Positions 1-64,000 of a DNA stretch of 64,000 bases are shown piece after piece. The stretch comes from Paragemmobacter ruber. GTDB lineage: Bacteria; Pseudomonadota; Alphaproteobacteria; Rhodobacterales; Rhodobacteraceae. A program made the position numbers and the translations under genes. The notes beneath the pieces are model-generated. The model searched no databases. It saw only the letters and a list, made by a program, of their open reading frames with translations, and had not been told where the DNA came from. Within the stretch, counting starts at the first letter, position 1; every line of letters begins with the position of its first letter. The DNA is taken from assembly GCF_009908315.1 (NCBI RefSeq), contig NZ_JAAATW010000003.1, positions 124,001-188,000 of the forward strand, in the 5' to 3' direction.

Positions 1-281
1 GCCTTCATCAGCGGCGGTTCGACAAAGTTGTTGTCGGCATAGCGCGGGTCTTCGGCCATCTTGTTGGTGAAGACCGCGCCGGAGTTCACGTCCAGCACGG
101 TCGCGCCGCAGGCGACCTGCTCCAGCGCGTCCTTGATGACGGTCTCGTAATTGCCCGCCTCCAGTTCCGCGGCGAGCTTCTTGCGCCCGGTCGGGTTGAT
201 GCGTTCGCCGATCACGCAGAAGGGTTCGTCAAAACCGATGACGACGGTTTTGGTCTTGGATTCAAGGACGGTACGGGTCAT
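1..281 (-). CDS. Methyltetrahydrofolate methyltransferase (pterin-binding domain), C-terminus beyond window
   Basis: Reverse-strand frame opens with ATG at 281, with AGAAGG just upstream, and runs off the left edge, so only about 93 N-terminal residues are visible. The protein starts MTRTVLESKTKTVVIGF and then shows GERINPTGRKK and the stretch ATVLDVNSG. These are the signature of the dihydropteroate-synthase-like, methyl-THF-binding module of MetH, AcsE and MtrH proteins. It should transfer the methyl of 5-methyl-THF to a cobalamin. It is the third gene of a minus-strand operon, 14 bp after a MetF-like gene. This fits a MetH split into separate polypeptides, but the cobalamin-binding and homocysteine parts are not in the window. 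The family call is firm; the methionine-synthase role is inferred from context. Confidence 0.85.
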   Translation of the reverse strand, partial: MTRTVLESKTKTVVIGFDEPFCVIGERINPTGRKKLAAELEAGNYETVIKDALEQVACGATVLDVNSGAVFTNKMAEDPRYADNNFVEPPLMK

Positions 282-295
282 CGGGAAACCTTCTT

Positions 296-1216
296 TCAGG
301 CGTTGGCCGGCTGGCCGGAAGCGCCGCCGTTTTCGGTGATCCAGGTGGCATTGGTCTTGATGCCACCCAGCGGGAAGAAATGCACGGCCTCGATCCCGAA
401 ATCCGGGTGACGTGCCTTGTGCGCGGCCAGCGCCGCGACGAATTCGGTAGGCTCGTAGGGCAGAAGAAGCTTGGTCACATCCATCGCCCGCTTCTGCAGC
501 ACGCGCAGCGAGGGGCCCACACCGCAGGCGATGGCGAACTTGATCAGGGTCTGCAGCTTTGCAGGCCCCGCCACGCCGATATGGACGGGCAGGGCGATGC
601 CTTCGGCTTTCAGGCGATCCACCCAGGCGATCACGGGATCGGCCTCGAAGCAGAACTGGGTGGCCATGGCCATCTGCGCATCCGTCCGTTCGGCAAAAGC
701 CGATTTCCAGCGCGCGGCTTCCATCACCATGCGGTCGGACCCATCGGGATCAATGTCCTTGTTGCCTTCGGGGTGGCCCGCCACATGCAGCCGTTCGAAG
801 CCGTCGAAGGCGCCGGATTCAAGGAGTTGCATCGAGGTGTGGAACTCCCCCACCGGCTGCGGCACGCCGCCTGCCAGAAGAAGGCCCTGCTTCACATCCG
901 CCTCGCCCCGGTAGCGGGCGACCCAATCCAGAAGCGTGGCGCGGTCCTTGATGATGCGCGCGGGGAAATGCGGCATCACCGGGTAGCCTTCGGCATTGAG
1001 GCGCTTGGCGGTGGCGACCATGTCCTCGATCGGTGTGCCGTCGATATGGGCGATATAGACGCGGGTCCCGGCCGGCAGGATGTCGCGGAAGCTTTCCACC
1101 TTTTCCGCCGTGCGCGGCATCACCTCGATGGAGAAGCCCTTGAGAAAGGCCTCCATCTCGGCGGCCGAAAGGGCATCGGCGGCGGGGGCCTCGCGGCGGA
1201 AGTTGAACAGGGCCAT
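296..1216 (-). CDS. Methylenetetrahydrofolate reductase-like protein (MetF family)
   Basis: 306-residue protein of MetF barrel type. It begins after a short leader with FSIEVMPRTAEKVESF, which corresponds to the N-terminal SFEFFPP-type strand and carries the conserved acidic residue. It continues with a central MPHFPARII segment, GVPQPVGEFHTS in the substrate loop and HVAGHPEGN, matching the AGYPE-type motif of MetF. It would reduce 5,10-methylene-THF to 5-methyl-THF with FAD. It lies between the virulence-factor-family gene (26 bp upstream) and the methyl-THF methyltransferase (14 bp downstream), so its product would directly feed the next enzyme. The sequence is rather divergent from enterobacterial MetF, so I leave the gene symbol empty. 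Confidence 0.8.
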   Translation of the reverse strand: MALFNFRREAPAADALSAAEMEAFLKGFSIEVMPRTAEKVESFRDILPAGTRVYIAHIDGTPIEDMVATAKRLNAEGYPVMPHFPARIIKDRATLLDWVARYRGEADVKQGLLLAGGVPQPVGEFHTSMQLLESGAFDGFERLHVAGHPEGNKDIDPDGSDRMVMEAARWKSAFAERTDAQMAMATQFCFEADPVIAWVDRLKAEGIALPVHIGVAGPAKLQTLIKFAIACGVGPSLRVLQKRAMDVTKLLLPYEPTEFVAALAAHKARHPDFGIEAVHFFPLGGIKTNATWITENGGASGQPANA

Positions 1217-1241
1217 CAGATACTCCCTCGGGGTGAACGGG

Positions 1242-1544
1242 TCAGGCCTTGGCCCAACCGTCGGCGTCGATCAGCGCCTTGAGGCGCGTGGTGTCAAATT
1301 CGGCTTCCAGACGCGCGGCCTCGGTGCGGGCGATGTCGTCGGGGTCGCCCTCCACCTCGTAGGGGGGCGCTTTCCGCCATTCGGCGAGGTAGCTGTCGGT
1401 GTCGCGCGCGCCCACCTTCATGGCGCAGCGGTCGATGGCCTGCTCGAACCGTTCGGTGAGCTGAACCTTCGATCCGCGCCGCCCCTTGCCCACGATGACC
1501 TGGGCCGGGATGTCGCGCCAGTAGACGATGGTAACTTCCGGCAT
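1242..1544 (-). CDS. Small 'virulence factor' family protein (Virulence_fact-type), one-carbon operon
   Basis: 100 residues starting MPEVTIVYWRDIPAQVIVG. The frame stays open upstream to 1712, but the ATG at 1544 is preceded by a GGGGGG tract at proper spacing and begins the conserved part. The opening strand, the RRGSKVQL segment and the C-terminal charged helices match the short alphaproteobacterial family annotated as virulence factor. Despite that name, members sit in the split methionine-synthase operon of Rhodobacterales. Here it heads the operon with the MetF-like reductase and methyl-THF methyltransferase. A role in methyl transfer or cobalamin handling is inferred from this linkage only. 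It has no signal peptide or membrane segment. Confidence 0.7.
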   Translation of the reverse strand: MPEVTIVYWRDIPAQVIVGKGRRGSKVQLTERFEQAIDRCAMKVGARDTDSYLAEWRKAPPYEVEGDPDDIARTEAARLEAEFDTTRLKALIDADGWAKA

Positions 1545-1813
1545 CCGATTCCCCCCGCCAGCCTTGACCCTGTTGATAGCGCCGATCCCCGACAGGCGAT
1601 GTCGGTTTTCGACATGGCGCAGGCGAGGAACGACCACCACCCACGGCAGCCTGCATCTAGCGCAAAGGGGCCAGCCGCGCGACAGGGCGGGATCGGAAAA
1701 ATTCTCAAGCAAATGATGAGCCGCATCTAAACGACAGGGACCGGGGCGCGGCGCCCTTGCCTTGGAGGGGGAAAGGGCGTTACCATTGTCGCAACCACAG
1801 ATGGAGGGCGGTC

Positions 1814-2953
1814 ATGACGCCCCAGCGTCCCCGGGAGGCGGACGCGATCCCGCAGCGGCAGGCTGCGCCCGAGGGCGCGGCGCCGGCGGTCGAACCGTCA
1901 GCTTCCCATCCGCCGGGGGCGGGCACGCTGTATGCGGCGCTCGACCTTGGTACAAACAGTTGCCGGATGCTGATTGCCCAACCCAAGGGCAGCCAGTTTC
2001 AGGTGGTGGACAGCTTTTCCAAGACTGTCCAGCTTGGCGTGGGGCTTGAAGCCTCGGGCCGGTTGTCGCGCGCGTCCATGGGGCGGACGGTGCAGGCGCT
2101 GCGCATCTGCCAGAAGAAGATCGAAAAGCACGGGGTGCGGCGGATGCGGCTGGTGGCGACAGAGGCCTGTCGCCGCGCGCGCAATGCCAAGGATTTCATC
2201 CGGCAGGTGCGGCGCGAGACGGGGCTGAGCCTTGAGATCATCGCCCCCGAGGAAGAGGCGCGGCTTGCCGTGATTTCCTGCGCGCCGCTGGTCAACCCGC
2301 GCACCGAACAGTTGCTGGTGGTGGATATCGGCGGGGGGTCTACCGAACTGGTCTGGATCGACCTGGCGGCCGTCCCGGCCGAGGAACGGGCGCGGTCGAT
2401 CATGCGGCTACATCGCGGGTTCCAGTCGCAGGGCGACAGCGCGGCGCGGGTGGTGGACTGGATTTCCGTGCCGCTTGGCGTGGCCACGCTGAAGGACCAG
2501 TTCGCCGATGTGGAGGATGATGCCGCGCGTTTCGCCCTGATGAGCTGGTTCTTCGAAGAGAACCTCGCCAGTTTCTCGCCCTATAACGCCCAGCAGGCGC
2601 GGGACGGGTTCCAGATCATCGGCACCAGCGGCACCGTGACGACGGTTGCGGCCAGCTATCTGAACCTGCGCCGCTATGACCGCACCAAGGTGGACGGGTT
2701 GCAGATGACGTCTGACCAGATCGACCTTGTGATCCGCGAATACCTCGCGCTCGGGCCGGAGGGGCGGCGCACGGATCCGCGCATCGGGCGGGATCGCCAT
2801 GCGCTGATCATGTCGGGTGCGGCTATCCTTCAGGCGCTGATGCGGATATGGCCAACGGATCGCCTGTCGGTGGCCGATCGTGGCCTGCGCGAGGGGCTGC
2901 TTTATGCACAGATGAGCGCGGATGGCGTTCTGGAGGACGGACCTTACGCATGA
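1814..2953 (+). CDS. Ppx/GppA family phosphatase
   Basis: 379 residues from ATG at 1814, behind GGAGGGCGG; the frame is open further 5' but those residues look non-coding. After a roughly 35-residue low-complexity leader comes the ASKHA phosphate-binding motif [14 protein letters not shown], then the exchange motif [11 protein letters not shown] near residue 175 and GTSGTVTT. This is the N-terminal Ppx-GppA domain. The protein lacks the long HD-like C-terminal domain of E. coli Ppx, as is usual for the short alphaproteobacterial form. It should hydrolyse polyphosphate and/or pppGpp in the cytosol. Its stop overlaps the start of rlmE by four bases (ATGA), so the two genes are translationally coupled. 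Confidence 0.9.
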
Positions 2954-3696
2954 CCGAGGGCAAGGGAACATCAGGGCGCGGCCAGCGCGAATTGCGGGTG
3001 CGGGTCAAGACGGCGAAGGGGCGCAAGCTTTCCTCGACGCTCTGGCTGGAGCGGCAGTTGAACGATCCATATGTCCAGCGCGCCAAGAAAGAGGGCTATC
3101 GCGGCCGCGCGGCCTACAAGATCCTGGAACTGGATGACCGTTACGGGTTCCTCAAACCCGGGGCGCGGGTGGTGGATCTGGGCTGTGCGCCGGGGGGGTG
3201 GTGCCAGGTGGCGGTGGCGCGGGTGAACGCGCTGGGGCAGAACCCGAAAAAGCCGGTGGGCACGGTGCTGGGTGTGGACCTGCAGGAGGTGGAGCCGATC
3301 CCCGGGGCCGAGCTGCACCAGCTGGATTTCCTGTCGGATGATGCGGATGAGAAGGTGAAAGGCTGGCTGGGGGGGCGGGCCGATGTGGTGATGTCGGACA
3401 TGGCGGCCGCCGCATCCGGCCACAAGGCGACCGATCACCTGCGCATCGTGGCGCTGGTCGAAGCGGCGCTGGCCTTTGCCTTTGACGTGCTGGAGGATGA
3501 GGGGACCTTTGTCGCAAAGGTTCTGGCCGGTGGCGCCGAGAACGAGATGCAGGCGATGCTGAAGCGCAATTTCCGCAAGGTGGCCAATGTGAAGCCGCCC
3601 GCCAGCCGATCCGACAGTTCCGAAAAGTTTGTCGTGGCGCAGGGGTTCCGGGGCCGTCAGGTGGCCACGCAGGCAGCAGGCGGGGATGAGGATTGA
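2950..3696 (+). CDS. rlmE: 23S rRNA (uridine 2'-O) methyltransferase RlmE/FtsJ
   Basis: 248 residues; start ATG at 2950 overlaps the ppx stop. SAM-binding motif [11 protein letters not shown] at about residues 74-84. The FtsJ catalytic tetrad is visible as K57 (RAAYK), D150 (VVMSDMA), K190 (FVAKVL) and E225 (SSEKF). The enzyme methylates the 2'-OH of the conserved U in the A loop (U2552 in E. coli) on the 50S subunit. A basic N-terminal extension of about 30 residues precedes the core. Downstream lies a symmetrical hairpin, and the next gene is convergent. The ppx-rlmE pairing is typical of Rhodobacteraceae. Confidence 0.95.
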
Positions 3697-3725
3697 GCGG
3701 CGATTGATCCGTGACCGGAAACGCA

Positions 3726-3749
3726 AAAGGGGCGCATCGGCGCCCCTTT
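3726..3749. terminator. Bidirectional hairpin terminator between rlmE and DUF882 gene
   Basis: Perfect 10-bp stem AAAGGGGCGC / GCGCCCCTTT with a four-base loop ATCG. Transcripts from both convergent genes end in the short T run. It sits 29 bp after the rlmE stop and about 40 bp after the stop of the minus-strand gene. Confidence 0.75.
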
Positions 3750-3788
3750 GTTCATCTCGGCAATAGGATCGGCGGTTTTCCGCCGGCC

Positions 3789-4358
3789 TCAGCCGCCCCA
3801 GTGCCGAACCGGCCCGCAATCCATGTGCACGAAGTTCGAACGCGAGTAGCGGCCGACACCGCCCGAAGCGCAGGCCTCGGCCGCGCGGGCCATCTGGCTG
3901 ACGGAGCGGGACTTGAGCCGCAGGTCGGCGGCTTGGCCCTTCATGTGGAGCGAGTTGCGCGCCACGCCGCCCGAACGCGACCGCAGCATCGCGTTGGTGG
4001 CCGGGCTGCGATAGCCCGACAGCAGCATATAGGGTTCCGACACATCCATCAGACGATGGGCGGCGGCCATGATGTCGATGGTGCGCACGTCCATACGGGT
4101 GGTATCATCCGACCGCCAGTCGCGCATGAAGTGATTGATTTCCTTGACAACTTCGGGGATGTAGTCGCCTTCGATCCAATAGATCGTGTCGATGCTTTCG
4201 CCGGTGCGGCCCGAATACATCTTGATCCGGCGGATATCGCCCGAACCGCGCAGCAGGCCGAAGGCATTTGAGTAGGTGGGTGCCGCCGCCACGACGGTCG
4301 CCGCAAAGATGCCAAGCACACCGCGACGCGTGATACCGAAGTTGGTCATGTCTGCCAT
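3789..4358 (-). CDS. Exported DUF882 / YcbK-type peptidase M15-like protein with Tat signal
   Basis: 189 residues. The N-terminus shows a twin-arginine signal (ITRRGVLGIFAATVVAAAP). The mature part contains LSGYRSPATNAMLRSRSGGVA, HMKGQAADLR and NFVHMDCG, the His/Asp metal-site pattern of D-Ala-D-Ala-carboxypeptidase-like M15_2 proteins (DUF882/YcbK). It should act on peptidoglycan stem peptides in the periplasm. It is transcribed divergently from an L,D-transpeptidase gene across a 336-bp spacer, so the two may be co-regulated wall-remodelling genes. An ATG three codons in (4349) is an alternative start. The catalytic activity is inferred from the family. Confidence 0.85.
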   Translation of the reverse strand: MADMTNFGITRRGVLGIFAATVVAAAPTYSNAFGLLRGSGDIRRIKMYSGRTGESIDTIYWIEGDYIPEVVKEINHFMRDWRSDDTTRMDVRTIDIMAAAHRLMDVSEPYMLLSGYRSPATNAMLRSRSGGVARNSLHMKGQAADLRLKSRSVSQMARAAEACASGGVGRYSRSNFVHMDCGPVRHWGG

Positions 4359-4694
4359 TCTGACTGCTGTCCCCGTCCGAACCGTCGCCGCCTCTCAGAG
4401 CAGCTTCCGTGCCACTTATCCCCAAGTGTGCCGACGTTATGGCACAACAGGATTCGTCACCCAAGCGCTGATTGAACGGTTGTCCGCAGCCTCGCGCCAA
4501 TCGGCAAATTTTCGCTGAATCCCGCGCCACGCTTTGCATATTTCCGCGACTGTGGCCGCTGGGCCGCTTTTGCGAAAGTGGAAACGATGAATGTCGGATG
4601 GCCCTGTCTTGCGGGCGGTTGGCGGTGGACTCTGCTTGGGGAATCACCCAAACTTGTGCAAATACACAAAAATTCGCGGATTTCGGGGAAAGTC
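4359..4694. other. Divergent promoter region between DUF882 and L,D-transpeptidase genes
   Basis: 336 bp without a convincing gene. It must hold both divergent promoters. Two inverted repeats stand out: TGTGCC-N8-GGCACA at 4427-4446 and TTGTG-N6-CACAA at 4654-4669, the latter 25 bp before the transpeptidase start. The short open frames crossing it lack ribosome-binding sites and family resemblance. Confidence 0.5.
4654..4669. promoter_or_regulatory. Inverted repeat TTGTG-N6-CACAA upstream of L,D-transpeptidase
   Basis: Perfect 5-bp half-sites in an AT-rich patch that stands out from the GC-rich surroundings, 25 bp before the ATG at 4695. It could be an operator or the -10 region of the promoter. 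No specific regulator is recognised. Confidence 0.3.
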
Positions 4695-6332
4695 ATGGTG
4701 GTGCGGTCTGGGCCTTTGGGGCAGGGTGGCAAGTGGGGCAAGGGCCTTGGGGCGGTGGTTTTGCTGTCCTCGGCGCTGATGCTGCAGGCGCCCGTGGGCC
4801 TTGCGCAGGCGGTTCAGCCGTCCGCGCCCTATGCGCAGGCGGTGGCCGTCGCGGCGGCCGAGGATGCGGTGATCGCGGAATACTATGCCGCGCGTGACTA
4901 TGCCACGCTGTGGACCGGGGCCGAGGATGCGGCGCGGCGTGCAGCACTTCTTTCGGCGCTGGACGGGGCGGCGGCGCATGGCCTGCCCGTTGCGCGCTAT
5001 GATGCGGCCGCGCTGCGCGCAGGCTTTGCCGCCGCCGTGACCGAGGGCGACCGCGGCCGCCTTGAGGTGCGCATGACGCGCGCCTTTCTTGATTTCGCAT
5101 CGGATGTGGCGACGGGCGTGCTGGTGCCGGAAGAGGCCGATGCCGGTATCCACCGCGAGGTGACGCGCCTTGATCCCAAGCGTCTGCTGGCGCAGGTCGA
5201 AGGCGGCGATCCTGCCGCCCTTTTGCGCGCGCTGCCGCCGGATGCGCCGGAATATGCCCGGCTGATGAAGGAAAAGCTGGCGCTTGAGGCAAAGGTCGCC
5301 GTGGGCGGCTGGGGGGCGCCGGTTCCGGCCGGATCGCTTGGCCCCGGTGATACCGGGCCTGCCGTCGTGGCGCTGCGCGACCGTCTGGTGGCCATGGGCT
5401 ATCTGCGCGCATCGGCCACGGCGCAATATGACACGGCGATCCAATCCGCCGTGCAGCGGTTCCAGATCGACCATGGCCTTGCCGCCGATGGCCGCGCCGA
5501 CGAGGATACGCTGGCCGAGATCAACATCGCACCGCAGGACCGGCTGAAATCTGTTGTCGTCGCGATGGAACGCTTGCGCTGGATGCATGATGTGGTGCGC
5601 GGTGACCGCCACATCTGGGTAAACCTGCCGGACTTTTCGGCCAAGATCGTGGATCACGGCAAGGTCACCTTCCAGACCCGGTCGGTGATCGGCAAGAACG
5701 TCCCCGATCAGCGCAGCCCCGAATTTTCGGACGAGATGGATCACCTGGTCATCAACCCGTCCTGGGGGGTGCCGCGGTCGATCATCGTGAAGGAATACCT
5801 GCCGCTTCTGCAGCGCAACCCCAATGCCGTCAGCCATCTGCAGGTGATCGACCGCAACGGCCGCGTTGTGCCGCGCGGGGCGGTGAACTTTGCCGCCTAT
5901 TCGGCGCGCAGCTTCCCCTTTGGTCTGCGCCAGCCGCCATCGGATGGCAATGCGCTGGGGAAGGTGAAGTTCATGTTCCCCAACCAGTACAACATCTATC
6001 TGCATGACACGCCCGCGAAGGAGCTGTTCGATCACGAGGTGCGCGCCTACAGCCATGGCTGCATCCGTCTCGCCGATCCGTTCGATTTCGCCTATGCCCT
6101 GCTGGCCGCGCAGAGCGACGATCCGCGCGGCCTGTTCCATGGCCATCTCGACAGCGACCGGGAGACCACGGTCAAGCTGGAGGTGAAGCTGCCTGTGCAT
6201 CTGGTCTATTTCACGGCATGGCCCACGGCGAAGGGCGACATGACCTATCGCCGCGATGTCTATGGCCGCGACGGGCGCATCTTTGAGGCGCTGACAGAGG
6301 CCGGGGTGGTCTTGAGCGCGGTTCAGGGGTAA
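4695..6332 (+). CDS. L,D-transpeptidase, YcbB/LdtD-like (PG-binding plus YkuD)
   Basis: 545 residues from ATG at 4695 (GGGGAAAG upstream). A hydrophobic signal sequence covers roughly residues 15-37. Next come an alpha-helical scaffold region, a PG_binding_1 module (LGPGDTGPAVVALRDRL ... VQRFQIDHGLAADG) and a YkuD catalytic domain with HDTPAKELF and SHGCIRLADP. Cys456 is the nucleophile. It forms 3-3 cross-links in peptidoglycan, or anchors proteins to it, in the periplasm. Length and domain order match the large YcbB-type enzymes. It lies divergent to the DUF882 peptidase-like gene and 36 bp before lpxD. Confidence 0.92.
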   Translation: MVVRSGPLGQGGKWGKGLGAVVLLSSALMLQAPVGLAQAVQPSAPYAQAVAVAAAEDAVIAEYYAARDYATLWTGAEDAARRAALLSALDGAAAHGLPVARYDAAALRAGFAAAVTEGDRGRLEVRMTRAFLDFASDVATGVLVPEEADAGIHREVTRLDPKRLLAQVEGGDPAALLRALPPDAPEYARLMKEKLALEAKVAVGGWGAPVPAGSLGPGDTGPAVVALRDRLVAMGYLRASATAQYDTAIQSAVQRFQIDHGLAADGRADEDTLAEINIAPQDRLKSVVVAMERLRWMHDVVRGDRHIWVNLPDFSAKIVDHGKVTFQTRSVIGKNVPDQRSPEFSDEMDHLVINPSWGVPRSIIVKEYLPLLQRNPNAVSHLQVIDRNGRVVPRGAVNFAAYSARSFPFGLRQPPSDGNALGKVKFMFPNQYNIYLHDTPAKELFDHEVRAYSHGCIRLADPFDFAYALLAAQSDDPRGLFHGHLDSDRETTVKLEVKLPVHLVYFTAWPTAKGDMTYRRDVYGRDGRIFEALTEAGVVLSAVQG

Positions 6333-6368
6333 TCCTTCGGCGGAAGGACGACCCAAGGATACTGCCCC

Positions 6369-7475
6369 ATGGCCCATACCATCCGCGACATTGCCGCTGC
6401 CCTCGGGGCCGAGGCGGACGGCGATCTTGACATTGTGGTGACCCGCGCGGCCGAGCCGCAAAGCGCGGGGCCGGATGCGCTGGCGCTGGCGATGGATCCG
6501 AAATACGCCGATGGCATCGCCAAGGGCCGGGCACGGGCGGCGCTGCTGTGGCCGCAGGCCGATTGGCGCGCGCTGGGGTTGCAGGCCGCCATCTTCGCCC
6601 CGCGCGGACGGCTGGCGATGGCGGGGCTGACCGCGCTGATGGATCCCGGCCCCGAGATCGGCCCCGGCATCCATCCCATGACGGTGATCGACCCGACAGC
6701 AGAGATCGGCGAAGGCGCGGCCATCGGCCCCTTCGTGACCATCGGGCGGGGCGTGCGGATCGGGCCGCGCGCCCGCATCGCGGCCCATAGCTCCATCGCG
6801 GAAGGGGCGCGGATCGGCGCGGATGCCCTGATCCTGCAGGGCGCCCGGATCGGCGCGCGCGTCACGATCGGGGACCGCTTCATCTGCCAGCCGGGCGCGG
6901 TGATCGGGGCGGATGGCTTTTCCTTTGTCACGCCCGAGAAATCGGGGGTGGAGGAGATCCGCGAAACCCTTGGCACCCGCGACAGCATCAAGACCCAAAG
7001 CTGGACCCGCATCCATTCCCTTGGCGCGGTCACGCTGGGCGATGATGTCGAGGTGGGCGCCAATGTCTGCATCGACCGCGGCACGATCCGCGACACGTCG
7101 ATCGGATCGGGGACCAAGCTCGATAACCTTGTCCATATCGGCCATAATGTGCAGGTCGGGCGCGACTGCCTACTCTGCGGTCAGGTCGGCATCGCCGGTT
7201 CGGCGCGCATCGGCGACCGGGTGGTGATGGGCGGGCAATGCGGGGTGAATGACAACATCTTCGTGGGGGATGACGTCATCGCCGGGGGCGCGACAAAGAT
7301 CTTCACCAATGCGCCGGCGGGGCGCGTGCTGCTGGGCTATCCGGCGGTGAAGATGGAAACCCATGTCGAGATGCAGAAAGCGCTGCGCCGCTTGCCGCGT
7401 CTGGCCGCGCGCGTGGCGGAAATCGAACGCGAAATCGGCGGCAGTGTCATTCCAAAGTCATCACAGAGCGACTAG
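6369..7475 (+). CDS. lpxD: UDP-3-O-acylglucosamine N-acyltransferase-like protein (LpxD family)
   Basis: 368 residues. A short N-terminal LpxD-type uridine-binding region (through about residue 95) precedes a long left-handed beta-helix of hexapeptide repeats from about 100 to 330. The catalytic HIGHN motif is at His256-His259, followed by a C-terminal helical tail. Family members transfer a 3-hydroxyacyl chain from ACP to UDP-GlcN in lipid A synthesis. The gene is not in the usual bamA-lpxD-fabZ-lpxA block but heads a cassette with an acyl carrier protein and a ketoacyl synthase. It may therefore be a second LpxD paralogue with its own acyl supply. The fold is certain; the exact acceptor is not. 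Confidence 0.8.
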   Translation: MAHTIRDIAAALGAEADGDLDIVVTRAAEPQSAGPDALALAMDPKYADGIAKGRARAALLWPQADWRALGLQAAIFAPRGRLAMAGLTALMDPGPEIGPGIHPMTVIDPTAEIGEGAAIGPFVTIGRGVRIGPRARIAAHSSIAEGARIGADALILQGARIGARVTIGDRFICQPGAVIGADGFSFVTPEKSGVEEIRETLGTRDSIKTQSWTRIHSLGAVTLGDDVEVGANVCIDRGTIRDTSIGSGTKLDNLVHIGHNVQVGRDCLLCGQVGIAGSARIGDRVVMGGQCGVNDNIFVGDDVIAGGATKIFTNAPAGRVLLGYPAVKMETHVEMQKALRRLPRLAARVAEIEREIGGSVIPKSSQSD

Positions 7476-7505
7476 ATCGAGACAAATGTGACAAGAGGGA
7501 ATGCC

Positions 7506-7772
7506 ATGCACATGCATCTGCGCGACAAGGTGATCGCCATCATCGCCGAACAGGCGGTGCTCGACGTGTCGGATGTGACGATGGACAGCACGCTGCAAAG
7601 CCTTGGGATCGACTCGCTCGGTCTGGTCGAGGCGATCTTTGCCATCGAAGAGGCCTTCGATATCTCGATCCCCTTCAACGCGAATGATCCGGCGCAATCG
7701 GGCTTTGACATGACCAGCGTCGCCGCCATCGTGCACGCGGTCGAAGGGTTGGTCGCGCAGAAGGCCGCATGA
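7506..7772 (+). CDS. Acyl carrier protein
   Basis: 88 residues starting at ATG 7506; AGAGGGA ends five bases upstream, which favours this start over a GTG at 7488. The 4'-phosphopantetheine site is Ser37 in GIDSLGLVE. It is followed by AIFAIEEAFDISIPF, the acidic recognition helix typical of ACPs. The protein differs clearly from a housekeeping AcpP, for example in its ANDPAQSGFDMTS insertion. It lies 30 bp after lpxD and overlaps the ketoacyl synthase by four bases. It probably carries the acyl chain used by its two neighbours. Confidence 0.88.
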   Translation: MHMHLRDKVIAIIAEQAVLDVSDVTMDSTLQSLGIDSLGLVEAIFAIEEAFDISIPFNANDPAQSGFDMTSVAAIVHAVEGLVAQKAA

Positions 7773-8965
7773 GGCGGGTCGTCATCACCGGGGCGGGCAC
7801 GGTCAACGCGCTGGCCCATGATGTGCCGGGAACGCTGGCGGCGATGCGGGCCGGGCGCTGTGGGATCGGCCCTCTGGATATCGCGGATGTTGACAGGCTG
7901 TCGGTGCGGATCGGCGGGCAGGTGCGGGGCTGGGATGCGGCCGCGCATCTGGACCGCGCGGCCCTGTCGGGCGCCGACCGTTTCGCCCAGTTCGCGCTGG
8001 TCGCGGCGGCGCAGGCGATGCGGGAGTCGGGCCTAGCGGTGGGGGATGGCACCGATTGCGGCGTTGTCCTTGGCACGGCGGGCGGCGGGCTGATCACGCA
8101 GGATGACAGCTATCGCGCGGTTTATGCCGAGGGGAAATCCCGTGTCCATCCGCTGACGGTGCCGAAGCTGATGCAGAACGCGGGCGCAAGCCATGTGTCG
8201 ATGGCGCATGGCATCCGGGGGCCGGTCTTCACCGTCTCCACCGCCTGCGCCAGTTCCAACCATGCCATGGGTCTGGCCTTTCAGATGATCCGCGCGGGCG
8301 CCCTGCGCGCCGTGTTGACCGGCGGATCGGAGGCGATGCTGTGCTTCGGCGGCATCAAGGCGTGGGAAGGCCTGCGCGTCATGTCGGCCCGCGCCTGCCG
8401 CCCCTTCAGCCGCACGCGCGACGGGATGGTTCAGGGCGAAGGCGCAGCGGTCTTCGTCTTTGAGGAGCGCGAGGCGGCGCTGGCGCGCGGGGCCCGGATC
8501 CTGGCCGAAGTCGTGGGGTTTGCGATGACGTCGGACGCGGGCGATCTGGTGGCCCCGTCGGTGGATGGCGCGGCGCGCGCCATGGCCGGGGCGCTGGCCG
8601 ATGCGGGCCTCGCGCCGGGCGAGGTGGGCTATATCAACGCCCACGGCACCGGCACCGCTGCCAATGACCGGACTGAGGCGGCGGCCATCGCGCAGGTTTT
8701 TGGGGCGGCGGCGCCCCCTGTCAGTTCGACCAAGGCCATGCACGGCCATCTGATCGGCGGCACGGGCGCGGTGGAATTGCTGGCCTGCCTGATGGCGCTG
8801 CGCGACGGCATCCTTGCCCCGACCATCGGGCATGAGGAGGCCGATCCCGACTTCGCGCTGGATGTGGTGCCCAACACCGCCCGCGCGGCGCGGGTCGAGG
8901 TGGCCTTGTCCAACGCCTTTGCCTTTGGGGGGCTGAATGCGGTCCTGGCCCTGCGCCGGGGCTGA
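7769..8965 (+). CDS. Beta-ketoacyl-ACP synthase, FabF-like (KAS II type)
   Basis: 398 residues; the start overlaps the ACP stop (ATGA). Thiolase-fold condensing enzyme with catalytic Cys160 (STACASSN), His292 (NAHGTGT) and His327 (KAMHGHLIGGTGAVE). It would elongate acyl-ACP by decarboxylative condensation with malonyl-ACP. Coupling to a private ACP and an LpxD-like acyltransferase suggests synthesis of a special long or hydroxylated chain for an envelope lipid rather than bulk fatty acids. Compare the acpXL-fabF loci of rhizobia. The position is unlike the main fabD-fabG-acpP-fabF cluster. Confidence 0.88.
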   Translation: MRRVVITGAGTVNALAHDVPGTLAAMRAGRCGIGPLDIADVDRLSVRIGGQVRGWDAAAHLDRAALSGADRFAQFALVAAAQAMRESGLAVGDGTDCGVVLGTAGGGLITQDDSYRAVYAEGKSRVHPLTVPKLMQNAGASHVSMAHGIRGPVFTVSTACASSNHAMGLAFQMIRAGALRAVLTGGSEAMLCFGGIKAWEGLRVMSARACRPFSRTRDGMVQGEGAAVFVFEEREAALARGARILAEVVGFAMTSDAGDLVAPSVDGAARAMAGALADAGLAPGEVGYINAHGTGTAANDRTEAAAIAQVFGAAAPPVSSTKAMHGHLIGGTGAVELLACLMALRDGILAPTIGHEEADPDFALDVVPNTARAARVEVALSNAFAFGGLNAVLALRRG

Positions 8966-8985
8966 TCAGGCTTTCTGCATGTAGG

Positions 8986-9013
8986 ATGGGCCGCGCCTGG
9001 TGGCGCGGCCCAT
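8986..9013. terminator. Hairpin between convergent KAS and ialB genes; repeat-family sequence
   Basis: Perfect 12-bp stem ATGGGCCGCGCC / GGCGCGGCCCAT with loop TGGT, preceded by GTAGG. It lies between two convergent genes and can serve as a terminator despite having no T tract. The left arm with its flank (GTAGGATGGGCC) is the same sequence as in the palindromic repeats at 34.1 kb. Confidence 0.55.
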
Positions 9014-9038
9014 GTCATCTGTCACGCTTGTCGGCGCG

Positions 9039-9734
9039 TCACTCCTGCGCGGGCGCTGCCTCGCCTTCGGCGGGTGCTGCGGGGCGCGTCGCCGCCACGG
9101 CATCATAGCCGGCGGTGAAGCCGCTCAGCGACATGTCCAGCGCCACCGTCTGGTCGGGCGCCACGGCGGGCACGATCTGCAGCGTGGCCTTGCTGCCGGC
9201 CTTGAAGGCGGCGACTTCTTCGGCGGTGAAGCCCACGCGCGCCACGCAGCCCATCTGCGAGCAGAAGGTGAAGGGATAGATCTTGGCCTCGTTCGTATCG
9301 ACGCTCAGGCGCAGGCCTGCGGTCAGCAGCGTCTCCAGCGGCGCGATGATCGTGGCGCCTGCCGCCGCCTCGCCGCCATCGGGCAGGGCGAACATGCCGA
9401 TCTCGGCCACCGAGTTGCCTTCGCCATCTTCGAGCAGCTGGTAAAGCTGGCAGGGCTCTTCGCCTTCCGCGACACGGACGCAGCGCAGCTGCCAGTCGTT
9501 GAAGGTTTCGCGCACATAGGTCGATCCCGGGCCATCCGCAGGCGCCGCGCCCATCGACAGTTCCTGTCCCGCGGCGCCGGCGGCGGGGGCCTCGGCGGCG
9601 GGTGCCTCAGTGGCGGGGGCCTTGGTCGCGGGGGCTTCGGTTGTTTCTTGCGCCATCACGGCCATGCCGGAGGTGGCGGCCAGACCGAAGGCCATGGCCA
9701 CGGCCAGCGGGCGGGGGAAGGAAAGGAGAGACAT
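9039..9734 (-). CDS. Invasion-associated locus B (IalB) family exported protein
   Basis: 231 residues starting MSLLSFPRPLAVAMAFGL at 9734. A cleavable signal peptide ends near AVMAQ. An Ala/Pro/Glu/Thr low-complexity spacer with repeated EAPA units runs to about residue 60. The IalB domain follows, with WQLRCVR...EEPCQLYQ and CSQMGC, giving two cysteine pairs typical of the family. A second Ala/Pro-rich tail ends the protein. IalB proteins are periplasmic or outer-membrane associated; the name comes from Bartonella and does not imply virulence here. The longer frame upstream to 9881 reads through the terminator hairpin and is not the start. Confidence 0.88.
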   Translation of the reverse strand: MSLLSFPRPLAVAMAFGLAATSGMAVMAQETTEAPATKAPATEAPAAEAPAAGAAGQELSMGAAPADGPGSTYVRETFNDWQLRCVRVAEGEEPCQLYQLLEDGEGNSVAEIGMFALPDGGEAAAGATIIAPLETLLTAGLRLSVDTNEAKIYPFTFCSQMGCVARVGFTAEEVAAFKAGSKATLQIVPAVAPDQTVALDMSLSGFTAGYDAVAATRPAAPAEGEAAPAQE

Positions 9735-9865
9735 AGACTGTGTCCTTGCTTTGTTTTGCCGCCGCTTAGCATGCCGCAGGCGCAGTGTCAGGTGCCAAAT
9801 TGGTGATGGGCGGGGGCTGGCCGGGCGGCCTGTGCGCGGTTCCCGCGCCGCCTTCCCCGCAAAGA

Positions 9866-9893
9866 AAAAAGGGCCGGTCAACCGGCCCTTTTT
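9866..9893. terminator. Rho-independent terminator inside a divergent intergenic region
   Basis: Stem AAAAAGGGCCGGT / ACCGGCCCTTTTT with a minimal loop (CA). Read on the minus strand the RNA ends in TTTTTTCTTT, a better U tract than on plus. It lies 132-159 bp upstream of the ialB start, and no annotated gene on either strand would end here. Confidence 0.75.
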
Positions 9894-9988
9894 CGTGTCG
9901 TATTTTTGCTCCCTGTCGGACTGGCCGACTTCATGGGATGGAACGCTATGCGCTTATCTTCGGTCCGTCAACCGGGAATCTTTTGCGG

Positions 9989-10039
9989 TGCAAAGCTGAA
10001 AACATTGAAGAAAAGCTGTCTTTTCGGTCAAACTTTGCA
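9989..10039. other. Nested inverted repeats (possible structured RNA)
   Basis: Outer arms TGCAAAG (9989-9995) and CTTTGCA (10033-10039) enclose a perfect hairpin GAAAAG-CTGT-CTTTTC (10010-10025). The segment is AT-rich in a GC-rich genome. It could be part of a small RNA, an operator, or the 5' leader of the ATPase gene. Confidence 0.35.
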
Positions 10040-10182
10040 GGGTGCGCCCCCGTTGGCGCTATCATCTGCGGGCGGCGCTGCGAGTGGTGCGCGTGCCATG
10101 GGCGGCAGGCAGCGGCGCGGCCCCAATCCCGCTCTGGCGCGACGGGACAAAGCCTGTATCTTGGCGGCAGGCCGGGCCGGGC

Positions 10183-10208
10183 AAGGACCCCGGGGAAGGA
10201 CCCCGGGG
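10183..10208. repeat. Tandem duplication of a 13-bp unit (AAGGACCCCGGGG x2)
   Basis: Two exact adjacent copies of AAGGACCCCGGGG, 50 bp upstream of the HerA-like ATPase start. Each unit contains the palindrome CCCCGGGG. This may be slippage or a paired protein-binding site in the leader. Confidence 0.6.
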
Positions 10209-10257
10209 CAGCACTGCGCTCCGGCAGGGCAGGCGCAAGGAAAGTACGGGGCAGGAC

Positions 10258-11826
10258 ATGACCGATCAGGCAAGCATTTTCGTGGGCGGCGGTGGCGAAG
10301 GCTATGGGCTGCCGCAGCAGTTGCTGCTGAAATACGGCAACCGCCATGGTCTGATCGCCGGGGCGACGGGCACGGGCAAGACCGTGACCCTGCAGGTATT
10401 GGCAGAAGGGTTCTCGGCCGCCGGGGTGCCTGTGTTCATGGCCGATGTGAAGGGCGATCTGGCGGGGCTTGCCGCCGCGGGTTCGGCCACGCATAAGCTG
10501 CACGGCCCCTTTACCGAACGCGCGGCCAAGATCGGGCTGGATCTGCAGTACCGCGCATTCCCGGTGACGTTCTGGGATCTGTTCGGCCAGCAGGGCCACC
10601 CGATCCGCGCCACGGTGGCCGAGATGGGGCCGCTTCTGCTGTCGCGCCTACTGGAGTTGACCGAGGCGCAGGAAGGCGTGCTGAACGTGGCCTTCCGTCT
10701 GGCGGATGAGGAAGGCCTGCCGCTTCTGGACATGAAGGATCTGCAGGCGCTTCTCGTCTTCATCGGCGAGAATGCCGACACCATCTCCACCCGCTATGGG
10801 CTTGTCGCCACGGCCTCGATCGGGGCGATCCAGCGGCGGCTTCTGGTGCTGGAGAATGAGGGGGGGGCGGAACTGTTCGGGGAGCCTGCGCTGGATCTGG
10901 CCGATCTGATGCTGACCGATGCCAGCGGGGCAGGGCGGATCAACATCCTTGCCGCTGACAAGCTGATGAACAGCCCGCGCCTCTATGCCACCTTCCTGCT
11001 GTGGCTTCTGTCCGAGCTGTTTGAAACCCTGCCCGAGGTGGGCGATCCCGAAAAGCCCAAGCTCGTTTTCTTCTTCGATGAGGCCCATCTGCTGTTTGCC
11101 GATGCGCCCAAGGCGCTGGTGGCCAAGGTGGAACAGGTGGCGCGGCTGATCCGGTCCAAGGGGGTGGGGGTCTATTTCATCACCCAGAACCCGGCCGACG
11201 TGCCGGAGAATATCCTTGGCCAGTTGGGCAACCGCGTGCAGCACGCGCTGCGCGCCTTCACCGCAAAGGATCAGAAGGATCTGAAGATGGCGGCGGAAAC
11301 CTACCGCCCCAATCCGCGCTTTGACACGCAGGAGGCGATCCGCGATGTCGGCACGGGTGAGGCGGTGACATCGTTTCTGGAAAACAAGGGTGTTCCCGGC
11401 GTGGTCGAACGCACGCTGATCCGCCCGCCGTCAAGCCAGCTTGGCCCGGTCGATCCGGCCATCCGGGCGCAGGTCATGGCCACCTCGCCCGTGGCGGGCA
11501 AGTATGACACGGTGCTTGACCGCGAAAGCGCGTTCGAGATGCTGCGCGCCCGCGCCGATGCCGCCGCGCGCGAGGCCGCGCGGGCCGAGGAGGACCGCGC
11601 GGCGCCCCGTGATGCCGGGCCTGTGTCCGATGATGACGGCTATACGCGCGCGCGGCGGTATGACGGCGGCGCGCGGGAAGAGGCGCGTTCCAAGCCCCGC
11701 AGTTCGTCCAGCCGCAGCGATTCCGTGGGCGAAGCCTTCGCCAAGAGCTTTGCCCGCCAGTTGGGCACCCGCAGCGGGCAGGCGCTGGTGCGTGGCATCC
11801 TCGGCTCGCTCTTCCGCAGCCGCTAG
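10258..11826 (+). CDS. HerA-like ATPase, DUF853/YjgR family
   Basis: 522 residues from ATG 10258. Walker A GATGTGKT at about residues 35-42 (Lys41); Walker B-type strand [13 protein letters not shown]; then [20 protein letters not shown] and [18 protein letters not shown], the conserved DUF853 signature. The C-terminal 80 residues are charged and Ser/Arg/Ala-rich, probably disordered, ending in a short hydrophobic helix. The protein belongs to the HerA/FtsK branch of ATPases; the physiological function of YjgR proteins is not established. It is followed by a hairpin and an uncharacterised small gene. Confidence 0.88.
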
Positions 11827-11835
11827 GGTCTGGGG

Positions 11836-11859
11836 TTACCCATCCGCAGGGATGGGTAA
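11836..11859. terminator. Hairpin after the HerA-like ATPase gene
   Basis: Perfect 10-bp stem TTACCCATCC / GGATGGGTAA, loop GCAG, 10 bp after the stop codon. No T tract. The GGATGGG core is shared with the GTAGGATGGGC palindromes at 8.98 and 34.1 kb, so it may be a diverged member of the same intergenic repeat family used as a terminator. Confidence 0.5.
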
Positions 11860-11927
11860 TCATCCGAAGGAAAGGTGGCAAAGGCGGCGTATTCGCGGCA
11901 TATTTGCGGCACAGAGGGAGAGGCCCG

Positions 11928-12152
11928 ATGACCGCACAGCCGCAAGAGGACGATGCCGACGATGTCGCCCGGTCTGCCGAAACGGCGGAGCCCGCGGGCG
12001 AACAGGCCTATTTCGATCAGGCGCTTTTTGATCTGCACTATCATCTGCTGGCCGTGCGGGTGCAGGGCCTGCCGCCGCTGCCCAACCCGGAAGATTATGG
12101 CATCACCGTCGATCATCTGGGCAACGTCACCCGGATCGAAAGCCGTGCCTGA
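11928..12152 (+). CDS. Small acidic protein of unknown function
   Basis: 74 residues from ATG 11928 (GGGAGAGG upstream). The N-terminal third is acidic and low-complexity (QEDDADDVARSAETAEPAGE). The rest reads like a folded segment: FDLHYHLLAVRVQGLPPLP and DYGITVDHLGNVTRI. No family recognised. Codon use and ribosome-binding site look genuine. It lies 101 bp after the ATPase gene and convergent to the CorC-type gene, with only 15 bp between the two stops. Confidence 0.6.
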   Translation: MTAQPQEDDADDVARSAETAEPAGEQAYFDQALFDLHYHLLAVRVQGLPPLPNPEDYGITVDHLGNVTRIESRA

Positions 12153-12167
12153 GGCCCGCCGCGGGGG

Positions 12168-13466
12168 TTAGAGCGGGCGCACGCGCAGCCGCGTGATGCG
12201 GTTCTCGCGCCGTTGCAGCACCTCGAAGCGGAAGCCATGGAAACTGAACGTCTGGCCTTCCGAGGGGATGGTCTGGGATTCGTGGATCACCAGCCCGGCA
12301 ATCGTGTTCGCCTCGTCATCAGGAAGCGACCAGTCATTGGCGCGGTTCAGATCGCGGATCGTCATGGCCCCGTCGATGATGTAATCGCCGGCCTCGTTCC
12401 GGCTCAGCCCGCCATCCTTGGCGACCACGTCGAATTCATCGGTGATCTCGCCCACGATCTCTTCGAGGATGTCTTCCAGCGTGATCAGGCCCTGCAGCGC
12501 GCCATATTCATCCACCACAAGGGCGAAATGCGTGCGCCGTGTCAGGAATTCGCGCATCTGTTCATCGAGCGTGGTGGTTTCGGGGATGAAATAGGGCTTC
12601 ATCGCCACCTTCACGATGTCGAGCCCGGCCAGATTGGCCATGCCCACTGTCTCTTCGCTGCGCATCAGGCGGTCCACCTCGCGCAAGAGATCCTTGGCAT
12701 GGATCACGCCCAGGATGTTGTCATCATTTTCCCGGAAGATCGGCAGCCGGGTGTGGGGTGAGGCCAGCGCCTGCGACAGGATCTTTTCCGGCGGGTCATC
12801 GGCGTTGATCATCTCGATCTGCCGCCGGTGGCGCATGATCTCGTCCACCGTGCGGTGGGTCAGGTCGAGTGCGCCCAGCAGGCGGTCGCGTGCGTCCTTT
12901 TCCACCGCGCCTTCGGAATGGCCCAGCGCGATGGTGCCTGCGATCTCTTCCCGGATCGCAGTCATCCGGCCTTCGTCATTGCCGCGCACGCCCAAGAGGT
13001 GCAACAGCCCGCGCACCACCGCCCGCACCACGCTGACCACGGGCGAGAAGAGGAGGATCAGCACCCGGATGATCGGGGCGACGCGGGTGGCGACGGGTTC
13101 GGGATATGTGATGGCAAAGGTCTTGGGCAGCACCTCGCCAAAGATCAGGACGAGGACCGTCATCCCCAGCGTGGCCAGCGCTACGCCCGAATCCCCGAAC
13201 ATCCGCGTGAGCAGCGCCGTGGCAAGCGAGGCCGACAGGATGTTGACGATGTTGTTGCCCAGAAGCAGCGCGCCGATCATCCGCTCGCTGTCTTCGGTCA
13301 CGGCCATCGCACTGGCCGCGCCGGATGATCCCTTGTCGGCCTGTGCCTTGAGCTTGCCGCGCGAGGCGGCGGTCAGCGCGGTCTCGGACCCGGAGAAGAA
13401 GGCAGAGAGGCACAGAAGGCCCAGAATGGACAGGGCGGTGATCCAGAAGGCGGCATCGAGTGTCAT
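12168..13466 (-). CDS. HlyC/CorC (CNNM-type) transporter with CBS pair
   Basis: 432 residues. An N-terminal DUF21/CNNM membrane domain (about 1-190) has helices beginning FWITALSILGLLCLSAFFSGSE, including the family SGSETALTAASR motif. A CBS pair follows (about 210-330, with the RLPIFRENDDNILGVIHAKD and HFALVVDEYGALQGLITLED segments). The CorC_HlyC C-terminal domain (about 345-425) ends RRENRITRLRVRPL. The family exports or regulates Mg2+ or Co2+ at the inner membrane; the haemolysin name is historical. It lies 67 bp downstream of xerD on the same strand, with small hairpins in the gap. Confidence 0.9.
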   Translation of the reverse strand: MTLDAAFWITALSILGLLCLSAFFSGSETALTAASRGKLKAQADKGSSGAASAMAVTEDSERMIGALLLGNNIVNILSASLATALLTRMFGDSGVALATLGMTVLVLIFGEVLPKTFAITYPEPVATRVAPIIRVLILLFSPVVSVVRAVVRGLLHLLGVRGNDEGRMTAIREEIAGTIALGHSEGAVEKDARDRLLGALDLTHRTVDEIMRHRRQIEMINADDPPEKILSQALASPHTRLPIFRENDDNILGVIHAKDLLREVDRLMRSEETVGMANLAGLDIVKVAMKPYFIPETTTLDEQMREFLTRRTHFALVVDEYGALQGLITLEDILEEIVGEITDEFDVVAKDGGLSRNEAGDYIIDGAMTIRDLNRANDWSLPDDEANTIAGLVIHESQTIPSEGQTFSFHGFRFEVLQRRENRITRLRVRPL

Positions 13467-13533
13467 GTGAAGTCCGTCAGTCGCGCCGCGCCTTTACGCG
13501 GCGCCCGCACTATGCGGGCAGGGGGGCGCAGGC

Positions 13534-14481
13534 TCAACCCTTCGGTCTGGCTTTCGCCAAGGGGTGATGTTCCAGCACCAGCGCCTTGAGGTGTTCATCC
13601 AGCACATGGGTGTAGATTTCAGTGGTGGCGACATCGGCATGGCCCAGAAGTGTCTGGATCACGCGCAAGTCGGCCCCGCCCGCCAGAAGGTGGGTGGCAA
13701 AGGCGTGGCGCAGCGTATGCGGTGTCACGCGGGCGGGATCGACGCCCGCCAGAACGGCGATGTCCTTGATCAGCAGATAGAAATGCTGCCGCGTCAGATG
13801 CCCGTCGCTGCCCGGCCCGGGGAAGAGGTGCCGGTTGGCGCCCTGTCCCTTGCGACGGGCGGCCTCTTCGCCTGCATCGCGATGGGCGATCCAGTCGGCC
13901 AGCGCCGCCCGGGCGGGGGTAGAGAGCGGGACCATCCGTTCCTTCCCGCCCTTGCCACGCACGAGGATCATGCGCGGATCGCCGCGCACGGCGGCCACCG
14001 GCAGTTCCACCAGTTCGGACACGCGCATCCCCGTGGCGTAGAGGAGTTCCATCAGGGCGCGGTTCCGCAGCCGCTCGCCCTCGGCCCGCCCCTTGCTGCG
14101 CGCGGCCGCAAGCAGGCGATCCACCTCGTCATGGGTCAGCGTTTTGGGCAAGCGCTGTGCCGCGCCCGGCCCCTTGATGCGCAGGGCGGGGTTGTCTTCG
14201 CGCCAGCCCTCGGCATGGCCAAAGCGGTAAAGCTGGCGGATCGACGACAGGCGCCGCGCCCGCGTGGCCTTTGACAGGCCTTCGCCTTCGCAGGCGATCA
14301 GGTAGGCCTCCACGTCCTCGCGCGTGGCGGTGGCGAAGGCGCGGCCCCGGCGGGCCAGCCAGCCCATGAAATCCTTCAGGTCCCGCCCATAGGCAAGGCG
14401 GGTGTTGCGCGCCGCATCGAGTTCCGCCGCCTGCGCCTCGAGAAAGGCGGAAATCCACGCCGGATCATCGCGCGGCGCCAT
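13534..14481 (-). CDS. xerD: Site-specific tyrosine recombinase XerD
   Basis: 315 residues. N-terminal SAM-like core-binding domain (about 10-100) and catalytic domain with Arg153 (TGMRVSEL), the KGGKERMVPL beta hairpin, His255 and Arg258 (HTLRHAFATHLL), His281 (LLGHADVATTEIY) and Tyr290. The complete active site and the chromosomal context beside aroK-aroB indicate the housekeeping dif recombinase that resolves chromosome dimers at division, not a phage integrase. It starts three bases after the stop of the exported protein gene at 14485, so they are co-transcribed. Confidence 0.92.
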   Translation of the reverse strand: MAPRDDPAWISAFLEAQAAELDAARNTRLAYGRDLKDFMGWLARRGRAFATATREDVEAYLIACEGEGLSKATRARRLSSIRQLYRFGHAEGWREDNPALRIKGPGAAQRLPKTLTHDEVDRLLAAARSKGRAEGERLRNRALMELLYATGMRVSELVELPVAAVRGDPRMILVRGKGGKERMVPLSTPARAALADWIAHRDAGEEAARRKGQGANRHLFPGPGSDGHLTRQHFYLLIKDIAVLAGVDPARVTPHTLRHAFATHLLAGGADLRVIQTLLGHADVATTEIYTHVLDEHLKALVLEHHPLAKARPKG

Positions 14482-14484
14482 CGC

Positions 14485-16026
14485 CTAGCCCCGCCGTTCC
14501 AGAAGCAACAGTTCCAGCGCGGTGCGCCGCGCCGCCCGCTCCAGCCCCACCTCGCGCAACAGCGCCAGCCCGTCCGTCACCCCATCCAGATCGCCCTGCA
14601 CCCCGCGCTCGATCTTTTCGATGGCGGTCAGGATCGCCTCGCCCGTGCGGTTTTCTTCGATCAACCGGGAAAGATCCTCGCCCGGTGCAGGGGCGATGAA
14701 GGCCGGCGCGATGGCGCGCGCCAGACTGTCGGGCGGCACCAGCCCCGACACATCCCCCTGCGCCAGCCCGATCAGGAATGTCTCAAGCGGGGTGGTGGCC
14801 TTCAACCCCTTGGCGATGCTTTCGAAATCGGGGGCGAGCAGGCCCGTGACAAAGGCGATGCGTTGGGCCTCGCCTTCAAAGGGGATCGCTGCCAGCCGCT
14901 TGCCGTAGAGATCGGCGAAGGGAACCTCAAGTTCGGCCTGTGTCATCAGGGCCCAGATTTCCGGCAGGCTTTGCGCGATGGCGGCGCGCTCGCCCGATTG
15001 CATGGCGGCATCAAAACGCTGGAAGGCGCGGACCCGATCCCAGACCCCGCCCGAGGCCGCCGCGCGCCGTTCGGTGTAAAGCCCCAGCAGCACGTTGGAC
15101 GAGATCGCCCCCGCGCGTGCCAGACGCTCTGCCGCCTCGACCTGGCTTTTCCATCCCGCCTGCGGGCGCAACTCGGCATGGGCAAAAGCGATGGGCAGCG
15201 TGGCCGTGGGCAGGGGTTCGCCAATCGCTTCGAACATCCGCCAGGCCAGCGGTGTGACCGGGGCGGGGGCGGGCAGGGGCGGCTCGCCCTCATAGAGATC
15301 GGGGTCGAGAAAGCGCGACAGAAGCGCCTCTTCCGCGTCGGTGATGTAACCCAGCGCCTGACCCGTGCGCAGCGTCAGCGCGGCGGCGTTCCAGTCGCCC
15401 GACCGCGCCAGACAGAAGATCCGCGCGGGGAAGGTGGGGGCAAGGCCGGGGCTTTCCACCATGATGCGGCAACCGCGATCCTCTTCCCCCGTCAGCAATG
15501 CCACGTCAAAGCTGCGGCGGAACAGGTCGGGGTCACGGCTTCCCGCCGCGTCAAGCAGCGCGCGCGCCTGATCCAGCGCGCCCATGTCCAACAGCTTGTC
15601 GATTCGCGCCGTCAGCAGCGCTGCGCTCTGGCCCGCATCGGCAGGTGGGTCCGCCTCGGCCAGAAGCACCGTCAGCAGAAGGCCGCGCAGCGCGGGCAGG
15701 CTGTCCACCCGTTCGGCCCCGATCACGCCCACGATATCCGCGCTGCGCCCCGGCCCCCAGAGCGCCGCGGGCAGCCCGGTGACCGAGGGCGGCAAAAGCC
15801 CCAGCGCATCGGGCGAAGGCGCGCCGATCACCGTCACCGCCACGGGTTCCTGCACCACGCCGGTCGATGTGACCGGTGCCTCGGCCTGTGGGGCCACGGG
15901 CGCCGGGGTTGTCACGGATTGCGAAAGCCAGTCGATCGCCGATAGCGGCTCTTGCCCTCGTCCAATGGCTGGCTGGGCAGCAAGCAGGGCGGCAAGCGCC
16001 GCTGGGCGCCACAGGCTATTCGGCAT
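14485..16026 (-). CDS. Large exported protein of unknown function
   Basis: 513 residues with an N-terminal signal peptide (SLWRPAALAALLAAQPAIG) and a Pro/Ala/Val-rich spacer to about residue 65. The rest is alpha-helical with TPR-like character (DKLLDMGALDQARALLDAAG, ARIFCLARSGDWNAAALTL, GLALLREVGLERAARRTAL). No catalytic motif recognised. It is sandwiched between a 44-residue membrane protein, which it overlaps by 11 bp, and xerD, three bases away. This conserved arrangement is typical of Rhodobacteraceae chromosomes. A periplasmic scaffold role is only a guess. Confidence 0.8.
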   Translation of the reverse strand: MPNSLWRPAALAALLAAQPAIGRGQEPLSAIDWLSQSVTTPAPVAPQAEAPVTSTGVVQEPVAVTVIGAPSPDALGLLPPSVTGLPAALWGPGRSADIVGVIGAERVDSLPALRGLLLTVLLAEADPPADAGQSAALLTARIDKLLDMGALDQARALLDAAGSRDPDLFRRSFDVALLTGEEDRGCRIMVESPGLAPTFPARIFCLARSGDWNAAALTLRTGQALGYITDAEEALLSRFLDPDLYEGEPPLPAPAPVTPLAWRMFEAIGEPLPTATLPIAFAHAELRPQAGWKSQVEAAERLARAGAISSNVLLGLYTERRAAASGGVWDRVRAFQRFDAAMQSGERAAIAQSLPEIWALMTQAELEVPFADLYGKRLAAIPFEGEAQRIAFVTGLLAPDFESIAKGLKATTPLETFLIGLAQGDVSGLVPPDSLARAIAPAFIAPAPGEDLSRLIEENRTGEAILTAIEKIERGVQGDLDGVTDGLALLREVGLERAARRTALELLLLERRG

Positions 16027-16150
16027 CCAGCGTCACCGGCACCGTGACCTCGGCCTGATCGGGGCGCATGTCGCCCAGATAGGCATATCCCGTCAGCCCG
16101 ATGAACCCCAAGATCGCCAGAACCAGCAGCCCCTTGATGATCCGCCCCAT
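16016..16150 (-). CDS. 44-residue single-span membrane protein
   Basis: Starts MGRIIKGLLVLAILGFIGL at 16150. One transmembrane helix (about residues 6-24) is followed by a short acidic tail ending VTVPVTLDAE. The frame extends far upstream, but the residues before this Met are not protein-like. Its last codons overlap the start of the exported protein gene, implying translational coupling. Small membrane proteins of this type precede the same exported-protein/xerD pair in related genomes (from general knowledge, not checked here). Function unknown. Confidence 0.65.
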   Translation of the reverse strand: MGRIIKGLLVLAILGFIGLTGYAYLGDMRPDQAEVTVPVTLDAE

Positions 16151-16405
16151 AGCCCCTTGCCTCTTTGTCTTCCTGTCCGTTCGTTGCGGACCTTGTCGCC
16201 TGCGGCCGTACTGGGCCGCCGTCACCGATACAACGCTTGCCGTGCCTGACCGCCCTGTCATACCGCAAGCGGTTGGGAAAGGCACGCCGCCTTGCGCGAT
16301 TATATATGGCTTTCGCCCGGACTTCACGCCATTGAAGGGGGCAGGGATGGTGGTCCGGCGGGCGGAATTGCGCCGGCCACGCAGGTGTGATGTGGGCAAG
16401 GGGCG

Positions 16406-16948
16406 ATGCAGCGACTGAAGAAAACGGTCGTCATGGTCGGGATGATGGGGGCGGGCAAGACGGCGGTGGGCACGGCGGTGGCCCGCGCCTTGGGCGTGCC
16501 ATTCCGCGATTCGGATGAAGAGATCGTCAAGGCCGCCAACCGCTCCATCGCCGAGATCTTCGAACGCGACGGCGAGCCATTCTTCCGCGCCCGCGAAACC
16601 GAGGTGCTGGCCCGCCTGCTGCGCGGTGCGCCCTGCATCCTGTCCACGGGTGGGGGGGCGTTCCTGTCGGATGCCAACCGTGCGCTGATCCAGAAGGCGG
16701 GCGTCGCCGTCTGGCTGCGGGCCGATCTCGATCTGCTCTGGCAGCGCGTGCGGCACAAATCCACACGGCCGCTTCTGCGGACGGCCAACCCGCGCGAAAC
16801 CCTGCGCCAGCTTTACGAGGCGCGTGTCCCGTTCTACAGCCAAGCCGCGATCACCGTGGACAGCGCCGCCGATCTGTCCATCGACGAGATGGCCGCCAAG
16901 GTGATCGCGGCGCTGAAGCTGCGCCCGGATGTGCTGGAAGGGGAATAG
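16406..16948 (+). CDS. aroK: Shikimate kinase
   Basis: 180 residues. Walker A GMMGAGKT at residues 12-19; shikimate-binding FRDSDEEI (DSD motif), the Arg-containing FFRARETEVL, the STGGGAF loop (GGG motif) and the lid region with STRPLL. It phosphorylates shikimate to shikimate 3-phosphate in the chorismate pathway. It is directly followed by aroB with one base between stop and start. A 255-bp divergent spacer separates it from the minus-strand block; this contains an AT-rich ATTATATATGG patch near 16300 that could be a -10 region. Confidence 0.95.
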   Translation: MQRLKKTVVMVGMMGAGKTAVGTAVARALGVPFRDSDEEIVKAANRSIAEIFERDGEPFFRARETEVLARLLRGAPCILSTGGGAFLSDANRALIQKAGVAVWLRADLDLLWQRVRHKSTRPLLRTANPRETLRQLYEARVPFYSQAAITVDSAADLSIDEMAAKVIAALKLRPDVLEGE

Positions 16949-16949
16949 G

Positions 16950-18065
16950 ATGGCTGTCGATGTGGTGCCTGTGGACCTTGGGGATCGCTCCTACGAGGTG
17001 CGGATCGGGCCCGGCCTGATCGACCGGGCCGGGGCGGAAATCGCGCCGCTGCTGAAGCGCCGTCGCGCCGCGATCATCACCGATGAAACCGTGGCCCCCT
17101 TGCATCTTGCGCGCCTGACGGCGGCGCTTCAGGCCGAGGGCATCGCCACGGCGTCCCTCTCGCTGCCTGCAGGGGAACAGACCAAGGGCTGGGCCGAGTT
17201 TTCGCGCGCCGTCGAATGGCTGCTGGAACAGAAGGTGGAACGCCGCGATATCGTCATCGCCTTTGGCGGGGGCGTGATCGGTGATCTGGTGGGCTTTGCC
17301 GCCGCCGTCCTGCGGCGCGGGGTGCGCTTCGTGCAGATCCCCACCACGCTTTTGGCGCAGGTGGACAGTTCGGTCGGCGGAAAGACCGGCATCAATACCG
17401 CACAGGGCAAGAATCTTGTGGGCGCCTTTCATCAGCCATCCCTCGTGCTGGCCGATATCTCTGTACTGGAAACCCTGCCGCCGCGCGATTTTCTGGCCGG
17501 TTACGGCGAGGTGGTGAAATACGGCCTGCTGGGCGATGCGGCCTTTTTCGACTGGCTGGAGGCCCATGCCACGACCCTCGCCACCGATCCCGCGCATCGG
17601 CAATATGCCGTGCGCCGGTCGGTGGAGATGAAGGCGGGCATCGTGTCGCGGGACGAGACGGAAGAGGGCGAACGCGCGCTTTTGAACCTTGGCCATACCT
17701 TCTGCCATGCGCTGGAGAAGGCCACGGGATATTCGGATCGCCTGCTGCATGGGGAAGGCGTGGCCATCGGCTGCGCCCTGGCGTTTGAACTGTCCCAGCG
17801 TCTTGGCCTTTGCGCGCAAGAGGCGCCCAGCCGCGTGCGCGCCCATCTGCGGGCCATGGGGATGAAGGTGGATCTGGCTGATATTCCGGGGGATCTGCCG
17901 GGGGCAGAGGCGCTGGTGGCGCTGATGGGGCAGGACAAGAAGGTGATCGACGGGCGCCTGCGCTTCATCCTTGCGCGCGGGATCGGCGCGGCCTTCGTGG
18001 CCGAGGACGTCCCCCCCGACCGCGTGACCGCGCTTCTGGACGAGGCGCTGGCCGCGCGGCGCTGA
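16950..18065 (+). CDS. aroB: 3-dehydroquinate synthase
   Basis: 371 residues from ATG 16950. NAD-binding GGGVIGDLVGFAAA, PTTLLAQVDSSVGGKTGIN, AGYGEVVKYGLL, and metal/substrate site elements in NLGHTFCHALE and HGEGVAIG. It converts DAHP to 3-dehydroquinate. It forms an operon with aroK, the standard alphaproteobacterial arrangement. The next gene is convergent and begins nine bases beyond the stop. Confidence 0.96.
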   Translation: MAVDVVPVDLGDRSYEVRIGPGLIDRAGAEIAPLLKRRRAAIITDETVAPLHLARLTAALQAEGIATASLSLPAGEQTKGWAEFSRAVEWLLEQKVERRDIVIAFGGGVIGDLVGFAAAVLRRGVRFVQIPTTLLAQVDSSVGGKTGINTAQGKNLVGAFHQPSLVLADISVLETLPPRDFLAGYGEVVKYGLLGDAAFFDWLEAHATTLATDPAHRQYAVRRSVEMKAGIVSRDETEEGERALLNLGHTFCHALEKATGYSDRLLHGEGVAIGCALAFELSQRLGLCAQEAPSRVRAHLRAMGMKVDLADIPGDLPGAEALVALMGQDKKVIDGRLRFILARGIGAAFVAEDVPPDRVTALLDEALAARR

Positions 18066-18073
18066 TCCCTGCG

Positions 18074-18517
18074 CTAGAACAGCACCTTGTAGCTGTTGCC
18101 AAGCGTGTCGGTCGCGGTTCCCGTGCCGCTGGTGGTACCGCTGCCCATCACGAAGGTACCCTGCACGATGGTGCCGTCCTTGCAGACGGCGTAAAGTTCG
18201 CCCGAATTCACGCCCGCCACGGTTTCCCGATCGCGGCCCAACCGCCCGCCCAGATCGCGGATCGACAGGTTGATGCCGCGTTCGCGCGTCACCACGGTGG
18301 GTGCGACGGTCGTCCAGGTTCCCGTGCAGCGCGGCCCCTTGGGGATGCGGAAGCGCAATTCGCCGGAATTGTCGTTGCTGTTCGTGGCCGTCGCGCGGAT
18401 GACCGGCGGCGGCAACTCGGCAAAGAGCGGGCCTGCGGTGGGATAAAGCTGCATCTCCTTGGACGCGCCACAGGCGGTCAGCAGGACAAGGGACAGAAGG
18501 GCAAGGCTGCGATGCAA
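18074..18517 (-). CDS. Putative lipoprotein
   Basis: 147 residues. Lipobox LTAC at about residues 13-16 after a hydrophobic leader (SLALLSLVLLTACG), so it is probably lipidated at Cys16. The mature part is beta-rich and Gly/Thr-rich, with ELRFRIPKGPRCTGTW, LYAVCKDGTIVQGTFVMGSG and a terminal GNSYKVLF. Two Cys could pair. No function known. It ends nine bases from the aroB stop (convergent) and is divergent from the membrane hydrolase gene. Confidence 0.75.
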   Translation of the reverse strand: MHRSLALLSLVLLTACGASKEMQLYPTAGPLFAELPPPVIRATATNSNDNSGELRFRIPKGPRCTGTWTTVAPTVVTRERGINLSIRDLGGRLGRDRETVAGVNSGELYAVCKDGTIVQGTFVMGSGTTSGTGTATDTLGNSYKVLF

Positions 18518-18682
18518 GGAAGACCCCGTTCAGGAAAGTGACTCAGTGGCGCGGGACCCTATGCGGAGCGCGTGCGCGGGGCAATGCCCCGCCCCGCGTC
18601 CCCCGGTCACAGTTTCGCAACTGTGGCCTTTGTGCGGAAGCGTGTTAGGTGGCGCAGGCGTGGCAGGTGGAGGAGGGCGGCG

Positions 18683-20170
18683 ATGCGGGCAGGTGTGGCA
18701 GTGCTGGCGGTCATCGCCATCCTTCTGTCCATCTGGCGGCTGGAAGCCGGGCGTCAGGGCCTGACCATCGCGCCCTTCGCGATCCCCGATGGTCCGCCCG
18801 CGACGATCTACCTCGCGCTCGGCGCGGGGCCTGCGCCTGTGGTCGTGGTGGCGCATGGCTTTGCCGGATCGCGCCCGCTGATGGAACCTTTCGCCCTGGC
18901 GCTGGCGCATGCGGGCTATGTTGTTGTCAGCTTCGATTTCATGGGCCATGGGCGCAACCCGCGCCCGATGACCGGTGATGTCACCACCATCAACGGCACC
19001 ACCCGCCTGCTGCAAGACGAGCTGCGCCGTGTGGCAGAGGCGGCGCTGGCCCATCCCCGCGCCGATGGGCGGCTGGCCTATCTGGGCCATTCCATGGCGT
19101 CCGACATCATCATCCGTGCGGCGGAGGACACACCCCCGGTGCAGGCCGTCGTCGCGGTTTCTGCCTTTTCGCAGGCGGTGACGCGCGAGAGCCCGCCCAA
19201 CCTCCTCCTCATCAGCGGGGAATGGGAGGGGATGCTGCGGGACGAGGCGTTGCGCATGGTCCGGCTCACCGATCCCGGGGCGGCAGAGGGCCAGCTGGTC
19301 GGCGCCGTTGCGGAAGGAACCGCCCGGCAGGCCATTTTTGCCCCGAAGGTGGAACATGTGGGTGTCCTCTATGCGCCCTCTGCACTTGATGCGGCGACGC
19401 GGTGGCTGGACGCCACCTTCGCCCGAGGGGGCGCGCAACCGGCACAGGCGCGGGGCGGGTGGATCCTGCTTCTGCTGGCCGGGATCACCGCCGTCGCCTG
19501 GCCCTTGGCGCGCGCACTGCCGGCAGAGCGGGGGCCGCCCTCGGCACCCCTGCCACGCCGGATCTTTCTGATCGTCGCGCTCTTTCCTGCCGTTGTGGTG
19601 CCGCTGGTGCTGGCCCCTTTCGACATCCGGCTGTTGCCGGTGCTGGTGGCGGACTACCTCGCCCTGCATTTCGCGGCCTATGGGGCGCTGACGCTGCTGC
19701 TGCTGGCCCGTGCTGGGCGGCTGGTGGGGCAGTTTCCCGCCCGCGTCTGGCCGCTGGCCGGGTTGGTGGCCGTGGTCGCGCTGGCGGGGTTCGGTCTGGC
19801 GCTTGATCGGTATGTGGCGAATTTCCTGCCCCATCCGGGCCGCGTTGCGGTGATCGCGGGCCTGGCGCTCGGCGCGGTGCCCTATTTCCTGGGCGACGCG
19901 CTGCTGACCGAGGCCGGGCGCGCGCCGCTCTGGCGGGTGCTGGTGGTGCGCGGCGCGTTTCTCCTGTCGCTTCTTCTTGCGGTCGCATTGAATTTTGATC
20001 GGCTGATGTTCCTCCTCATTATCCTGCCGGTCATCCTGCTGTTCTACCTTCTCTTCGGTACCATGGCGGGCTGGATCGGGCGGCGCACGGGTCTGGCGGC
20101 GGTGGCGGGGCTCGGCTTCGGGCTGGTGCTGGCCTGGTCGCTGGGGGTGACCTTCCCGATGTTTGCCTGA
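18683..20170 (+). CDS. Alpha/beta hydrolase fused to a multi-span membrane domain
   Basis: 495 residues starting ATG 18683 behind AGGAGGGCGG; an upstream extension to 18572 is open but arginine-rich and unlikely. An N-terminal anchor helix (residues 1-20) precedes an alpha/beta hydrolase domain (about 45-265) with oxyanion HGFAGSRP and nucleophile Ser137 in GHSMAS. About six or seven transmembrane helices follow from residue 275 to the C-terminus. The hydrolase would face the periplasm or be membrane-apposed. The substrate is unknown; lipid or ester hydrolysis is plausible. The stop codon lies in a tandem 16-bp duplication. Confidence 0.75.
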   Translation: MRAGVAVLAVIAILLSIWRLEAGRQGLTIAPFAIPDGPPATIYLALGAGPAPVVVVAHGFAGSRPLMEPFALALAHAGYVVVSFDFMGHGRNPRPMTGDVTTINGTTRLLQDELRRVAEAALAHPRADGRLAYLGHSMASDIIIRAAEDTPPVQAVVAVSAFSQAVTRESPPNLLLISGEWEGMLRDEALRMVRLTDPGAAEGQLVGAVAEGTARQAIFAPKVEHVGVLYAPSALDAATRWLDATFARGGAQPAQARGGWILLLLAGITAVAWPLARALPAERGPPSAPLPRRIFLIVALFPAVVVPLVLAPFDIRLLPVLVADYLALHFAAYGALTLLLLARAGRLVGQFPARVWPLAGLVAVVALAGFGLALDRYVANFLPHPGRVAVIAGLALGAVPYFLGDALLTEAGRAPLWRVLVVRGAFLLSLLLAVALNFDRLMFLLIILPVILLFYLLFGTMAGWIGRRTGLAAVAGLGFGLVLAWSLGVTFPMFA

Positions 20171-20186
20171 CCCGATGTTTGCCTGA
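20155..20186. repeat. Perfect tandem duplication of 16 bp across a stop codon
   Basis: CCCGATGTTTGCCTGA occurs twice head to tail. The first copy encodes the last residues and the TGA of the membrane hydrolase; the second lies outside the gene. This looks like a recent slippage event. Confidence 0.8.
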
Positions 20187-20218
20187 CCAGATGTGCGCTT
20201 TAGCGCTGCATGGCCATC

Positions 20219-20236
20219 TGTCAGGATAAGTTGACA
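20219..20236. promoter_or_regulatory. PpsR/CrtJ-type operator upstream of bciB
   Basis: TGTCAGGATAAGTTGACA fits the PpsR/CrtJ consensus TGTc-N10-gACA exactly (TGT-N12-ACA). It ends 75 bp before the bciB start, and its right half contains a -35-like TTGACA. It matches the site at 39967-39984 in 16 of 18 positions. PpsR/CrtJ is the aerobic, light-relieved repressor of photosynthesis genes in Rhodobacter. Confidence 0.6.
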
Positions 20237-20311
20237 CATCTGCTGGACGTGCCGCCGCCACCGCGCTAGCCTCGGCGCACAGGGCCGCCCCGGCCCGCGA
20301 AAGCCGCGCCC

Positions 20312-21550
20312 ATGCCCGATGGCCCGATCCCGCCCAGCCCCGGCCTCGTTGCCCCCGCCTTGGGGGGTGCCCCGCGCCCGGGCCTGTGCACCGATTGCGG
20401 CATCTCGCGCATGGGGGATGGCAAGGCCTGCGGCCGCGCCTGCCAGTTCATCGCCCCCGACTATCCCGCCCGCGAACGAGAGGCCCATGCCCGGGCGGCC
20501 GATCCGGGGCAGGGGGAAGAGGCGTTTTTCGGGGTCACCCGCCGGATGCTGCGCGCCCGGCTGACCGATCCTGCGCCCGGCGCGCAATGGACCGGGATCA
20601 CCACGGCGCTGGCCGCGCGCCTGCTGGAGAGCGGCGCCGTCACGGCCGTGCTCGCCACGGCGCCCGATCCGGCGGATCGCTGGAAACCCCTGCCGGTGCT
20701 TGTGACCGAGGCTGCCGCGCTGGCGGGGGTCCGGGGCATGCGGATGGGCTTTGGCCCCACGCTTGCCCTGCTGGAACCCGCCGCCGCGGCCGGTCACCGC
20801 CGCATCGCCGTCATCGGCATCCCCTGTCAGGTGCATGCCCTGCGCGCGCTTGAGGCCGAGCTTGGATTTGAGCGCATCTACGTCATCGGCACCCCCTGTT
20901 CCGACAACACCACAACCGCGAATTTCCACCATTTCCTTGCCCAGATCGACCCGGCCCCCGACGCGATCAGCTATCTGGAATTCCGCGCCGATTACCGGGT
21001 GGAGCTGCGCTATGACGATGGCCGCCCCACCCGCAGCGTGCCCTTCCTGAAACTTCCGCTGTCGAAATTGCCCGCCGACTTTTTTCCGATGACCTGCAAG
21101 ACCTGCGTGGATTACACCAACCGTCTGGCCGACATCACCGTGGGTTATATGGGCGGGGACGGCGATCAGTGGATCCTGACCCGCAACGACCGCGGGGAAG
21201 AGATCCTCGCGCTGCTGGCCGATCGGCTGACCGTCAAATCCATCACCGACAAGGGCAGGCGCGCGGGTGCCGTGCGCGGCTTTCTTGCCAATACCGAACG
21301 CGCGGCCGGTGGTCTGCCGCTGCGTGCCATGCCCGATTGGGCGCGCCCCATCGTGGCCTTCCTGCAACCCCGCATCGGCCCGCGCGGCCTTGAATTCGCG
21401 CGCGCGCGGGTCGAGATGAAGGCGATCGAGACGGTCCTGCATCTGCGCCGCGCCTTCCCGGCGCGGATGAAGAACATGATCCCCGGTCATGTCTGGCGCC
21501 TTGTCGCGCCCTATGGCCTGACACCGCAGCCGGGCGAGGAGAAGGAGTAG
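20312..21550 (+). CDS. bciB: Ferredoxin-type 3,8-divinyl chlorophyllide 8-vinyl reductase BciB (FrhB family)
   Basis: 412 residues of the F420-hydrogenase beta-subunit (FrhB) family. N-terminal Fe-S cysteines Cys26, Cys29, Cys40 and Cys44; then GAQWTGI, VIGIPCQVHALRALE, IYVIGTPCSDN, and Cys262/Cys265 in MTCKTCVDYTN followed by LADITVGYMG. These blocks in this order match cyanobacterial and green bacterial BciB more closely than hydrogenase subunits. The enzyme reduces the C8 vinyl group during (bacterio)chlorophyll synthesis using Fe-S clusters and FAD. The upstream PpsR-type operator supports the assignment. FrhB homologues of other function exist, so a phototroph background should be confirmed. 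No other bch genes are adjacent. Confidence 0.75.
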   Translation: MPDGPIPPSPGLVAPALGGAPRPGLCTDCGISRMGDGKACGRACQFIAPDYPAREREAHARAADPGQGEEAFFGVTRRMLRARLTDPAPGAQWTGITTALAARLLESGAVTAVLATAPDPADRWKPLPVLVTEAAALAGVRGMRMGFGPTLALLEPAAAAGHRRIAVIGIPCQVHALRALEAELGFERIYVIGTPCSDNTTTANFHHFLAQIDPAPDAISYLEFRADYRVELRYDDGRPTRSVPFLKLPLSKLPADFFPMTCKTCVDYTNRLADITVGYMGGDGDQWILTRNDRGEEILALLADRLTVKSITDKGRRAGAVRGFLANTERAAGGLPLRAMPDWARPIVAFLQPRIGPRGLEFARARVEMKAIETVLHLRRAFPARMKNMIPGHVWRLVAPYGLTPQPGEEKE

Positions 21551-21684
21551 GGCGGCGCGCGCCCCCGTGCCGGGGCCGCGCACACCTTTAGCCTCGCCTG
21601 CGCGCCTTCGCGCTCGGCTCGGGGCGAAGGGGGCCTGCCGCCCCCTCTGTCGTCGCGGTTCCCGCGCCGCCATTCACCCCCCGC

Positions 21685-21746
21685 GGGTATTTTCCGCCAA
21701 GATGAAAGAGGCAGGCGTCTGCCCCTTCACCTTGGCCCAAATACCC
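21685..21746. repeat. Long imperfect inverted repeat (two facing copies of an intergenic repeat)
   Basis: Left arm starts GGGTATTTTCCGCCAAGATG (21685). The right arm is its diverged reverse complement ending AAATACCC (21746). The centre GCAG-GCGT-CTGC makes a small hairpin tip. A single copy of the same unit occurs at 59611-59640. It fills much of the 284-bp gap between bciB and the DUF1989 gene and may terminate bciB. Confidence 0.65.
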
Positions 21747-21834
21747 AAATCCCCGCCTGAGACAGGCGCAGCTGCGCGGGCCTTGCATCCCTGTGCGTCT
21801 GCGCCCATCGTCGGGGAAAGCGGGAGGGATGGCC

Positions 21835-22425
21835 ATGGAAACGGTACCGGCGCGGCGGGGCAGGGCGGTGCGTCTGATGGCGGGGCAGGCGATCCGCATC
21901 GTGAACACGCATGGCACGCAGGTGGTGGACACCTGGGCCTTCAATGCCGCCGATCCGGGAGAGTTCCTGTCGATGCCGCATCTTCATGCCGCGCTGGGAT
22001 CGGTCTTCCCGGCGCGGGGGGATGCGCTGGTGACGAACCGGCGGCGGCCGATCCTGATGCTGGAGGAAGATACCTCGCCCGGGCGGCATGACACCGTGAT
22101 CGCGGCCTGTGATGTGCACCGCTACCAGTCGCTCGGCTGTGCGGGGTATCACGACAATTGCACCGACAATCTTCAGGCCGCGCTCGCGATGATCGGCTTT
22201 CCCGCCACGCTTTGCCCACCGCCCCTGAACCTGTGGATGAACATCCCCATCGCCGCCGATGGCCGCATCACCTGGGGCGAGCCCCTGTCGCGGCCGGGCG
22301 ACCATGTGGTGCTGCGGGCGGTCATGGATTGCGTCGTGGCCATGTCGGCCTGTCCGCAGGACATGATCCCCATCAATGGCCGTGACTGCACCCCGGTCGA
22401 GGTGCAGTATGAGGTGATCGCCTGA
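21835..22425 (+). CDS. DUF1989 (urea carboxylase-associated) family protein
   Basis: 196 residues. Start placed at ATG 21835 because GGGAGGG ends six bases upstream; an ATG at 21829 touches the Shine-Dalgarno. Family features: GQAIRIVNTHGTQVVDTWAF, MLEEDTSPGRHDTVIAACD, GYHDNCTDNLQAAL and PLNLWMNIPI, plus conserved Cys and His that could bind a metal. DUF1989 proteins usually sit beside urea carboxylase or transport genes, acting in guanidine or urea metabolism; none of those partners is here. 14 bp separate it from the next gene, so they probably form an operon. Confidence 0.8.
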   Translation: METVPARRGRAVRLMAGQAIRIVNTHGTQVVDTWAFNAADPGEFLSMPHLHAALGSVFPARGDALVTNRRRPILMLEEDTSPGRHDTVIAACDVHRYQSLGCAGYHDNCTDNLQAALAMIGFPATLCPPPLNLWMNIPIAADGRITWGEPLSRPGDHVVLRAVMDCVVAMSACPQDMIPINGRDCTPVEVQYEVIA

Positions 22426-22439
22426 AAAGGGGGGCCGCC

Positions 22440-24068
22440 ATGGCACAGCATCCCGTCCTGACCTTTCATGGCGCCGCCCGGGCGGTGACCGGGTCCTGCT
22501 TCCGGCTTGATGTGGCCGGGGGGGCGCTGCTGGTTGATTGCGGGATGTTCCAAGGGTCGAAGACGGAAAAGACCCTGAACTACCGCCCCTTTCCCTTTGA
22601 CGCCGCCCAGATCCGCGCCGTCCTTTTGACCCATGCGCATATCGACCATTCCGGCCTTCTGCCCAAGCTGGTGCGCGACGGCTTCCACGGGCCCATCCAT
22701 GCCACCCCGGCCACGTTGGACCTGTGCGGCGTGATGCTGCCCGACAGCGCGCATATCCAGGAAAGCGAGGTCGAGATGCTCAACCGCCGCAATCGGCGGC
22801 GGGGGGGCGCGGATGTGACCCCGATCTATGACGCCCGCGATGCCGAGGCGACGCTGGCGCTGTTCCGCCCGCAGGAGATGGGTGCGTGGTTCACCGTGCT
22901 GCCGGGCTGCCGGGCGCGGTTCTGGAATGCGGGCCATCTTCTTGGCTCCGCGTCGATCGAGGTGGAACTGTCCGCCCCTAATACGCCCCTGCGCCTGCTC
23001 TTCTCAGGGGATATCGGCCCGGATACGAAGCTTTTGCAAGCCGATCCCGAGGGGCCCTCAAGCCTCGACTATGTGATCGTCGAATCCACCTATGGCGATG
23101 TAGACCGGATCGAGGCCAGCGCCCCCCATCGCCGCGCCACGCTGCGCGATGAGGTGCGCGCGGCCTGGCGCGAGGATGGGGTGCTGCTGATCCCGACCTT
23201 CGCGGTAGAGCGCGCGCAGGAACTGATCGCCGATCTGGCCACGCTGATGATGGCGGGCGATATCCCTTTCTGTCCCATCCATGTCGACAGCCCGATGGCC
23301 ACCCGCGCCACGGCCCTGTTCGCCAAACATGCGCGCGCGCTGGAGGGGGGCGCGGCGCTGACCGACGGGTTGAAGCTGCACCATCTGCATTTCACGGAAA
23401 CGGTGGAGCAGTCCCGCGCCCTGGCGCAGGCGCGGGGCTTCCACATCATCCTTGCCGCTTCGGGTATGTGCGAGGCGGGGCGCATCCGCCACCATCTGAA
23501 GAACTGGATCGCGCGCGACGCGGCGACGCTGCTGCTGGTGGGCTATCAGGCCGAGGCGACGCTCGGCCGCCTGCTGCAAGACGGCGCGCGTCAGGTGCGC
23601 ATCCAGGGCGAGGCGTTTCCGGTGCGCGCGCGGGTTCGCTCGATCGACCTCTATTCCGGCCATGCAGACGGGCCGGAACTGGCGCAATGGATCGCCGAGC
23701 GCGCACCGATCCGCCACGGCCTGTTTCTGGTGCATGGGGAAGAGGAGGCGATGGCGGGTCTTGCGGCGCGGCTGACCGCCCTGCCTGCCGAGCGGATCGT
23801 CGTGCCCGCGCTGGATGACAGCTACAACCTGACGGAAAATGGCTTTGTCCGCCGCGCCAATTCCGATCCGCCGCGCCTTGCCCCCGAACAGGTGGCGCGG
23901 ATGGATTGGCATAATGATGTGTCGCGCCTGATCCTTGATATCAACGAAGCCCTGCGCGCCACCGCGGATGAGCGCACGCGCAACACCCTGATCCGCCGCC
24001 TGCGCCACGCGCTGGAGGAAAGCGGCCATATGCCACCGCCGCGAAAACCCGCGCGGCACCGGCAATGA
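22440..24068 (+). CDS. Beta-CASP metallo-beta-lactamase-fold hydrolase / RNA-exonuclease-like
   Basis: 542 residues. MBL core with zinc motif HAHIDHSGLLPKL near residue 62; further ligands in GHLLGSASIE and FSGDIGPDT. A beta-CASP insert carries PTFAVERAQEL and PMATRATALF, then ILAASGMCEAGRIRHHL and the closing YSGHADGPELAQW. This architecture is that of the Ysh1/CPSF73-like bacterial RNases and close relatives. It probably acts on RNA in the cytosol. It is unlike RNase J (no C-terminal domain). Confidence 0.85.
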   Translation: MAQHPVLTFHGAARAVTGSCFRLDVAGGALLVDCGMFQGSKTEKTLNYRPFPFDAAQIRAVLLTHAHIDHSGLLPKLVRDGFHGPIHATPATLDLCGVMLPDSAHIQESEVEMLNRRNRRRGGADVTPIYDARDAEATLALFRPQEMGAWFTVLPGCRARFWNAGHLLGSASIEVELSAPNTPLRLLFSGDIGPDTKLLQADPEGPSSLDYVIVESTYGDVDRIEASAPHRRATLRDEVRAAWREDGVLLIPTFAVERAQELIADLATLMMAGDIPFCPIHVDSPMATRATALFAKHARALEGGAALTDGLKLHHLHFTETVEQSRALAQARGFHIILAASGMCEAGRIRHHLKNWIARDAATLLLVGYQAEATLGRLLQDGARQVRIQGEAFPVRARVRSIDLYSGHADGPELAQWIAERAPIRHGLFLVHGEEEAMAGLAARLTALPAERIVVPALDDSYNLTENGFVRRANSDPPRLAPEQVARMDWHNDVSRLILDINEALRATADERTRNTLIRRLRHALEESGHMPPPRKPARHRQ

Positions 24069-24124
24069 GGGCCCGGGCTGCGGGCCTTGATGAAACGTGT
24101 CACCCCCCACAGAAAAGGTTTGCC

Positions 24125-24523
24125 ATGTCCCTTCTGACCCGCCTGATGACCGCAGCGATCCTGATGACTTCGCCGATCCCCGCTCTCGCCTTCGAGATCG
24201 CCTTCACCTGGGATGGGCTGAAGCCCTGCAGCAGCGGCAATCCGGGAACGGTGCCCAGCCCAGCCTTCGCCGTAAGTGACGTGCCCGAAGGCACGGCCTT
24301 CATCCGCTTCAAGCTGGTGGATCGCGATGTGCCGGGCTTCAACCATGGGGGCGGCGTCGTGGCCTATGCGGGGGGCGATGTGATCCCGGCGGGGCAGTTC
24401 AAATACAAGCAGCCCTGTCCGCCGGATGGCGTGCATCGCTATGAATGGACGGCGACCGCACAGACAAAGAAGAACGGCGGCAAGCTGGCGGTGGCCAAGG
24501 CGGCGCGGCCTTACCCGGAATAG
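24125..24523 (+). CDS. Exported PEBP-like (YbhB/YbcL) protein
   Basis: 132 residues starting ATG 24125. Signal peptide about 1-22 (LMTAAILMTSPIPALAFE). The mature part shows the PEBP pattern: FTWDGLKPCSSGNPGTVPSPAF, FKLVDRDVPGFNHGGG (the DPDAP-type ligand loop) and DGVHRYEWTATAQ. It is shorter than typical YbhB proteins (about 158-180). Function in bacteria unknown; eukaryotic relatives bind phosphatidylethanolamine. It lies 56 bp after the beta-CASP gene and 69 bp before tgt. Confidence 0.72.
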   Translation: MSLLTRLMTAAILMTSPIPALAFEIAFTWDGLKPCSSGNPGTVPSPAFAVSDVPEGTAFIRFKLVDRDVPGFNHGGGVVAYAGGDVIPAGQFKYKQPCPPDGVHRYEWTATAQTKKNGGKLAVAKAARPYPE

Positions 24524-25723
<1,200 letters not shown>

Positions 25724-26055
25724 CACCCCATCGGTGACGCCGTCCCGAGCGTCGGCGGCGTTGCCTTTGTCATCGGCGATCACGCCGGCAGGGCCGGTGG
25801 CCGCGTCTTTGCGAAAGGGGGGCGGGCGATGCGGCATGATCCGTGCAAGGGGGCGGCAGGACCGGGCATCGGTCCCGCAGGATTCGACCAAAACCCGCCT
25901 TGCCCCGGCCCGCGCCGGGGCGCATCATGGAGACAAGATGACGTGAAGGCGTGGTTGACTCGCCCCTTTTGCGCTACCAGATATGGATGCCGAACAGGGG
26001 AAGGCCAAGCGCTGCCGATGACCGGGGCCGGTGCCTTCCTGCCAGACAAGGAAAC
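25724..26055. other. 332-bp spacer between tgt and lon
   Basis: No gene supported. Hairpins: ACGCCG/CGGCGT (25737-25761, followed by TTGCCTTTGT, a plausible tgt terminator) and GCCCCGG-N6-CCGGGGC (25902-25921). A promoter-like pair TTGACT ... AGATAT lies at 25955-25984 just before lon. Small open frames here lack ribosome-binding sites. Confidence 0.45.
25955..25984 (+). promoter_or_regulatory. Candidate promoter of lon
   Basis: TTGACT at 25955-25960 and AGATAT at 25979-25984, spacer 18 bp, about 70 bp before the lon start. lon is commonly heat-shock controlled; I cannot tell sigma-70 from RpoH recognition by eye. Confidence 0.35.
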
Positions 26056-28467
26056 ATGATGAGCGATTCCCTTTCCCCCAGCTATCCGGTGCTTCCGCTC
26101 CGCGATATCGTGGTGTTCCCGCACATGATTGTCCCGCTCTTTGTCGGACGCGAGAAATCCGTGCGCGCGCTGGAAGAGGTGATGGCCGATGACCGCCAGA
26201 TCCTGCTGTCCAGCCAGATCGACCCGTCGGTCGATGACCCCGATACGGACGCGATCTATCGCGTCGGCGTGCTGGCCAATGTGCTGCAACTGCTGAAACT
26301 GCCCGATGGCACAGTGAAGGTGCTGGTCGAAGGCAAGACCCGTATCCGCATCACCGATTTCGTCCCCAATGACCGCTTCTTCGAGGCGCGGGTCGAGCCG
26401 CTGACGGAAACGCTGGGCGACAAGGCGGCGGTGGATGCGCTGCTCCGTGCCGTGGCCGAAGAGTTCGAACGCTACGCCAAGATCAAGAAGAACATCCCCG
26501 AAGAGGCGCTGGCCGCCGTGGCCGAGACGCGCGAACCCGCCCGTCTGGCCGATCTGGTGGCGGGACATCTGGGCATCGAGGTGGGCCAGAAGCAGGAGCT
26601 TCTCGAAACGCTCGAGGTGTCGGAGCGTCTTGAAAAGGTCTATGGCCAGATGCAGGGCGAGATGAGCGTCCTGCAGGTGGAGAAGAAGATCAAATCCCGC
26701 GTCAAGACCCAGATGGAGAAGACGCAGCGCGAATACTACCTGAACGAACAAATGAAGGCGATCCAGCGCGAGCTGGGCGATGGCGAGGAAGGCCAGAACG
26801 AGATCGCTGAACTGGAAGAGCGCATCAGCAAGACCCAGTTCTCCAAGGAGGCCCGCGAAAAGGCGGAAGCCGAGTTGAAGAAGCTCAAATCCATGTCGCC
26901 CATGTCGGCCGAGGCGACGGTGGTGCGCAACTATCTCGATTGGCTTCTGGGCGTGCCGTGGGGCGTGAAGTCCCGCGTCAAGAAGGACCTGTTCAAGAGC
27001 CAGGAGGTGCTCGACAAGGACCATTACGGTCTGGAAAAGGTCAAGGAACGCATCGTCGAATACTTGGCCGTGCAGGCCCGCAGCGCCAAGCTGAAGGGTC
27101 CGATCCTGTGCCTTGTCGGCCCCCCGGGCGTGGGTAAAACCTCGCTGGGTCGGTCTGTGGCCAAGGCCACGGGGCGGGAATTCATCCGCATCAGCCTCGG
27201 CGGCGTGCGCGACGAATCCGAGATCCGGGGGCATCGCCGCACCTATATCGGTTCCATGCCCGGCAAGATCATCCAGGCGCTGAAAAAGGCCAAGACGACC
27301 AATCCGCTCATCCTGCTCGATGAGATCGACAAGATGGGGCAGGATTTCCGTGGCGATCCGGCGTCGGCCATGCTCGAGGTGCTCGATCCCGAACAGAACT
27401 CCACCTTCGTGGACCACTACCTTGAGGTGGAATACGATCTGTCCAACGTGATGTTCATCACCACGGCCAACTCCTACAACATGCCGGGGCCGCTTCTGGA
27501 CCGGATGGAGATCATCAGCCTTGCGGGCTATACCGAGGATGAAAAGCGCGAGATCGCCAAGCAGCACCTAATCCCCAAGCAGATCGAAGGCCATGGCCTG
27601 CGCAAGGGCGAATTCAAGGTGACGGACGAGGCGCTGACCGAGGTGATCCGCACCTATACCCGCGAGGCGGGGGTGCGGAATCTGGAACGCGAGATCGCCA
27701 AGCTGGCCCGCAAGGCCGTGACCGAAATCGTCAAGAAGCAGGGCAAATCCATCGAGGTGACGCCCGAGAAGCTTGAAGATTATCTGGGCGTGAAGCGCTA
27801 CCGCTATGGTCTGGCCGAGAAGGAAGATCAGGTGGGCGTCGTCACGGGTCTGGCCTGGACTAGCGTGGGCGGTGACCTTCTGTCGATCGAGGCGCTGAAG
27901 CTGCCCGGAAAGGGGCGGATGAAGACCACGGGCAAGCTGGGCGACGTGATGAAGGAATCGATCGAGGCGGCGGCGTCCTATGTCCGCTCCATCTCGCCCG
28001 AGCTTGGCATCAAGCCGCCGAAGTTCGAAGCGATCGACATCCACGTCCACGTCCCCGAAGGCGCCACGCCCAAGGATGGCCCCTCGGCTGGCCTTGCGAT
28101 GGTCACCTCTATCGTGTCGGTCCTGACGGGGATCCCGGTCAGGAAGGACATCGCCATGACGGGCGAGGTCACGCTGCGCGGCAATGCCTTGGCGATCGGC
28201 GGGTTGAAGGAAAAGCTGCTGGCGGCGCTGCGGGGCGGCATCAAGACGGTGCTCATCCCCGAAGAGAACGCCAAGGATCTGCCCGAGATCCCGGCCAATG
28301 TGCGCGAAGGCCTGACCATCATCCCGGTCAGCCATGTGCGCGAGGTGCTGAAACTGGCCCTCGTCCGCGCGCCCGAGCCGGTGGAATGGGACGAAGCGGC
28401 GGAAGAGGCGGCCGCAGCCGCAGCCAAGGCCGCGGCGGATGCGGCGCGCACGCAGGTCGCGCACTGA
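26056..28467 (+). CDS. lon: ATP-dependent protease Lon (LonA)
   Basis: 803 residues; start ATG 26056 or the next Met codon at 26059, behind AAGGAAA. N-terminal LON substrate-binding domain ([24 protein letters not shown]), coiled-coil region about 180-300, AAA+ module with Walker [10 protein letters not shown] and Walker [10 protein letters not shown]. The protease domain has catalytic Ser in DGPSAGLAM and Lys in [10 protein letters not shown]. It degrades misfolded and regulatory proteins as a hexamer. An Ala/Glu-rich tail ends the protein. Length is typical. Confidence 0.97.
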
Positions 28468-28492
28468 TCCGCGGCGGGATCCTGAACAGGGC

Positions 28493-28520
28493 AGGGGGCG
28501 CAGCGCGGCTGCGCCCCTTT
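28493..28520 (+). terminator. Terminator after lon
   Basis: Stem GGGGCGCAG / CTGCGCCCC (28495-28503 with 28509-28517), loop CGCGG, followed by TTTGCATTTG. 26 bp after the lon stop. Confidence 0.65.
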
Positions 28521-28543
28521 GCATTTGCGCATGGATGCGGCCT

Positions 28544-28557
28544 GATTTGTACAAATC
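28544..28557. promoter_or_regulatory. Perfect 14-bp palindrome GATTTGTACAAATC upstream of the HU-like gene
   Basis: Uninterrupted palindrome in an AT-rich patch, 91 bp before the HU-like start and after the lon terminator. It overlaps a possible -10 region (TTGCGC at 28525-28530 as -35). A dimeric repressor operator is the simplest reading; no known regulator assigned. Confidence 0.4.
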
Positions 28558-28648
28558 GCACATTGCAGCAGTGGAAATCCGCCCGCAGCCCGGTTACGCT
28601 TCGGCAATCGAAACGGTCCGGCAGGACCACCAACAGGGCAGTGATGTG

Positions 28649-29167
28649 ATGGCCACCAGTTCCGCCAAGAAACCCGATATCCGCAAATCCTCTGCCACCG
28701 CGAAACCCGCGGGAAAGGCGCCCGCCAAGGCTGCGCCTAAGGCTGCAACCAAGGCGGTGGTGACAGCCCCCAAGATGGCGGCGCCGCAGGCGGCGGCGGC
28801 TGCACCCACAGCGCCCGAAACCGGCGCGGATCTGGTGGTGGCGCCGGTCGCGCCCGCCGACAAGAAAGCCAAGATCGCCGCGCCGCAGTTGAAGAAAAAG
28901 GAACTGATCGCCCGCGTCGTCACCGCGCTGGACGGCAAGAAGAAGGGCAACGTCAAGGATATCGTCGAAGCCACGCTCGCCACCCTTGGCGAGGCCCTGC
29001 AAAAGGGCGAGGCGCTGAACCTGCCCCCCTTCGGTCGCGCCCGCGTGTCGCGGCAGAAGGGCGAAGGGGCCGCTTCGCTGACCACCCTGCGCCTGCGTGG
29101 GGCCGGTGCGAAAAATGCCCCCAAAGGCGGCAAACAGGCCCTTGCAGAGGATGGCGAAGACGACTAA
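28649..29167 (+). CDS. HU-family DNA-binding protein with histone H1-like N-terminal extension
   Basis: 172 residues from ATG 28649. The first 90 residues or so are Ala/Lys/Pro-rich and repetitive (KAPAKAAPKAATKAVV, QAAAAAPTAPE), resembling histone H1-like tails and presumably disordered. The C-terminal 80 residues form an HU/IHF-like fold: KKKELIARVVTALDGKKKG, VKDIVEATLATLGEALQKGE, LNLPPFGRARVSRQKGEG. Probably a nucleoid-associated protein whose tail adds non-specific DNA binding. A tRNA-Val gene starts 13 bp after the stop, so read-through transcription is likely. Confidence 0.82.
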   Translation: MATSSAKKPDIRKSSATAKPAGKAPAKAAPKAATKAVVTAPKMAAPQAAAAAPTAPETGADLVVAPVAPADKKAKIAAPQLKKKELIARVVTALDGKKKGNVKDIVEATLATLGEALQKGEALNLPPFGRARVSRQKGEGAASLTTLRLRGAGAKNAPKGGKQALAEDGEDD

Positions 29168-29180
29168 ACAGCCGCGCACC

Positions 29181-29255
29181 GGGCGATTAGCTCAGCGGTA
29201 GAGCGCTTCGTTCACATCGAAGATGTCAGCGGTTCAAATCCGTTATCGCCCACCA
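29181..29255 (+). tRNA. tRNA-Val (anticodon CAC)
   Basis: 75 nt including encoded CCA. Acceptor GGGCGAT/ATCGCCC, D arm GCTC...GAGC, anticodon stem CTTCG/CGAAG with loop TTCACAT, T arm AGCGG-TTCAAAT-CCGTT. Reads GUG. 13 bp after the HU-like gene. Confidence 0.95.
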
Positions 29256-29266
29256 TCGTTTCCCGC

Positions 29267-29294
29267 GAACGCCTCGGATCTATCCGGGGCGTTC
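29267..29294 (+). terminator. Hairpin terminator after tRNA-Val(CAC)
   Basis: Two-step stem GAACGCC/GGCGTTC plus CGGAT/ATCCG with loop CT, followed by GTCATTTCT. 11 bp downstream of the tRNA 3' end. Confidence 0.65.
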
Positions 29295-29402
29295 GTCATT
29301 TCTGGCTTGTGCTATGGCCGGCCGTGCCGCAGCGGCGCCCGCGCAGGCCCGCGCCTTTCCCCTTGCCGCCTGCCCGCAGCATGGGATACACCCCGCCGCG
29401 TC

Positions 29403-29478
29403 GGGTGGTTAGCTCAGTTGGTAGAGCGTCTCGCTTACACCGAGAATGTCGGGGGTTCGAGTCCCTCACCACCCACCA
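29403..29478 (+). tRNA. tRNA-Val (anticodon TAC)
   Basis: 76 nt with encoded CCA. Acceptor GGGTGGT/ACCACCC, anticodon stem TCTCG/CGAGA with loop CTTACAC, T loop TTCGAGT. Reads GUA and, by wobble, other GUN codons. Together with the CAC isoacceptor 147 bp upstream it makes a valine tRNA pair. Confidence 0.95.
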
Positions 29479-29540
29479 CGGCCCCCCTTTCCTTTTCCGC
29501 TGCTTCCTGCTGAAACTTGCGCAGCAACAGGAAGACCGCG

Positions 29541-30578
29541 ATGACATCCGCCCCGCTCGGGCCTCTGCTGGACAGCCGCCCCCCTGCCTTTGCGCAAGGT
29601 GAGATTGCCGCTTGGCTGGATCGGCACTGGGCGCTGTCGGGTGACCTTGCGCCGCTGACATCGGAGCGCGACCAGAACCACCGGCTGGATGCGGGGCAGG
29701 GGCGGTTCGTCGTCAAGATCGCGAATGTCGCTGAACCCCATGCCCTGCCGCGCTTCCAGTCGCGCGCGCTGCGCCATGCGGCGGCGCGGGATCCGTCCTT
29801 GCCGATTCCCCGGGTGGTCGCCGCGCGGGATGGGGCGGATGATGTGGTCCTGCCTTCGGGCCATCTGATGCGCGTCCTGACCTGGCTGGACGGCGCGCCG
29901 CTGGCGGGCCTGCCCGCCAGTCCCGCGCAGGCGGCGGGCGTGGCCCGCCTGGGCGCGCGTCTGACGCGCGCGATGGGTGGCTTTTCCGACCCCGCCGCCG
30001 ATCATGTTCTGCAATGGGACATCAAGCAGGCCGCCCGCCTGCGCCCCCTCTTGGTCCATATCGCCGATCCTGCGCTGGCCCGCCTGGCCACCGCCGCGCT
30101 GGACCGTTTCGATGCCCATGTCGCCCCGGCGCTGCCGGGCCTGCGCTGGCAGGTGATCCATGGCGATCTGAACCCACATAACGTGCTGGGCGATCCAGCC
30201 CGGCCCGATCAGGTGACCGGCATCCTCGATTTCGGGGACATGGTCCACGCGCCCATCGTCTGTGATCTGGCGGTTGCCGCGGCCTATGCACTCGATCCCG
30301 CGCGGCCCGGCCCGTCGCTGGCGGCCTTCGCCGCCGCCTGGGCGGCAGAACACCCGCTGACGCGGGCCGAGCGGGACCTCCTCCCCGATCTCGTCGCCGC
30401 GCGGATGGTCACCACCCTTGCCATCACTGGCTTCCGTGCCGCCCGCTACCCCGAGAATGCGGCCTATATCCTGCGCAACGCCCCTTCTGCCGCCGCAGGG
30501 CTGGCGTCGCTGGCCGATGCCGGGCCGCAGGCCATGGCGCGCGCCCTGTCCGACCTTCAGCCGATGGATTGCCCATGA
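29541..30578 (+). CDS. Aminoglycoside-phosphotransferase-fold kinase, hydroxylysine/ethanolamine kinase-like
   Basis: 345 residues from ATG 29541. APH-fold small-molecule kinase: N-lobe with RFVVKIAN, catalytic loop VIHGDLNPHNVLG and metal motif ILDFGDMVHAPIVCDLAVA. The DFGD-x-H segment resembles hydroxylysine kinase (AGPHD1/HYKK) and its bacterial relatives. Its stop overlaps the start of a class III aminotransferase of phospho-lyase type (ATGA). A kinase followed by a phospho-lyase is a complete route for degrading an amino alcohol (ethanolamine, hydroxylysine or similar) through its phosphate ester. The substrate is inferred, not shown. Confidence 0.8.
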   Translation: MTSAPLGPLLDSRPPAFAQGEIAAWLDRHWALSGDLAPLTSERDQNHRLDAGQGRFVVKIANVAEPHALPRFQSRALRHAAARDPSLPIPRVVAARDGADDVVLPSGHLMRVLTWLDGAPLAGLPASPAQAAGVARLGARLTRAMGGFSDPAADHVLQWDIKQAARLRPLLVHIADPALARLATAALDRFDAHVAPALPGLRWQVIHGDLNPHNVLGDPARPDQVTGILDFGDMVHAPIVCDLAVAAAYALDPARPGPSLAAFAAAWAAEHPLTRAERDLLPDLVAARMVTTLAITGFRAARYPENAAYILRNAPSAAAGLASLADAGPQAMARALSDLQPMDCP

Positions 30579-31882
30579 CGCGCGACCCGATGCCCAATGC
30601 CTTTGTCCCCGGGCAGGGCGAGCTTGGCCCGACCGAAACTGCGATGGTCGAACGCCGCCAGCGCCTGCTTGGCCCGGCCTACCGGCTGTTTTACGAAACC
30701 CCCGTGCATCTGGTGCGGGGGGAGGGCGTCTGGCTTTATGATCCCGACGGCAACGCCTATCTCGACACCTACAACAACGTGGCATCGGTCGGCCATTGCC
30801 ACCCCCGCGTGGTCGCGGCGCAGGCCGCGCAGGCCGCGCAACTGGCCACCCATACCCGCTATCTGCATGACGGCGTGCTCGCCTATGCCGAACGCCTGCT
30901 GGCGCATTTCCCCGCCCCCCTGTCGCATGTGATGTTCACCTGCACGGGGTCCGAGGCGAATGATCTGGCGCTTCGCCTTGCCCGGGCGGCCACGGGTGGG
31001 ACGGGGGTGATCGTCACCACCAACGCCTATCACGGTGTCACCGCCAGCGTTGCGGAATGTTCCCCCTCGCTCGGGCCGGGTGTGCCGCTGGGGCCGCATG
31101 TGCGCACCGTCCCGCCCCCGGATGCCCGCCACGGCGATCCCGGCACCACTTTCGCCGCCCATGTGCAGGCCGCGATTGACGATCTTGCCCGCCATGGCAT
31201 CCGGCCTGCGCTTCTGATGGTGGATACCGTGTTTTCCTCCGACGGGCTCTTTGCCGATCCTCCGGGGTTCCTTACCCCGGCCGCCGCCGCGATCCGCGCG
31301 GCGGGTGGTCTGTTCCTCGCCGATGAGGTGCAGCCCGGCTTCGGGCGGACGGGGGACCAGATGTGGGGCTTCCAGCGCCACGGCGTCACGCCCGACATGG
31401 TGAGCCTGGGCAAGCCGATGGGCAACGGCTATCCCGTGGCGGCCCTCGTCCTGCAGCCCGCCGTGATTGCCGAATTTGGGGCGAAAGCGCGCTATTTCAA
31501 CACTTTCGGCGGCAATGCCGTGGCGGCGGCCACGGCCATGGCCGTGCTTTCGGTGATCGAGGATGAGGGGCTGATGGCCAATGCCGCCCAAGTCGGCGCC
31601 ACGTTCCGCGCAGGCCTTGCGGCACTGGCCGCGCGCTATCCCGCGCTTGGCGATATCCGCAGCGCGGGCCTCTTCCTTGCCGTCGATATCGTCACGGATG
31701 GCCAGCCCGATCCGGCCCGCGCCGCGCGCATGGTCAACGACCTGCGGGCCGAGCGCATCCTGATCTCGGCCACCGGCCCGCGCGGCCATGTACTGAAGAT
31801 CCGCCCGCCGCTCGTCTTTTCCGAAGACAACGCCGCCTTCTTCCTCGACCGGATGGAGGTTGTCCTGCGCCGTCAGGGCTGA
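30575..31882 (+). CDS. Class III aminotransferase, phospho-lyase-like (O-phosphoethanolamine / phosphohydroxylysine type)
   Basis: 435 residues; ATG 30575 overlaps the kinase stop. PLP fold type I: TCTGSEANDLALRLAR, FLADEVQPGFGRTG, and Schiff-base Lys in SLGKPMGNGYPVAA. The N-terminal part (RRQRLLGPAYRLFYETPVHL; LDTYNNVASVGHCHP) is that of AGXT2L1/AGXT2L2 phospho-lyases rather than ordinary omega-aminotransferases. Expected products are an aldehyde, ammonia and phosphate. Its 3' end overlaps the convergent hydrolase gene by 10 bp. Confidence 0.82.
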   Translation: MTRDPMPNAFVPGQGELGPTETAMVERRQRLLGPAYRLFYETPVHLVRGEGVWLYDPDGNAYLDTYNNVASVGHCHPRVVAAQAAQAAQLATHTRYLHDGVLAYAERLLAHFPAPLSHVMFTCTGSEANDLALRLARAATGGTGVIVTTNAYHGVTASVAECSPSLGPGVPLGPHVRTVPPPDARHGDPGTTFAAHVQAAIDDLARHGIRPALLMVDTVFSSDGLFADPPGFLTPAAAAIRAAGGLFLADEVQPGFGRTGDQMWGFQRHGVTPDMVSLGKPMGNGYPVAALVLQPAVIAEFGAKARYFNTFGGNAVAAATAMAVLSVIEDEGLMANAAQVGATFRAGLAALAARYPALGDIRSAGLFLAVDIVTDGQPDPARAARMVNDLRAERILISATGPRGHVLKIRPPLVFSEDNAAFFLDRMEVVLRRQG

Positions 31883-33036
31883 CCCGCGCGCCGCCATTCC
31901 AGCCGCAGGCCCGGCGCGCCCGTGGCCCCGAAACCCGCCGGATGCCCCCCGTCGAACGGGGCCAGACGCGCGGCCTGATCCGCGCCGCGCAACGCCTGAT
32001 CGAGAAAGGCCGCGATCATGTGCTGGGCCACGTTGTTCATGCGCAGGCTGTCCCAGACCGGATCGGCATAGTGTTCGAAGGGCGGGAAATCCAGCCAAGG
32101 CACCCGCGCCCAGGCCTCATGCGGGGCCGGGATGGGGGCAGCGGCGTTGTGGCCCGCGCCTTGAAAGGTGAGAAGCCAGCGGTCGCACCCCGCCGCCGCC
32201 TCGAAGACGCGCCGAATGCCACCCGTGTAGCCCGAGATGTCATCCCCATCCCCGCCGATCACCAGCATCGGCACCCGGATCGCCGCCAGCGCCCGATCGC
32301 TCCAGAACCCGTGCTGCGCGCCCCAAGGCCCGATCGCCACGATGGCCCGAAGCCCCGGCAGCGCCTCTGCCGTGCCCTCGGCATGACGCGCCATCAGATC
32401 GCCCCGCGCGCCGCCCGGCCAGCCGGTCCCTGTGTCCGACAGGCCCGCCCCCGCGCTGATCAGCGCGCCATAACCCCCCATCGAATAACCCACAATTGCC
32501 GCGCGGCCCGGCTCTATCATCTGCGGAAAGGCTGCCTCAGCGGCACGGGTCAGGAAGGCCTGATCCCAGGCGCGGTGCAAAAGCGTGATGCCGAAATCCG
32601 CCACGCCCGCCAGCCGATCCTCATAGGTGCTGCCCGGATGATCCGCCGCCACCACCACATGCCCACGCGAGGCCAGCGTTTCGCCCAGATGCGCCATCAG
32701 AAAGCGGTTCCCCGGCCAACCATGCGACAGGATCACCAGCGGGAACTGCCCTTCTTCTGCATCCGCGCCCGCCACGGCGCGGCCCTGCAGCCATGCCTCC
32801 TGCCGCCCGTCGCGCAGCGTGGTGCGATAGCGTGCCGCATCGCCCCCGGCGCGCGCCGGATACCAGACCGCACAGCGCAGCACGCGCGGCGCCATCCGCA
32901 CTGGCCCATCGCCCGAGGCGCGCAGGTCCGGGCGTGGCGGCGTCTCCACCACCCAGTCGCGCCAGCCCACGGCATGGGCGCCATAGCCTGCCATGTCCGG
33001 CGCATCGGGCCGTTGCAGATCAATCCGGTTCTCCAT
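31873..33036 (-). CDS. Alpha/beta hydrolase, dienelactone/PAF-acetylhydrolase-like
   Basis: 387 residues from ATG 33036. Oxyanion-hole strand FPLVILSHGWPGNRFLM, nucleophile elbow VGYSMGGYGA, Asp region VIGGDGDDISGYTGG, and catalytic His in FQGAGHNAAAP. No signal peptide is obvious from this start. The size and VILSHG...GYSMGG pattern are those of the isoform-II PAF acetylhydrolase/dienelactone hydrolase group. Substrate unknown. It converges on the phospho-lyase gene (10-bp tail overlap) and diverges from the pirin gene. Confidence 0.8.
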   Translation of the reverse strand: MENRIDLQRPDAPDMAGYGAHAVGWRDWVVETPPRPDLRASGDGPVRMAPRVLRCAVWYPARAGGDAARYRTTLRDGRQEAWLQGRAVAGADAEEGQFPLVILSHGWPGNRFLMAHLGETLASRGHVVVAADHPGSTYEDRLAGVADFGITLLHRAWDQAFLTRAAEAAFPQMIEPGRAAIVGYSMGGYGALISAGAGLSDTGTGWPGGARGDLMARHAEGTAEALPGLRAIVAIGPWGAQHGFWSDRALAAIRVPMLVIGGDGDDISGYTGGIRRVFEAAAGCDRWLLTFQGAGHNAAAPIPAPHEAWARVPWLDFPPFEHYADPVWDSLRMNNVAQHMIAAFLDQALRGADQAARLAPFDGGHPAGFGATGAPGLRLEWRRAGQP

Positions 33037-33166
33037 GCCCCACCTCCACCCGCCACCATGGCACCGCGTCCCGCGCTGTGCCAGCCTGCACATCCCACGC
33101 GCGCAGGCGGCAGGTGACCCCGGCCCCGCCTTCCCCTACATTCACCCCATCTCACAGGAGGCCGCG

Positions 33167-34099
33167 ATGAGCTGGAACCCCGCCCTCGATCCCACCATTC
33201 CCATCGGCGATGCCGTCGATGCCATTGAAACCGTGATCGTCCCGCGCGCCCGCGACCTTGGCGGGTTCGAGGTGCGCCGCGCGCTGCCTTCGGCGCAGCG
33301 GCAGATGGTCGGCCCTTTCATCTTCTTTGATCAGATGGGCCCCGCTGAATTTCTGACCGGGCAGGGGATCGACGTGCGCCCCCATCCCCATATCGGGCTG
33401 GCCACCGTCACCTACCTGCTCAAGGGGCGCCTGCACCACCGCGACAGTCTGGGGACGGATCAATGGATCGAACCGGGCGCGGTGAACCTGATGCTGGCAG
33501 GGCACGGCATCACCCATTCGGAACGCACCGACGGCCCGCTGCGCGACCGCCCGCATGGCATGTTCGGCCTGCAGACATGGCTCGCCCTGCCGCAGAAGAA
33601 CGAGGATGATCCCGCGGCCTTCCTCCACGCCCCGAGTTCCGTGCTGCCGCAGCTGGAGGGCGAGGGGAAAGAGGTACGTCTGATCCTGGGCTCGGCCTGG
33701 GGCGAAACCATGCCCGTCGAAACCCCGTCCGAGGTGTTCTATGCCGATGCCACCCTTGCCCCCGGCGCGGCCATCCCGCTGCCAGACGATCATGAAGATC
33801 GCGGCGTCTACATCCTGTCGGGCGAGGTGACGGTGGGGGGCCAGACCTTCCCCGCCGGTCAGATGCTGGTGTTTCGCCCGGGCGACCGGATTTCGGTGCG
33901 GGCAGGCGGGCAGGGCGCGCGGCTGATGCTGCTGGGCGGGGCCACGATGGATGGCCCGCGCCATATCTGGTGGAATTTCGTGGCCTCCAGCAAAGAGCGG
34001 ATTGATGCCGCGAAAGAGGCCTGGCGCGCGGGCGATTGGGCGCATGGCCGCTTTCGTCTGCCACCCGGTGATGACGCGGAATTCATTCCTGCCCCGTAG
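33167..34099 (+). CDS. Pirin family protein
   Basis: 310 residues from ATG 33167, with CAGGAGG upstream. Bicupin: N-terminal domain with GPFIFFDQMGPAEF, metal-binding His cluster HPHIGLATVTYLLKGRLHHRDSLG and NLMLAGHGITHSER; C-terminal cupin with GVYILSGEVTVGGQTF. Bacterial pirins act as quercetinases or redox-responsive regulators. The TAG stop lies inside the first palindrome of the downstream repeat array, so the array directly abuts the coding region. Confidence 0.92.
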   Translation: MSWNPALDPTIPIGDAVDAIETVIVPRARDLGGFEVRRALPSAQRQMVGPFIFFDQMGPAEFLTGQGIDVRPHPHIGLATVTYLLKGRLHHRDSLGTDQWIEPGAVNLMLAGHGITHSERTDGPLRDRPHGMFGLQTWLALPQKNEDDPAAFLHAPSSVLPQLEGEGKEVRLILGSAWGETMPVETPSEVFYADATLAPGAAIPLPDDHEDRGVYILSGEVTVGGQTFPAGQMLVFRPGDRISVRAGGQGARLMLLGGATMDGPRHIWWNFVASSKERIDAAKEAWRAGDWAHGRFRLPPGDDAEFIPAP

Positions 34100-34208
34100 G
34101 ATGGGCAGACCTGCCCATCCTACCGAAGGTCCGTCGCGCAGGATGGGCAGCATTGCCCATCCTACCGGCGTGTCGGTCGCGTAGGATGGGCCGATTGGCC
34201 CATCCGCC
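34096..34208. repeat. Three tandem GTAGGATGGGC palindromes (42-43 bp period)
   Basis: Units at 34096-34123 (13-bp arms, 2-base loop, perfect), 34138-34165 and 34181-34208 (GGATGGGCC/GGCCCATCC). Spacers of 14-15 bp both end in GTCGC. Each can form a strong hairpin. They lie between pirin and tRNA-Asp. Related arms occur at 8981-9013 and 11836-11859. This has the look of a REP-like intergenic element that can also terminate transcription of pirin. Confidence 0.75.
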
Positions 34209-34237
34209 CTGCTTGTCGAAAAAACCCCAAACGTCGC

Positions 34238-34266
34238 TTGACGCCGCCCGCGCCCTTCCGTAATAC
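34238..34266 (+). promoter_or_regulatory. Promoter of the tRNA-Asp genes
   Basis: TTGACG (34238-34243), 17-bp spacer, TAATAC (34261-34266); predicted start about 34273, roughly 27 bp before the first tRNA-Asp. It is one of the clearest sigma-70-type promoters in the window. Confidence 0.65.
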
Positions 34267-34299
34267 CCCCACACGTTCGGGAAGCCGGGCGGCGGACAC

Positions 34300-34376
34300 G
34301 CGGTTGTAGCTCAGTCGGTTAGAGTACCGGCCTGTCACGCCGGGGGTCGCGGGTTCGAGCCCCGTCAACCGCGCCA
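34300..34376 (+). tRNA. tRNA-Asp (anticodon GTC), copy 1
   Basis: 77 nt with CCA. Acceptor GCGGTTG/CAACCGC, anticodon stem CCGGC/GCCGG with loop CTGTCAC, T arm CGGG-TTCGAGC-CCCG. Identical over its full length to copy 2. Substrate for queuosine modification by Tgt/QueA. Confidence 0.96.
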
Positions 34377-34403
34377 CCGCCCGCTTCCCCGAATGTGACC
34401 AGC

Positions 34404-34480
34404 GCGGTTGTAGCTCAGTCGGTTAGAGTACCGGCCTGTCACGCCGGGGGTCGCGGGTTCGAGCCCCGTCAACCGCGCCA
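34404..34480 (+). tRNA. tRNA-Asp (anticodon GTC), copy 2
   Basis: 77 nt, identical to copy 1 which ends 27 bp upstream. The 3' flank begins ATTTTCC (a TTTT run starts at 34481) instead of the spacer after copy 1. Probably co-transcribed from the single promoter at 34238-34266. Confidence 0.96.
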
Positions 34481-34573
34481 TTTTCCTAAACACATCCTGT
34501 GATGCCAGCGCCGGGCTTGGGCGTTTCGGGCGCATTCCTTGACTTGATATGGAACCGGCTGGTCGGGGGCCAG

Positions 34574-34605
34574 GTGCAGACAGGGTGCTGCACGCCTGTC
34601 TGCAC
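34574..34605. terminator. Strong hairpin in the tRNA-Asp / GNAT spacer
   Basis: Perfect 11-bp arms GTGCAGACAGG and CCTGTCTGCAC around a 10-base loop that is itself partly self-complementary. It sits between the plus-strand tRNA genes and the end of the minus-strand GNAT gene. No T tract, so terminator function is tentative. Confidence 0.4.
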
Positions 34606-34646
34606 GCCTTCCTGCATCCGCGCAAACCGCCGAGGCCTTGGCCGCG

Positions 34647-34664
34647 CGGTGGATTATTCCACCG
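34647..34664 (-). terminator. Hairpin just after the GNAT stop
   Basis: Perfect 7-bp stem CGGTGGA / TCCACCG with loop TTAT, eight bases beyond the GNAT stop on the minus strand. Likely intrinsic terminator or 3' stabiliser for the GNAT/M20 operon. Confidence 0.45.
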
Positions 34665-34671
34665 GGCGGCG

Positions 34672-35115
34672 TTACAGTTTCATCCTGTACCGAACATGCC
34701 CATCCGCCGGGACGAAGCGGTCATAAAGCCGCCGGGCGACCGCGTTCTCCTCATCCGTGTGCCAGTAGAGCCGCTGCCAGCCCTTTGCCCGGGCCAGCGC
34801 GATCAGGTCGTCGATCAACCGCTTGCCGATCTTCTTTCCCCGCGCCTCGGGCGCGAGGAAGAGGTCCTCCAGATAGCAGTCCTCCCCGATCACCCAGGTG
34901 GACGGGTGGTGCAGGTGGATGGCGAAGCCCACCATCCTGCCCCCGTCAAAGGCCAGCCGCGCCTTGACCGGGCTTGCGGGGTCCACGAGCCGCGCCCATG
35001 TCGCCGCCGTCACCTCGGGCGCCAGTGCAACCTCATAGAAATCAAGGTATTGCTGCCACAAGCCCCGCCAGCCTGCCTCGTCCCGCGGTTCTGCATCCCG
35101 GATCACGACAGTCAT
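34672..35115 (-). CDS. GNAT-family N-acetyltransferase
   Basis: 147 residues. Acyl-CoA-binding signature LEDLFLAPEARGKKIGKRLIDDLIALARAKGW (beta4-alpha3 with the Arg/Gly pyrophosphate loop) and C-terminal YWHTDEENAVARRLYDRFV. N-terminal VVIRDAEPRDEAGWRGLW. Acetylates an unknown small molecule or protein amine. Its ATG overlaps the stop of the upstream M20 peptidase gene by four bases, so it is the second gene of that operon. Confidence 0.9.
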   Translation of the reverse strand: MTVVIRDAEPRDEAGWRGLWQQYLDFYEVALAPEVTAATWARLVDPASPVKARLAFDGGRMVGFAIHLHHPSTWVIGEDCYLEDLFLAPEARGKKIGKRLIDDLIALARAKGWQRLYWHTDEENAVARRLYDRFVPADGHVRYRMKL

Positions 35116-36485
35116 GCCAGCCGCTCCAGCACCCGCGCCCAGGACCGGATGCCCTTGTGGAAACAGGCCAGATCATATTTTTCATTGGGGGAGTGGATCT
35201 GGTCGTCATCCCGGCCAAAGCCGATCAGCATCGCATCCATGCCAAGCTCCGTCTTGAAATAGCCCGCGATAGGGATGGAACCGCCCGATCCGACAAAGGC
35301 CGCCGCGCGCCCCCATTCGTCGGTCAGCGCCTGACGTGCCGCCTCGAAGGCGGGATCGCCGATTTCCATCACGCTTGCGGGGGATCCCTCGATCCCGTCG
35401 TTCCAGATAATCTCGCAATCCGCCGGAATCCGGCTTTCCGCCCATGATCTGAAGGCGGTGATGATCTTCTCCGGGTCCTGCCGCGACACCAGCCGGAAGC
35501 TCACCTTGGCATGTGCCTCGGACGGCAGCACCGTCTTGAATCCCGCCCCGGTATAGCCGCCCCAGATGCCGTTCACCTCGGCTGTCGGGCGCGACCAGAT
35601 CATCTCCAGCGGTGTGCGGTCCACTTCCCCCGCCGGGATCTTCAGGCCCACATCCCCCAGATATTTGCCGTGGTCAAAGGCCAAGGCCTGCCATTGCTGC
35701 CGCAGCGCATCCGGCAATTCGGCCACATCGTCATAGAAACCGGGAACCTGGACCCGGCCCTCGTCATCATGCAGGTCCGCCAGCAGTCGCGTCAGCACAT
35801 GGATGGGGTTGCGCGCCAGCCCGCCATACATCCCCGAATGGAGGTCGCGATCCGCCGCGCGCAGGGTGAATTCACTCTTCGTCAATCCGCGCAGCATAGT
35901 GGTGATGGCGGGAACCGCATCCTCGAAAAGCCCCGTGTCACAGATCAGCGCCAACTCCGCCCGCAGCTCGGCCGCATGTTCCCGCAGAAACGGGATGAGC
36001 GAGGGCGACCCCGATTCCTCTTCGCCCTCCAGAAAGATTGTCAGCTTGCAGGGCAGGGTGCCATGCACCGCCTTCCAGGCGCGGCAGGCCTCGAGGAAGG
36101 TCATCAGCTGGCCCTTGTCATCCGATGCGCCCCGCGCGCGGATCACCTTGCCCTTCGCGGTGTCCTCGATCGCGGGGTCGAAGGGATCGCGCGCCCAAAG
36201 ATCAAGCGGATCAACGGGTTGCACATCGTAATGGCCATAGAACAGCAAATGCCGGCCGCCTGTCCCGCCATGGGCCACCACCATCGGGTGGCCGGGCGTC
36301 GGGCGGCTGGCCGCCTCGAACCCCAGCGACCGCAGATCCTCGACCAGCCAATCCGCCGCGCGTGCACAATCGGCCTTGTAGGCCGGATCGGTGGAGATCG
36401 ACGGGATGCGCAGCAGGGCCATCAACCGCTCCAGCGCCTGTGGCAGGTCGGCATCAATGCGGGCGAGGACGGCATCAAGGCTCAT
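35112..36485 (-). CDS. M20/M25/M40 family metallo-dipeptidase
   Basis: 457 residues. Dinuclear zinc site elements: LLFYGHYDVQPVDPLDLW (His, and Asp two residues on), GASDDKGQLM (bridging Asp), EGEEESGSPS (catalytic and ligand Glu), a later Asp in ICDTGLF, and a C-terminal His-poor tail ending in a helix. A lid/dimerisation domain covers about residues 195-355 (RDLHSGMYGG). Cleaves dipeptides or N-acyl amino acids in the cytosol; exact substrate unknown. It leads a two-gene operon with the GNAT enzyme. Confidence 0.9.
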   Translation of the reverse strand: MSLDAVLARIDADLPQALERLMALLRIPSISTDPAYKADCARAADWLVEDLRSLGFEAASRPTPGHPMVVAHGGTGGRHLLFYGHYDVQPVDPLDLWARDPFDPAIEDTAKGKVIRARGASDDKGQLMTFLEACRAWKAVHGTLPCKLTIFLEGEEESGSPSLIPFLREHAAELRAELALICDTGLFEDAVPAITTMLRGLTKSEFTLRAADRDLHSGMYGGLARNPIHVLTRLLADLHDDEGRVQVPGFYDDVAELPDALRQQWQALAFDHGKYLGDVGLKIPAGEVDRTPLEMIWSRPTAEVNGIWGGYTGAGFKTVLPSEAHAKVSFRLVSRQDPEKIITAFRSWAESRIPADCEIIWNDGIEGSPASVMEIGDPAFEAARQALTDEWGRAAAFVGSGGSIPIAGYFKTELGMDAMLIGFGRDDDQIHSPNEKYDLACFHKGIRSWARVLERLA

Positions 36486-36598
36486 GGTCGGTGTCTCCTG
36501 ATTGTGATACGCGCCGCGACCCTATCAACACTTCTGCCCCTGTCCAGACCCGGGCAGACAAGCTAAAACACTGCCGTCATCCGTGGAAGGAGCGTCCC

Positions 36599-37153
36599 AT
36601 GCCCCGTCTTGCCTTGCTTGCCCTCGCCCTTGCGCTGCCCTCCGTTCCGGCCGTGGCCCAGACAGTCACGGGCGAACAGGCGGCCGCGCTGCTTTTCGCC
36701 CCGGCCCCGGCAGAGGTGGAGATCAACGGTCAGGGCGTGCTTGCCAAGGATGAGGCGTCGATGCTGGCCATGGTTGCCAAGGATCAGCCCTATTACGCCG
36801 CCATCGCCATCTCGCCCGATGAGGGGCTGATGTCCGAGGCGACGATCGCCGCCGCCAACCACCACACGATCGAGGCGGCCACCGCCGTCGCGCTGGGAGA
36901 ATGCAACGCCAAGAAGACCGGCGCAGCTGATTGCGTGATCGTGGCGGTCGTCCGCCCCGAGGGTTGGGAAGCACGGCCGCTGCAACTGTCGATGTCCGCG
37001 ACCGAGGATTTCGCCAATTACGCGGGCGGGGCGCTGGCGATTTCGGCGGCGACCGGCGCCTGGGGCATCGGTGCCTCTGCCGATGAGGCCGTGGCCGCCT
37101 GCGCCGCCAAGCAGGAAACCGCGACGGATTGCGCGGTTGCCATCGCCAACTGA
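36599..37153 (+). CDS. Exported DUF4189-like protein upstream of hemA
   Basis: 184 residues; ATG 36599 with GGAAGGAG upstream. Signal peptide about 1-21 (LALLALALALPSVPAVAQ). The body has four to five Cys that could pair (ALGECNAKKTGAADCVIV; AVAACAAKQETATDCAVA). The last third, GGALAISAATGAWGIGASADEAVAACA, resembles DUF4189 modules. Function unknown. It shares direction with hemA, 203 bp upstream of it, and is divergent from the M20 gene. In related genomes a similar small exported protein may carry a misleading ALA-synthase annotation by proximity. Confidence 0.7.
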   Translation: MPRLALLALALALPSVPAVAQTVTGEQAAALLFAPAPAEVEINGQGVLAKDEASMLAMVAKDQPYYAAIAISPDEGLMSEATIAAANHHTIEAATAVALGECNAKKTGAADCVIVAVVRPEGWEARPLQLSMSATEDFANYAGGALAISAATGAWGIGASADEAVAACAAKQETATDCAVAIAN

Positions 37154-37198
37154 CTGCGGCAACAGGACACCCGCCTGCGGGGGTGAATCGCCGCCCTT

Positions 37199-37212
37199 TT
37201 GATACATATCAA
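37199..37212. promoter_or_regulatory. FNR/FnrL box upstream of hemA
   Basis: TTGAT-ACAT-ATCAA, a perfect match to the FNR/Anr/FnrL consensus TTGAT-N4-ATCAA. It ends 144 bp before the hemA start and 46 bp after the preceding gene. In Rhodobacter sphaeroides hemA is under FnrL control, so oxygen-responsive activation of ALA synthesis is the expected function. Confidence 0.8.
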
Positions 37213-37239
37213 GGTCAGCAAACCGCCCGCGTACGAAAC

Positions 37240-37323
37240 ATGTCGGCAGATTTGCCGTTTATTGATGAAGCGGCAGCCTGGTTGTCGGGATACGACGGGG
37301 TCGGGAAACGACAGGCGCACTGA
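37240..37323 (+). CDS. Possible 27-residue leader peptide before hemA
   Basis: ATG 37240 to TGA 37323, encoding MSADLPFIDEAAAWLSGYDG then seven more residues. It lies between the FNR box and hemA and contains an inverted repeat CGGCA-N4-TGCCG (37244-37257) at its start. There is no convincing Shine-Dalgarno, so this may be just the hemA 5' leader. Confidence 0.2.
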   Translation: MSADLPFIDEAAAWLSGYDGVGKRQAH

Positions 37324-37356
37324 GGACGGCGGACATCCCGCCGGATAGGAGACGCG

Positions 37357-38580
37357 ATGAATTACGATGTGGCGCTGGATGCCAGCCTGCAACGCCTGCA
37401 CGACGAAGGCCGTTATCGGACCTTCATCGACATCGTGCGCAAGCAGGGCCATTTCCCGCAGGCCGTCTGGCGCCGCCCCGACGGGTCGGAGCGCGAGATC
37501 ACGGTGTGGTGCGGGAATGACTATCTCGGCATGGGTCAGCACCCCGACGTTCTTGCCGCCATGCATGAGGCGCTGGATGCCACCGGCGCAGGGTCGGGCG
37601 GCACGCGCAACATCTCGGGCACCACGGTCTATCACAAGGCGCTGGAGGCTGAGCTTGCCGATCTGCATGGCAAGGAGGCGGCGCTTGTCTTCTCCAGCGC
37701 CTACATCGCCAATGATGCCACGCTGTCCACGCTGCGCAGCATCTTCCCCGGCCTGATCATCTATTCCGATGCGCTCAACCATGCGTCGATGATCGAAGGC
37801 GTGCGTCGCGGCGGTGGCGCCAAGCGCATCTTTCGCCACAATGACCTGGCCCATCTGCGTGAATTACTGGCCGCAGATGATCCGGCGGCGCCCAAGCTGA
37901 TTGCCTTCGAATCGATCTACTCGATGGATGGCGATTTCGGTCCGATCCGGGAAATCTGCGATCTGGCGCAAGAGTTCAACGCGCTGACCTATATCGACGA
38001 GGTCCATGCCGTGGGCATGTACGGCCCGCGCGGCGCAGGGGTGGCGGAACGGGATGGCCAGATGCACCGCATCGACATCATCAACGCCACGCTGGCCAAG
38101 GCGTATGGCGTGTTCGGCGGCTACATCGCGGCCAGTGCCAAGATGGTGGATGCCATCCGCTCCTACGCGCCCGGCTTCATCTTCACCACATCGCTTCCAC
38201 CCGCGGTCGCGGCAGGGGCGGCGGCGTCGGTCCGCATCCTGAAGACCGCGCAGCATCTGCGCGATGCCCAGCAGAGCCATGCCCGCATCCTGAAGATGCG
38301 CCTGAAGGGGCTGGGTCTGCCGATCATCGACCACGGCAGCCATATCGTGCCTGTGCATGTGGGGGATCCCGTGCATTGCAAGATGCTGTCGGACATGCTG
38401 CTGGAGCAGTTCGGCATCTATGTGCAGCCGATCAACTTTCCCACCGTGCCGCGCGGCACGGAACGGCTGCGCTTCACGCCATCGCCTGTGCATGATTCAA
38501 GGCAGATCGACCACTTGGTGCGGGCGATGGATGCACTTTGGCGCCATTGTGCGCTGAATCGCGCCGAGGTGTCCGCGTGA
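37357..38580 (+). CDS. hemA: 5-aminolevulinate synthase
   Basis: 407 residues. Alpha-oxoamine synthase: [27 protein letters not shown] (substrate/PLP loop), [31 protein letters not shown], and PLP Lys248 in [14 protein letters not shown], the same position as in Rhodobacter capsulatus ALAS. Condenses glycine and succinyl-CoA to ALA, the first step of haem and bacteriochlorophyll synthesis by the Shemin route. Length and all motifs intact. FNR box upstream. Rhodobacter species also have a second isozyme (hemT), which cannot be judged here. Confidence 0.97.
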
Positions 38581-38603
38581 CGCTTTCCGCACATGCGAAA
38601 GCG
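38581..38603 (+). terminator. Hairpin directly after hemA
   Basis: CGCTTTC-C-GC / GC-GAAAGCG stem with one bulged C and loop ACAT, starting at the base after the stop codon. No long T tract; moderate terminator candidate separating hemA from rodZ. Confidence 0.45.
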
Positions 38604-38652
38604 CTTGCCCTGTGCTAAGTTATCTTGAATACGGCAGAATATGAGTCGCCCT

Positions 38653-38669
38653 GAACGCGACTCGCGTTC
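38653..38669. promoter_or_regulatory. Inverted repeat GAACGCG-N3-CGCGTTC in the rodZ leader
   Basis: Perfect 7-bp arms 26-42 bp upstream of the rodZ-like start. It could be an operator or a 5'-UTR hairpin close to the ribosome-binding site. Spacing does not fit the alphaproteobacterial LexA box. Confidence 0.4.
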
Positions 38670-38694
38670 TTGGGGCAGTGAAGGGGCGGTTTGC

Positions 38695-39954
38695 ATGATC
38701 GGTTGGAGGTCAAAACCTTCGACGGCAGAGGTCGACAAGCCTAAAGGGTTTGACGATTTCGAACTGCGCCTTGGCGATCTGATGCGTGGTGAACGGGCCA
38801 CGCTTGGCAAATCGCTGCTCGACGTTCAGCGCGAATTGAAGATCAAGGCCACCTACATCGCCGCGATCGAAAATGCCGATGTCTCGGCCTTTGAAACGCA
38901 GGGCTTTGTCGCGGGCTATGTGCGGTCTTATGCGCGCTATCTGGGCATGGATCCCGACTGGGCCTTCCGAAAGTTCTGTGTCGAGGCGAATTTCACCGTC
39001 GCCCATGGCATGAGCGCGGCCGCCTCCTCGCAGGGGATGACGGCAAAGCGCGCCCCGCAGGAATTCGGCGATCCGCTGGCAAACCCGAACGCTACCTTTG
39101 TGCCGCGCGGTGAAAGCGTCTTTTCGCGGGTCGAGCCGGGCGCGGTGGGATCAGTCCTCGTGCTGGCGCTGCTGATCGGCGGCATCGGCTATGGCGGCTG
39201 GTCCGTGCTGCAAGAGGTGCAGCGCGTACAGCTCGCCCCGGTGGATCAGGCCCCGGCCGTGGTGGCCGAGATCGACCCGCTGGATGGCGTGGCGCCGGTG
39301 GCGCCTCTGGTGGCCGAAGTTGCCGCCGAGCCTGAGCCCGCCTCTGCCGCCCTGGCCGAGGCGGATGCCTCGGCGCGGCCGGATCTGATGGATCGGCTTT
39401 ACCGACCGCAGGCGCTGGATGTGCCTGTGCTGACCTCGCGCGATGGTCCGATCGCCGCGATCAACCCGCGCGAAACGGGCGCCCTTGCCGATGCAGGGCG
39501 CGGCACGTCGCTGAACACGGCCGTCGATCAGGCGCTGGCCGAGGCGGGCGTGACCGAAACCGGTGTGCAGGTGGTGGCCGATGCCGCCCCGCAACTCGAG
39601 GTGCTGGCGGTGCGTCCGTCCTGGGTGCGGGTGCAGTCCGCAGACGGAACGGTGCTGTTTGAAAAGATCCTCGACGCGGGCGAGCGTTATGTCGTGCCAA
39701 GCCTCGAAGAACCGCCGGTCCTGCGGGCGGGGAATTCGGGTTCTGTTTACTTTGCCGTGAACGGGCGCACTTATGGCCCCGCCGCGCCGGGTGCGTCTGT
39801 GGTGAAGAACCTGCCGCTGGCCGCCGAAACGCTGACCGAAACCTTCGCCGAGGCGGATCTTTCGGTGGATGCCGATCTTGCGAAATTCGTGAACGTGGCC
39901 GAAGCCGCGCCTGAGGGCGAACTCCCTGCCGAAGCCGCGCCGCTGACCGAGTGA
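38695..39954 (+). CDS. RodZ-like cytoskeletal/HTH membrane protein with DUF4115
   Basis: 419 residues from ATG 38695 (GAAGGGG upstream). N-terminal HTH_25 domain, about residues 17-95 (FELRLGDLMRGERATLGKSL, KATYIAAIENADVSAFETQG, YVRSYARYLGMDPDWAF); one transmembrane helix near 145-167 (GSVLVLALLIGGIGYGGW); Ala/Pro/Glu-rich periplasmic linker; C-terminal DUF4115 beta domain (LEVLAVRPSWVRVQSADG). This order matches RodZ, which links MreB to the elongation machinery. The rodZ-ispG order, seen here, is also that of E. coli. Confidence 0.82.
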   Translation: MIGWRSKPSTAEVDKPKGFDDFELRLGDLMRGERATLGKSLLDVQRELKIKATYIAAIENADVSAFETQGFVAGYVRSYARYLGMDPDWAFRKFCVEANFTVAHGMSAAASSQGMTAKRAPQEFGDPLANPNATFVPRGESVFSRVEPGAVGSVLVLALLIGGIGYGGWSVLQEVQRVQLAPVDQAPAVVAEIDPLDGVAPVAPLVAEVAAEPEPASAALAEADASARPDLMDRLYRPQALDVPVLTSRDGPIAAINPRETGALADAGRGTSLNTAVDQALAEAGVTETGVQVVADAAPQLEVLAVRPSWVRVQSADGTVLFEKILDAGERYVVPSLEEPPVLRAGNSGSVYFAVNGRTYGPAAPGASVVKNLPLAAETLTETFAEADLSVDADLAKFVNVAEAAPEGELPAEAAPLTE

Positions 39955-39966
39955 CGGGCGGCACAC

Positions 39967-39984
39967 TGTCAGGTTAAGCTGACA
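39967..39984. promoter_or_regulatory. PpsR/CrtJ-type operator upstream of ispG
   Basis: TGTCAGGTTAAGCTGACA, exact fit to TGTc-N10-gACA, 12 bp after the rodZ-like stop and 91 bp before ispG. It matches the bciB site (20219-20236) at 16 of 18 positions. It could also be a weak terminator hairpin for rodZ, but the pairing with the bciB site favours an operator. Confidence 0.55.
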
Positions 39985-40075
39985 TTTCCCTTTGCTGTGA
40001 TGGCCTTTCGGTTGCCCTTGCCGGACGGGATCGCTATTTCTGGTGCAGTCATCCGCCCGCAGCAGGACCGCCCTC

Positions 40076-41206
40076 ATGTCGCTGAATTCCGTTCGTCCCT
40101 GGCGCAACATCTATCGCCGGAAGTCGCGCCAGATCCGGGTGGGCAAGGTTCTGGTCGGGGGCGATGCACCGATCAGCGTTCAGACCATGACGAACACGCT
40201 GACCACCGATGTCGCCGCCACCATTGAACAGATCCAGCGCGCGGCCATTGCAGGCGCGGATATCGTGCGCGTCTCAACCCCCGATGAGGACAGCACCCGC
40301 GCGTTGCGCGAGATCGTGGCCGAAAGCCCCGTTCCCATCGTGGCCGATATCCATTTCCACTACCGCCGCGCGATCGAGGCCGCCGAGGCGGGCGCTGCTT
40401 GCCTGCGGATCAACCCCGGCAATATTGGCGATGCGCGCCGCGTTAAGGAAGTGGTCAAGGCCGCCAAGGATCACGGCTGTTCCATCCGCATCGGCGTGAA
40501 TGCCGGATCGCTGGAGCGGCATCTGTTGGAAAAATACGGCGAGCCGTGCCCGGATGCGATGGTGGAATCCGGCATGGATCACATCAAGCTGTTGCAGGAC
40601 AACGATTTCCACGAATTCAAGATCAGCGTGAAGGCATCGGATGTCTTCCTTGCCGCCGCCGCCTATCAGCAATTGGCCGAGGCGACGGATGCCCCGATCC
40701 ATCTGGGCATCACCGAAGCCGGGGGCCTGATGTCGGGCACCGTGAAATCGGCCATCGGTCTGGGCAACCTGCTTTGGATGGGGATCGGTGACACGATCCG
40801 TGTCTCCCTTTCCGCCGATCCGGTGGAAGAGGTGAAGGTGGGGTTCGAAATCCTCAAATCCCTCGGCCTGCGCCATCGCGGCGTGACCATCATCTCCTGC
40901 CCCTCCTGCGCGCGGCAGGGCTTTGACGTGATCAAGACCGTCTCGGCGCTAGAGGATCGGCTGGCCCATGTGACCACCTCGCTCTCGCTGTCGATCATCG
41001 GTTGCGTGGTCAATGGCCCGGGCGAGGCGCTGATGACCGATATCGGATTCACCGGCGGCGGGGCAGGATCGGGCATGGTCTATCTGGCGGGCAAGCAGAG
41101 CCACAAGCTGTCCAACGAACAGATGATCGACCACATCGTTGAACTGGTGGAGAAGAAGGCCGCCGAAATCGAGGCGGCCGAGAAAGCCGCAGAGGCCGCG
41201 GAATAG
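40076..41206 (+). CDS. ispG: 4-hydroxy-3-methylbut-2-en-1-yl diphosphate synthase (flavodoxin/ferredoxin)
   Basis: 376 residues from ATG 40076. TIM barrel with [36 protein letters not shown], and the [4Fe-4S] cysteines in [12 protein letters not shown] and the later [10 protein letters not shown], where the conserved Glu follows. Penultimate step of the MEP pathway: converts MEcPP to HMBPP, feeding carotenoids, quinones and the phytyl/geranylgeranyl tail of bacteriochlorophyll. A long 5' leader carries the PpsR-like site. C-terminal Ala/Glu/Lys-rich tail. Confidence 0.96.
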
Positions 41207-41216
41207 GGCAGGGCGA

Positions 41217-41972
41217 TCAGCCCTCCTTCGCGGCGCGCTGTTTTTGCACGATCTGCTGCATCGCCTTCAGCGGGACATAGCCACGCACCATCGTGCCACC
41301 TACGACAAAGGTGGGCGTTCCGCTGATCTCCATCGTCTTTGCCAGCCGGTGATTGTCTTCGATGACCTTGGTCACTTCGGGTGCGCCCATCCGTTCCATG
41401 ATCGGCGCGGGGTCGAGACCCATCTCTCTGGCCAGTCGGGCCAGCGCTTCGGCCGTCGGTTCGGCGCGCAGCGAGAGCAGCGCATCATGCGCCTGTTTGT
41501 AGGCGTCGCCGCCGTGAAGTTGCAGCACCGCGATGGCAAAGCGCGATGACAGCACCGACGCCTCGCCCAGAATGGGGTATTCCTTCAGGACAAAGCGGAT
41601 GTTGCCATCGGTTTCCACAAGCTGATCAACCTCTTGCCAGGCCTTGCGGCAATAGCCACAGCGATAGTCGATGAACTCTACCACCGTGATGTCGCCGTCC
41701 GGGTTGCCGCCCACCCAAGAGGCGGCATCGTTGAAGATGGCATCGGATTGCGCGGCCACCATTTCTTTGTCGCGCGCGGCGGCGGCAACCTTTTCGCGTG
41801 CCTCCAGCTCGTCCATGACTTCGATCAGAACCTCGGGGTTCTCAAGCAGGTAGGCCCGCACCTCGGCGCGAAAGGCCGCGCGCTCGGCATCGGTCATGTC
41901 GGTCAGCCCCTCGGCATGGCCGGGCATAGCGAAGGCAAGGGCAAGGGCAGTGCCGGTCAGAAGGTTGCGCAT
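41217..41972 (-). CDS. DsbA-family thiol:disulfide interchange protein
   Basis: 251 residues from ATG 41972. Signal peptide about 1-20 (LLTGTALALAFAMPGHAE). An alpha-helical Scs/DsbA-type N-terminal segment (about 22-80) precedes the thioredoxin fold with active site Cys105-Gly-Tyr-Cys108 (FIDYRCGYCRKAW) and cis-Pro in GTPTFVVGG. It resembles ScsC/DsbG-like periplasmic proteins with an N-terminal oligomerisation helix. Oxidase versus isomerase role is not decidable by eye. It is convergent with ispG, with 10 bp between stops. Confidence 0.88.
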   Translation of the reverse strand: MRNLLTGTALALAFAMPGHAEGLTDMTDAERAAFRAEVRAYLLENPEVLIEVMDELEAREKVAAAARDKEMVAAQSDAIFNDAASWVGGNPDGDITVVEFIDYRCGYCRKAWQEVDQLVETDGNIRFVLKEYPILGEASVLSSRFAIAVLQLHGGDAYKQAHDALLSLRAEPTAEALARLAREMGLDPAPIMERMGAPEVTKVIEDNHRLAKTMEISGTPTFVVGGTMVRGYVPLKAMQQIVQKQRAAKEG

Positions 41973-42204
41973 CGGGGCTCCGTGTGCGATCGCCCCTTCG
42001 GGGCAGTGGCAAGGTGGCTGGCTTCGGTCGGCAAGGTGCATCAGCGCCGCTTGGGTGGCAGTTTACGGGGTGAAAGGCTCGCAGTTCAAGGTCACGTCCG
42101 GCATGGTCGCCGCAACGTGATGCCGGTTTTCCCACGTCCTTCGGCTGGCTGGACAAGGCCCGCGCCGCACGGAATACTGGGAAAAAATGAGGGAGGGTAA
42201 GGGG

Positions 42205-43407
42205 ATGCGGGCAGGGCTGATCGCCTTCTTTATCGCGATGATGGCTTTTGGACAGGCCGCCGCCCAAGAGCTTTCGGCGCTGGCGCGGCTTGATCCCGCG
42301 GCCTCGTCCATCGCGGATCAGGGCGAGATGGTATCCGTCACCCTGCATCTGAGCCAGCCCGTCCCGTGGCGGGTGCGGCTGGCCGATGATCCCCGCCGCG
42401 TGATCCTCGACTTCCGCGAGGTGGACTGGTCGGGGATCGCCGACATGCCGACGACCAGCGCCCGTCTGGGCGACCTTCGCGCCGGAAGTTTCCGCCCTGG
42501 CTGGTCGCGGCTGGTGATGGAGTTGAAGGCCCCCCTCACGGTGATGGGGGCCGAGATGACGACGGATGCTGGGGCGACCGTCCGCCTGCAACTGGCCCCG
42601 AGCACGCCCGCCGAATTCGCCCGGCAGGCCGCCTTGCCCGAACCGCCGGAATGGGCGCTGCCCGCCGCCGCCGATCTGCCGGCGCCCGCCCCGCGCGGGA
42701 CCGGGCCGCTTGTGGTGGTTCTCGATCCCGGTCACGGCGGCATCGACCCCGGGGCCGAACGCGACGGCCATACCGAGGCGGAACTGATGCTTACCTTCGC
42801 GCGCGAGCTGAAGGAACTTCTGGTCCGGGATGGCAGCTTCCGCGTTGTGATGACGCGGGAAGAGGATGTTTTCGTCCCGCTCGAGACGCGCATTTCCATC
42901 GCCCATGCCGCGGGGGCGGATGTGTTCCTGTCGCTGCACGCCGATGCGCTGGCCGAGGGCGAGGCCGTCGGGGCCACGATTTACACCCTGTCCGATGACG
43001 CCAGTGACGAGGCCGCCCGCGCGCTTGCCGAACGGCACGACCGGGATGATCTGCTGTCGGGCATTGATCTGTCGGATCAGGATGATCTGGTGGCGACCGT
43101 GCTGATGGACATGGCCCGCACCGAAACCCAGCCCCGGATCGACCGGCTGGCGCTGGCCCTGCGCCAATCCATTTCAGGCGCTGGGTTGAAGATGCACCGC
43201 CACCCGATCCAGCAGGCGGGATTTTCGGTGCTGAAATCGCCGGATGTGCCGTCCCTGCTCATCGAGCTTGGTTTCCTCTCCTCTGCCTCGGATCTGGAAC
43301 GCCTGATCGACCCCGAATGGCGTGCCGCCATGGCCGAGTCGATCCGGGATGCGCTGCGCGTCTGGGCCGCCGAGGATGCGGCGCTGTCCGATCTGCGCGA
43401 CGATTGA
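42205..43407 (+). CDS. N-acetylmuramoyl-L-alanine amidase with AMIN domain (AmiC-like)
   Basis: 400 residues from ATG 42205 behind GGGTAAGGGG. Signal peptide about 1-22; AMIN domain about 28-125 (SVTLHLSQPVPWRVRLADDP); Amidase_3 domain about 165-395 with zinc ligands in LDPGHGGIDPGAERDGHTEAE and LSLHADAL and a catalytic Glu in LLIELGFLSS. Cleaves septal peptidoglycan during daughter-cell separation; AMIN targets it to the septum. It lies 114 bp before the PBP1A gene, the same wall-synthesis neighbourhood. Confidence 0.93.
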   Translation: MRAGLIAFFIAMMAFGQAAAQELSALARLDPAASSIADQGEMVSVTLHLSQPVPWRVRLADDPRRVILDFREVDWSGIADMPTTSARLGDLRAGSFRPGWSRLVMELKAPLTVMGAEMTTDAGATVRLQLAPSTPAEFARQAALPEPPEWALPAAADLPAPAPRGTGPLVVVLDPGHGGIDPGAERDGHTEAELMLTFARELKELLVRDGSFRVVMTREEDVFVPLETRISIAHAAGADVFLSLHADALAEGEAVGATIYTLSDDASDEAARALAERHDRDDLLSGIDLSDQDDLVATVLMDMARTETQPRIDRLALALRQSISGAGLKMHRHPIQQAGFSVLKSPDVPSLLIELGFLSSASDLERLIDPEWRAAMAESIRDALRVWAAEDAALSDLRDD

Positions 43408-43520
43408 CCGACCGGCGGCATCGCGCCCGCCGGTTGCCGCCTCACGCCATCGTTTTGACCTTTGACCCCGCCTGCGTGTATAAGCAGGGGCATATTCCGG
43501 AAAGATTGGGAAACGCGGGC

Positions 43521-46070
43521 GTGATCAGGTTCATCGGTTCATTCTTCGGGGCCATCTTCACGATGGTGACGCTTGGCGTGCTATTTGCTGCGCTGACGGT
43601 GGGTGCGATCTTCTACATGTATTCGCGCGACCTGCCGAGCCATGAAAGCCTTGCCCAGTACACGCCCCCCACGATCAGCCGCATCTATTCGGGCGAAGGC
43701 CTGATCATCGACGAATTCGCGCAGGAGCGCCGCCTTTTCGTGCCGATCGAGGATATCCCCGATCTGGTCAAACATGCCTTCATCGCGGCAGAGGACAAGA
43801 ATTTCTACACCCATCACGGCTATGACGTCACCGGCATGGCCGCCGCCTTCCGCGATGCCGTGGTGACGCGCGGGCAGGAATTGCGCGGCGCTTCGACCAT
43901 CACGCAGCAGGTGATGAAGAACTTCCTTCTGTCGGGCGACCGGACGGGCGAACGTAAGATCAAAGAGATCATCCTTGCCACCCGTCTGGAAGAGACGCTG
44001 TCGAAGGACAAGATCCTTGAGCTTTATCTGAACGAAATCTTCCTCGGTCAGAACAGCTATGGCGTGGCCGCCGCCGCCCAGACCTATTTCAACAAGCCGC
44101 TGACCCAGCTTACGGCGGGCGAGGCGGCCTATCTTGCCACGCTGCCCAAGGCACCCTCCGAGATGCATCCGGTGCGCAATAAGGAGCGGGCGCTGGAGCG
44201 GCGGGCCTATGTTTTGAACCGCATGGCGGAAGATGGCTACATCACCCGTGAACAGGCCGAGGCCGAGGCATCCCAGCCGCTTTTGACCGTGCAGAACGGC
44301 GATTATCCCGCCTTCCGCGAGGCGCTGCCACCGCGCAGCTATTTCACCGACGAGATCCGCCGCCAGCTTTCCACCACCTTCGGCGAGGCCGAGTTCTTCG
44401 GGGGTGGCCTGTCCATCCGCGCGACGGTTGACCCAGAGCTTCAGGATGTGGCCGCCAAGGCCCTGCGCGACGGGCTGGAGCGCTATGACCGCAGTCAGGG
44501 CATCTGGCGTGGCACGGGCGAGGTCATCCCGCCCGAGGGGCTTGCGGATTGGCGCGCCGCGCTGGCCGCGGTCGATGTTCCGCGCGACATCGCGGGCTGG
44601 TATCCGGCGGTGGTGCTGGAAGTGGGCGAAAGCGACGCCCGCATCGGCATTGAAGGGGTCGAGGATGATGCCGACGGCCACTGGATCCCTGCCGAGGATG
44701 TGGATTGGGCGCGCAAGCAGAACGCCGACGGCAGCCTTGGCCGCCGCGCGCAGGTGGCGGGCGATCTGGTCGCGGTGGGCGATGTTGTCCTCGTGCGTGC
44801 CGTGACATCGGACGAGGATGGCAGTTTTGTCCGCTGGACCCTGCGGCAGGTGCCCGAGGTGCAGGGCGGCTTCATGGCGATGGACGTCTTCACGGGCCGC
44901 GTCATCGCCATGCAGGGCGGCTTTTCCTATCAGGATTCGGTCTTCAACCGCGCCACGCAGGCCACGCGCCAGCCCGGCTCCAGCTTCAAGCCCTTCGTGT
45001 TCGCCGCGGCGCTCGACAACGGCTTCACCCCCGGCACGATCGTCGTGGATGCCCCGATCGAGGTGGAAACCGCCGAAGGCCTGTGGACGCCCAAGAACGC
45101 CTCGAACAAGTTCTACGGCCCCACCCCGGTGCGGACCGGGATCGAACAGTCGCGCAACCTGATGACCGTGCGGATAGCGCAGGAAATCGGCATGGATACA
45201 GTCGCCCGCTATGCCGAACGCTTTGGCGTCTACAACCCGATGCGCCCCTTCCTCGCCAACAGCCTCGGCGCGCAGGAAACCACGCTGTTCAAGATGGTGG
45301 CCGCCTATGCCATGTTCGCCAATGGCGGCGAGCGGGTGGAACCCACGCTGGTGGACCGCGTGCAGGATCGCTTTGGCCGCACGATCTATCGCCACGATCA
45401 GCGCGATTGCGTGGATTGCCGCCTTGCCAGCCTCGATCCCGGGGCGGGCGTCACCATCCGTTCGGAACGCGAGCGGGTGATGGATGCCATCACCGCCTAT
45501 CAGCTGACCTCGATGATGGAAGGTGTGGTCACGCGCGGCACCGCCTCCTCGGCGGTCAATCTGCCGGTGCCGGTGGCGGGCAAGACGGGCACCACCAACG
45601 ATGCCAAGGATGTCTGGTTCATCGGCTATACCTCCAACATCGTGGCAGGCTGCTATATCGGCTTCGACCAGCCGCGCAGCCTCGGCTCGGGCGCCTCGGG
45701 CGGCGGGATGTGCGCGCCTGTGTTCCAGGAATTCATGAAAGAGGCCGTCGCCAAATATGGCGGGACCGAATTCCGCGTTCCGGAAGGCGGGCGCTGGGTC
45801 AAGATCGACCGCTTCACCGGCGCGCTTCTGCCCGATGATGCCAGCGGCGCGAATGTGCAGGTGGAATACTTCCGCGAAGGCGTGGATGGGATCGTCGGTC
45901 TCGACATGATGGTGGATGGCGGCTTTGCCATGGGGTCCAACCTGCCGCTCTTTGCCTATGGCGAAGGCGAAGGCGGGGGCGAGACGACGGTGACCACTGC
46001 CAGCGGCGAGACGGCCGTGATCCCCGAGAAGGCCGATTTCGGGACGCTGAGTTCGGGCGGTCTTTACTGA
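43521..46070 (+). CDS. mrcA: Penicillin-binding protein 1A (bifunctional transglycosylase/transpeptidase)
   Basis: 849 residues; start taken as GTG 43521 ([13 protein letters not shown]), because the upstream frame is antisense-like and the signal-anchor helix begins here. TM about 5-32. GT51 domain with catalytic Glu in [14 protein letters not shown] and the [23 protein letters not shown] motifs; OB-like insert about 290-430; transpeptidase with SxxK in [10 protein letters not shown], SxN in EQSRNLMTV and KTGTTND. Makes and cross-links glycan strands. Downstream prfB is 94 bp away. Confidence 0.95.
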
Positions 46071-46164
46071 CCACGGGGCGCAGGGCCGGGGCAGGGCGCG
46101 GGCCTTGCCCGCCGCCGCCCCAACGGCTATCACCCGCGCCAGACCATCACAGGACAGGTATTCC

Positions 46165-47292
46165 ATGCGCTCTGAGACGCAGAACAATGTCGATGCGATT
46201 GCCAAGTCGCTGAAGCTCTTGGCACAGCGGATGGATTGGGACACCGCGCCGCATCGGCTTGAGGAATTCGATGCGATGATCGAGGCGCCCGATCTGTGGA
46301 ACGATCCGGCCAAGGCGCAAAAGCTCATGCGGGAACGGCAGGCGCTGATCGAGGCGATCTCCACTTATCGCATGATCGACAGCGGCCTGCGCGACAATGT
46401 CGAACTGATCGAATTGGGCGAGGCCGAGGGCGATCAGGAAATCGTGGCCGAGGCCGAGGCCGCGCTTAAATCGCTGGTGCAGGTGGCCGCCGCAAAGGAG
46501 CTTGAGGCGCTTCTGGATGGCGAGGCTGACGGCAACGACACCTTCCTTGAAATCAACGCCGGTGCGGGCGGGACGGAATCCTGCGACTGGGCCTCGATGC
46601 TGGCGCGGATGTATGTCCGCTGGGCCGAGAAGAAGGGCTACAAGGTTGAACTTCAGGCCGAAACCGCGGGCGAAGAGGCGGGCATCCGCTCTGCCGCCTA
46701 CAAGATTTCGGGGCAGAATGCCTATGGCTGGCTGAAGTCGGAATCGGGCGTGCATCGTCTTGTCCGCATCTCGCCCTATGACTCGGCGGCGCGGCGGCAC
46801 ACGTCCTTTTGTTCGGTCTGGGTCTACCCCGTGGTGGATGACAATATCGAAATCGTGGTCCCCGACAGCGAGATCCGGATTGATACCTACCGCTCCTCCG
46901 GGGCGGGCGGCCAGCACGTGAACACCACCGACTCCGCCGTTCGGATCACCCACCTGCCCACCGGCATCGTCGTCACCTCGTCTATGAAATCGCAGCATCA
47001 GAACCGCGAGATTGCGATGAACGCGCTGAAATCGCGGCTCTACCAGATGGAACTGGACCGCCGGAACGCCGAGATCAACGCCCAGCACGCCGCCAAGGGC
47101 GAAGCCGGATGGGGCAACCAGATACGGTCCTACGTCCTGCAGCCCTATCAGATGGTCAAGGATCTGCGCACGGGCGTGGAAACCTCGGATACGCAAGGGG
47201 TGCTTGACGGCGATCTGGATCAATTCATGGCGGCCACGCTGGCCATGGATGTGGCGGGCAAATCGCGGGCCGAGGCAACGGCGCAAGACTAA
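46165..47292 (+). CDS. prfB: Peptide chain release factor 2
   Basis: 375 residues from ATG 46165 in one uninterrupted frame, so the autoregulatory +1 frameshift of many prfB genes is absent, as usual in alphaproteobacteria. Catalytic GGQ in [21 protein letters not shown]. The stop-codon recognition tripeptide reads SPY ([16 protein letters not shown]) where E. coli RF2 has SPF. Terminates at UGA and UAA. Follows the PBP1A gene, a conserved alphaproteobacterial pair. Confidence 0.95.
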
Positions 47293-47368
47293 GCCGCGCC
47301 CGAGATACATCTTTGCGCCGTCCCCGCGCCCGGTTTACCCTGATCCGGGGTGAGGGGGGAGGAAGGCC

Positions 47369-48178
47369 ATGTCAGATCAGGCGTCCCGAGATGGGACGGG
47401 TGCCCTAGGCGCGCCACAACCGGCGCGGCCCGAGGTCTTGTCGCTGGACCTGGGCGATCTGCGCCACGCCTTGGCGGTAGGATGGGCCGACTTCCGGGCC
47501 CATCCCCTGCTCGGCGCCTTCTTTGCCGCCGTCTATGTGCTGGGCGGGTGGCTTTTGACCTATGCCTTCACCGCGCAGGGACAGGTCTGGTGGACGCTGC
47601 CCGCGGCCGCAGGCTTTCCGATCCTTGGTCCTTTTGTCGCTTGCGGTCTTTACGAGATCAGCCGCAGGCGCGAGGCGGGCGAGGCCTTGGTCTTCCCCGC
47701 GATTCTGGGCGCGGTGGCCCGTCAGAAGGACCGCCAGATCCCGTCGATGGCGGCGGTGATCGTGGTCTTCTTCCTGTTCTGGAATTTCCTGTCCCACATG
47801 ATCTTTGCCCTGTTTCTGGGGCGGGCGACGATGCAGAACGTCTCTTCCTCGCTCGACGTGTTCCTGACGGCGCAAGGGATCGGGATGCTCGCCTTCGGCA
47901 CCGCTGTCGGCGCCGCCCTGGCGACCCTGCTTTACGCGCTGACGGTGGTCAGCCTGCCCATGCTGATGGATGACCGCGAGGTGGATTTCGTGACGGCCAT
48001 GCTCACCTCCATGGCGCTGGTGCGCGAGAATCCTGCCGTCATGCTGGGCTGGGGGGCCTTTATCGCTGTGCTGCTGTTCGCGGGTATGCTGCCGGGCTTT
48101 CTGGGACTGTTCATCGTGCTGCCCGTGCTCGGCCATGCCAGTTGGCACCTCTATCGCCGTGCCGTCCACTGGGCCTAG
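47369..48178 (+). CDS. DUF2189 family membrane protein
   Basis: 269 residues; GGAGGAAGG before ATG 47369. An N-terminal cytosolic stretch with DLRHALAVGWADFRAHPLLGAFF, the DUF2189 signature, is followed by about six transmembrane helices (WLLTYAFTAQG, PAAAGFPILGPFVACGLYEIS, VIVVFFLFWNFLSHMIFALF, and others). Function unknown; paralogues often sit near cytochrome oxidase genes. A terminator hairpin follows and the bactofilin gene is convergent. Confidence 0.82.
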   Translation: MSDQASRDGTGALGAPQPARPEVLSLDLGDLRHALAVGWADFRAHPLLGAFFAAVYVLGGWLLTYAFTAQGQVWWTLPAAAGFPILGPFVACGLYEISRRREAGEALVFPAILGAVARQKDRQIPSMAAVIVVFFLFWNFLSHMIFALFLGRATMQNVSSSLDVFLTAQGIGMLAFGTAVGAALATLLYALTVVSLPMLMDDREVDFVTAMLTSMALVRENPAVMLGWGAFIAVLLFAGMLPGFLGLFIVLPVLGHASWHLYRRAVHWA

Positions 48179-48188
48179 ACGCCTATGC

Positions 48189-48213
48189 AAAAAGGGCGCC
48201 CCGGGGGCGCCCT
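48189..48213 (-). terminator. Terminator after the bactofilin gene
   Basis: Stem AGGGCGCC / GGCGCCCT with loop CCGGG; on the minus strand it is followed by TTTTTGC, giving a good U tract. It also lies just after the DUF2189 stop, so it may work both ways. Confidence 0.7.
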
Positions 48214-48237
48214 GTCACTGGGTCCATCCGCTTGGGG

Positions 48238-48756
48238 TCAAAGCGCGTCGGGCTTCGGCGTCGGCGCGGGGGCAGGGGCCGCCGCCGGGGCGGGTGCCGC
48301 CGTGCGGCCCTGTGCCAGCGGGTCTTCCTGCCGCTGGACGGAGCCTTCGAAATGCGCGCCGCTTTCGATGGCGATTGTCTTGTGGATGATGTCGCCTTCC
48401 ACCCGCGCGGTGGAGGTGAGGCGCACCTTCAGGCCCCGCACCCGGCCGATCACCCGGCCATTGACGACGATATCATCCGCCACGATCTCGCCCCGGATGG
48501 TCGCGCTTTCGCCCACGGTCAGAAGATGCGCGCGGATGTCGCCTTCCACCGTGCCTTCAACCTGAATGTCGCCCGTGGTGCGCAGGTTGCCGACGACCGT
48601 CAGATCCGACGACAGAACCGAAGCCTGAGCTTTGCCCTTGGGGGTGGACGGGGTGAAATCCGTGCTGGGTTTGGTCACGCCTGCCTCCGGTGCTTTGGGC
48701 TTTTCCGCCTCGGCCTGCTTGGGGCCCGGCTCATTGATTCGGCTCTTAGAAAACAT
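48238..48756 (-). CDS. Bactofilin (polymer-forming cytoskeletal protein)
   Basis: 172 residues. Central bactofilin beta-helix about 45-140 (SDLTVVGNLRTTGDIQVEGTVEGDI, GRVIGRVRGLKVRLTSTARVEGDI), flanked by a charged N-terminal arm and a Pro/Ala-rich C-terminal tail. Bactofilins form non-polar filaments that localise wall enzymes. The start lies inside the 3' end of the M23 peptidase gene (11-bp overlap), so the two are translated from one mRNA. This parallels the bactofilin/M23 pairs of Helicobacter (CcmA/Csd1) and other bacteria. Confidence 0.92.
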   Translation of the reverse strand: MFSKSRINEPGPKQAEAEKPKAPEAGVTKPSTDFTPSTPKGKAQASVLSSDLTVVGNLRTTGDIQVEGTVEGDIRAHLLTVGESATIRGEIVADDIVVNGRVIGRVRGLKVRLTSTARVEGDIIHKTIAIESGAHFEGSVQRQEDPLAQGRTAAPAPAAAPAPAPTPKPDAL

Positions 48757-50086
48757 CTCTCGCTGCCTTTATGAAGGTCATCGGGTTGATTGCTTCGCCC
48801 CCGATACGGATCTCGTAGTGAAGATGCGTGCCGGTGGAGCGTCCTGAATTGCCCATATCACCGATCCGGTCGCCGCGCGATACCCGATCGCCCACGTTGA
48901 CACGGATTTGCGACAAATGGGCGTAGCGGGTTTCGATCCCGAACTCGTGCCGGATCTTCACCAGACGGCCATAGCCGCTTTCCCACCCGGCATGGATCAC
49001 GACACCATCCGCCGTCGCCAGAATGGGCGCGCCATAGGCCCCGGCCATATCCTGCCCCTCATGCCGACGCCAGCCGCGACCGAAAGGATCGCTGCGCCCG
49101 CCAAAGCCGCTGGTATACCGGACCGGCGTGTTGACCGGCGAGGCGAAGGGCGTCTTGAAAGCCGCGATGCGGTACATGTTCATGCGGTCCAGCCCTTGCA
49201 GGATCGCGTTGGCGCGGGTCGCCTCAGGCGTGGCCCGGCTGCCGGAGGTTGACAGCGAGATGGGCGCCAGCGGCCCGCCGGTCCCCGAATAGCCCTGGCG
49301 CACCGAATCCAGCAGGTCGTCCGGCGACAGCCCGGCATCGCGGAACATGTTGTCCAGCGGTTCCATCGACACGGTCACCGCTTCTTCAAGCTGGGCGAAG
49401 ATGACGTCGTTCTGACGTTCCATCTCGCGCTTTTCGGCCATGATTTCTTCGGCGCGCTCGGCGGCTTTCTGGGCCGCGCCTTCCATCAGGTCGCGCTCCT
49501 GCGCGGCCGCGCCCAGCGCTTCGGTCAGGATTGCCAGCGTATCGACCGTGTCGCGCTGGCGCCCCTCTTCGCTGCGCACCGATCCGGTGCTTGCGGCCAG
49601 CGCTTGGGCCACTTCATCGGCCTTGGTGCGGGCCTCGTCGCGTTCGATGATGGTGCGGCGCAGGGTGGACTGGATCACTTCGATCCCGGTCTCCAATTCG
49701 CGGCGACGGTCCTCGGACGCCAGCAGCCGCGCCTGCATGTCGGCCACCTGTTCCAGCGCAAGGTTGAAGCGTTCCTGCGCCCGCGCGGCCTCGTCTGCGC
49801 GCAGGTCGCGGTCCTGCGACAGGGCGTTGAGCCGTTCCTCATACATCGCCTGCTGGCGCTGTGATTGTTCGCGCGACGATCCCGCCCCGATCGAATCCAT
49901 CATCAGAACCGCCGTCGCCACGATCGTCCAGGCCACGAACATGGCGCAGCCGGTCATCGCGATCAGCTGCGTGGCAGGGCGGAGGCGGATGAAGCGGGTC
50001 TCTGTATCAGATTTCAGAAACAGTCTTTGTTCGGGAAGAAAACGCTCAAGGGTGGCGTTTATCCGATAGGTGACACGCGTCATCAC
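48746..50086 (-). CDS. Membrane-anchored M23 peptidase (LytM type) with coiled coil
   Basis: 446 residues (Met codons at 50086 and 50083). One TM helix about 40-65 (LIAMTGCAMFVAWTIVATAVLMM), a long coiled coil about 75-245 rich in Glu/Arg/Ala heptads, then a LytM domain about 325-440 with SGFGGRSDPFGRG, zinc ligands His and Asp in RRHEGQDMAGA, and GTHLHYEIRIGG. All catalytic residues are present, so it is likely an active endopeptidase rather than an EnvC-like activator. Co-translated with bactofilin. Confidence 0.92.
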   Translation of the reverse strand: MMTRVTYRINATLERFLPEQRLFLKSDTETRFIRLRPATQLIAMTGCAMFVAWTIVATAVLMMDSIGAGSSREQSQRQQAMYEERLNALSQDRDLRADEAARAQERFNLALEQVADMQARLLASEDRRRELETGIEVIQSTLRRTIIERDEARTKADEVAQALAASTGSVRSEEGRQRDTVDTLAILTEALGAAAQERDLMEGAAQKAAERAEEIMAEKREMERQNDVIFAQLEEAVTVSMEPLDNMFRDAGLSPDDLLDSVRQGYSGTGGPLAPISLSTSGSRATPEATRANAILQGLDRMNMYRIAAFKTPFASPVNTPVRYTSGFGGRSDPFGRGWRRHEGQDMAGAYGAPILATADGVVIHAGWESGYGRLVKIRHEFGIETRYAHLSQIRVNVGDRVSRGDRIGDMGNSGRSTGTHLHYEIRIGGEAINPMTFIKAARDVF

Positions 50087-50236
50087 TTGGCAGGGTTCCG
50101 TGCGTTGCTGAAAAGGACGGGCGACATGCCCCCATGCGGAGACGCCTTTTGATTAGCCAGCGCGTTCCCACCCCGCAACAGAATTGACCAAATGGCTGGA
50201 AACCCTGCCGGAAAACCGCCGCAAGTCGGCAGAAAC

Positions 50237-50253
50237 CCGCCGATATCGGGCGG
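50237..50253 (-). terminator. Hairpin just after the DUF455 stop
   Basis: CCGCC-N7-GGCGG immediately beyond the minus-strand stop at 50255; short stem, no T tract. Tentative. Confidence 0.3.
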
Positions 50254-50254
50254 A

Positions 50255-51097
50255 TTACTCTGCCCCTTGTTCTGCGTCGGCCTCGGGTCCGTCCACCAGC
50301 GGCCAATAGAAATCGGGCGGCAGGCCCGCCTCAGCCCGCTTTTCGGCATTGAAGGGCGGCTTCAGGCTGCCGTGGAAATAGCGGCGCACCAGATCGTGGA
50401 AGACATCCTTCGGATCGCGCCCCTCGCGCCCGCACAGCCAGTTGAACCACTTTGATCCATAGGCGACGTGACCCACCTCTTCGGCATAAATCGTTTCCAG
50501 CGCGGCAACGGCACCCGTGGCACCCGCCTTGCGGAACACCTCGATCATGCCCGGCGTCACATCCAGCCCCCGCGCCTCCAGCACCATGGGAACCACGGCC
50601 AGACGACCCAGCAGATCCTCGGCCGTGTCCTCGGCCGCGCGCCACATGCCGGCATGGGCGGGCAGGGCGCCGTAATGGCTGCCCATGGCTTCCAGGCAAT
50701 CGCAGATCAGGTTGAAGTGTTTGGCCTCCTCATCCGCCGCCTTGACCCAGTCATCATAGAAACCGGGCGGCATCGGATGGTGGGTGAAGCGGGCGATGAT
50801 GTCCCAGTGCAGGTCCACCGCGTTCAGTTCGATATGCCCCACCGCATGCAACAGCGCGATGCGCCCGGCCTCGCTGCCCGGGCGGCGGCGCGGCACGTCG
50901 CGCGGGGGAAGAAGATCGGGCTTGGCGGGCCGCGCAGGCCGCAGCGGCGGCTGCGCCTGCCCGATGGGCAAGGGCGCACCGGCGGCGCGTGCGGCGAACC
51001 ACGCCGCCGCATGGCGCCGCCCCAGCGCCGTCTTTGCGCGCCCATCGGCGGTGGTGAGAACCTCCACCGCCATCTCGGCCAGCGTCTGCGCCGCCAT
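50255..51097 (-). CDS. DUF455 ferritin-like protein
   Basis: 280 residues from ATG 51097. Four-helix ferritin-like fold indicated by metal-ligand patterns: AVGHIELNAVDLHWDIIARF, ADEEAKHFNLICDCLEAMG, VLEARGLDVTPGMIEVF and IYAEEVGHVAYGSKWFNWL (ExxH-type pairs). Probably a di-iron protein of the DUF455 group, related to MiaE-like hydroxylases; substrate unknown. It is downstream of bcp by 10 bp and presumably co-transcribed, which hints at oxidative-stress or iron context. Confidence 0.82.
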   Translation of the reverse strand: MAAQTLAEMAVEVLTTADGRAKTALGRRHAAAWFAARAAGAPLPIGQAQPPLRPARPAKPDLLPPRDVPRRRPGSEAGRIALLHAVGHIELNAVDLHWDIIARFTHHPMPPGFYDDWVKAADEEAKHFNLICDCLEAMGSHYGALPAHAGMWRAAEDTAEDLLGRLAVVPMVLEARGLDVTPGMIEVFRKAGATGAVAALETIYAEEVGHVAYGSKWFNWLCGREGRDPKDVFHDLVRRYFHGSLKPPFNAEKRAEAGLPPDFYWPLVDGPEADAEQGAE

Positions 51098-51107
51098 CCC
51101 CGCGCCC

Positions 51108-51569
51108 TTACAGCGCCTTGGCTGCGGCGAGAACCTCTTCCGCATGGCCCTTGACGGACACCTTGTTCCACACCTGCGCCACCTTGCCGGTGCCGTCGAT
51201 CAGGAAGGTCGTCCGCTCCACCCCCATATAGGTTTTGCCATACATGCTCTTCTCCACCCACACCCCGTAATCCTCGCAGGTGTGGCCCGCCTCATCGGAA
51301 GCCAGGATGATGCCCAGCCCGTGCTTCTTGCAGAACTTGTCATGCGCCTTCACGCTGTCCTTGCTGACACCGATCACCGTGGTGCCTGCGGCGGTGAAAT
51401 CGGCCAGACGGGCGGTGAAATCCTGCGCCTCCAGCGTGCAACCGGGGGTGTCGTCCTTGGGGTAGAAATACAGCACCACCTTGCCCGGACGCAGCGCGGA
51501 AAGCGTGACGTCCTGCCCGCCATCGCGCGGCAGGGTGAAATCGGGGGCGGTTGCGCCTGCGGTGATCAT
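51108..51569 (-). CDS. bcp: Peroxiredoxin Bcp/PrxQ type
   Basis: 153 residues from ATG 51569. Thioredoxin-fold AhpC/TSA protein with peroxidatic Cys44 in KDDTPGCTLEAQDF. In most Bcp proteins the resolving Cys follows five residues later (CxxxxC); here that position is Gln49, so it is a one-Cys type in this respect. Other Cys (HDKFCKKHG, AGHTCEDYG) might resolve the sulfenate. Reduces H2O2 and organic hydroperoxides in the cytosol. Operon with the DUF455 ferritin-like gene. Confidence 0.92.
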   Translation of the reverse strand: MITAGATAPDFTLPRDGGQDVTLSALRPGKVVLYFYPKDDTPGCTLEAQDFTARLADFTAAGTTVIGVSKDSVKAHDKFCKKHGLGIILASDEAGHTCEDYGVWVEKSMYGKTYMGVERTTFLIDGTGKVAQVWNKVSVKGHAEEVLAAAKAL

Positions 51570-51673
51570 TGGGCGGCTCCTTGCATTGTGACGATGGATG
51601 CTTTGCGTTCTAGTTGCCTTCGGGCGAAGATAAAGGCAATCCCGGCATTCAAGGAATGGAGGGGTCACGCAGG

Positions 51674-54600
51674 GTGTCCGATAACCACCTGCACGCCACC
51701 GGGGCCGAGACGGCGCCCGACACGGCCACCCTGCCAGACGGGGGGCAGGCGCCTGCGCGCATGGCCCGTCGCCGCCCGCTGCGCAACGGCCTGATCGGGC
51801 TGATCGTCGTCCTTATCCTTGGCTTCGGGCTGGGCTTCATGGTGCTGGGACTGACGGGCAGCTATCTGCGTCTGCCCGTCTGGGCCGTGGCCGAGGCGGA
51901 AGCGCGGGTCAACCGCGCCCTTGCCCCGGCCTTTCCAGAAAACGCCCTCGCCATCGGCAGCGTGGAGATCGGGGTTGATGAAGACTGGGTTCCGCGCCTG
52001 CGGCTGGAGGATACGCGCCTCTTGCACCAGGATGGAAGCCCGGTCCTGATCCTGCCCGAGATCCGGCTTGCCTTCTCGCTCGATGCGCTGAAGCAGGGCG
52101 AGATACGGCCAAGCAGCCTGCGCCTGTCCGGAACGCGGATTGATCTGACGCGCGAAAGCGACGGGTCTTTCGACATTGCCTTCGGCGGCGCAACCGACCG
52201 CCGCATCGACAGCCTGACCGCGGTCTTCGCGCTGATCGACGAGGCGTTCGATACCCCCGTCCTGTCGCGGCTGCAGGCGATCGAGGCCGATGCCCTGACG
52301 CTGACGCTGACGGATCGTCTTTCGGGCCGCGTCTGGGATCTGGGCGACGGCCGCTTGCGGCTGGAGAACGGCAACGAAGAGGTGCGCGGACAGATGGCCG
52401 TGTCGCTGATGGGGGCGGATGGCAACCCCGCGCAGGCGCAGCTGACCGCGATCACTCGCAAGGGCGAGGCCGCGGCGCGGCTGTCGGCCAAGGTGGACCG
52501 CATCCGCGCGGCCGATCTTGCCGCGCTGATCCCGCCGCTGGCGCCGCTGGGTGCCGTCGATGCCCCGATCTCGGGCGAGGTTTCGGCACGGCTTTCAGCG
52601 GAAGGGGTGACCGGGATGGAGGCGACGCTGGCCTTCGGCGCGGGCGCCCTGCGCCCGACCGAGGCGGCGGTGCCCATCGCCTTTGACCGCGCCGCGATGC
52701 AGGTGAGCTATGATCCGGCGCGCGGGCGCGTGAACATGACCGCCTTCGATGTGGAAAGCACGACGCTGCGCCTGCGTGCAACGGGGCACAGCTACCTGAC
52801 CGATGCGGCAGGCAACATCCTGACAGGCCCGCTGGGCGCGCGCCCGGCGCATAGTTTCCTGACCCAAGTGCATATCTCGGAAATGCAGGTGGATCCCGAG
52901 GGGCTGTTCCAGAAACCCGTGCGCTTTTCCGAAGGGGCGATTGACCTGCGGCTGCGGCTCGATCCCTTCTCGATCGACATCGGGCAGGTGGCGCTGGTGG
53001 AAGACGGGCGCCGTCTTGCCGCCAAAGGCACGGTCAGCGCGGGGGCGGAGGGCTGGACGGCGGCCGTGGACCTGACGCTTGATTCCATCGGCCATACCGA
53101 CCTGCTGGCGATCTGGCCGGTCAAGCTGGTGCAGCGGACGCGGGATTGGCTGGCGCAGAACGTGCTGGAAGGCACGCTGACCGACGTGAAGGCCGCGCTG
53201 CGCATCGCGCCGGGCAGGGAACCCGTGCTGTCGATGGGCTATGATTTTTCAGGTGCCGATGTGCGTTTCATCCGCACCCTGCCACCCATCCGCGATGCCG
53301 ATGGTTATGCCACGATCGAAGGGATGACCTACACGATGGTGGTCAGCCGGGGATCGGTCACTCCCCCCCTCGGTGGCGTGATCGACATGTCGGGATCGGT
53401 CTTTTCCGTGCTCGACATCACCCGCCGCCCCGCACAGGCCGAGGTCGTGCTGCGCACCGACTCGACCCTCACTGCCGCACTCTCCCTGCTGGATGAACCG
53501 CCTTTCGGCTTTCTAACAAAGGCCGGGCGCCCCGTCGATCTGGGTGAGGGGCGCGCGGTGCTGGAGGCGACGCTGCGCTTCCCCCTCGTGCCGCGGATCA
53601 CGGCGCAGGATGTGGGCTTTTCGGTCACGGGGCGGGTGTCGGATTTCCGCAGCGACCGGCTGGTGACGGGCAAGACCGTCTCTGCGCCCGACCTTTCGCT
53701 GTCGGCCGATCCGCGGGGCCTGCGCGTGGCCGGCCCCGGCACGATCGGACGTGTCCCCTTTGACGTGACGTTCCTGCAGCCCTTCGGCAAGGATGCCCCC
53801 CCGGCCAGCATCGAAGGCACCGTCGCCCTGTCGCGGGACACGATCACCGAGTTCGGCCTCGGCCTGCCCGAGGCCATCGCGCGCGGCGACGGTCAGGGGA
53901 TGGTGACCATCACGCTGCCCAAGGGCGCGCCCGCCGAACTGCGCCTCGTGTCGGACCTGAACCGCATCGAACTGGCCATCCCGGGCACGGGCTGGCGCAA
54001 GCCCGCGGGGCGGCTCGGGCGGCTGGAACTGGCGGCCACGCTGTCGAAACCTGCCCGCATCGACAGCCTGACGATCGCGGCGCCGGGGCTTGACGCGCGG
54101 GGACAGGTATCGCTGCGCCCGGATGGCAGCCTCGATGTGGCGGATTTCACCGAGGTTGATCTTGACGACTGGCTGTCGGGCCGTGTGCGCATCTCGGGCC
54201 GTGGGGCCGGGCGGCCCGTGGCGGTGCTGGTGTCGGAGGCAAGCGTTGACCTGCGGCGCAGGCCCACGGATGCGGGCGGGGACGGGGCAGGGGGGAACGC
54301 GGTCGATATACCGCTGACCTTCGCGCTGAACCGCCTGCGCGTGACGGATTCCATCTCGCTGACCGATTTCCGGGGCGAGTTTTCGGTGCGGGGCGGTTTC
54401 AACGGCAATTTCAGCGCGCTGGTCAACGGGCAGGCGGCGGTGACGGGGACGGTGGTCCCCACCGACAACGGCGCCGCCGTGCGCGTGCTGTCGGACAATG
54501 CCGGGGGTGTGCTGGCCTCGGCCGGGGTGTTTGCCTCGGCACGGGGGGGGCAGCTTGATCTGCGGCTTCTGCCGCGCGGGGCGGCCGGCGTATACGATGG

Positions 54601-55054
54601 CAGCGCCGATATCCGCAACTTCCGCATCGTCGATGCGCCCGTTCTGGCGGAACTGCTGAACGCGGTCTCTGTGGTGGGGATATTGGAGCAACTGAATGGC
54701 GAAGGGCTGGCCTTCGGGCAGGGGCTTGCTGAATTCGTCCTGACGCCTGACGCCGTGCAGATCACCCGTGGCTCTGCCGTGGGCAATTCGCTGGGCGTGT
54801 CCTTGGCCGGGGTCTATGGCACGCGCGACGGACGGCTGGACTTGCAAGGGGTGGTATCGCCGATCTACATGCTCAACGGCATCGGGGCGATCCTCACGCG
54901 GCGTGGTGAAGGGCTGTTCGGCTTCAACTACAGCCTGCGCGGCACCAAGGACCGCGTGGCCGTGTCGGTCAATCCGCTGTCGATCCTGACCCCGGGCATG
55001 TTCCGTGACCTGTTCCGGGGCGAACCGCCACGACTGGAAGGCCCTGACGGATGA
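51674..55054 (+). CDS. AsmA-like / DUF3971 (YhdP-type) inner-membrane protein
   Basis: 1126 residues if started at GTG 51674, nine bases after GGAGGGG; the exact start is uncertain. TM helix about 38-62 ([21 protein letters not shown]). The remainder is a very long repetitive beta-rich periplasmic body with DUF3971 in the middle and an AsmA_2-like C-terminal block ([44 protein letters not shown]). These proteins are thought to be bridge-like lipid transporters between the membranes (TamB/YhdP class). Overlaps queA by four bases. Confidence 0.85.
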
Positions 55055-56085
55055 AGCTTTCGGATTTCGATTTCGACCTGCCCGAGGCGCTGATCGCCAC
55101 GCGGCCCGCCCGCCCGCGCACCCATGCGCGCCTCCTGCTGGCCGAGGGCGACAGGATTGCCGATCATCACGTCTACGATCTGCCGCGCATCTTCCGCCCC
55201 GGCGACCGGCTGATCCTGAACAATACACGGGTAATCCCCGCCCGCCTGACCGGGCAGCGCAGCCGGGGCGATGCGACGGCGAAGATCGAGATCACGCTTC
55301 TGGAACCGGCGGCAGAGGGCTGGCGCGCGCTGGCAAAACCCCTGCGCAAGGTCAACGAGGGCGAGGTCATCCGCTTCTCGGACCGGCTCTCCGCCACCGT
55401 GGCCGAAAAGGGCGCGACGGACCTGCGCCTGACCTTCAACCTTGTGGGCGAAGATTTCGATGCCGCCCTGGCCAAAGCCGGGGCCATGCCCCTGCCGCCC
55501 TATATCGCGGCCAAGCGCGCGCCCGACGCACAGGATGCCACCGATTACCAGACGGTCTTCGCCCGCCACGCCGGGGCGGTCGCCGCGCCCACCGCATCGC
55601 TGCATTTCGACGAGGCGCTCTTGCGGGAACTGGCCGATATTGGCGTGGCCTTCACCGAGGTGACGCTGCATGTGGGGGCAGGCACCTTCCTGCCCGTGAA
55701 GGTCGATGATGTGACCACCCACCGGATGCACGCCGAATGGGGGCAGGTGACCCCGGGCGCGGCGGCCGAGATCAACGCCACGAAACAGGCGGGCGGGCGG
55801 ATCATTCCGGTGGGAACCACCGCGCTGCGGCTGATCGAATCCGCCGCCGATGATGGCGGCACGATCCACCCCTGGACGGGGCCCACCGACATCTTCATCT
55901 ATCCCGGTTACCGCTTCCGCATCACCGATGCGCTGATGACCAACTTCCATTTGCCCAAATCCACGCTGATGATGCTGGTCTCGGCGCTGATGGGGCCAGA
56001 GCGGATCCGGCGGATCTATGCCCATGCGGTGCAAGACGGGTATCGCTTCTTCAGCTACGGCGATTCCTCGCTTCTCATTCCCTGA
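55051..56085 (+). CDS. queA: S-adenosylmethionine:tRNA ribosyltransferase-isomerase (QueA)
   Basis: 344 residues; ATG 55051 overlaps the upstream stop (ATGA). Conserved QueA blocks: [79 protein letters not shown] and [17 protein letters not shown]. Transfers ribose from SAM to preQ1-tRNA to form epoxyqueuosine. Coupled to the AsmA-like gene and not to tgt, which is 29 kb upstream. Confidence 0.96.
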
Positions 56086-56175
56086 CGGGCGCGCTAAGCG
56101 CGGTGTCGTTTTTCAGACCCCGCACCCCGCTTTGGGTGCTAGTCTCTGTCCACCCCTGATTTGCCCGGTGCGCCC

Positions 56176-57396
56176 ATGCTGAAAGTGATCTCCACCTCAT
56201 GGCCGCTGCTTCTGGGCGTGATGCTCCTGATGGTCGGCAACGGGATTCAGGGCACGCTTCTGGGCATCCGGGGCGCGATCGAGGGGTTCTCGACCTTTGA
56301 AATCTCGCTCGTGATGTCGGCCTATTTCGTGGGCTTTCTGGCAGGATCGCAGATGGCGCCTGCCATGATCCGCAAGGTGGGCCATGTCCGCGTCTTCGCG
56401 GCGCTCGGCTCGCTCATCTCGGCGGTGCTGGTGGTCTATCCCGTCGCCGCCGACTGGATGGTGTGGACCGGGCTGCGCGTGCTGATCGGCTTTTGCTTTT
56501 CGGGCATCTACATCACCGCCGAAAGCTGGCTGAACAACGCCGCCACCAACGACACGCGCGGTCAGGCCCTGTCGGCCTACATGATCGTGCAGATGGTGGG
56601 CATCATCGCAAGCCAGGCCATCCTGAACGTGGGCGATCCGTCGGGATTTGTGCTGTTCGTGATCCCGTCGGTCCTTGTGTCGCTGGCCTTCATGCCGATC
56701 CTGCTTGCGCCCACACCCGCCCCCACATTCGAGACAACCAAAGGCCTGTCCTTCCGCGCGCTCTTCCGCATCTCGCCCTTGGGATGCGTGGGCATGCTGC
56801 TGACGGGGGGCGTCTTTTCGGCGATGTTCGGCATGGCCTCGGTCTGGGGATCGCTCGAGGGGTTGTCGGTCCGCGACATCTCGATCTTCGTGGGGGCGCT
56901 CTATGTGGGCGGGCTGGTGCTGCAATATCCCGTGGGCTGGCTGTCGGACCGGATGGATCGCCGCCTGCTGATCACGGGCCTGTCGGGCATTGCCACGGTG
57001 ACGATGTTGATCGCGGGGGTCTTCGATCTGCCCTTCATCGGCTATCTGATCGCGGCGCTTCTGCTGGGCGGGATCACCAACCCGGTCTATGCCCTGCTCA
57101 TCGCCTATACCAACGACTTCCTGTCCAAGGATGACATGGCCGCAGCCAGCGCTGGGATGATCTTTCTGAACGGCTTTGGCGCGATCTTCGGCCCGCTTGT
57201 CACCGGCTGGATCATGGGGCGGGTGGGGCCGGGCGGGTTCTTCCTGTTCATCGCCGCGCTCTACCTCGCGCTCACGGCCTATGCGCTGTGGCGGATGTCG
57301 CGCCGTGCCGCGCCCGGAAGCAGCGCGCCTTCGGCCTTCATCGTGCCGACCGCATCCTCGGTGGCCGCCGCAGCGGTGATTGACAAGGACCGCTGA
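56176..57396 (+). CDS. MFS transporter
   Basis: 406 residues from ATG 56176 (a TTG at 56161 is possible). Twelve-helix major facilitator: first helices SWPLLLGVMLLMVGNGIQGTLLGIRG, FEISLVMSAYFVGFLAGSQM; loop 2-3 motif SQMAPAMIRKVGHVRVF; the IGFCFSGIYITAESWLNNAATND segment typical of the YcaD/sugar-phosphate-like group; second-half motif GWLSDRMDRRLLI. Substrate unknown. Lies 90 bp after queA and upstream of the DUF924 gene. Confidence 0.9.
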   Translation: MLKVISTSWPLLLGVMLLMVGNGIQGTLLGIRGAIEGFSTFEISLVMSAYFVGFLAGSQMAPAMIRKVGHVRVFAALGSLISAVLVVYPVAADWMVWTGLRVLIGFCFSGIYITAESWLNNAATNDTRGQALSAYMIVQMVGIIASQAILNVGDPSGFVLFVIPSVLVSLAFMPILLAPTPAPTFETTKGLSFRALFRISPLGCVGMLLTGGVFSAMFGMASVWGSLEGLSVRDISIFVGALYVGGLVLQYPVGWLSDRMDRRLLITGLSGIATVTMLIAGVFDLPFIGYLIAALLLGGITNPVYALLIAYTNDFLSKDDMAAASAGMIFLNGFGAIFGPLVTGWIMGRVGPGGFFLFIAALYLALTAYALWRMSRRAAPGSSAPSAFIVPTASSVAAAAVIDKDR

Positions 57397-57478
57397 GGGC
57401 GCATGGCGGCGGGGCGGTTGCGCGCCCGGCCGTTCCCTGCCACGCTGCCCGGGCAAGGCAAGTGGAAAGGCGCGGCGC

Positions 57479-58072
57479 ATGTCCGATCCGGTGGAGATTC
57501 TGGATTTCTGGCTGGGCGAGATCGGCCCCGAGGGCTGGTATGCCGGGGGCGATGAGATCGATGCCATCTGCCGCGCGCGGTTCATCGACATCTGGCAAGC
57601 CGCCCGTGACGGGGGGCTTGACCACTGGATTGACGGGACGGTGGGCACGCTGGCCTTCATCATCCTGACCGATCAGTTGCCGCGCAATATGTTCCGTGGC
57701 ACGGCAGACAGCTTTGCCACCGACCCCCGCGCGCTGGCCGCGGCGCGCCTAGCGCTGGCGCAGGGCTGGGACATGGGCGCCCCCGAGCCGGAACGGCAGT
57801 TCTTCTACATGCCCTTCGAACATTCCGAAAACCCGGACGATCAGGCGCTTGCCCTGCGCCTGATGGAGGAACGGCTCGCCTCTGATCCCGACAAGGCGCT
57901 GCATGCCCGCGCCCATCAGGCGGTGATCGCCCGCTTTGGCCGTTTCCCGGGGCGGAATGCGGCGCTGGGGCGGGTGTCTTCGGCCGCAGAACAGGACTGG
58001 CTCGATCAAGGCGGCTACGCCGCCGAGGTGCGCCGATTGCAGGCCACGGGCAGCCATGCGCCCGATGCATAG
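57479..58072 (+). CDS. DUF924 family protein
   Basis: 197 residues from ATG 57479. Family pattern: EILDFWLGEIGPEGWYAGGDE, HWIDGTVGTLAFIILTDQLPRNMFRGT, AQGWDMGAPEPERQFFYMPFEHSEN, and a C-terminal FGRFPGRNAALGRVSSAAEQDWL. An all-helical TPR-like soluble protein, very conserved in proteobacteria, without an established function. No operon partner with a clear link; MFS upstream by 82 bp and lpd downstream by 78 bp. Confidence 0.88.
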   Translation: MSDPVEILDFWLGEIGPEGWYAGGDEIDAICRARFIDIWQAARDGGLDHWIDGTVGTLAFIILTDQLPRNMFRGTADSFATDPRALAAARLALAQGWDMGAPEPERQFFYMPFEHSENPDDQALALRLMEERLASDPDKALHARAHQAVIARFGRFPGRNAALGRVSSAAEQDWLDQGGYAAEVRRLQATGSHAPDA

Positions 58073-58150
58073 GCCCCCGGCGTTGCCTTCGTTGCTTGGC
58101 GTCCGAAAATAGTTTAAGGCCAAACCAATTTCTTTGAGGGAGGAAAACCG

Positions 58151-59545
58151 ATGGCCGCTGCCTATGATGTGATCGTGATCGGAGCAGGTCCCGGCGGCTA
58201 TGTCGCCGCCATCCGGGCGGCGCAATTGGGCAAGAAGGTGGTCATCGTCGAGCGTGAGAACCTTGGCGGCATCTGCCTGAACTGGGGCTGCATCCCGACG
58301 AAGGCGATGCTTCGTTCGGCCGAGGTGTTCCACCTCATGCACCGCGCCAAGGAATTCGGGCTGAGCGCCACGGGGATCGGCTATGACCTGCCCGCCGTCG
58401 TGGCGCGGTCGCGCGGGGTCGCCAAACAGCTGTCCTCGGGCATCGGCCATCTGATGAAGAAGAACAAGATCGCCGTCGTGATGGGCGAGGCGACGATCCC
58501 CGCAAAGGGCCGCGTCATCGTCAAGACGGACAAGGGCAGCGAGGAGTTGACCGCCCCCGCCATCATCCTTGCCACCGGCGCGCGGGCCCGCGAATTGCCG
58601 GGGCTGGAAGCCGATGGCGATCTGGTCTGGACCTATCGCCACGCGCTGCAACCCAAGCGGATGCCCAAGAAACTTCTGGTCATCGGATCGGGGGCGATCG
58701 GGATCGAATTCGCGTCCTTCTTCAACACCCTTGGCGCCGATACGACGGTGGTCGAGGTGATGGATCGCATCCTGCCGGTGGAAGATGCCGAGATCGCCAC
58801 TTTCGCGAAGAAGCAGTTCGTGAAGCAGGGCATGAAGATCATGGAAAAGGCGGCGGTCAAGAAGCTGGATCGCAGGCCGGGGCAGGGTGTCACCGCCCAT
58901 ATCGAAATGGGCGGCAAGATCGAGACGCATGAGTTCGACACCGTGATCTCGGCCGTGGGCATCGTCGGCAATGTGGAAAACCTCGGGCTCGAGGCGCTGG
59001 GGGTGAAGATCGACCGCACCCATGTGGTGACCGATGAATATTGCCGGACCGGCGTCGAGGGGCTTTACGCCATCGGCGACATCGCCGGTGCGCCGTGGCT
59101 GGCGCACAAGGCCAGCCATGAAGGCGTGATGGTGGCGGAACTGATCGCGGGCGGCCATCCGCACCCGATCAAGCCCAATTCCATCGCCGGCTGCACCTAT
59201 TGCCACCCGCAGGTGGCATCCGTCGGGCTGACCGAGGCAAAGGCGAAAGAGGCGGGCCATACCGTCAAGGTCGGGCGGTTCCCCTTCATCGGCAACGGCA
59301 AGGCCATCGCGCTGGGTGAGGCGGAGGGCATGATCAAGACGGTCTTCGACGCCAAGACGGGCGAGTTGCTCGGCGCCCATATGGTGGGCGCGGAAGTGAC
59401 CGAACTGATCCAGGGCTATGTGATCGGCCGCACGCTGGAGACGACCGAGGAAGACCTGATGAACACCGTCTTCCCGCATCCGACCCTGTCCGAGATGATG
59501 CACGAAGCGGTGCTTGACGCCTACGGTCGCGCGCTTCACTTCTGA
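58151..59545 (+). CDS. lpd: Dihydrolipoyl dehydrogenase (E3)
   Basis: 464 residues; GGGAGG before ATG 58151. FAD motif VIVIGAGPGGYVAAIRAAQLG, redox disulfide in GGICLNWGCIPTKAML, NAD motif LLVIGSGAIGIEFASFF, AIGDIAGAPWLAHKASHEG, and C-terminal His-Glu dyad in FPHPTLSEMMHEAV. Reoxidises lipoyl groups of pyruvate or 2-oxoglutarate dehydrogenase, or the glycine cleavage system. The E1/E2 genes are not adjacent, so its complex cannot be named from context. Confidence 0.95.
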   Translation: MAAAYDVIVIGAGPGGYVAAIRAAQLGKKVVIVERENLGGICLNWGCIPTKAMLRSAEVFHLMHRAKEFGLSATGIGYDLPAVVARSRGVAKQLSSGIGHLMKKNKIAVVMGEATIPAKGRVIVKTDKGSEELTAPAIILATGARARELPGLEADGDLVWTYRHALQPKRMPKKLLVIGSGAIGIEFASFFNTLGADTTVVEVMDRILPVEDAEIATFAKKQFVKQGMKIMEKAAVKKLDRRPGQGVTAHIEMGGKIETHEFDTVISAVGIVGNVENLGLEALGVKIDRTHVVTDEYCRTGVEGLYAIGDIAGAPWLAHKASHEGVMVAELIAGGHPHPIKPNSIAGCTYCHPQVASVGLTEAKAKEAGHTVKVGRFPFIGNGKAIALGEAEGMIKTVFDAKTGELLGAHMVGAEVTELIQGYVIGRTLETTEEDLMNTVFPHPTLSEMMHEAVLDAYGRALHF

Positions 59546-59570
59546 CGTCCTCCCCGGATCGGGTGGGGAA

Positions 59571-59589
59571 GGGGGGCTGTCTGCCCCCC
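59571..59589 (+). terminator. GC-rich hairpin after lpd
   Basis: Perfect GGGGGGC / GCCCCCC stem with loop TGTCT, 25 bp after the lpd stop; no U tract. Probable transcription terminator or 3' end. Confidence 0.45.
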
Positions 59590-59610
59590 ACAGGCCGCTG
59601 CGCGACCCTC

Positions 59611-59640
59611 CCCCCGAGGGTAGTTTCGCCAAGATGAAGG
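59611..59640 (+). repeat. Single copy of the GGGTA-TTTCGCCAAGATGAAGG intergenic repeat
   Basis: CGAGGGTAGTTTCGCCAAGA followed by TGAAGG, closely similar to the arms of the inverted repeat at 21685-21746. Its 3' end AAGGGG forms the Shine-Dalgarno of the MFS gene starting at 59649. Confidence 0.6.
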
Positions 59641-59648
59641 GGCCGGAC

Positions 59649-60809
59649 ATGCGGGCTGTGGTGACGGTGTTCGTGCTCTGGTTGGCGGGACTGGGATCGG
59701 CCGCGCAATTCGGCAAGCTGTCGGTGGCCTTCGATCTGATGGCCCTGCGCTATCCCGAACAGGGGGCGGCGGGGATTGGCCTGATCGTTTCGATCGTGGG
59801 GATCGTCGGTCTGATCTTCGGCACCACGGCGGGGCTTCTGGTGGCGCGGATCGGCCCGCGCCGCGCCATCGTGGCGGCCATGCTGCTGGGGGCGCTGGTT
59901 TCGGCCCTTCAGACCCTTGATCTGCCTTATGCGCTTTTGATCCTGACACGGGTGCTGGAGGGGGTGTCACACCTTGCCATCGTCGTTGTCGGCCCCACGA
60001 TGATCGCGGGCATCGCGGCAGGCCGACATCAGGGCCTTGCAATGACGCTGTGGAGCAGCTTTTTCGGGGTGACCTACGCGCTTCTGGCCATGATCGCCCC
60101 GCCCCTGCTGGCAGCGGGCAGTGTGGTGCCGCTCTTTCTTGGCCATGCGGCATGGATGGCCGGTTTGGCGATTGTCCTTGCCGTCCTGTTGCCTGCCGAT
60201 CCTGCCGCCCCGCCGCTGCCTTCCCTCATGGGTCTGATCCGGCAGCACGGCACCATCTATGCGTCGCCATCCATGGCCGCGCCTGCGTTGGGCTTTGTGT
60301 TCTACACCGCACTCTATGTGGCGCTGCTCACGCTCTTGCCGCCCTTGTTGCCGCCCGAGGATCGCGCCATCGCCGCCGCCGGGATGCCGCTTGTGTCCAT
60401 CGCCATCTCGCTGACCTTGGGGGTGTGGGGCCTGCGCTTCCTGTCTGCCGTGCGGATGGTGCAGGCAGGCTATGCGGCGGGGCTGGTGGCGACGCTCGTG
60501 CTGTGGGCCGGTTGGGGGCAGGGCATGGTGACCCTTGGGGCGGCCTTCGCGCTGTCTGGCGCCATGGGCATCGTGCAGGGGGCAAGCTTCGCCTCCATCC
60601 CGCAACTCAATCTGACTGCGGAAAGCCGGGCCATGGCATCGGGCGCGGTGGCGCAATTGGGGAATGTGGGCACGACGCTGGGCACGCCCATGCTTGCGCT
60701 GCTGATCGCCGCGATGGGGCCGATGGGCGCGGTCGCCTTTGCCGCGCCACTCTGCCTTGCGGGGATTGCCGCCCATGCCGTGCAGTCCCGCCGCCGTCGC
60801 CAAGGGTAA
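59649..60809 (+). CDS. MFS transporter (second)
   Basis: 386 residues. Start ATG 59649 chosen because AAGGGG ends six or seven bases upstream; the in-frame ATG at 59634 lies inside the repeat element. Twelve predicted helices: [56 protein letters not shown] (motif A-like), and a second half beginning about residue 205 ([25 protein letters not shown]). Substrate unknown; of the YfcJ/CynX-like size class. Followed by a hairpin and uvrA. Confidence 0.87.
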
Positions 60810-60821
60810 TCCTGCAGCAGC

Positions 60822-60839
60822 CGGGCGGGGGACCGCCCG
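60822..60839 (+). terminator. Hairpin after the second MFS gene
   Basis: Perfect CGGGCGG-GGGA-CCGCCCG hairpin 12 bp after the stop and upstream of the uvrA LexA box; no T run. Confidence 0.45.
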
Positions 60840-60883
60840 CCCGATCGCGCAAAAGCCGGGCATAGCCGGCAACCTGCGCGTTT

Positions 60884-60898
60884 GTTCACCCATTGTTC
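60884..60898 (+). promoter_or_regulatory. LexA (SOS) box of uvrA
   Basis: GTTC-ACCCATT-GTTC, exact match to the alphaproteobacterial direct-repeat LexA box GTTC-N7-GTTC, 65 bp before the uvrA start. Indicates DNA-damage induction of uvrA. Confidence 0.85.
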
Positions 60899-60963
60899 AC
60901 ATTTTTGCATTGGAGACTCGCGCCGCATGGCCTATCTCTGTCGCAGTCGTCCGGGGGTGTGGC

Positions 60964-63828
<2,865 letters not shown>

Positions 63829-63932
63829 AGGCCGCCGCCCGGCGATCCGGTCAGTCACGCGTCATCGGGCAAGGACGCGTGCGTTGTCCTCGGCCATAGC
63901 TGCGGCTTGATGGCCCGTATGCACCATGCAAA

Positions 63933-63959
63933 AGGCCGCCCCGGATGGCGGGGCGGCCT
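63933..63959. terminator. Bidirectional terminator after uvrA
   Basis: Perfect 10-bp stem AGGCCGCCCC / GGGGCGGCCT with loop GGATGGC, flanked by CAAA and GCTTT. Serves uvrA and probably a minus-strand gene ending at 63983. Confidence 0.65.
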
Positions 63960-63982
63960 GCTTTGGATGCCGGCAGCGCCGA

Positions 63983-64000
63983 TCAATCCATCGGCTTGAA
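63983..64000 (-). CDS. Possible C-terminal end of a minus-strand gene (partial)
   Basis: Read on the minus strand, the last bases give F-K-P-M-D followed by TGA at 63985-63983. Its position just beyond a symmetrical terminator suggests the true 3' end of a gene convergent with uvrA. Five codons are too few to identify it. Confidence 0.3.
   Translation of the reverse strand, partial: FKPMD

Follow-up and report, generated by a model that had tools for sequence, protein, structure and literature searches.

The bciB gene and its product

The stretch of DNA analysed, hereafter the window, was 64 kb in length. It contains a gene at positions 20312-21550 on the plus strand, designated bciB, that begins with ATG and is predicted to encode an FrhB-family Fe-S/flavin 8-vinyl reductase of 412 amino acids. 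A palindrome, TGTCAGGATAAGTTGACA, is located upstream at 20219-20236 and ends 75 bp ahead of the bciB ATG. It fits the pattern TGTC-N10-GACA exactly, as the first-pass annotation had claimed, and is treated here as a putative operator of the PpsR/CrtJ type. A tentative promoter, CTGGAC-N18-TAGCCT, lies just downstream of the operator at 20243-20272 on the plus strand. Rfam models at gathering scores gave nothing at bciB and four tRNAs in the window.

The product matched the C- and N-terminal FrhB_FdhB domains over the Pfam cut-offs (PF04432, 9.5e-28; PF04422, 4.9e-20), and was the sole PF04432 match, hence the one FrhB-family protein, of the genome. Among sequences of solved structure, the top match was 7-hydroxymethyl chlorophyll a reductase (HCAR; 5dqr, 2.8e-65, residues 16-403), with F420-type FrhB proteins trailing at 6e-16 or weaker and with partial coverage (224 bits to HCAR versus 62 bits at best to the F420 type). 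In plants, HCAR serves in converting chlorophyll b to chlorophyll a (PMC4214422). The two proteins align over nearly their full length at 35% identity and have common blocks around GAQWTGI, DYTN and GPxG. Eight cysteines (C26, C29, C40, C44, C172, C196, C262 and C265) were invariant at the 74 bciB loci collected from the family (73/73 or 74/74 of the loci having the column) and would be able to hold two [4Fe-4S] clusters, with putative ligand roles; C40, the third N-terminal cysteine, is positioned otherwise in HCAR. The open reading frame is confirmed as encoding a full-length BciB/HCAR-type protein of the FrhB family with predicted 8-vinyl reductase activity. The earlier assignment to BciB was borne out to this extent, and the affinity to F420 or other FrhB reductases that had been named as the contrary outcome was, by similarity search, weak and partial.

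Distribution of bciB, bciA, reaction-centre and ppsR genes

Two reaction-centre proteins, which we take to be PufL and PufM, were encoded at 772-774 kb of the same contig (C3) that carries bciB at 144 kb, approximately 627 kb away. One PpsR-CrtJ protein was detected (535.8 bits; cut-off 275.4). A genome without bacteriochlorophyll genes or ppsR had been named as grounds for abandoning the original reading; both the reaction-centre proteins and PpsR were found. BciA was not detectable in this genome with an Arabidopsis DVR probe (best E 0.027), a probe that reached BciA in relatives at E values down to 9.2e-99. Visual inspection of the ten PF13460 matches in the genome yielded no BciA candidate that was accepted.

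A sample of 394 genomes of the family was searched for bciB, the reaction centre (PF00124), bciA and PpsR. After removal of two weak-probe genomes (G264 and G375) from 76, bciB was counted in 74 and is thus common in the family. PF00124 was over its cut-off in 166 genomes, one sub-cut-off match (G323) having been removed from 167, and PpsR, counted at E <= 1e-70, was present in 165, of which 164 also passed the cut-off of the family. BciA-probe matches with E <= 1e-10 occurred in 92 genomes, of which 70 were kept at E < 1e-50. The other 22 (E 1e-18 to 4e-11) were taken as other SDR proteins; three of them fell among reaction-centre genomes with neither enzyme and four were bciB genomes.

Reaction-centre genes accompanied bciB in 73 of its 74 genomes (Fisher p 1.7e-31 over the 394 genomes, a value that overstates independence because the loci are related by descent) and bciA in 67/70. 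PpsR was detected in 73/74 and 66/70, respectively. The two reductase genes occurred together in 0/394 genomes, an exclusion that would not be strict if any of the weak BciA-probe matches in the four bciB genomes (G015, G020, G250 and G294; E 2e-13 to 6e-17, 29-30% identity), judged to be other SDR proteins, were BciA. The 166 reaction-centre genomes therefore divided into 73 with bciB only, 67 with bciA only and 26 with neither. BciB was thus found in chlorophototrophs in place of BciA, with a single exception (G027) and weak probe matches aside, and on gene content bciB appears to stand in for bciA. The first-pass annotation had proposed a different or additional C8-vinyl reduction step. Because bciA was undetectable here and never co-occurred with bciB in the 394 genomes, BciB more probably substitutes for BciA at this step than adds to it.

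The exception, a 98% complete genome, carried bciB (locus L056) with an exact operator, TGTCAACTAAAGTTGACA, and neither PF00124 nor PpsR was detected in it, which counts against the explanation favoured below; either a recent loss or a missing replicon would account for it. Among the 26 reaction-centre genomes without detected BciA or BciB, 20 were at least 95% complete, 23 had PpsR and three gave weak BciA-probe matches. These genomes may use COR alone or an unfamiliar 8-vinyl reductase.

Among the matches listed, bciB and PF00124 were on one contig in at least 17 genomes. Distances in these 17, read by eye, were approximately 25 kb in two (G040 and G140), approximately 85 kb in one (G171) and above 100 kb in the remaining 14, so bciB usually lies apart from the photosynthesis cluster. 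A conserved gene neighbourhood was sought around bciB and not found, the widest neighbour cluster spanning 8/74 loci. Together with the distance of approximately 627 kb in the window's own genome, this agrees with the isolated locus described at first.

The putative upstream operator and its recurrence

The bare consensus TGT-N12-ACA was at chance level both in the window (5 matches versus 4.03 expected) and genome-wide (361 versus 350 in the control). It was consequently rejected as stand-alone evidence, and the palindrome by itself is no evidence. An extended form, TGTMA-N8-TKACA, which was picked after inspecting sites of this same genome, gave 17 genome sites versus 1 in the reversed control. 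Seven of the 17 were within the fetched photosynthesis-gene regions, three towards that end of contig C3 where the reaction-centre genes lie and four around ppsR on contig C2; the remaining ten comprised one each at bciB, ispG and hemE and seven others, which were inspected by eye. The bciB operator differs at three positions from TGTCAGATAAAGTTGACA (C2:768009, in the photosynthesis-gene region) and at two from the ispG site. The gene thus carries a TGT-N12-ACA operator of the type found at the genome's own photosynthesis genes, near a putative promoter, and from this operator we infer PpsR binding, repression and an oxygen/light response at bciB.

The 74 bciB loci were examined from 200 bp upstream of the aligned start to 28 bp beyond it. 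An exact extended site was present at 33/74 loci; allowing up to one mismatch raised the count to 40/74. Control windows of equal size contained no exact site (in-gene 0/74, far upstream 0/74, downstream 0/72, with one downstream site at one mismatch), and mononucleotide shuffles gave 0.027%. No site within one mismatch was present in the tested window at 34/74 loci, although 73/74 of the genomes have PpsR; control by PpsR would thus not extend to every bciB locus. A named set of 80 loci from another collection overlaps the 74, L222 and L071 being on equally long contigs, such that the counts are not additive; in it, exact sites were found at 43 of the 79 loci with upstream sequence (controls 0/80, 0/78 and 0/78). 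They belonged to records titled Rhodobacteraceae, Paracoccaceae, Rhodobacterales or their genera; three further exact-site MAGs had no more specific title than Alphaproteobacteria or Proteobacteria (L209, L211 and L214). Records of the Acetobacteraceae type, Rubrivivax, Sandarakinorhabdus and Salinarimonas in this set had no site within one mismatch.

At bciA loci, for which a larger window of 250 bp upstream was used, exact sites were present at 5/67 and sites with at most one mismatch at 7/67, with one exact site in the far-upstream control. The difference from bciB (40/74 versus 7/67) gave a Fisher p of 3.4e-8 with kinship ignored. Judged by these sites, bciB appears to be wired to putative PpsR control far more often than bciA. 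The five bciA loci with an exact PpsR-type site (L128, L129, L132, L144 and L146) have it starting 42-76 bp ahead of the aligned start, so that in some lineages PpsR may also govern the BciA step. No PpsR was detected in the genome of L129 (G264, 77% complete).

Promoter geometry was compared in 65 distinct operator-bearing upstream regions from both locus sets after removal of duplicates. At bciB no promoter passed a sigma-70 consensus scan, by which CTGGAC-type hexamers are not recognised. The arrangement CTGGAC-N17-19-TA[GC]..T recurred in 7/65 regions, all from loci at least approximately 83% identical to the window gene. In the window and six close relatives the operator is just upstream of the CTGGAC-N18-TAG-type hexamers and not over the putative -35, which counts against the explanation favoured below. 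In 9/65 regions the operator sequence TTGACA was followed at 17 bp by a -10-like hexamer (at least 4/6 positions), compared with 0-1/65 at any of the other spacings between 8 and 33; -10-like hexamers past the start codon were left out of these counts. The operator would contain the -35 element in these nine regions. PpsR sites over the -35/-10 region were confirmed by mutation at Dinoroseobacter shibae bchF (PMC10890935), and by analogy PpsR could repress bciB in a like manner.

BciB as a candidate member of the PpsR regulon

The explanation that we consider very probable as a whole is that bciB is a lone, PpsR-repressed 8-vinyl reductase gene replacing bciA. The gene would encode BciB, a ferredoxin-dependent enzyme of (bacterio)chlorophyll synthesis with FAD and [4Fe-4S] centres. 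PpsR would bind the palindrome next to the promoter (over the promoter in other lineages) and block transcription of bciB, presumably as a single-gene transcript, under oxic and possibly also lit conditions. On derepression, bciB would be expressed along with the bch, crt and puf genes, and its product would reduce the C8 vinyl group of divinyl-chlorophyllide, filling the place of BciA, which is apparently absent from the lineage; COR (BchXYZ) might serve as a backup for this reduction. A result that counts against the proposal is that Synechocystis BciB failed to restore 8-vinyl reduction in Rhodobacter sphaeroides (PMC4214422).

Parts of this proposal have precedents, namely the protein family, the occurrence of BciB in purple bacteria and the location of an 8-vinyl reductase away from the cluster. 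The literature describes 8-vinyl reductases of three classes (PMC4214422), and BciB has been reported from some purple bacteria (PMC7242693). One legend lists purple non-sulphur bacteria as included in its BciA and BciB trees, with the tree unspecified (PMC4836224). In aerobic anoxygenic phototrophs, the shared cluster genes were reported to cover every bacteriochlorophyll step except that of the 8-vinyl reductase (PMC3176799). Like the described BciB proteins (Synechocystis slr1923 and Chloroherpeton thalassium Ctha_1208), the window protein, a putative BciB, is of the FrhB family, has conserved cysteines, is tied to chlorophototrophy and is an alternative to BciA; unlike them, its gene carries a PpsR-type operator. 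BciA of R. sphaeroides acts at the same step, C8-vinyl reduction, but is an unrelated NADPH-dependent protein. We take RSP_3070 to be the locus tag of its gene. In the PpsR ChIP-seq table for R. sphaeroides, bciA is named in none of the 19 rows, and RSP_3070 is absent from the main text of that paper (PMC4344238). Known PpsR targets there are bch, crt, puc and hemE (PMC4344238); the TGT-N12-ACA operators are alike, and bciB, together with ispG in part of the genus, would be added as putative targets. Control of bciB by PpsR was not found described in the passages of the open-licence literature that treat bciB or vinyl reductase with PpsR, CrtJ or aerobic anoxygenic phototrophs. A review names bciB and PpsR/CrtJ in unrelated passages (PMC4500134), and the passages on bciB and aerobic anoxygenic phototrophs in PMC5972617 make no point linking PpsR to bciB. 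As far as the open-licence literature was searched, neither the putative inclusion of bciB in the PpsR regulon nor the exclusion between BciA and BciB has been described.

Alternatively, the protein could be related to BciB and HCAR but act elsewhere in pigment metabolism, for example as a reductase of hydroxymethyl-chlorin or bacteriochlorophyll turnover, with COR responsible for C8 reduction. Its nearest solved relative is indeed HCAR and not BciB, the COR of Rhodobacter capsulatus is capable of 8-vinyl reduction (PMC4214422), and the reaction-centre genomes without either reductase suggest that a conventional enzyme may be dispensable. An enzyme of pigment turnover should, however, accompany either type of phototroph, and the exclusion between bciB and a gene for an unrelated 8-vinyl reductase fits equal function; we regard this alternative as unlikely. 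Slightly less likely again is that the palindrome is the site of another regulator or a fortuitous inverted repeat, with bciB expressed constitutively. The chance-level frequency of the bare consensus and the lack of a site at nearly half of the bciB loci would agree with it, but the excess of the extended form over its reversed control, the position of 7/17 such sites in photosynthesis-gene regions, and the recurrence of the exact site before bciB in the absence of any in control windows do not.

Going by its family names in Pfam and NCBIfam, the protein could be an F420-linked FrhB-type reductase with no pigment role. The NCBIfam FrhB/FpoF models scored 62.8-74.8 bits, far below their cut-offs of 269-475, and bciB is strongly associated with reaction-centre genes, which makes this reading highly improbable.

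With bciB read as a PpsR-repressed replacement of bciA, BciB is indicated as the C8-vinyl reductase for a large share of phototrophic Rhodobacteraceae (73 of the 166 reaction-centre genomes sampled), which corrects the customary assumption that the whole family uses BciA as R. sphaeroides does. The PpsR regulon would also gain a putative, testable target away from the photosynthesis gene cluster, and the exclusion of BciA and BciB, combined with the genomes having neither, makes COR as sole 8-vinyl reductase directly testable. We give an even chance to the broader proposition that reductase choice and regulation go together, BciB often being under PpsR and BciA mostly outside the regulon, such that the enzyme swap comes with a regulatory swap. 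A paired swap might arise because oxic cells that make no pigment pay a high price for an Fe-S flavoenzyme whose substrates are photosensitising pigments.

Other PpsR-type sites of the genome were named by their neighbouring genes. One precedes a gene that we presume, by eye from its sequence, to be hemE. In R. sphaeroides, hemE is a PpsR ChIP-seq target (PMC4344238; 19 rows of Table 2). A second putative operator in the window, TGTCAGGTTAAGCTGACA, is located at 39967-39984, upstream of a separate gene, ispG (40043-41206). Exact sites were found 108-114 bp ahead of the aligned ispG start in 6/30 fetched loci (in-gene control 0/30), all six among the 19 loci of the same genus, including that of the window. 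In some members of the genus, the MEP isoprenoid pathway may be linked to PpsR. A further PpsR-type site at C1:1288524 (L026) lies between two genes that we take, by eye, to encode an FAD-dependent amine-oxidase-like protein and a ChrR-like anti-sigma factor, hinting at a possible link between PpsR and the singlet-oxygen response.
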